This document shows positions 1 to 20,025 of a DNA stretch of 20,025 nt, one piece after another. Source of the stretch: a virus; IMG/VR virus record IMGVR_UViG_3300025101_000261, positions 1-20,025 of that record; one strand, written 5' to 3'. Made by a program: the position numbers and the translations under genes. The first letter of the stretch is position 1, and each line of letters opens with the position of its first letter. The notes beneath the pieces are model-generated. The model was not told where the DNA came from. It worked only from the letters and a program-made list of their open reading frames with translations, and made no database searches.

Positions 1-4
1 TAAT

Positions 5-661
5 ATGAAAGTTAATCTAAGAATACCATCAAGCCTTAATGAAATAACCTTAGGACAATACCAAGAGTTTGCTAAGTTAGACGGAACGCTTGAGGACACA
101 CACGATACAGCGATACAACTTAAGATTGTAGAGATATTTTGTAAAGTGCCAGAGATAGTAGTACGCAATATGAAAGCCACAGACATAGCAGAGGTATGCG
201 AGATTATAAATACTATGTTTGACACTAACCACCAGCTTATAAATAAGTTTAGCTTAGGCGGTGTAGATTATGGCTTCATCCCAGAGTTAGACGATATGAC
301 CTTTGGCGAGTATATGGACTTAGACACTTTCATAGGAGATAACGATAATTTACACAGAGCAGTAAACGTACTATTTAGACCAATAGAACACAAGCGAGGC
401 ACAAGGTACACAATAAAGCAATACGACCCAGACACAAGCGATAACGCTAAGGACTTTCCCTTAGATGTAGTATTAGGTGCTATTGTTTTTTTTTACAGTT
501 TAGGCAAGGACTTATCGATGGTTATGTTGAACTCTTTGGACACGAAGAACGAGAAGGCTTTAGCACAGCATCTAATTTCACATCCAAATGGGGATGGTTT
601 AACGCACTCTATGGGATCGCTCAAGGCGATATTACAAGATTTAAAAATATCACTGAACTAA
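5..661 (+). CDS. Tail assembly chaperone, short form (gpG-like)
   Basis: This 218-residue protein is the probable zero-frame tail assembly chaperone, which would coat the tape-measure protein and help recruit tail-tube subunits during tail assembly. The family call rests on overall character: an N-terminal segment with ITLGQYQEF, a mixed alpha/beta body with FGEYMDLDTF, and a C-terminal helix ending LQDLKISLN, a pattern I associate with flavobacterial phage chaperones. It is the first gene of the tail block, and a second reading frame overlaps its 3' end and continues to 747, the usual G/GT arrangement. The ATG at position 5 follows TAAT, the last bases of the start-site motif seen before 7501 and 8855. 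No Shine-Dalgarno is visible, and the upstream region lies outside the window. The chaperone role is inferred from family resemblance and position. Confidence 0.7.
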   Translation: MKVNLRIPSSLNEITLGQYQEFAKLDGTLEDTHDTAIQLKIVEIFCKVPEIVVRNMKATDIAEVCEIINTMFDTNHQLINKFSLGGVDYGFIPELDDMTFGEYMDLDTFIGDNDNLHRAVNVLFRPIEHKRGTRYTIKQYDPDTSDNAKDFPLDVVLGAIVFFYSLGKDLSMVMLNSLDTKNEKALAQHLISHPNGDGLTHSMGSLKAILQDLKISLN

Positions 662-747
662 ATGTACACCAGTGCTTAACATATTTAGAATACACAAAAG
701 AAAAAAACCAAATAGAAGCATCACAGATTAAAAACAAATTCAAATAA
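5..747 (+). CDS. Tail assembly chaperone, predicted -1 frameshift product (GT-like)
   Basis: The -1 frame relative to the ORF at 5 is open from 451 to the TAA at 745-747, and its reading is strikingly protein-like: it contains SKWGWFNALYGIAQGD, then NITELNVHQCLTYLEYTKEK, then a charged tail. This resembles the C-terminal extension of GT chaperones, which bridges the tape measure and tube. A shift at T_TTT_TTT (487-493) joins residue 163 to 84 new residues. A shift at T_TTA_AAA (640-646) joins residue 214 to 33 new residues. Either gives 247 residues. The first site keeps the KWGW segment and I prefer it for that reason. The extension has no plausible start codon of its own in good context and directly precedes the next gene at 754. 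An indel error in the nine-T run is the main alternative. Confidence 0.65.
487..493 (+). other. Candidate -1 slippery heptamer T_TTT_TTT
   Basis: A run of nine T (486-494) places T_TTT_TTT in the X_XXY_YYZ register of the chaperone frame. After a -1 slip the frame stays open to 747 and includes the KWGW-containing segment. No other canonical heptamer in this register lies between here and that segment. Confidence 0.55.
640..646 (+). other. Second candidate slippery heptamer T_TTA_AAA
   Basis: T_TTA_AAA sits in the chaperone register, 13 nt before the zero-frame stop codon at 659-661. A -1 slip here would skip the KWGW segment but join directly to the conserved-looking HQCLTYLEY segment. It is the second canonical heptamer in the same gene. 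Confidence 0.4.
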
Positions 748-753
748 CAGATA

Positions 754-1224
754 ATGAGCCAACAAGGAATTAGAGGGTTTTACCAAATTACAGAAACAAT
801 AGAAACACAGCTTTTAAGCGATGTGAATGTAAACACAGTTACAACTGGCGACATATTCGACATTGACTTATCTAAGCAAAGCATATTTCCTTTGGCACAC
901 ATTATAGTAAACTCTGTAACACTACAAGAGCAAGTAATATCTTTTAACATTACTGTTATGGCTATGGATATTGTTGATGAAAGCAAGGATGCTACCACAG
1001 ATATCTTCAGAGGCAACAACAACGAACAAGATGTACTTAACACACAATTAGCAGTTCTGAATAAGTTGGTAATGGTGCTTCGACGTGGCGATTTATACAG
1101 CGACAAATTCCAACTTGAGGGCGATCCATCGCTTGAGCCATTTTATGAAAGGTTTGATAATCGACTTGCTGGGTACGCTGCAACAATGGACGTAATAATA
1201 CATAACGATATTACTATATGTTAG
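754..1224 (+). CDS. Tail terminator / tail completion-like protein
   Basis: The product has 156 residues with no signal peptide or membrane segment. Its character is that of a small alpha/beta phage morphogenesis protein: SKQSIFPLAHIIVNSVTL near residue 40-57, a DIFRGNNNEQDVLNTQ segment, then RRGDLY and a C-terminal AATMDVIIHNDITIC strand. I recognise this as a protein typical of flavobacterial siphophages, sitting between the chaperone and the gp10-like gene. Tail terminators of the gpU type cap the tube and have this size and position, so that role is inferred. The gene starts 6 nt after the frameshifted chaperone stop and its end overlaps the next start by 7 nt, which suggests translational coupling. 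Confidence 0.5.
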   Translation: MSQQGIRGFYQITETIETQLLSDVNVNTVTTGDIFDIDLSKQSIFPLAHIIVNSVTLQEQVISFNITVMAMDIVDESKDATTDIFRGNNNEQDVLNTQLAVLNKLVMVLRRGDLYSDKFQLEGDPSLEPFYERFDNRLAGYAATMDVIIHNDITIC

Positions 1225-1727
1225 CAGATAAGTTTTTAAGGGATGAACTGAACAAGTTTGCTAAATACGTTATTCAACAATCACGAAGCAACTTGACTAA
1301 GGGCAAAAAGAACGCTTCTAAGGAACTTTATAACTCTTTGGGTTACCAAGTATCACAAAGCGCACAAAAAACGTCCTTAGCCTTTAATATGGCTGACTAT
1401 GGTAAGTTTCAAGACAAAGGGGTAAGCGGAACACAAAAGAAATACAACACGCCTTACAAGTACACTAACAAGATGCCACCCACTAAGTCATTAGATAGTT
1501 GGGTAGTTAGAAAGGGAATTGCACCAAGAGGCTCTGGCGGTAAGTTCGTAAAGCGTGAAGGGATAAAGTTTGCAATAGCAAAGGCGATTAAAAAAAGAGG
1601 TATAAGACCAAGTTTGTTTTTTACAAAACCATTCGAGGCTGCTTTTAAAAGATTACCAGATGAGTTATTAGAGGCTTACTCAATAGGCTTAGAGAAACAA
1701 ATACAAGTAAACATTAACAAGAAATGA
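1218..1727 (+). CDS. HK97 gp10-like neck / tail completion protein
   Basis: The product is a basic 169-residue protein. It has an N-terminal helix rich in Lys, the segment MADYGKFQDKGVSGT at about residues 58-72, and PSLFFTKPFEAAFKRLP near residues 131-147. The pattern 'Y-x-F-x-D-x-G' followed by a basic stretch and a P-x-F-F/F-x-x-A-F block is what I expect of HK97 gp10-like proteins, which join the head connector to the tail. The start overlaps the preceding gene by 7 nt, and the stop overlaps the following ATG at 1724 by 4 nt. Family assignment is by motif recognition. A minor tail role is the alternative. Confidence 0.55.
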   Translation: MLADKFLRDELNKFAKYVIQQSRSNLTKGKKNASKELYNSLGYQVSQSAQKTSLAFNMADYGKFQDKGVSGTQKKYNTPYKYTNKMPPTKSLDSWVVRKGIAPRGSGGKFVKREGIKFAIAKAIKKRGIRPSLFFTKPFEAAFKRLPDELLEAYSIGLEKQIQVNINKK

Positions 1728-2842
1728 GCAAGATAAACGTAAGAAGTCCGTACTATATAACTACTGGCACAGTAACAAACCTAACAAGCACACAGCTTGA
1801 GTTGTATATATATCAAGGTACACAGACAACAAGCAGAGGCACACGCATCTACCTTTTAAATTCCTTTGCGGTTAATAACGTATGCACTTTTGAAATAGCC
1901 GAACTTGTAAGAGATTACTTTACTAATGTATTTGATGGAGATTACTCAACAGACATCTGGTGGGTAGATTATAGAACAACACAATTTATACAAGGTGTAG
2001 CGCAAACCACAAGCGGTTACACGCAACTTAAAGCCTTTTTTGGCTATGGTTTGTTTGAGGATGGTGCAAACCCTACAAACAGCCAAGCGGTTTTACAATC
2101 AAACACTAAGATAGTTAAGCTTGATGATGCACCAGCTGTAATAGCAGTAGATAGGTCTTTAGCAACACAAGTAACATACCTAAACAACGGAACGCAAGTT
2201 TATACGAAAGCTATAACATCAACTGATGAAAATGATCAGCAAATAGAATACGTTACAAGCGGTGTAAATGGCTCAGACGAGTTTGAGGATAGAGTTATAC
2301 AAGATGGCGGTACTTTTGAGGGTAGCGATTGCCTTACAGCCTTTGAGGGCGAATACACGCTATTTGACTTTGACACAATATTAGTAGATAGTTCTACTGG
2401 CGTTACAAAGCTAACAGTAACAAGTGAAAGCGAGTGTAAGTTTACGCCTTACAAGATTACGTTTATAAATAAGTTTGGGGTGTTGCAAGATATCTGGTTT
2501 TTCAAGCGCACAAATGAAACGCTAACAACCAAAACAGAGAAGTTTAAAAAGAATATAATTAGCGGCGCAAGTTACAGCATAAGCAACCACCAAGATAAGA
2601 CACTAACCAAAAATGGTAAAGAGAAACTAACCCTTAATACTGGCTACTACCCAGAAGCTTACAACGAGGTGTTTAAAGAGATGCAACTAAGTGAAGATTG
2701 TTGGATTGAAATAAACTCTAAGACCTTACCAATACAAGTTACAAGTAGTTCATTTGCTTACAAGACACAACTAAACGACAAGATCATAAACTACACAATA
2801 GAGATAGAGTTTGCTTTTGACACCATAAACAACATACGCTAA
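1724..2842 (+). CDS. Putative tail structural protein, unknown family
   Basis: The product has 372 residues, is rich in Thr, Asn, Tyr and beta-prone segments, and has no membrane segments or enzyme motif that I can see. It begins MSKINVRSPYYITTG and contains DYFTNVFDGDY, FGYGLFEDGANP and a late EIEFAFD strand. It is coupled to its neighbours (4-nt overlap with the upstream gene, next ATG immediately after its stop), inside the tail block and before the 862-residue protein. That points to a tail-tip, distal-tail or fibre-attachment component. I do not recognise a named domain, so function is inferred from context alone. Confidence 0.5.
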   Translation: MSKINVRSPYYITTGTVTNLTSTQLELYIYQGTQTTSRGTRIYLLNSFAVNNVCTFEIAELVRDYFTNVFDGDYSTDIWWVDYRTTQFIQGVAQTTSGYTQLKAFFGYGLFEDGANPTNSQAVLQSNTKIVKLDDAPAVIAVDRSLATQVTYLNNGTQVYTKAITSTDENDQQIEYVTSGVNGSDEFEDRVIQDGGTFEGSDCLTAFEGEYTLFDFDTILVDSSTGVTKLTVTSESECKFTPYKITFINKFGVLQDIWFFKRTNETLTTKTEKFKKNIISGASYSISNHQDKTLTKNGKEKLTLNTGYYPEAYNEVFKEMQLSEDCWIEINSKTLPIQVTSSSFAYKTQLNDKIINYTIEIEFAFDTINNIR

Positions 2843-5431
2843 ATGCAGATACTTGAGTTATACATAAGGGATGGAATTAAGTACCCAGAGTTTGGCACAA
2901 GCGCAGCCACAAGCACCTCAACAAACAATTTAGTAGATGCTACTGCTGACTTTACAAGTGGGGTTAAGGTAGGCTATATTGTCTTTAATAAAACAGATGG
3001 AACAAGCGCAAAGGTAACAGCGGTTACAAACGCAACTACTTTAGCTTTATCTGATAATATATTTGCAAGTGGGGAAATATACCAAATTAAAAGCGACTTT
3101 GTTAGGCTTGATTTGTTTAGTGATGAAAGCGTAACAATCACAGACACCATAAAGAACACTAAGGACATTTCTAAAGTGTTTACGCCATTTTCTCAGCAGT
3201 TTAATGTACCAGCCTCAAAGCATAACTCAAAACTCTTTAGACACTACGAAGACAACGATGTTGTAAATAGCTTCGATGCAAGGTTTAGAGTTGATGCCTT
3301 AATAAAGCTAAACGGTGCAGATTACAAAAAAGGTAAGCTAAGGCTTAATAGCGTTTCAATGAAAGACAATAAAGCGCACTCGTATAAGTTGGTTTTCTTT
3401 GGCGAAACAATAGAACTAAAAGACATTTTAGGCGATGACGATTTAAGTAGGCTTGAATTTCCAAGTAGTTTAAATTTTGCTTACGATTACGCTACAATAA
3501 AAAGCAAGTTTATATCTACATCTGGGGATGTTTGTTTTCCGCTTATTACCCACACTAAAAATATGCGTTATACAAACGCTGGATATAAAAGCACCGCTGG
3601 AGAATTTTTAAATCAATTTGACATTAAACCAGCAATAAAACTTAAAGCAATAATAGAGGCAATAGAAACCACTTACGATATTGACTTGTCAAACGACTTT
3701 TTTAACTCTTTAGAATTTAGAGATATTTATATGTGGTTACACAGAGAAAGTGGATTTATGAGTAATTCTACTGAGGGTGGTGATTTACAAGTTTTAGAGG
3801 CAAGGTTTCATTTACCTACTGACGCCAATTTAGATTTTGATAGTGGCACAGATGTTAGACCAGCTGATATATACATAAGTTACTCCAATGGGGGTACTTT
3901 AATAGGTCGTAGGTTAAAATTAAATTTTGATATTGACGCTGGTGGTTCTGACGAATTTAACTTTACGCTTTTGAGAAGCTCAGACAACGCTGTTTTGTTT
4001 GAACGGGACTACACTGGCTCGCAAGATTTTGATGTTATACTTTCTCCCTCCTATTGGACAAACCAAACTCCTTACAGTGAGGGTGTTGTTGATTTAAAAA
4101 TTTTAGTAACAACAGAAAATACTTTAACTTTCTCGGAGATAGAGATAACCGCAACATTGCAAGACCTTAATTTGCCTTATAGTATAACTGACGTTGCGAG
4201 CGGTGTTTATACTATGTCAGCTTTGGCTACTTCTAACCAAGTAATTATATCAAGGCAAATACCTAAAATGAAAGTCATTGACTTTTTAACAAACATATTT
4301 AAAATGTTTAACCTTGTGGCTTATAAAGAAAACAACCAAATACAAGCGTTGCCATTCAACGATTTTAACCTTCAAGGCACAAGCTATGACATTACAAAAT
4401 ATGTAGACACTTCTAAAAGCACAATAGAAAAAGTTTTAAAATACAAGAATGTTAAGTTTGGGTTTAAAAGCAAACAGAGTTTTTTAATACAAAAACAACA
4501 AGAACTACTTGGTAATGATTTTGCCGGAGAAAGCTACCCAGCTTCCAATGACAATGAATGGGATGGCGGTAAATTTAAAGTAGAGTTAGATTTCGAGAAA
4601 ATGCTTTACGAGAGGCTTACAAATGAGAATGATGCCACAGAATTAACTACAATATGCCAAGGTGCTATGTTGGACAAAAACTTTAGTGCCACTATTGGTG
4701 CGCCATTGCTTTTGTATATAAAAAACCAATCGACTTCAGATACTTTTAAGTTTCAAAATACATCATCTGGTGCTGTCGAAGACATTGCAGCTTACAACAG
4801 ACCAAGTCAAGTTAAAGTGAATATTGGTGTATTTGATAGTTCAAGTTCTTTAAACTTCGGTGTTGAGATAGACGAATTTTTTAGAGAGGTAAAAGGAACA
4901 AACCTATTCGCTAAATACTATGCAGATTATTTAACAAGCATATACAACAGACAAGGTAGAATAAAAAAGGTAGAAGCGTTCTTGCCTTTACACATACTGT
5001 TAAACTACAACCTCAACGACAAGTTTATAATACGCAACAAATCATACAGAATTAACTCAATAAAAACTAACCTACTGACTAATAAAAGTTCTTTAGAGTT
5101 GTATACCTTAAGCGAAAGCGTTACTGGTGTAGGAAGTTCACAGTTTGGGTTTTTACCAAGATTGGCTACTTTAAGTGTTACAGCCACATCAAGTTCAAGT
5201 GTTACTTTAGCTTGGACACCAGCAGGTGCGTTAAACACAGACAACATTACTGGATATGACGTTTACAAAGATGACGAGTTTGTAGAAACTTTAGGTAACG
5301 ACATAGGTGGAAGAACACTTACTGGTTTAGACAGCGGTATAACTTTTAAATTAGCTATAAGAACAAGATACACCATTGACAGTAGCGTGGTGTTTTCAAA
5401 TGATAGAATAGTTTACGCAACAACAGATTAA
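2843..5431 (+). CDS. Large tail-tip / baseplate-like protein with C-terminal FN3-like domain
   Basis: At 862 residues this is the largest product in the window. Residues about 20-90 form a small beta module with the pattern LVDATADF...VGYIVFNKTDG...VTAVTNATTLALSD, a type I know from phage structural proteins. Residues about 110-200 include FTPFSQQFNVPASKHN and a lengthy beta-rich region. Residues about 771-862 look like a fibronectin type III domain: SVTATSSSSVTLAWTP, then ITGYDVYKDDEFVETL, then a final strand. Such Ig-like domains are common on phage tail surfaces, where they can bind host glycans. Its place just before the tape measure fits a tail-tip hub or baseplate role. The order is unusual, because tip proteins more often follow the tape measure. 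Confidence 0.55.
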   Translation: MQILELYIRDGIKYPEFGTSAATSTSTNNLVDATADFTSGVKVGYIVFNKTDGTSAKVTAVTNATTLALSDNIFASGEIYQIKSDFVRLDLFSDESVTITDTIKNTKDISKVFTPFSQQFNVPASKHNSKLFRHYEDNDVVNSFDARFRVDALIKLNGADYKKGKLRLNSVSMKDNKAHSYKLVFFGETIELKDILGDDDLSRLEFPSSLNFAYDYATIKSKFISTSGDVCFPLITHTKNMRYTNAGYKSTAGEFLNQFDIKPAIKLKAIIEAIETTYDIDLSNDFFNSLEFRDIYMWLHRESGFMSNSTEGGDLQVLEARFHLPTDANLDFDSGTDVRPADIYISYSNGGTLIGRRLKLNFDIDAGGSDEFNFTLLRSSDNAVLFERDYTGSQDFDVILSPSYWTNQTPYSEGVVDLKILVTTENTLTFSEIEITATLQDLNLPYSITDVASGVYTMSALATSNQVIISRQIPKMKVIDFLTNIFKMFNLVAYKENNQIQALPFNDFNLQGTSYDITKYVDTSKSTIEKVLKYKNVKFGFKSKQSFLIQKQQELLGNDFAGESYPASNDNEWDGGKFKVELDFEKMLYERLTNENDATELTTICQGAMLDKNFSATIGAPLLLYIKNQSTSDTFKFQNTSSGAVEDIAAYNRPSQVKVNIGVFDSSSSLNFGVEIDEFFREVKGTNLFAKYYADYLTSIYNRQGRIKKVEAFLPLHILLNYNLNDKFIIRNKSYRINSIKTNLLTNKSSLELYTLSESVTGVGSSQFGFLPRLATLSVTATSSSSVTLAWTPAGALNTDNITGYDVYKDDEFVETLGNDIGGRTLTGLDSGITFKLAIRTRYTIDSSVVFSNDRIVYATTD

Positions 5432-5577
5432 TGATAAAACAAATACTTGAACTTTTAAAACACGCAAACGGAGAAACAGAAACGATCCGTATAGCACAAG
5501 GTAAACACAAACTACCTACAACACTAAAAGAGGGATATAAAGCACTTAAACAAGAGATACAATGGCAAAAGAGATAA
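5431..5577 (+). CDS. Small hypothetical protein (48 aa) between tail tip and tape measure
   Basis: This ORF starts at the ATG that shares its A with the preceding stop codon (TAATG) and overlaps the tape-measure start by 16 nt, so it fills the only gap between two large genes. The product begins MIKQILELLKHANGETETI and ends with a helix, EGYKALKQEIQWQKR. It is basic, probably mostly helical, with no membrane segment. The tight coupling on both sides supports it being translated. I cannot name a function. A small tail assembly factor is only a guess from position. Confidence 0.5.
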   Translation: MIKQILELLKHANGETETIRIAQGKHKLPTTLKEGYKALKQEIQWQKR

Positions 5578-7466
5578 TAATTGACATAGATGTAAATTCT
5601 AAGAAAGCACAAAAAGAAGTTGAGAACTTAGAGAAAGCGGTCGAGGGTGTAAATGAAGAAGTGAAAGAAACGAGTGCATCTACTGAAGCTATGGGCGGTG
5701 TGCTTGATAGTGTTACTGGCGGTGCTGTTTCTAAATTTAAAGGTCTTAAAAAGGGTTTAAAAGGTGTTATAACAAGTTTTAAAACGCTTAGAGTTGCAAT
5801 TATTTCAACTGGGATAGGTGCTTTAGTTATAGGCGTTGTTGCTCTTGCGGCGGCATTCAAAGGTAGTGAAGATGGGCAAAATAAGTTTGCTAAAATAACG
5901 ACTGTTATAGGTGCGGCTGTTGGTAATTTAGTGGACTTACTTGCAGACTTAGGAGAAAATATAATAAGCGTATTTGAAAACCCTAAACAAGCCTTAAAGG
6001 ATTTTACGAAATTAATTAAAGAAAACCTAATAAATAGGTTTGAGGGTTTACTTGAACTTATACCAAACTTAGGTAGGGCAGTAAGCCTTTTGTTTAAAGG
6101 AGAATTTAAAGAGGCTGGTAAGGTGGCTGCTGATGCGGTTGGTAAAGTTACTCTTGGGGTCGATAGTATTACAGACAGCGTTGCAAGTGCAACGGAAGGA
6201 GTAAAAGGCTTTATTAAAGAACAAGAGAAAGAACTTAAACAAGCCGCTTCTGTTGCTGATATGAGGGCTAAGGCGGATAAAATAGAAAGAAAATTAATTG
6301 TAGATAGGTCTAAATTAGAAAGTGAAATTGCAAACCTAAGGCTTAAATCAAGGCAAGAAGAAGAATTTAGCGCAGCAGAAAGAAAACAAGCCTTACTTGA
6401 TGCACAAGTTTTAGAAGACCAGTTACTTGACAAAGAAACAGAGTTTTTAGAATTAAGACGTGATGCGCAAATCTTAGAAAACACTTTTAGTAGAAGTAAT
6501 AAAGAAAACTTAACAAAAGAAGCTGAGGCGATAGCAGCAGTTAATAGACAACAAGCTGCAAGAGCAAACACAGCAAGGCAAGTACAAAGGGAAGTCAATA
6601 CTATTAGCAAACAGATAGAGGCTGAAAACAAACAAAAAGACAATGAAGAAAAAGCGAGGATAAAAGAATTAGATGACTTCAAAAAAACTTTAAGAGATGC
6701 TGAAGCGGTTTCAGAACAACAAAAAAGAGATTTAGAATTAATTAAAATACAAGAGCATTACGATAATTTAATTTTACAAGCAAAAGAAAACAATATAAAA
6801 ACAGATGAACTTGAAGCAGCAAGGGATGAAGCAAAAAGATTAAAACAGAAGGAGTTTAATGATAAAGATTTAGCAGCACAAAAACAATTTAATCAAGAAA
6901 TGGCACAACTTGAAGTAAATTTGCAAGCAGCCAAGTCAAACGCAATTAAAGGCGGTTTACAAGTTATAGGTCAATTAGCTGGTAAGTCAAAAGCTTTGTC
7001 TGCTGGTCTTTTAGTGGTAGAAAAAGGTTTAGCAATAGCTCAAGTAATATCAAACGCTGCAAAATCAATAGCACAAGCAAAAGCTAATTTAGCAGCAACT
7101 CCAGTGGCTTTAGGGCCAGTTCCAAATCCAATGTATGCAGTTCAAGCGGTTGCGACTGCTAAAGGAATTTTAGCTACAAAACTATCTGCTGCTACTTCTA
7201 TTGCCACTATTGCTGCCCAAGCAATACCAGGCTTATCTGGTGGCGGAAAAGGTGGTGGCTCTGCTGGTAGTTTAGGTGGGGCTGGAACTGGTGCTGCGGA
7301 AGCACAACCCCCATCTTTTAACATAGTAGGCGCAAGTGATACAAACCAATTAGCTGATGCGATAGGCGGACAAACACAACAACCAGTCCAAGCGTTCGTA
7401 GTAGCCAATGACGTAACAACAGCACAAAGCCTTGAAAATAACATAGTCGAGGGCGCAACATTATAA
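5562..7466 (+). CDS. Tape measure protein
   Basis: The product has 634 residues and the layout of a siphophage tape measure. It has a heptad-like N-terminal region (about 10-40), a strongly hydrophobic segment at about 77-99 (VAIISTGIGALVIGVVALAA), a long Lys/Glu/Gln/Ala-rich coiled coil at about 220-470, and a second hydrophobic Ala-rich region at about 470-560 followed by a Gly-rich linker. Tape measures set tail length and later help DNA entry. By the usual rule of about 1.5 angstrom per residue this one would give a tail near 95 nm. It lies last in the tail block, downstream of its presumed chaperone. A large ORF on the opposite strand here is a shadow of the coiled-coil composition. Confidence 0.85.
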   Translation: MAKEIIIDIDVNSKKAQKEVENLEKAVEGVNEEVKETSASTEAMGGVLDSVTGGAVSKFKGLKKGLKGVITSFKTLRVAIISTGIGALVIGVVALAAAFKGSEDGQNKFAKITTVIGAAVGNLVDLLADLGENIISVFENPKQALKDFTKLIKENLINRFEGLLELIPNLGRAVSLLFKGEFKEAGKVAADAVGKVTLGVDSITDSVASATEGVKGFIKEQEKELKQAASVADMRAKADKIERKLIVDRSKLESEIANLRLKSRQEEEFSAAERKQALLDAQVLEDQLLDKETEFLELRRDAQILENTFSRSNKENLTKEAEAIAAVNRQQAARANTARQVQREVNTISKQIEAENKQKDNEEKARIKELDDFKKTLRDAEAVSEQQKRDLELIKIQEHYDNLILQAKENNIKTDELEAARDEAKRLKQKEFNDKDLAAQKQFNQEMAQLEVNLQAAKSNAIKGGLQVIGQLAGKSKALSAGLLVVEKGLAIAQVISNAAKSIAQAKANLAATPVALGPVPNPMYAVQAVATAKGILATKLSAATSIATIAAQAIPGLSGGGKGGGSAGSLGGAGTGAAEAQPPSFNIVGASDTNQLADAIGGQTQQPVQAFVVANDVTTAQSLENNIVEGATL

Positions 7467-7468
7467 AT

Positions 7469-7503
7469 ACAAAATAAATTTAAATCTATTATATATTAAT
7501 ATG
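7469..7503 (+). promoter_or_regulatory. Two-block start-site motif, copy 1 (possible leaderless promoter)
   Basis: ACAAAATAAA begins at 7469 and TTATATATTAATATG ends on the start codon of the protease gene. The same two blocks occur at exactly the same spacing before 8855 and 11621. If the A of ATG is +1, the blocks lie at about -32 and -12 to -3, which is promoter-like geometry. Confidence 0.5.
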
Positions 7504-8670
7504 CGAATTGTAGAACTTATTTTAGACGAAGACCAAGAAATAGGGATTGAAGCTATTAGCGTAGTAGAAAACCCAGCAATAGAAGAAGATTTTATTGCCT
7601 TAAAATCACAAGAGTTTAAACTTGCAGAAGTAGACAAAGAAAAGCGAATACTTATGGGTGCGCTACTTATACCAAACAAGCCTATATACAGACGCAATGG
7701 AGAAGATGAGTACTACATATATTTTTCAAAAGATACTGTCTTAAAAGCTTCGCAAATGTACTTAATGCAAGGCAAACAGAATAACAGTACCTTAGAACAC
7801 CAATACGAATTAAACGGACTTAGTTTAGTAGAGAGTTGGCTTGTAGAAGATAAGGTACACGACAAATCTGTAAAATACGGAATGGACTTACCTCTTGGTA
7901 CTTGGGTAGGTGCTGTAAAAGTAAACAACGACCAAATCTGGAATGAGTTTGTAAAAACTGGCAAAGTAAAAGGCTTTAGCATAGAGGGTTACTTCGCTGA
8001 CAAAATGGAAAGACCTAAAGAAAGCATAAAAGACGAACTTGCTAAGATAGAAGAAGCCGAAGCAGAGTATTTGCTAAGTCAAGTAAAAGCTATTATCAAA
8101 ACTGATAAAAGATACAAGAGCGGTAAAAAGACAACCTTAGAAAGCTACACAGATTACCCAGATGCGGTAAAGAACAATGCTAAACGTGGTATAGATCTTA
8201 ACAAAAAGGTAAACAACAAATGCGCTACTGAGGTTGGTAAGATACGAGCGCAACAATTAGCACAAGGTAAGCCAATAAGTGAAGAAACAATTAAGCGTAT
8301 GTATTCTTACTTGTCAAGAGCAGAGGAGTTCTACGATGAAAACGACAAAGAAGCTTGTGGCACTATCTCTTATTTATTATGGGGTGGTAAAGCTGGTAAG
8401 CGATACGCTGCTAAAAAACTAAAAGAGTTCGGAGAGTTAAGCCTTGCTTCTATGACTGTAAACGAGGACTTTGCTATTATAGACGACCGATTGGCTTATT
8501 CAACAGAAGAAAAAGCTAAAGAGATGTCTTCTAACATAGGTTGCGAGGGAATTCACACTCACGAATACGAGGGTAAAACTTGGTATATGCCTTGCGAACA
8601 ACATAGCGTTGATATGTATGGTAAGTGTCCTAAAGGTTTCAAAAAGAAAAACGGAAAATGCGTAAGGTAA
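7501..8670 (+). CDS. XkdF-like prohead maturation protease with extra C-terminal modules
   Basis: The product has 389 residues. Residues about 48-170 match the XkdF-type serine protease family (Peptidase_S78-like): MGALLIPNKPIYRR, then STLEHQ with likely catalytic His100, and GFSIEG with likely catalytic Ser160. This enzyme would cleave scaffold and capsid precursors during head maturation. Residues about 215-310 form a separate module with YPDAVKNNAKRGIDLN, CATEVGKIRAQQLAQG and YLLWGGKAGKRY, a helical unit I have seen attached to phage head proteins; its role is unknown to me. The C-terminal 45 residues are Cys/His-rich (C348, H352, H354, C365, H368, C376, C387), suggesting zinc binding. The protease precedes scaffold and capsid genes, as expected. 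The start is fixed by the motif ending on its ATG. Confidence 0.75.
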   Translation: MRIVELILDEDQEIGIEAISVVENPAIEEDFIALKSQEFKLAEVDKEKRILMGALLIPNKPIYRRNGEDEYYIYFSKDTVLKASQMYLMQGKQNNSTLEHQYELNGLSLVESWLVEDKVHDKSVKYGMDLPLGTWVGAVKVNNDQIWNEFVKTGKVKGFSIEGYFADKMERPKESIKDELAKIEEAEAEYLLSQVKAIIKTDKRYKSGKKTTLESYTDYPDAVKNNAKRGIDLNKKVNNKCATEVGKIRAQQLAQGKPISEETIKRMYSYLSRAEEFYDENDKEACGTISYLLWGGKAGKRYAAKKLKEFGELSLASMTVNEDFAIIDDRLAYSTEEKAKEMSSNIGCEGIHTHEYEGKTWYMPCEQHSVDMYGKCPKGFKKKNGKCVR

Positions 8671-8671
8671 T

Positions 8672-8818
8672 ATGCTAAGAAGAATAAAAAAATTTATAAC
8701 ACCAAGTAAAACAAGCCCAAAGGGTAGTCGCAGAGGCGGTTGTTTGTGTGAAGATAACACTTACAAAACCAAATGCTGTGATGGAAGTTTAAGGGCGCAA
8801 GGTGTAGGGAACGTCTGA
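8672..8818 (+). CDS. Small Cys-rich protein (48 aa), conserved type in flavophages
   Basis: This short ORF starts 1 nt after the protease stop. The product has a basic N-terminus (MLRRIKKFITPSK) and a compact Cys-rich C-terminal half with GCLCEDNTYKTKCCDGSLR, four Cys within 15 residues, followed by AQGVGN. I recognise the 'C-L-C-E-D...C-C-D-G-S' pattern from small proteins in flavobacterial phages and read it as a real gene. The four Cys could bind zinc or form disulfides. No enzyme motif is visible. Its role may be linked to the head protease just upstream, whose own tail is also Cys-rich, but that is inference from position. Confidence 0.6.
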   Translation: MLRRIKKFITPSKTSPKGSRRGGCLCEDNTYKTKCCDGSLRAQGVGNV

Positions 8819-8822
8819 AAAT

Positions 8823-8857
8823 GCAAAATTAATTTTTAACACTTATATATTAATATG
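8823..8857 (+). promoter_or_regulatory. Two-block start-site motif, copy 2
   Basis: GCAAAATTAA begins at 8823 and TTATATATTAATATG ends on the scaffold start codon at 8855-8857. The last 15 bases are identical to copy 1 and the block spacing is the same. It fills almost the whole gap after the small Cys-rich gene. Confidence 0.5.
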
Positions 8858-9463
8858 AATACAAATGATATGATATCAAAAATCAAAGAAGTTGTAGGCT
8901 TGTCCGAAGAGATTAAGCTTGAGCAACAAACTTTAGAGAACGGTGCTATCTTGGAGGCTGAAAGTTTTGAAGCTGGACAAGAAATTTTTATCGTTTCTGA
9001 AGATGAGAAAATTGCCGTACCAGTTGGCGAATACCAAATGGAAGACGGACGTATTTTAGTAGTAGCTGAAGAGGGTCTTATTGCTGAGATTAAAGCAGAG
9101 GAAGAAGAAGAAGAAGTTGTGGAAGAAGTTGAAGAAGTAGAGGCTAAAGAAGAAGAAGAAGAAATGTATGCTACTAAAAGAGAATTAGCTGAAGTTAAAG
9201 AAATGATTGAAGAAATCAAAGCTATGCTTGAGCCAAAGGAAGAAATGAGTTCAGATGATCTTGGAAACCTTATGACTGAGGAACTTGCTAAACACGAGAA
9301 GTTAAGCGAAGTACCAGAAGAAGTACAAGAGGAACTAAACCAACCAGCTGCAGAGCCAATCAAGGCTAACCCAGAGGTACAAACAAAACAAAATTTTAAG
9401 TTTGCTAACAAAAGAAGATTAAGCACACTTGATAGAGTAATGAACAAAATAATTAACAACTAA
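8855..9463 (+). CDS. Capsid scaffolding protein-like (acidic, coiled coil)
   Basis: The 202-residue product is very acidic. Residues about 25-80 form a small beta-rich domain (AESFEAGQEIFIVSEDEK, then GEYQMEDGRILVVAEEG), residues about 82-104 are almost pure Glu, and residues about 105-128 form a coiled coil (KRELAEVKEMIEEIKAML). The last 22 residues are basic (FKFANKRRLSTLDRVMNK). An acidic helical body with a short basic C-terminal helix that contacts the coat protein is typical of phage scaffolds, and the gene lies between protease and major capsid protein. I therefore call it the scaffold. It would guide procapsid assembly and then be cleaved or released. A long ORF on the other strand covers it but is a composition shadow. 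Confidence 0.65.
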   Translation: MNTNDMISKIKEVVGLSEEIKLEQQTLENGAILEAESFEAGQEIFIVSEDEKIAVPVGEYQMEDGRILVVAEEGLIAEIKAEEEEEEVVEEVEEVEAKEEEEEMYATKRELAEVKEMIEEIKAMLEPKEEMSSDDLGNLMTEELAKHEKLSEVPEEVQEELNQPAAEPIKANPEVQTKQNFKFANKRRLSTLDRVMNKIINN

Positions 9464-9474
9464 AATTAAATTAA

Positions 9475-10395
9475 ATGGCTAATCCGACTATTACATCCAG
9501 TTCATATGCTGGAGAATTTGCTGGGAAGTACTTAGGTGCTGCCCTATTATCTGCATCAACGCTTGACGCTGGTGCTGTAACAATCTTACCGAACATCAAG
9601 TATAAAGCTGCTATGAAAGTAGGTGCTTTTTCAAACTTGGTACGTTCTGCGGATTGTGATTTTGACAGTACTACTTCTGGTCTTACATTGACTGAGAAAG
9701 TATTAACACCAGCTGAACTACAAGTAAACCTACAAATCTGTAAGAAAGAATTACACGCAGATTGGGAAGCTGCTCAAATGGGCTTTAGTGCTTTTGACCA
9801 ACTACCTCCTTTATTTTCTGACTATGTTATTTCAAGAGTAGCTGCTGAGGTTGCTAATGCAACTGAAACTTCTATCTGGAGTGGTGCTTCAGGAGAAGGA
9901 AACTTTGATGGCTTTGATGCTTTACTAACTGCTGATGGTGGTGCTGACGTTGCAGAAGGAACTGTAACAAGTGCTAACGTAATCGCTGAGTTAGGGAAGA
10001 TTGTAGATGCTGCACCTTCAACTATCTTAGGAAAAGAAGATTTAACGCTTTACGTTTCTTCAAACATCGCACAAGCTTACATTCGTGCTTTAGGTGGCTT
10101 TGCTGCTACTATTGGAAGCAATGGTGTTGATGGTAGAGGTACAATGTGGTACAATGGTGGTGCTTTATCTTTTGAAGGTATCAACATCTTTGTAGCTAAA
10201 GGTATGGCAAACAACAAGGCTATATTGGCTCAGAAGTCAAACTTGTTCTTTGGAACTGGTCTTTTAGATGACAGAAACGAAGTTAAAGTAATTGATATGG
10301 CTGACCTTGATGGATCTCAAAATGTGCGTGTAGTAATGCGTTACACTGCTGGGGTACAATACGGAGTTAGAGGCGACATCGTACTTTATTCTTAA
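9475..10395 (+). CDS. Major capsid protein (HK97-fold)
   Basis: The product has 306 residues. It begins MANPTITSSSYAGEFAGKYL, has an N-terminal arm, a domain with LQICKKELHADWEAAQMG near residues 86-103, and the C-terminal pattern LFFGTGLLDDRNEVKVIDM then QNVRVVMRYTAGVQYGV near residues 257-300, which I know from capsid proteins of Bacteroidota phages. It forms the icosahedral shell. The gene directly follows the scaffold with 11 nt between them and is followed 25 nt later by a strong terminator, as expected for the most highly expressed late gene. Codon choice looks rich in GCT, GGT and ACT, in keeping with high expression. The AT-rich start context lacks a Shine-Dalgarno. Confidence 0.8.
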   Translation: MANPTITSSSYAGEFAGKYLGAALLSASTLDAGAVTILPNIKYKAAMKVGAFSNLVRSADCDFDSTTSGLTLTEKVLTPAELQVNLQICKKELHADWEAAQMGFSAFDQLPPLFSDYVISRVAAEVANATETSIWSGASGEGNFDGFDALLTADGGADVAEGTVTSANVIAELGKIVDAAPSTILGKEDLTLYVSSNIAQAYIRALGGFAATIGSNGVDGRGTMWYNGGALSFEGINIFVAKGMANNKAILAQKSNLFFGTGLLDDRNEVKVIDMADLDGSQNVRVVMRYTAGVQYGVRGDIVLYS

Positions 10396-10419
10396 TAAAT
10401 TAAATTAATCAACATAAAG

Positions 10420-10448
10420 AGGGTGGGCAAAACTGCCTACCCTTTTTT
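10420..10448 (+). terminator. Rho-independent terminator after the capsid gene
   Basis: GGGTGGGCA (10421-10429), loop AAAC, TGCCTACCC (10434-10442), then six T. The 9-bp stem has a single G-T wobble. It closes the head unit and separates it from the gene at 10466, which must rely on read-through or an unseen promoter. Confidence 0.85.
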
Positions 10449-10465
10449 ATTAAATCTAAAAAAAT

Positions 10466-11005
10466 ATGGCTTGTGCAATAACAAAAGGTCGAGGGGTTGG
10501 ATGTAAGACCGCCTTTGCTGGAATTAAAAATATTTACATCTTAGATTATAGTGCTGCGATTGCTGCTTTAGGCGATAGCAGTGGTACTATAACACTACCA
10601 ACGGACAACTCTGCTGAGTTCTTTAAGTTTGAAGTAAAGGGCGGTTTAAGTTCTTTAGAAACTGCTGTAACATCAAGCAGAGAAAACGGTACTACTTTTT
10701 ACGAAAGTACTTTAAATGTTACTTTCCAAAACTTAGACGTAGCGACACAAGAAGAAATTAAACTCTTAAATAGAGGTCGTGCGCATTACGTTGTAGAATT
10801 GTACCCAGATGGTGCTGGGAACACTAAGCGTTTGTTAGTGGGTAGAGATAATGGCGCAGAAATCACTGGGGGAACAATTGTTTCTGGGGCTGCCCCAGGG
10901 GACTTGCAAGGCTTCACTTTAACTGCGGTTGCAACAGAGGTTTTTCCTCCGTTCTTCTGTACTGAGCCAGACGTAAGTGCTGTAACACCAATAAGTCCAG
11001 CATAG
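10466..11005 (+). CDS. Probable major tail tube protein
   Basis: The product has 179 residues, beta-rich, without membrane segments. Features: N-terminal MACAITKGRGVGCKTAFAGI, a central EFFKFEVKGGLSSLETAV followed by TTFYESTLNVTFQNLD, then RGRAHYVVELY and VGRDNGAEITGGTIVSG, ending in a strand before an acidic tail. Alternating strands with a long beta-hairpin region and a 'GRDNG-A-x-x-T-G-G' segment fit tail-tube proteins of flavobacterial siphophages as I know them. Its place right after the major capsid gene, between two strong terminators, suits an abundant structural protein. The assignment is pattern-based. A head decoration protein is the alternative. Confidence 0.5.
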   Translation: MACAITKGRGVGCKTAFAGIKNIYILDYSAAIAALGDSSGTITLPTDNSAEFFKFEVKGGLSSLETAVTSSRENGTTFYESTLNVTFQNLDVATQEEIKLLNRGRAHYVVELYPDGAGNTKRLLVGRDNGAEITGGTIVSGAAPGDLQGFTLTAVATEVFPPFFCTEPDVSAVTPISPA

Positions 11006-11027
11006 TAGTTTATTTATGTTTAAAATT

Positions 11028-11054
11028 AGCCTTTCTTTTTGAGAGGCTTTTTTT
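11028..11054 (+). terminator. Rho-independent terminator after the tail-tube gene
   Basis: AGCCTTTC (11028-11035), loop TTTTT, GAGAGGCT (11041-11048), then a T run to 11054. The 8-bp stem has one G-T wobble. It isolates the next gene from upstream late transcription. Confidence 0.8.
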
Positions 11055-11093
11055 ATGCCCAACAGATAAGAAATAAAAAAAATTAAAAAAAAC

Positions 11094-11114
11094 TTGTTTA
11101 TAATTTGTTTATAA
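11094..11114 (+). repeat. Tandem TTGTTTATAA repeats overlapping the moron promoter
   Basis: TTGTTTATAA occurs at 11094-11103 and again at 11105-11114, 11 nt start to start, about one helical turn. The second copy overlaps the TTTG of the -33 element. The arrangement could bind a regulator, though AT-rich DNA makes short repeats less surprising. Confidence 0.5.
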
Positions 11115-11136
11115 CAATAAATGTTTTGTATATTTG
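11104..11136 (+). promoter_or_regulatory. Bacteroidota-type promoter for the moron gene
   Basis: TTTG at 11104-11107 and TATATTTG at 11129-11136 match the Bacteroidota -33 (TTTG) and -7 (TAnnTTTG) elements with a 21-nt spacer. Expected transcription start is near 11143, about 15 nt before the ATG at 11158. This would be read by the host's primary sigma factor. Confidence 0.7.
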
Positions 11137-11157
11137 TAATGTAAAACAAAAAAAATT

Positions 11158-11529
11158 ATGACAACCTTAGAAAAAATAAACAAATTAGTAGAAAGCGGTA
11201 AGGTCTACGAATATTCAAACAGATGTTGGTTTACTTGCTATATGACTTATTCTAAACTAACTAAAAAAGAAAAAAGCGAGGTTGTAATGGTTGAGGGCAA
11301 GGCTAACGGTTATCTACATTATTGGCTGCAAGTTAATGGTGTAACAGTAGACCCCCACTACAAGCTTATAGAGGACGACTTACAAGTAGAAGAAGAATAT
11401 ACTTACGAGCCTAAAAAATTAATAGACCTATCCTCTTTGAAAGTGAATAAAGACAACTACGAAGAAAAACCCGCTTATAATTGGTTAGGTCGTGAGAAGT
11501 GGTCTAAGGTTTACGACTTGTCTTTATAA
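11158..11529 (+). CDS. Moron gene; unknown protein with possible Cys-His-Asp triad
   Basis: The product has 123 residues and no signal peptide or membrane segment. I do not recognise a named family. The residues NRCWFTCYMTY (Cys23, Cys27), then GYLHYWLQVNG (His54) and VTVDPHYKL (Asp65) follow the order and spacing of papain-like or transglutaminase-like folds: a Cys at a helix start, a His-x-Trp strand, and an Asp-Pro after 'x-N-G-x'. I infer a possible cysteine hydrolase or a degenerate relative. The gene has its own host-type promoter and is enclosed by terminators at 11028-11054 and 11558-11586, so it can be expressed apart from the late genes. That is the hallmark of a moron. Roles such as superinfection exclusion or host modification are possible but not shown. 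Confidence 0.7.
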   Translation: MTTLEKINKLVESGKVYEYSNRCWFTCYMTYSKLTKKEKSEVVMVEGKANGYLHYWLQVNGVTVDPHYKLIEDDLQVEEEYTYEPKKLIDLSSLKVNKDNYEEKPAYNWLGREKWSKVYDLSL

Positions 11530-11557
11530 AAAGATAAGTATAAAAACAAATACAAAC

Positions 11558-11586
11558 ATCCTTACAGAAATGTAGGGATTTTTTTT
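11558..11586 (+). terminator. Rho-independent terminator closing the moron cassette
   Basis: ATCCTTACA (11558-11566), GAAA tetraloop, TGTAGGGAT (11571-11579), then a T run to 11586. The 9-bp stem has one G-T wobble. It stops moron transcripts just before the start-site motif of the next late unit. Confidence 0.85.
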
Positions 11587-11588
11587 AC

Positions 11589-11623
11589 GCAAAATAAAAT
11601 AGTTTTGTTTATATATTAGTATG
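11589..11623 (+). promoter_or_regulatory. Two-block start-site motif, copy 3
   Basis: GCAAAATAAA begins at 11589 and TTATATATTAGTATG ends on the start codon at 11621-11623. It differs from copies 1 and 2 by one base in the last 15 and has the same spacing. Because a terminator lies just upstream, a promoter is needed here, which supports reading the motif as one. Confidence 0.55.
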
Positions 11624-11971
11624 AAGATTATAGGAACTAATGGCGATAAAACTTTTAAGGTTATACCACGCCAATTTGTAAGCGGTGCAATTACTATAAA
11701 CCTAACAAGTGAAAGTACTGGCGCAACTATAAATAAAACACCTACCGCTTCAACAGATGGCAATTATATGTCATTTGTAGCAGCTTTCGGTACATTAACT
11801 GAGGGCGATTTTTATATGCTTGAGGTAAAGAATGGTGCTGCTGTAATTTACAAAGACAAAGTTTTTTGCACAGATCAAACTATAAACCAAGCTAACAACG
11901 ATTACTATTCTGTAAATAGTGGCGAATACACCACAGAGAATAGCTTTGATAACGATTATATTATTTTATGA
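11621..11971 (+). CDS. Small structural-type protein of unknown function
   Basis: The 116-residue product is beta-rich: MKIIGTNGDKTFKVIPRQF, then an Ig- or jelly-roll-like series of strands, then VFCTDQTINQANNDYYSVN and a C-terminal NDYIIL. The pattern 'F-C-T-D-Q ... Y-S-V-N ... D-N-D-Y-I-I' is one I associate with small proteins next to portals in flavobacterial phages. The last 4 nt overlap the portal start (ATGA), so the two are probably translated together. A head-surface or neck function is likely from position, but I cannot name a family. Confidence 0.6.
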   Translation: MKIIGTNGDKTFKVIPRQFVSGAITINLTSESTGATINKTPTASTDGNYMSFVAAFGTLTEGDFYMLEVKNGAAVIYKDKVFCTDQTINQANNDYYSVNSGEYTTENSFDNDYIIL

Positions 11972-13788
11972 ACGATTTAAGAATAGTTAATTTAAGCAGT
12001 TACACAAGTCCAGAGATTGTAGAGAAATCAAACAAACAATGGGTAGCGTATGGAAGCGATAATAATTACTTCCAATACCTAATAGACCGCTACAACGGAA
12101 GTCCTACTAACAACGCCATAATCAATGGTGTTAGCCAAATGATTTACGGAAAAGGCTTAGATGCTTTAGACAGCAATAGAAAGCCAGAGGCTTACGCTAA
12201 AATGATTACTTTATTTAAAAAGGATTGTGTGCGCAAGTTGTGTTACGATTTAAAACTTATGGGTCAATGCTCAATACAAGTTATTTACTCTAAGGATAGA
12301 AAAACAATAGCACAAGTAGAACACATCCCAGTAGAGAATTTAAGAGCAGAGAAGTGTAACGAGAAAGGCGAAATAACTGGCTACTATTATAGTGATGATT
12401 GGAGTAATGTAAAACCAAGAACAGAACTAAAACGCATACCAGCTTTTGGCTATTCAAATGAGAGTATTGAGATTATTTACATAAAGCCTTACAGAGCGGG
12501 TTATAAGTACTATTCAAGCCCAGATTATCAAGGTGGTTTACAGTACGCAGAGTTAGAAGAAGAAATATCTAACTATCACTTAAACAACATCCTTAATGGT
12601 TTAGCCCCATCGATGTTGATTAATTTTAACAACGGTACACCAAACGCAGAGGAACGCCAAAACTTAGAAAACCGCATATACTCTAAATTTAGTGGCTCAA
12701 GCAACGCTGGTAAGTTTATACTTGCGTTCAATGATAACGCAGAGAGCCAAGCTACAATAGAGCCTATACAATTAAGTGATGCACATAACCAATACCAATT
12801 CTTAAGTGATGAGAGTGGCAAGAAAATAATGGTGGCACACCGAGTTGTAAGTCCTATGCTTTTAGGAATTAAAGACAGCACTGGATTGGGTAATAATGCA
12901 GATGAACTACAAACTGCATCGGTGCTTATGGATAACACAGTTATTAGACCATTTCAGCACCTTTTAATAGATGCCTTTGATAGTATATTAGCTTTTAATA
13001 ATATCTCTTTAAAACTATACTTTAAGACCTTACAACCGCTTGAGTTTACAGACCTTGAAAACGTAGAGGACGAAGAAACAAGGGAAGAAGAAACTGGCGT
13101 AAAATTAGCCAAAGATTTGCCAAAGGAATTAGGTAGCGATATAGCAGATGCCTTAATTGACTTAGGAGAGGACGAAACAGACCTTTTAAGCGACTTTGAC
13201 GTAATGGATGAGCGAGAGGTAAACTATGACGAAGAAGATGGCTTAGACGAGGTTATAACGGACTTAAACAAGCCGAAAGAAAAAAGCACACTTGCTAAAA
13301 TATGGGAGTTTGTAAGTACTGGTAGCGCAAAGCCTTTTAGAGAAAGCGAACAAGATGGCGAAAGCAAACAAGAAGCTGAAGAAGGTAATACTTTCTTAGT
13401 AAGGTATATGTACAGCCCACAAAGATACAGCGCAAACTCAAGACCATTCTGTAAAAAGATGGTAGATGCTAAAAAGGTTTACCGCAAGGAAGATATTATC
13501 TCAATGGACACAAAAGCAGTCAATGCTGGTTTTGGTAAGGGCGGTAGCGATACTTATTCAATATGGTTGTATAAGGGCGGTGCAAGATGCCAACACAAAT
13601 GGCTTAGAAAGACGTATGTGCGCAAGGATGGTGCTAAAGGCTTAGGCGATGCGATCACAACCACAGAAGCAAGGTCAAGAGGTTTTAAACCAGAGGCAAA
13701 CGCTCAGAAAGTACCAGTAGCACCAAAGGATATGAAGTATAAAGGTTATACCGCTGAATATTGGAACAAAATAGGATTTAAGAACTAA
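11968..13788 (+). CDS. Portal protein with fused C-terminal domain
   Basis: The product has 606 residues. Residues about 20-355 have portal character: WVAYGSDNNYFQYLIDRYNG, NAIINGVSQMIYGKG, a central strand region, and SDESGKKIMVAHRVVSPMLLGI followed by LGNNADELQTASVLMDNTV, where a helix precedes the crown. The portal forms the ring at the capsid vertex through which DNA passes. Residues about 360-470 are an acidic linker. Residues about 474-550 form a second domain: FLVRYMYSPQ, RPFCKKMVDAKKVYRKEDI (Cys495), VNAGFG, then YSIWLYKGGARCQHKWLRK (Cys541, His543). I recognise it as a domain attached to portals in Bacteroidota phages, reminiscent of the C-terminal part of MuF-type head proteins. The placement downstream of the capsid gene is noncanonical. 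Confidence 0.75.
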   Translation: MNDLRIVNLSSYTSPEIVEKSNKQWVAYGSDNNYFQYLIDRYNGSPTNNAIINGVSQMIYGKGLDALDSNRKPEAYAKMITLFKKDCVRKLCYDLKLMGQCSIQVIYSKDRKTIAQVEHIPVENLRAEKCNEKGEITGYYYSDDWSNVKPRTELKRIPAFGYSNESIEIIYIKPYRAGYKYYSSPDYQGGLQYAELEEEISNYHLNNILNGLAPSMLINFNNGTPNAEERQNLENRIYSKFSGSSNAGKFILAFNDNAESQATIEPIQLSDAHNQYQFLSDESGKKIMVAHRVVSPMLLGIKDSTGLGNNADELQTASVLMDNTVIRPFQHLLIDAFDSILAFNNISLKLYFKTLQPLEFTDLENVEDEETREEETGVKLAKDLPKELGSDIADALIDLGEDETDLLSDFDVMDEREVNYDEEDGLDEVITDLNKPKEKSTLAKIWEFVSTGSAKPFRESEQDGESKQEAEEGNTFLVRYMYSPQRYSANSRPFCKKMVDAKKVYRKEDIISMDTKAVNAGFGKGGSDTYSIWLYKGGARCQHKWLRKTYVRKDGAKGLGDAITTTEARSRGFKPEANAQKVPVAPKDMKYKGYTAEYWNKIGFKN

Positions 13789-14288
13789 TGGCAACAGCAC
13801 TATTTATAAACAGAACGGACTTAGTTAAAAACTCTATAATTGATGGCAATGTAGACACAGATAAGTTTATACAATTTATTAAGGTCGCACAGCAAATCGA
13901 CATACAAAACTTGTTAGGCACAGACCTCTACAATAAGATAAGTGCTGATATTGTTGCTGGGTCTTTGGCTGGTAATTATTTAAGCTTAGTAAACACTTAT
14001 GTACAGCCTACTTTGATATGGTTTGCACAAATGAACTACATACCTTTTGCAGCTTATCAAATAAAAAATGGTGGTGTGTTTAAGCACTCAAGCGAAACCG
14101 CTCAGAACGTAGATAAAAACGAAGTAGATTACTTAGTATCTAAGGCGAGAGAATACGCTAACTACTATTCTACAAGATTAGTTGATTACCTTAGTTTTAA
14201 CGATAACTTGTTCCCAGAGTACAACACAAATAGTAATTCTGATATCGATCCAGACACAGACACAACCTTTAAAGGCTGGGTACTATGA
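13788..14288 (+). CDS. Head-tail connector (gp6-like / DUF6712-like)
   Basis: The product has 166 residues and is mostly helical. It opens with ALFINRTDLVKNSIIDGNVD, continues with FIQFIKVAQQIDIQNLLGTD, a PTLIWFAQMNYIPFAAYQIKNGGV helix pair, and KAREYANYYSTRLVDYLSFN, then ends LFPEYNTNSNSD and a short GW motif. This matches the connector family I know as DUF6712 in Bacteroidota phages, which stack under the portal like HK97 gp6. It shares a base with the portal stop codon and overlaps the next ATG by 4 nt. The position directly after the portal supports the call. Confidence 0.65.
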   Translation: MATALFINRTDLVKNSIIDGNVDTDKFIQFIKVAQQIDIQNLLGTDLYNKISADIVAGSLAGNYLSLVNTYVQPTLIWFAQMNYIPFAAYQIKNGGVFKHSSETAQNVDKNEVDYLVSKAREYANYYSTRLVDYLSFNDNLFPEYNTNSNSDIDPDTDTTFKGWVL

Positions 14289-14383
14289 GATACAAGGTAA
14301 AAGAAACAAACCTTAGTAAATTAAAAAAATATATTCTTGAAACTTTAAAAAAGCAAGAGATAAAAAATAAAAAGAATGAGTAA
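14285..14383 (+). CDS. Tiny Lys-rich ORF (32 aa)
   Basis: This ORF starts at an ATGA overlap with the connector stop and ends 8 nt inside the following fibre gene. The product is short and very basic, with a likely single helix (LSKLKKYILETLKKQEIKNK). Coupling at both ends and the lack of any other gene in this gap make translation plausible, but its small size and simple composition leave doubt. No function can be assigned. Confidence 0.35.
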   Translation: MRYKVKETNLSKLKKYILETLKKQEIKNKKNE

Positions 14384-15266
14384 TCCGATTTTAGCATTAA
14401 TCCCAAGCGGATATAGAGCCACAGAGGTTTATTCTGTATTGCCAAGTGATGGTACTGGGGACTTTACTTTTGCAAGGACTGGCGAAGCTACAAGAGTGCG
14501 TAACGATGGACTTATAGAAACTGTTGCTACAACTGTACCAAGGCTTGATTGGTTAAATAGTGATTGTCCTAATTTACTTATAGAAGCAGCAGCCACAAAC
14601 TCACAACAATACTCTGAATTGTCTACTGGTAAAACTTTAACTGGTGCTACACTTACAGATAATAACTCAATAGCACCTACTGGAGAGAAAAAGGCTATGG
14701 AGTTAAAAGAAGATACAAACAACAGTAGACATAGATTTTATGTTGGCGGTGTGCTATCTACAACAAGTGGAACTCAATATACTCTAAGTTTGTTTGTTAA
14801 AAAACAAAGCGACAATAGATTTATATTTATAAATGCTGGTGCTTTTATGGGGGTTAGCGGCTCTTTCAACTTAGATACTCAAGCTGTTACTGGAAATGTA
14901 CAACTATTTGAAACTTATCCAAATGGTTGGTATAGAATAGGTATAACAGCCACAGCAACTGCAACACACACAAGCGGTTACTTTGTGCAATTACAACAAG
15001 GTACATCTGATGCAGATTACACTGGAGATGGTAGTTCAGTACTTGTTTGGGGTTTACAATTTGAAGAAAGTGGGCTGTCAAGCTATATTGCTAACTTATC
15101 TTCTGGCTCAACTACAAGAAACGCAGATGTTTGCAGCATTACAACACCAAGCGGAGTGGTTAAGATAACAGAAACATTTGCAGACGATACAACAAACGTA
15201 ATAACAAGCATACCTGGTACTTATACAGTAAGCGAGGGTAAAATTAAAAAAGTTATAATGATATGA
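14376..15266 (+). CDS. Tail fibre / adhesin with carbohydrate-binding-like jelly roll
   Basis: The product has 296 residues. Residues about 30-75 carry a segment common in phage adhesins: FTFARTGEATRVRNDGLIE, then VPRLDW and CPNLLIEAAATN. Residues about 76-240 look like a jelly-roll carbohydrate-binding module (CBM4/9-like), with YTLSLFVKKQ, NGWYRIGITATATAT and VLVWGLQFEESGLSSYI. A Ser/Thr-rich C-terminal part ends with a basic KIKKVIMI. It likely binds host surface glycans. It is paralogous in arrangement to the gene at 15457: both start MSN with a short hydrophobic stretch and both have a TRV-N/R-x-x-G-x-x-E-T-V motif followed by LP/VPR. It ends with a 4-nt overlap onto the next gene. Confidence 0.6.
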   Translation: MSNPILALIPSGYRATEVYSVLPSDGTGDFTFARTGEATRVRNDGLIETVATTVPRLDWLNSDCPNLLIEAAATNSQQYSELSTGKTLTGATLTDNNSIAPTGEKKAMELKEDTNNSRHRFYVGGVLSTTSGTQYTLSLFVKKQSDNRFIFINAGAFMGVSGSFNLDTQAVTGNVQLFETYPNGWYRIGITATATATHTSGYFVQLQQGTSDADYTGDGSSVLVWGLQFEESGLSSYIANLSSGSTTRNADVCSITTPSGVVKITETFADDTTNVITSIPGTYTVSEGKIKKVIMI

Positions 15267-15457
15267 GTTACGGAAAAATTTACGAAACAACTTGGTGGGG
15301 AAATCCAAACGAAAATGGCTGGGGTGGCGTTTATTACGACCTTTCGGTAACAAGTGAAATACCAGATTTACTCTCAGCTTTACAAGTCAGAGCAACGTAT
15401 TACGAGAATGTTACTGGTACAACTGCAATATTAACATCTTTAGAAAATTGTGAATAA
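15263..15457 (+). CDS. Small protein between the two fibre genes (64 aa)
   Basis: The product is rich in aromatic residues and Gly at its N-terminus (MSYGKIYETTWWGNPNENGW, then GGVYYDL), followed by SEIPDLLSALQVRATYYENVTG. It overlaps the upstream fibre by 4 nt (ATGA) and shares a base with the start of the downstream fibre. Coupling to both suggests it belongs to the same receptor-binding module, perhaps as a fibre chaperone or an accessory structural piece. I do not recognise a family. Confidence 0.55.
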   Translation: MSYGKIYETTWWGNPNENGWGGVYYDLSVTSEIPDLLSALQVRATYYENVTGTTAILTSLENCE

Positions 15458-16824
15458 TGAGTAATCTATTAAGTAAAGCAAGTATAATACTGACACCTAC
15501 CGCCTATGCGGAAAACACTTTATTTCCAGTCAAACCGCCAAAAACAATTGGAGATAACTCTATTGTAAATGGAGATTTTGCTACTGACAGCAACTGGACT
15601 AAAGGAGATGGATGGTCTATTAGTGGTGGGGTTGCAAGTTCTGACGGATCACAGAGTGGTTTTTCTCTTTTATCACAAACCATAGATGGAACATTTAATA
15701 ACCTACAAGATTATGAAGTTACTTATACAATAACTTCTTATACCTCTGGCAGTGTTTGTATCATAGGTTTTACTGGTGGTGGCTCAGATGCTTATGGCAC
15801 AAACAGAACTGAGGCTGGTACTTACACAGAAATAATAAGAGCTAATGGAAATACTGCTGTATCTATTAGAGTAAACCCAGGTGGAAAAAACCCAGCTTTT
15901 GTTGGCTCGGTAGATAATGTAATTGTGAAAAAAATATCAAAAGCCGACTTTACAACTCAAACTCGTTCTAATAAAACAAGGGTAAACGAGAGTGGAAATG
16001 TAGAAACTGTTGATGCTGCGTTACCAAGAATTGACTATACTGGTGGAGTAGGACATATTTTGTTTGAGCCACAATCAACTAATTTATTTTTAAATTCAGC
16101 TACTTTATCAACACAAGGCGTTACTACAACTGCTGCAAGTCATACTGTTTCATTTTATGGCACTGGCTCAATTACTTTAAGTGGTACACATAGTGCGACA
16201 ATTAATGGTACTGGTGCTAATAATAGGGTTAGTTTAAGTTTTACGCCCTCAAGTGGAACATTAACTTGTACAGTTAGTGGATCTGTTACAAATGCACAAA
16301 TTGAAGCTTTATCTTACGCCACTTCTTACATACCAACGACAAGTGGAACAGTAACAAGGACAAGTTCTTCGTCAGCTATAAGTGGTGGTTTATTGGAATT
16401 TATAAACTCGTCAGAGGGTGTTTTATATGTGGAAGCGGCTGCACTTGCTAACGATGGAACTACAAGAAACATAGCTTTAACGGACAACTCAATAAGCAAT
16501 AGGGTTTGTTTAGAATGGGATGAAACAAGCAATGTTATAAAAGGGTTTGTTGTTGATGGTGGGGGGCAACAAGCAACATTGTCCTATACAGCACCAGATT
16601 TGACACAGTATAATAAAATCGCTTTAAAATATAAGGCTAATGATATGGCACTTTGGTTTAATGGTAGTGAAGTAGCAACAGACACATCTGGTACTATGCC
16701 CAGCGGAATGTTTGTTTTTGAAACAAATAGAGGCGACCAATTCGAATTTAACGGAAAAATAAAATGCCTTGCAGTATATAAAGAAGCATTAACAGACGCA
16801 GAACTAACTTGTTTAACAACATAA
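15457..16824 (+). CDS. Tail fibre / receptor-binding protein with CBM-like and LamG-like domains
   Basis: The product has 455 residues. Residues about 33-158 resemble a carbohydrate-binding jelly roll (NSIVNGDFATDSNWTKGDGW at the start, ending SVDNVIVKKI). Residues about 164-212 repeat the adhesin segment seen in the gene at 14376 (TRVNESGNVETVDAALPRID, then ILFEPQSTNLF). Residues about 228-302 are a beta module with VSFYGTGSITLSG and YATSYIPTTSGTVTR, a pattern widespread in phage adhesins. Residues about 310-455 resemble a concanavalin/LamG-like lectin domain (VLYVEAAAL, ALKYKANDMALWFNGSEVAT, CLAVYKEALTDAEL). The modules suggest glycan recognition on the host surface. It lies in the operon that leads into lysis. 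Confidence 0.65.
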   Translation: MSNLLSKASIILTPTAYAENTLFPVKPPKTIGDNSIVNGDFATDSNWTKGDGWSISGGVASSDGSQSGFSLLSQTIDGTFNNLQDYEVTYTITSYTSGSVCIIGFTGGGSDAYGTNRTEAGTYTEIIRANGNTAVSIRVNPGGKNPAFVGSVDNVIVKKISKADFTTQTRSNKTRVNESGNVETVDAALPRIDYTGGVGHILFEPQSTNLFLNSATLSTQGVTTTAASHTVSFYGTGSITLSGTHSATINGTGANNRVSLSFTPSSGTLTCTVSGSVTNAQIEALSYATSYIPTTSGTVTRTSSSSAISGGLLEFINSSEGVLYVEAAALANDGTTRNIALTDNSISNRVCLEWDETSNVIKGFVVDGGGQQATLSYTAPDLTQYNKIALKYKANDMALWFNGSEVATDTSGTMPSGMFVFETNRGDQFEFNGKIKCLAVYKEALTDAELTCLTT

Positions 16825-16826
16825 TT

Positions 16827-17159
16827 ATGAAAATAGGAAAATACGAATTTAAAGATAAAGAAACTGCTGAGGCTAAAATAAAAGCTTTAGGAGTAGATAA
16901 AGACGAACAAGGTAACGAGTACCCTACACACTCACACGCTGTAGTTAAATTAGGTAATATTATTTTAGAGCAAGGCGAATATGACGAAGAAGGCGAAGAA
17001 ATAAAAGCACCAGTACTTAGCAACAAGTACCACTTAGATGTTATGTGGGTAGGCTTAGATGAACACCCTTATGGCTGGAAGTCAAATGCAGTAGGTAATA
17101 TAGATGGAAACGGAGTACACAGTTTTTATGGTGTGGACTATCAAACAAATAAAATGTAA
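16827..17159 (+). CDS. Conserved-type small protein (110 aa), unknown function
   Basis: I chose the ATG at 16827 over one 18 nt upstream because it lies 2 nt after the fibre stop and gives the compact start MKIGKYEFKDKETAEAKIKA, which I recognise from flavobacterial phages. The product continues with YPTHSHAVVKLGNIILEQG and an acidic loop, then HLDVMWVGLDEHPYGW, and ends near FYGVDYQTNKM. It is soluble, with several His (THSH, YHLD, DEHPY) that could bind metal. It sits between fibre and lysis genes. A tail-associated role is possible from position, but there is no clear family function. Confidence 0.6.
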   Translation: MKIGKYEFKDKETAEAKIKALGVDKDEQGNEYPTHSHAVVKLGNIILEQGEYDEEGEEIKAPVLSNKYHLDVMWVGLDEHPYGWKSNAVGNIDGNGVHSFYGVDYQTNKM

Positions 17160-17257
17160 TGGTAAAAGGACTTAGATACTTAGCAGACAAAATAGAAAAC
17201 TTGCAATTTTATCTTATTGCTAAATGGAATGCTTTTTTAAAAGGCTTAATGTTATGA
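17159..17257 (+). CDS. Tiny ORF (32 aa) before the holin-like gene
   Basis: This ORF shares a base with the preceding stop (TAATG) and overlaps the next start by 4 nt (ATGA). The product MVKGLRYLADKIENLQFYLI... continues with AKWNAFLKGLML; it is a single amphipathic helix with hydrophobic faces and Lys/Arg. The tight couplings at both ends argue for real translation. It may act with the neighbouring lysis genes, but nothing in the sequence shows a function. Confidence 0.45.
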   Translation: MVKGLRYLADKIENLQFYLIAKWNAFLKGLML

Positions 17258-17427
17258 ATTTGCAAGACGTGAGATTGTACTTATTTAATCTAATTACTTT
17301 GGGAATTAGCTTTACCGCTGTGGAAAATAGCCTTAAGATCATACTTCTTTTGGCTTCTATTGTTTATACAATTCAAAAGATATACGCAACATACAAGAAA
17401 AAGAATGAAGCTGACAAAGAACTTTAA
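17254..17427 (+). CDS. Small two-helix membrane protein, holin-like
   Basis: I placed the start at 17254, where ATGA overlaps the previous stop, rather than at the longer in-frame ATG at 17224. The 57-residue product has two hydrophobic segments, about 8-22 (LYLFNLITLGISFTA) and about 27-45 (SLKIILLLASIVYTIQKIY), with a charged C-terminus (KKKNEADKEL). Two helices in under 60 residues, directly before an endolysin, match a small class II-type holin or a pinholin/antiholin partner. Its 3' end overlaps the endolysin start by 23 nt. A second, 3TM-type holin candidate follows the endolysin, so this one may be a partner. Confidence 0.55.
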   Translation: MNLQDVRLYLFNLITLGISFTAVENSLKIILLLASIVYTIQKIYATYKKKNEADKEL

Positions 17428-17815
17428 TCTAAGCGAGTTTGAGTGCAAAGGCAATCTTGAGGGGTGTTATTGTAGGCTTTCAGATGATATATATAGAAAC
17501 ATCAAAGAACTCGCAGAAAATCTACAAATTGTTAGGGATGAATTACAAGAGCCTATAAAAATAAATAGTGCTTATAGGTGTGAAGCTTGGAATGGTATAA
17601 ATGGTGGCACATTAAAATCACAACACTTGCAAGGAAAAGCTGCTGACATAGTAGTAAAAAACTTTACGCCAGACGAGGTTGCAAATGCCATTGAGAAATT
17701 ACAACAAGGTGGGTTTATAAAATGTGGTGGCTTAGGTAGGTATGACACCTTTACACACATAGACATTAGAGGAACAGAAGCACGATGGGATTTTAGAAAA
17801 AACAACAATGCCTAA
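17405..17815 (+). CDS. Endolysin, M15-family zinc peptidase
   Basis: The start at 17405 gives MKLTKNFNLSEFECK, the typical opening of this family, in preference to an upstream in-frame ATG at 17360. The 136-residue product has the M15 peptidase motifs SAYRCEAWNGINGG, SQHLQGKAADIV (His74, Asp81) and THIDIRG (His118, Asp120). These supply three zinc ligands and an HxD pair. It should cleave peptide bonds in the peptidoglycan stem, near D-Ala or the cross-bridge. There is no signal peptide, so it needs a holin to reach the wall. It overlaps the small membrane protein gene by 23 nt and the 3TM holin by 8 nt, so the three form a lysis cassette. Confidence 0.85.
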   Translation: MKLTKNFNLSEFECKGNLEGCYCRLSDDIYRNIKELAENLQIVRDELQEPIKINSAYRCEAWNGINGGTLKSQHLQGKAADIVVKNFTPDEVANAIEKLQQGGFIKCGGLGRYDTFTHIDIRGTEARWDFRKNNNA

Positions 17816-18260
17816 AAAGAAGTTTAAAGACACGACAGTAGGTAAGCTTTTACTTGGTGCTGCAAAGGTAATTAACCCAGCTTTAGGTAATGTGCTTGAG
17901 GGCGTTATATCTCCAAGCGAAGCGATCAAAGAAATAACTAAGTCCGATATATCGACAGAGGACAAGATAAAACTTCAGCAATTAATACACGAGCAACAAA
18001 ACAAAGAGATTGAAGAAACTACAAAGCGTTGGGTAAGCGACAACGCCACTGACAGCTATCTTACACGCAATATAAGACCCCTTACACTTGCCTTTTTAAC
18101 GCTTACACTATTTATATACATAATTTTAGATAGTTCACTACAAGGCTTTAAAATAGACGCTAATTGGATTGACTTACTTTCTTCTTTATTACTACTTGTT
18201 TATGGTGGTTATTTTGGTATGCGTTCTGCTGAGAAAATTACTAAGAACTGGAAAAAGTAG
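17808..18260 (+). CDS. Holin, 3TM-type family (Holin_3TMs-like)
   Basis: The product has 150 residues. The N-terminal part (about 1-75) is soluble and helical: KVINPALGNVLEGV, then SPSEAIKEITKSDISTEDK, then EEQ-like charged helix. Then comes RWVSDNATDSYLTRNIRP, a transmembrane segment at about 91-107 (LTLAFLTLTLFIYIILD), a second at about 120-136, and the tail YFGMRSAEKITKNWKK. The 'D-S-x-L-x-R-N-I-R-P' and 'F-G-x-R-S-x-E-K' motifs match the GTA/3TM holin family. It would permeabilise the inner membrane for the endolysin encoded just upstream (8-nt overlap). Only two strong membrane segments are clear, and the third may be weak or absent. Confidence 0.7.
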   Translation: MPKKKFKDTTVGKLLLGAAKVINPALGNVLEGVISPSEAIKEITKSDISTEDKIKLQQLIHEQQNKEIEETTKRWVSDNATDSYLTRNIRPLTLAFLTLTLFIYIILDSSLQGFKIDANWIDLLSSLLLLVYGGYFGMRSAEKITKNWKK

Positions 18261-18328
18261 TATTCTGTTTTTTTTTCTTAAATTTAATTAATAACTTTGA
18301 ACTTTTTATTATAGAATTATGGTATGCT

Positions 18329-18346
18329 TAAATATATATATATTTA
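18329..18346 (+). repeat. Perfect 18-nt AT palindrome
   Basis: TAAATATATATATATTTA reads the same on both strands. It lies about 24 nt after the predicted start of the leader and ends where the first AGGGAAAC repeat begins. It could be an operator, but an alternating TA core can also arise by slippage. Confidence 0.6.
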
Positions 18347-18385
18347 GGGAAACATAAACAGATAAAGAAAGGGAAACAAAAACAG
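18346..18385 (+). repeat. Pair of AGGGAAACAWAAACAG direct repeats
   Basis: AGGGAAACATAAACAG (18346-18361) and AGGGAAACAAAAACAG (18370-18385) are 15/16 identical and 24 nt apart start to start. They directly follow the palindrome. This spacing fits two sites on roughly the same helix side for a DNA-binding protein. Confidence 0.7.
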
Positions 18386-18430
18386 TTATAATAAAATAAT
18401 GACTTCTGCGGTCTATTCTAATTTGGGGCA

Positions 18431-18829
18431 ATGCCTAAAAAAACACAAAAATACTGGAAGAATAAGATAGATAAAGTGTTTCACGAATACATAAGGCGCA
18501 GAGATGTAGACAACAAAACTGGTTATTGTAATTGTATAAGCTGTGGTAAAACAATACATTTCTCTGAAAGTGATGCTGGACACTTTATAAGTAGAAAGTA
18601 TTTGATCACGAGATATGACGAAAGGAACGTCAATTTACAGTGCCGAAAGTGCAATCGGTTTGAATATGGTAGGCAGTACGAATACAGTATAGCTTTGGGG
18701 CAAGAACTATCACAAGAACTATTACAGACCTCAAGAAGTGTCGTAAAGTACACAGATGCAGATTGGCGAGAAATATATGAAGAATTTAACGACAAATTAA
18801 ATGAAATAAAAAAGCATCAAAACTTTTAA
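18431..18829 (+). CDS. ninG: NinG-like recombination protein
   Basis: The product has 132 residues with lambda NinG (Rap) features. An N-terminal Lys-rich helix leads to a zinc-binding pair, CNCISCGK (Cys35, Cys38), then the signature DAGHFISRKYL (His51), RYDERNVNLQC, and a second pair QCRKCNR (Cys71, Cys74), followed by EYGRQYEYSIAL. NinG proteins act in phage recombination; Rap is a structure-specific endonuclease. The length is shorter than lambda's protein (about 200 residues). It lies apart from the lysis block after a gap of about 170 nt with repeats, and before the recombination-type genes at 19351 and 19801. The symbol is by family resemblance. Confidence 0.75.
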   Translation: MPKKTQKYWKNKIDKVFHEYIRRRDVDNKTGYCNCISCGKTIHFSESDAGHFISRKYLITRYDERNVNLQCRKCNRFEYGRQYEYSIALGQELSQELLQTSRSVVKYTDADWREIYEEFNDKLNEIKKHQNF

Positions 18830-18846
18830 GATATATATATAATACT

Positions 18847-18925
18847 TACCTTTGCTTAATATTCTATGTTTTTGTTTTATGGCTAACCAGCCCAATTGAG
18901 CCACTCTGTAAAGGGTGGTTTTTTT
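18847..18925 (+). ncRNA. Possible short RNA: -7 element to terminator
   Basis: TACCTTTG at 18847-18854 matches TAnnTTTG, and a terminator ends at 18925. A transcript from near 18861 would be about 65 nt and contain GGCTAACCAGCC, which can form a short hairpin. No clear -33 TTTG is present, so this is only a candidate. Confidence 0.2.
18899..18925 (+). terminator. Rho-independent terminator after the NinG-like gene
   Basis: CCACTC (18901-18906), loop TGTAAA, GGGTGG (18913-18918), then seven T. The stem has one T-G wobble and can extend by AG-TT. It separates the NinG unit from the next promoter. Confidence 0.75.
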
Positions 18926-18944
18926 GTTGCTTAAGTGTTTACAT

Positions 18945-18975
18945 TTTGTTTATTAAATTTTTTTTTGTAGCTTTG
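18945..18975 (+). promoter_or_regulatory. Bacteroidota-type promoter for the downstream operon
   Basis: TTTG at 18945-18948 and TAGCTTTG at 18968-18975 match the -33 and -7 elements with a 19-nt spacer. The start would be near 18982, about 15 nt before the ATG at 18997, the same layout as the moron promoter. Confidence 0.7.
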
Positions 18976-18996
18976 TGAAAACTTAAAACAAAGACA

Positions 18997-19212
18997 ATGA
19001 CATATAAAATGATTTCCTTACTTGATAGGCTTAAGCCTCAATACTCTGAAGAACTAAGCAGAGTTAATCTTAAATATCCAGATATTATTGCATCTATTTC
19101 AAACGATTTAGAAGAAGAAAGTTTAATACACAATCTTAGATACAGTACTATTTTGGATATTAAATTTGTTATAGGTGTAGACAACCCTTTTGTAATGTTT
19201 AAAGATTTATAA
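18997..19212 (+). CDS. Unknown protein (71 aa), first gene of the recombination operon
   Basis: The product begins MTYKMISLLDRLKPQYSEEL, continues with KYPDIIASISNDLEEESLI, and ends IGVDNPFVMFKDL. It is soluble and mostly helical. An in-frame ATG four codons on (MISLL) is an alternative start. A strong host-type promoter lies just upstream, so this is the leading gene of the operon containing the coiled-coil ORF, the gene at 19351 and the ssDNA-binding-like gene. First genes in such early operons are often regulators or anti-host factors, but no DNA-binding motif is clear here. Confidence 0.6.
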   Translation: MTYKMISLLDRLKPQYSEELSRVNLKYPDIIASISNDLEEESLIHNLRYSTILDIKFVIGVDNPFVMFKDL

Positions 19213-19213
19213 G

Positions 19214-19354
19214 ATGACACATTATCAAGACGTTAAAAGGGCAAGAAGCACAGAAACAATAGATTTTCTAAACGCACGAATAGAAGCCTTAGAAAGACGA
19301 GTAAAATACTTAGAACAAATAATAGAAATAGAACACTTAAACACAGAACAATGA
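19214..19354 (+). CDS. Small coiled-coil protein (46 aa)
   Basis: This ORF starts 1 nt after the preceding stop and overlaps the next start by 4 nt (ATGA). The product begins MTHYQDVKRARSTETIDF and then has a heptad pattern with leucine/isoleucine at a/d positions (FLNARIEALERRVKYLEQII), so it likely forms a short coiled coil. It is well coupled to both neighbours and fills the gap exactly, which supports translation. Short coiled-coil proteins like this are common in phage early operons. No specific role is visible. Confidence 0.6.
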   Translation: MTHYQDVKRARSTETIDFLNARIEALERRVKYLEQIIEIEHLNTEQ

Positions 19355-19758
19355 ATAGAGATAAACTAAAAGAACTTTATGAAAAATATAACTTAGACAA
19401 ATCGGACTTTTTTAAGCACCAGCACTACACGATCATTACAAGACAAGGTATTGACAAAATACAAGCCTTAGAACAAATGGTAGTAAACTATGAAGTAATT
19501 AGATGTGAGCCTAACTATGCAGTATTTAAAGCACTTGCAAGTAAGGATGGTAAAAGCATTGAAACCTTTGGTAGTGCGTTAAAAGGAGAGAGCTACAAAG
19601 ACGGAAACACTAACTCTTGGTATGTTGCAGAGATGGCAGAGAAACGAGCAATGAGTAGAGCTGTGCTTAAACTAACTGGCTTCTATGAGTTAGGAGTGTT
19701 TGGCGAGGATGAAAGCGAGAGTTTTAAGAAACCCAAAACAGAATACAAAACCTTATGA
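19351..19758 (+). CDS. Putative recombination-associated protein (possible ssDNA-annealing relative)
   Basis: The product has 135 residues. It starts MNRDKLKELYEKYNLDKSDF, contains HYTIITRQGIDKIQALE and a strand region YAVFKALASKDGKSIETFG, and then the motif SWYVAEMAEKRAMSRAVLKL (about residues 90-109) and ELGVFGEDES. An 'A-E-K-R-A-x-x-R-A-V-L-x-L' helix followed by an acidic 'EDES' is reminiscent of phage ssDNA-annealing proteins (Erf/Sak type), which carry a similar Arg/Ala helix and an acidic segment. This is a weak resemblance. It precedes a ssDNA-binding-protein-like gene, a common pairing. The C-terminus is basic (KKPKTEYK). I call it a probable recombination factor of unknown exact family. 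Confidence 0.4.
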   Translation: MNRDKLKELYEKYNLDKSDFFKHQHYTIITRQGIDKIQALEQMVVNYEVIRCEPNYAVFKALASKDGKSIETFGSALKGESYKDGNTNSWYVAEMAEKRAMSRAVLKLTGFYELGVFGEDESESFKKPKTEYKTL

Positions 19759-19764
19759 TTAATA

Positions 19765-19801
19765 TAAATAAACAAATAAATAAACTAAAATAAATAAACT
19801 A
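19765..19801 (+). repeat. Tandem 14-nt repeat with three TAAATAAAC units
   Basis: AAATAAATAAACTA occurs at 19774-19787 and again at 19788-19801, the last base being the A of the next ATG. A further TAAATAAAC lies at 19765-19773. The array fills most of the gap between two genes and may promote translation initiation or result from local duplication. Confidence 0.65.
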
Positions 19802-20025
19802 TGAGTGCATTAATAAACTTTAATTTAAGAGTAGATAAACTCCCTAAGGAGAAATTTATCGCTGGGAAAGAGGGCGCAGTATACGTCAATCTTACAATGG
19901 CTGTAAACGATGAAACACGATACGGAAACAATACGAGCGTATATGTAGCACAGTCAAAAGAAGAAAGAGAGGCTAAGAAACAACGCCAATACTTAGGCAA
20001 TGGAAAGGTCTTATGGACTGACAAT
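19801..20025 (+). CDS. ssDNA-binding-protein-like gene, truncated by the window end
   Basis: The gene runs off the right edge, and only the first 75 residues are seen. It begins MSALINFNLRVDKLPKEKFI, then GKEGAVYVNLTMAVNDETRYGNN... and TSVYVAQSKEEREAKKQRQY, then LGNGKVLW. This order (a strand, a 'V-N-L-T-M-x-V-N-D-E-T' strand, then 'Q-S-K-E-E-R' helix and 'Y-L-G-N-x-K-V-x-W') is what I know from ssDNA-binding-like proteins of flavobacterial phages, probably with an OB fold. It would protect ssDNA during replication or recombination. The start is fixed by the repeat array ending on its ATG. The stop lies outside the window. Confidence 0.55.
   Translation, partial: MSALINFNLRVDKLPKEKFIAGKEGAVYVNLTMAVNDETRYGNNTSVYVAQSKEEREAKKQRQYLGNGKVLWTDN

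Follow-up and report, generated by a model that had tools for sequence, protein, structure and literature searches.

Layout of the putative recoded gene

The window, the whole stretch of 20,025 nt analyzed here, begins with a gene that appears to be recoded (positions 5 to 661, + strand). It starts with ATG at 5 and ends with TAA at 659-661, and its zero-frame product is a G-like protein of 218 aa. A run of nine Ts (T9) lies at 486 to 494 (+ strand) in the context ATT GTT TTT TTT TAC. The heptamer T_TTT_TTT at 487-493 is inside this run and in the correct register. In the −1 frame no stop interrupts 451-744, and the stop codon is at 745-747. The sequence-only reading had proposed this heptamer in this register, and a −1 frame open over 451-747 against a zero frame running to 661; the ORF coordinates in the window agreed on both counts.

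The T-like extension in the −1 frame (493 to 747, + strand) is 84 aa long and has no start codon of its own; no ATG, GTG or TTG codon occurs anywhere in the −1 ORF of the window. It carries the conserved SKWGWFNALYGIAQGDITRF and HQCLTYLEYTKEKN. Residues 1-163, which are common to both products, together with this extension make a product of 247 aa, and the junction of the two frames would read ...GAIVFFLQFR.... The dual-coded stretch (493 to 661, + strand) is 169 nt long including the stop codon, or about 56 codons. Its zero-frame tail reads YSLGKDLSMVMLNSL...KISLN* and its −1 frame LQFRQGLIDGYVELFG....

When the zero-frame protein was used to scan IMG/VR, 80 relatives were found, mostly of 64-97% identity. 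The extension has more than 400 relatives in the same database. The recoded gene belongs to a family of Bacteroidetes-type phages.

Conservation of the T run

The exact T9 was present in the window and in 77 of the 79 close relatives examined in IMG/VR. One close relative (L078) ends before the slip site. All 70 full-length sequences kept both T9 and an open −1 frame. In all 70 the distance from the start of FFY was 174 nt to the end of the zero-frame stop codon and 260 or 263 nt to the −1 stop. A pattern scan that also accepted T8, T10 or T7-CT returned T9 at 80 of 80 sites. The sequence-only reading had listed what would speak against it, namely −1-frame stops in homologues, a heptamer that varies, or another run length that restores one frame. 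No −1 stop was found among the relatives, the heptamer was invariant, and the only run length restoring one frame was a T10 in one contig. In this metagenome contig (L072:1746-2489) one 247-aa ORF encodes the whole GT-like product, which reflects a natural fusion or else an error in assembly or sequencing.

In wider IMG/VR scans, NTT TTT TTT TAY was found at 216 of 217 distinct loci, a set chosen by the site pattern. The exception (L314) reads CTT TTT TTT TTC TAC, that is, T10 followed by C. Because of this selection, loci that were retrieved with the −1-frame protein alone were checked too. Their distinct script-scored sites had T9 in 104 of 105 cases, and the remaining one (L429) had T10 followed by C. 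Eleven atypical sites from loci fetched with the −1 protein were inspected by eye, and each had a run of 9 or 10 Ts; at such sites TAY was replaced by TGG (L419), TTC (L411) or TTG (L420, L421, L424 and L431). Every distant relative inspected, at the 217 distinct and the 11 atypical sites, thus had 9 or 10 unbroken Ts.

The motif FFYxLGxxL was near-universal in the zero frame. Across the wider family the zero-frame tail after FF was as short as 16 and as long as 88 codons, with 55 the commonest length. This variability suggested that long dual coding is common and that its extent differs by lineage. One sub-lineage (L228-L232) kept T9 and lost the downstream TTTAGG, which is otherwise near-invariant. 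TTTAGG is therefore no obligatory part of the slip signal.

The isolate Nonlabens phage P12024L, at about 30% identity, has CTT TTT TTT TAT, a −1 frame with FSLKWGWYHTF, and the same layout as the window. Its locus (JQ823123.1 23946-24640; L081) is annotated as two hypothetical proteins, P12024L_40 and _41. These features argue for the two being parts of one putative recoded gene.

In Flavobacterium phage 6H, a minus-strand gene (L352:10352-10927) encodes a 191-aa protein that is structurally similar to the N-terminal domain and ends in ...CFFYSTR. An unannotated open −1 frame follows it. No simple slip site was found in this relative; the same simple shift is excluded there, because a −1 stop comes directly after TTT TTC.

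Selection on both frames

For 52 non-redundant sequences, substitutions were placed on a tree by parsimony, and their rates were scaled to upstream synonymous sites. Each class is named by its effect in the zero frame and then in the −1 frame, S for synonymous and N for not. With the limits set by parsimony, by a rate model taken from a single region and by the use of metagenome contigs, the observed/expected ratios in the dual region (494-658) were 0.26 for SN (95% bootstrap 0.16-0.36), 0.27 for NS (0.17-0.38) and 0.12 for NN. The upstream control gave 0.98 for SN and 0.09 for NS. The downstream control (662-744) gave 0.11 for SN and 0.81 for NS. Both controls thus behaved as single-coding DNA should. 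The overlap therefore carries two constrained proteins, at about equal strength. SS sites were too few to judge any extra constraint at the RNA level.

The balance between the frames shifted along the overlap. Positions 494-526 were mostly under zero-frame constraint (NS 0.12, SN 0.46) and 593-625 mostly under −1-frame constraint (NS 0.47, SN 0.15), while 626-658 was constrained in both (NS 0.20, SN 0.30).

The second-frame constraint started at the T run. Synonymous variation was near normal up to about 480 and then dropped, and the synonymous positions 487, 490 and 493 had no changes against 18.7 expected. Positions 451-492, although open in the −1 frame, evolved as ordinary zero-frame DNA, which indicated that they are not translated in that frame.

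Stop avoidance was seen in both frames of the dual-coded stretch. Codon shuffling that preserved the zero-frame amino acids predicted 3.4 stops per sequence in the −1 frame across the overlap, and 1.8% of the shuffles left this frame open; none was observed in the 52 non-redundant sequences. In the reverse shuffling, which preserved the −1 amino acids, 3.2 zero-frame stops were expected and the frame was open in 0.9%; again none was observed. Either frame would thus seldom stay open by accident. The alignment of homologues in both frames that the sequence-only reading had called for, with conservation at synonymous sites, thus revealed constraint in both, and its proposal that 493-661 encodes two proteins under selection was upheld.

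Proposed synthesis of two products

Sequence comparison found a common N-terminus and two predicted products that a −1 shift would connect at a slippery site lying in register, the arrangement of G/GT pairs. A programmed −1 frameshift, by which one gene would give a G/GT-like pair of products, is the best reading of the locus, and we regard it as likely. The conserved site, the two open frames, the selection on both and the absence of an alternative start were established by comparing the sequences themselves. From these, slippage would very probably occur in vivo.

Normal decoding of 5-661 would give the 218-aa protein. In a minority of expression events, slipping back by one base at T9 would give the 247-aa protein, consisting of the first 163 residues in common and the 84-residue −1-frame end. 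The slip could take place by re-pairing of tRNA-Phe on U_UUU_UUU, or by RNA polymerase adding a U. Both protein ends would be functional, and this would make 493-661 dual-coding. By its layout, the pair would probably act like lambda G/GT in tail assembly, with an abundant short chaperone and a rare long form bearing an extra domain.

A shift at T_TTA_AAA (640-646), near the zero-frame stop, was rejected. The X_XXY_YYZ pattern was kept there in 24 of 70 sequences, compared with 70 of 70 at 487, and the −1-frame constraint was already present from the T run on.

Ribosome or RNA polymerase as the candidate slipping machine

We put the chance that the slip is ribosomal at about even. The in-register X_XXY_YYZ heptamer was conserved at synonymous sites, as a ribosomal site would be. 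A stimulatory RNA structure downstream of the site was sought in three ways: no base pair had changes on both sides in 17 sequences, folding was no better than that of shuffles in most of nine sequences (z-scores −2.0 to 1.4), and Rfam gave no match. G/GT sites do not always need a stimulatory structure.

Alternatively, RNA polymerase may slip on T9, so that a fraction of the mRNAs with U10 would bring the −1 frame into frame for ribosomes reading normally. This is a serious possibility, if somewhat short of even. The conserved run of nine or more uninterrupted Ts is of the kind expected for a transcriptional site, for which nine A or T is the candidate slippage length in PMC1088944. All the relatives had at least nine uninterrupted Ts, whereas a ribosomal heptamer needs seven. 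A change of T to C at 493 is silent in both frames and leaves T_TTT_TTC, which is a working motif class in E. coli, where UUU and UUC both rank as shift-prone A-site codons (PMC4066793), and is also the site reported for SPP1 (PMC6316719). Yet no site showed this change alone, although TTC makes up 29% of the Phe codons elsewhere in the gene. C occurred at that place only where an extra upstream T kept the run at T10 (L314 and L429).

The structure searches, negative as they were, also fit polymerase slippage, as does the depletion of long runs in the coding DNA of these phages. By synonymous shuffling over about 90 related phage loci, T8 was observed 5 times against 19.6 expected, and A9 or longer 10 times against 29.9. 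T7 was depleted in all three phases at these loci, and not specifically in the T_TTT_TTT phase.

On the other hand, the conserved residues V/I/L/F and Y/W/F can also explain the Ts at 486 and 494. T was kept throughout at codon position 2 in 16 of 41 hydrophobic columns, so these flanking Ts alone do not separate the mechanisms. Exact conservation of the heptamer would also be expected if the ratio of the products is tuned. Tail-chaperone shifts are generally taken as ribosomal, as in lambda, and this counts against slippage by RNA polymerase. That both machines slip has a small chance. The fullest form of the polymerase reading, in which RNA polymerase slips on an obligatory T run of nine or longer to make the GT-like product of a large, undescribed phage gene family, with as much as about 260 nt of DNA being dual-coding and selected in two frames, is rather unlikely.

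Identity of the protein and its genome context

The gene falls in PHROG 32199, a family of unknown function, and the −1 part of the window by itself had no PHROG match. None of Pfam, NCBIfam and PHROGs named a chaperone, the first two giving no match. AlphaFold predicted the common N-terminal domain with fair confidence and both C-terminal tails with low confidence; in the model of the fused product, alignment A5 covers the −1 end with a single sequence. Fold searches against the PDB gave no informative match to a solved structure. The distant structural matches were family members and uncharacterized phage proteins. The first named one was a 'tail assembly chaperone', a weak match (E 0.09, probability 0.87, TM 0.37-0.41).

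The candidate tape measure protein (5562 to 7466, + strand) had PHROG tape measure matches, and tblastn tied it to proteins annotated as tape measure in Croceibacter phage P2559Y and Polaribacter phage Leef_1. Protease, capsid and portal genes belong to the same module. Gene order over 5-13788 is unusual: the chaperone-like gene comes first, then four tail-type genes, and after these the tape measure, protease, capsid and portal genes. The recoded gene is not beside the tape measure gene as in most G/GT pairs, lying about 4.8 kb and four genes away.

A role as a tail assembly chaperone, as the sequence-only reading had it, is probable; it is plausible from layout, genome context and the weak structural match, and these make it a weaker claim than the recoding. 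The gene may instead be recoded and encode something else, perhaps another morphogenesis protein or one linked to packaging. Its place after terL in two lineages (L024 and P12024L) points that way, as does the lack of a match to a curated chaperone. Against this, the part of the module inside the window contains no other G/GT-like pair, and the weak structural match is to an annotated chaperone. We consider this other identity unlikely. Since the tape measure gene is not adjacent and the role is deduced, we describe the gene as working like G/GT, and not as a proven member of that group.

Other readings of the two frames

Only the −1 protein might matter after the slip, the zero-frame tail being a passenger left open by chance. 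The range of tail lengths in the wider family and the low-confidence structure prediction for this tail would fit such a passenger. But zero-frame-only changes occurred at 0.27 of the neutral rate within the overlap, and at 0.20 even in 626-658, compared with 0.81 immediately beyond the stop. The near-universal FFYxLGxxL and the stop fixed in 70 of 70 sequences also argue against it. We regard a passenger tail as improbable.

The −1 ORF could also be a separate downstream gene, translated by re-initiation or from an internal start, as annotated in P12024L, where a −1-frame ATG overlaps the zero-frame stop. Some start codon occurs early in the −1 frame in 19 of the 217 distinct loci. In the other 198, none precedes the conserved KWGW motif, and the window has none at all, so a shift would be needed; an independent start was rejected on this ground. 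The onset of second-frame constraint at the T run adds to making a separate gene very improbable.

A homopolymer sequencing error or a pseudogene can be dismissed: T9 is error-prone and contig L072 has T10 with a fused ORF, but the comparative data refute it, since T9 recurs in an isolate genome and in well over 100 contigs and both frames are under selection.

Comparison with known systems

One close parallel is gene 17.5/17.5* of Bacillus phage SPP1, a G/GT analogue for which a −1 shift at UUUUUUC was predicted by bioinformatics (PMC6316719). There too, the poly-U slip site is far from the gene's ends and the −1 product is the longer one. Its products are of 173 and 297 aa, with the first 112 common (PMC6316719). 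From these published lengths, SPP1 has about 61 zero-frame residues after the slip, compared with 163 common and 55 following residues here, and its −1 extension is about 185 aa compared with 84. The SPP1 site is T_TTT_TTC, in contrast to a T9 or T10 run, and 17.5 is directly before the tape measure gene, unlike the gene here. The sequence-only reading held the overlap to be longer than in typical G/GT pairs. Its length is indeed atypical, but the SPP1 lengths imply a comparable overlap (PMC6316719), which makes it uncommon rather than unprecedented.

Lambda, also a tailed phage, makes gpG and gpGT with a common N-terminus; the −1 product is the minor one and bears an additional C-terminal domain (PMC5009743). 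The shift in lambda comes close to the 3' end of G with minimal dual coding, whereas 169 nt are dual-coded here, and G/GT is beside the tape measure gene. In annotated actinophage frameshift genes, nearly all of them tail chaperones, the slip site precedes the zero-frame stop by a mean of 26 nt, compared with about 165 nt here; with PRFect, this distance exceeded 51 nt in only 2 of 43 genomes (PMC10885494).

Shigella mxiE and Thermus dnaX resemble this gene in that a homopolymer run gives a second frame by transcriptional slippage; the longer product of mxiE is made by an added U (PMC1088944). Their proteins are unrelated to the one here, for which slippage at the RNA level is only a candidate.

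Searches of an open-access library on frameshifted tail chaperones and dual coding yielded no description of this family. What is new is how large and conserved the family is, that a T run of nine or longer is obligatory in it, and that selection was measured directly in both frames. The recoded gene is present in hundreds of environmental phage contigs, and databases split or truncate it, as in the two hypothetical proteins P12024L_40 and _41 and in PHROG 32199. Frameshift predictors that favor slip sites near the stop miss such long-overlap cases. The gene allows a direct test of the ribosome versus RNA polymerase as the slipping machine. Because two proteins constrain one stretch about equally, it is also a clean natural system for the evolution of dual coding.

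Follow-up and report, generated by a model that had tools for sequence, protein, structure and literature searches.

A single-gene cassette with its own predicted promoter and terminators between the tail-tube-like and portal genes of an uncultivated tailed virus

The cassette and its transcription signals

The window, by which we mean the whole stretch of DNA analysed, is a 20-kb contig of an uncultivated virus that carries tailed-phage structural genes. Its interval 11093–11586 holds a single open reading frame (ORF), at 11158–11529, for a protein of 123 aa. Upstream of it are the genes for the major capsid protein (MCP) and then for a tail-tube-like protein (phrog_19091, annotated as of unknown function), and downstream are a small conserved ORF and then the portal gene. 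An earlier note on this DNA had described the gene as an insulated cassette located between the tail tube and the portal unit, and the location holds, with phrog_19091 on the tube side. The features of the locus are as follows.

10466–11005, + strand: phrog_19091 protein to the left of the site, tail-tube-like by position; used to anchor the comparison of sites
11028–11055, + strand: predicted terminator A, stem at 11028–11048 and then a T run; would end the upstream MCP/tube transcript
11055–11157, + strand: leader beginning ATGCYCAACAGATAAGAAAT, which includes the promoter; near-constant before different cargo ORFs in the close clade
11104–11136, + strand: predicted promoter TTTG-N21-TATATTTG of Bacteroidota sigma-A type, by sequence match to the consensus
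11158–11529, + strand: cargo gene, 123 aa; predicted compact Cys-His protein
11224–11226, 11317–11319, 11350–11352 and 11356–11358, + strand: codons of the putative catalytic residues C23, H54, D65 and H67, respectively
11558–11587, + strand: predicted terminator B, the cassette terminator, stem at 11558–11579 plus a T run
11588–11623, + strand: right junction, ending in CGCAAAATAAAATAGTTTTGTTTATATATTAGTATG; conserved at empty and occupied sites
11621–11971, + strand: small conserved ORF to the right of the site, overlapping the portal gene; likewise used to anchor the comparison of sites

The flavobacterial sigma-A consensus has a TAnnTTTG -7 box (PMC9723704). In the cassette, TTTG (11104–11107) is followed after 21 nt by TATATTTG (11129–11136), exactly as the earlier note had it, the TATATTTG box beginning 29 nt upstream of the ATG. 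The + strand of the window has two copies of the full motif (at 11104 and 18945) and the - strand none, with 0.36 occurrences per strand expected by chance from dinucleotide shuffles; 1.7 per cent of shuffles of the cassette's 152-b gap contain it. The match to the consensus, together with its conservation in relatives, argues that the gene has a promoter of its own, as expected of a moron. The second occurrence lies within 18898–18975, where a terminator is followed by the window's only other full sigma-A-type promoter (TTTG-N-TAGCTTTG, at 18945), which precedes an early-type gene where the presumed early genes begin.

Both of the enclosing terminators claimed for the cassette were found, terminator A (-15.1 kcal/mol, z -4.4) lying just outside the interval 11093–11586 that had been given for it; terminator B is a hairpin of -10.8 kcal/mol (z -4.8). 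By count, terminator-like sites are at background level in the window (13 found vs 11.7 expected), and we judge terminators A and B to be above chance because they are conserved at the same positions in relatives. Specifically, the terminator A element is also seen at the short-gap sites of relatives, and the terminator B stem varies among cargos yet remains mostly complementary. Two stable hairpins with T runs that are conserved in this manner point to a gene with terminators of its own, a second property of morons. A further strong terminator-like hairpin (-21.4 kcal/mol, z -6.7), located at 10421–10444 between the MCP and tube genes, may reduce tube expression relative to MCP.

The right junction contains TAGTTTTG (11600–11607) and the late-start motif TATATATTAGTATG (11610–11623), and is possibly the restart point of the portal unit. 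The motif TATATATTARTATG is found exactly three times on the + strand (7490–7503, 8844–8857, and 11610–11623), each copy ending in the start codon of a structural gene, and TTCGTTAWTATAGTATG or close variants of it are found at gp01, gp05, and gp08 of the cultured phage P12024L. This motif may be a late promoter close to the beginning of the gene, or it may serve as a signal for translation. Neither an Rfam family nor a tRNA was detected in the window.

Turnover at the tube-to-portal gap

Relatives of the window were gathered via both neighbouring genes and via DNA patterns, and the gap between the tube gene and the portal unit was extracted from each. We obtained 109 distinct gap sequences, of which 95 are short and 14 are occupied; the set was enriched for occupied sites by the leader and flank pattern searches, and 14 of 109 is not a frequency. 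The short gaps, among them one irregular case (L111) with its junction inside the tube gene, are mostly 85–141 b long, and a terminator is present in those inspected. The occupied gaps hold ten unrelated ORFs of 43–123 aa (stop codons checked), which bears out the suspicion that the gene sits at an insertion spot. The 123-aa gene itself is absent at the site from most relatives, whereas the earlier note had named conservation in all relatives as the finding that would speak against its reading; this absence hints that the cargo may be dispensable for phage growth.

On the tube-protein tree, occupancy of the site changes about eight times (gains or losses), and it differs within two pairs of loci whose tube proteins are identical. 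In the loci nearest to the window by tube protein, the cargo is the 123-aa gene, a 45-aa gene or a 51-aa gene. These comparisons show that close relatives have the gene, lack it or carry another one at this spot, in the manner of a moron. Within the close clade, the leader, which extends from the stop codon of the tube gene to the start codon of the cargo, has a median identity of 84 per cent before different ORFs, whereas the cargo ORFs behind it have 22 per cent identity and are alike only as copies of the same gene. The 123-aa gene has 91 per cent protein identity with its homologues at two other loci, L004 and L005, and the DNA similarity between the window and these loci begins approximately 16–58 b before the ATG and ends just past the stop codon. 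Because the leader is constant, the ORFs are variable, and the similarity to L004 and L005 is limited to the gene, the ORF appears to have been swapped behind a resident leader at this site. In a second clade, the sequence is T7-ATGCCCTACA-ATACAAAATAAA in short gaps but T7-ATGCCCAACAG...terminator-T-ATACAAAATAAA where the site is occupied, which places the insertion point directly after terminator A.

The gap of one locus (L069; 690 b) contains two tandem promoter–ORF–terminator units, each with its own terminator, the two terminators being near-identical; cassettes can therefore stack. In approximately 35 of the 95 short gaps, a TATATTTG box occurs soon after the tube stop and is followed by about 60 nt that end in a terminator; such gaps (for example, L137, L147, L112, and L130) have no TTTG at -33. 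In one class of short gaps, comprising about 14 loci, the 5' segment CCTATGTCTGTTTTGGTTGACGACATAAA, with a TATGTC/GACATA stem, is conserved; these loci may encode a small RNA here.

The nearest cultured relatives of the virus are the flavophages P12024L and P12024S (Inhavirus, Nonlabens phages), which share homologues of the protease, MCP, tube, and portal. Their site, like the cassette, is occupied by a small ORF (gp04) with a TATATTTG box and a terminator, the hairpin of which lies between the two genes; unlike the cassette gene, gp04 is on the - strand and encodes an unrelated protein. In P12024L, an antisense small gene with a TATATTTG box also follows the portal (gp07; NC_018272.1, 5123–5365), and by these features we read it as a second cargo site in the cultured relatives.

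The gene family in other phages

Homologues of the 123-aa gene are found in other genomic settings. Three lie in DNA-metabolism regions, where they are located between AAA-type/sigma-like and exonuclease genes (L005), adjoin NinG (L012) or lie near a metallophosphoesterase gene (L008). Two others (L004 and L011) are beside terminase, and one (L013) is antisense inside a related structural operon, between the scaffold and protease units, with a promoter and a terminator. A TAnnTTTG box is situated 26–49 nt upstream of the start codon in 9 of 11 gene copies; the L004 copy has no recognisable box.

The ratio dN/dS is 0.06–0.09 between the window copy and those of L004 and L005, about 0.19 between the window copy and that of L012, and 0.34 between those of L011 and L013. 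These ratios indicate that the family is mostly under strong purifying selection, with weaker constraint between distant members.

In bacterial genomes, we detected no homologue of the 123-aa protein in a genome collection of 84,980 species, and a search of 395 Bacteroidia genomes gave no match to the family at E <= 0.001; distant relatives could be missed by both searches. A weak Bacteroidia match (E = 0.0046) proved to be an unrelated fragment of a 546-aa ORF without the Cys motif. Searches of phage records with DNA, and with the proteins of two family members, likewise gave no match.

A putative Cys-His protein

Across 37–91 per cent identity, the invariant residues of the family include N21, R22, C23, W24, T26, C27, L34, E46, G47, H54, Y55, W56, L57, H67, and Y68. 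Asp65 is replaced by Glu in L013, and the third residue of a putative catalytic centre around C23 and H54 is therefore unsure. AlphaFold2 models the window protein as compact (mean pLDDT 94) and gives a pLDDT of 84 for a divergent family member. In the model of the window protein, C23 is at the N-terminus of a helix, which is followed by a strand meander that carries H54. A Cys at a helix N-terminus and then a strand meander with a His is the order characteristic of papain/transglutaminase-like proteins. The secondary-structure order of both models fits the fold of this superfamily, which has been reviewed (PMC10318531).

The closest likeness is to Transglut_core3 (PF13471, peptidase family C96, McjB-type), with which the cargo protein shares, in the same order and with nearly the same spacing, an invariant Cys, Leu+11, Gly+23/24, and His-x-Trp; unlike Transglut_core3, it has an extra C-terminal beta structure of approximately 40–50 residues. 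In eleven Bacteroidia Transglut_core3 domains, the Cys, Leu+11, Gly+23, and HxW are invariant. The corresponding Cys-L-G-HxW pattern matches all eight family members, none of 982 other ORFs, and 18 of 200,000 shuffles, a result that is supportive only, as the gap ranges of the pattern were partly chosen after seeing both alignments. A PF13471-type profile ranks family members 1, 2, 4, 5, 7, and 8 among 990 ORFs. Direct comparisons with Transglut_core3 are below significance, both in hhalign (E = 0.71, in the correct register and from few sequences, Neff 2.2) and in hmmsearch (best E = 0.063), and the window protein does not reach the Pfam gathering cut-off of PF13471. The general Transglut_core profile (PF01841) gave no enrichment of the cargo family.

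Other searches with the window protein yielded nothing over cut-off in Pfam, PHROGs, NCBIfam or PADLOC, no tie to any known family of defence or counter-defence proteins, and only chance matches among PDB sequences. Foldseek found no significant match for the two models in the PDB and BFVD, and no solved structure matched the PF13471-type profile significantly. With moderate confidence, we adopt as a working hypothesis that the protein is a Cys-His protein of the papain/transglutaminase-like kind, as its conserved residues and predicted fold suggest.

Interpretation of the locus

We read the gene as an exchangeable accessory (moron) gene and not a virion gene, because the site turns over, the gene has signals of its own, and its family is found elsewhere in early regions, near terminase or in antisense orientation. 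The explanation that we consider fairly probable goes further: the gene would encode an early Cys-His protein that acts on a host target, in counter-defence or host takeover. As read from the sequence, terminator A would end the upstream unit and the leader, with its host sigma-A-type promoter, would start the cargo; terminator B would end the cargo transcript, and the conserved junction would lead into the portal unit. Since this gap is already a boundary between two transcripts, a promoter–gene–terminator unit could be gained or lost here, or its ORF swapped, with no disturbance to the genes on either side. The cargo would be transcribed by host RNA polymerase as soon as infection begins and would not depend on late control. 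The product, a compact papain/transglutaminase-like protein with Cys23, His54, and either Asp65 or His67 as the third residue, would modify or cleave a host protein, most likely in counter-defence or host takeover. An early host-directed protein is suggested because the host-type promoter, the early regions occupied elsewhere, the mobility, and the strong selection all fit it. An example of what such enzymes can do is HvyA, a bacterial transglutaminase-like protease with control over capsulation and over sensitivity to phage in Caulobacter (PMC4241560).

An anti-phage or host-altering role, as the earlier note had proposed, is plausible in general terms, and counter-defence or takeover is our first choice within it. 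Exclusion of other phages comes second and is a distinctly less probable explanation, in which the product does not overcome host defence but protects the infected cell against a second phage (superinfection exclusion). Morons often confer phage resistance (PMC7067206), and the patchy, swapping distribution among close relatives fits competition between phages; in a virulent phage, however, exclusion acts only within one infection cycle, and no evidence here separates the types of target.

A moron for lysogenic conversion, expressed from the prophage of a temperate phage, is improbable, even though prophage morons typically show a host-type promoter apart from the lytic genes and an antisense placement like that in L013 and P12024 (PMC7067206). 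A phage integrase was found in all 14 control genomes and in none of 22 relatives of 18–32 kb, which are incomplete contigs and address the integrase route only. The genome collection of 84,980 species contains almost no relatives of the phage, with MCP found in only 2 MAG contigs, and the 395 Bacteroidia genomes contain no family member at the threshold given above. Within the scope of these incomplete contigs, nothing points to a temperate phage. The absence of integrase, the near absence of copies in bacterial genomes, and the relationship to P12024L and P12024S lead us to regard this marine Bacteroidota phage as probably virulent. The proposed expression 'in lysogeny or early infection' is accordingly best kept in its second half: lysogeny finds no favour in these data, and early expression fits better with a family found among DNA-metabolism genes and a predicted sigma-A promoter of its own. 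Separately, the chromosome record of a MAG that bears the name Woesearchaeota (CP070803.1) includes an MCP relative (49 per cent), perhaps from a misassembled or co-binned Bacteroidota phage.

We find it very improbable that the site is a neutral spacer, which gathers junk ORFs by illegitimate recombination and has no selected function. Several cargo ORFs are just 43–72 aa long and have no known relatives, as such a spacer would predict, but the 123-aa cargo has dN/dS of 0.06–0.19 against L004, L005, and L012, retains invariant residues across 37 per cent identity, and has kept its promoter and terminator. That the gene is a late morphogenesis gene merely having its own promoter, as its position between virion genes in the same orientation might suggest, is hardly credible and appears already contradicted by its absence from the site in most relatives, its replacement there by unrelated ORFs, and its homologues in early regions and in antisense in other phages.

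Relationship to known systems and significance

As in phage morons, such as those of SPP1 and of prophage accessory loci, the cassette adds one gene, with a promoter and a terminator of its own, to a place between virion genes, and relatives may have it or lack it. It differs from typical morons in showing no sign of a temperate lifestyle, and its site differs from theirs in the exchange of many unrelated ORFs behind a single conserved leader. Morons of a lytic phage are known from SPP1, including a late-region segment bracketed by transcription signals (PMC6316719). A conserved promoter before unrelated small accessory genes is also shared with the early anti-defence regulons of archaeal viruses, SIRV2 and its relatives, in which a conserved strong promoter region precedes unrelated small anti-defence genes (PMC11065993). 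Unlike those regulons, the cassette belongs to a bacterial phage and consists of one gene at one site instead of a terminal cluster, and its anti-defence role is putative.

We put forward more tentatively that the site is a one-gene cargo bay belonging to an early counter-defence regulon, and that its 123-aa cargo founds a new minimal family of Cys-His effectors. If so, virulent marine flavophages would combine a constant leader with a host-type promoter and a replaceable small ORF, and the leader sequence could be used to harvest more counter-defence genes.

To our knowledge, hardly any accessory gene of marine Bacteroidota phages has a known function. A fixed site that can be recognised by its leader makes this accessory dark matter a countable list, in which any ORF behind the leader is a candidate host-directed gene. 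The locus also suggests how a structural operon can take cargo without polarity, by insertion at an existing transcript boundary.
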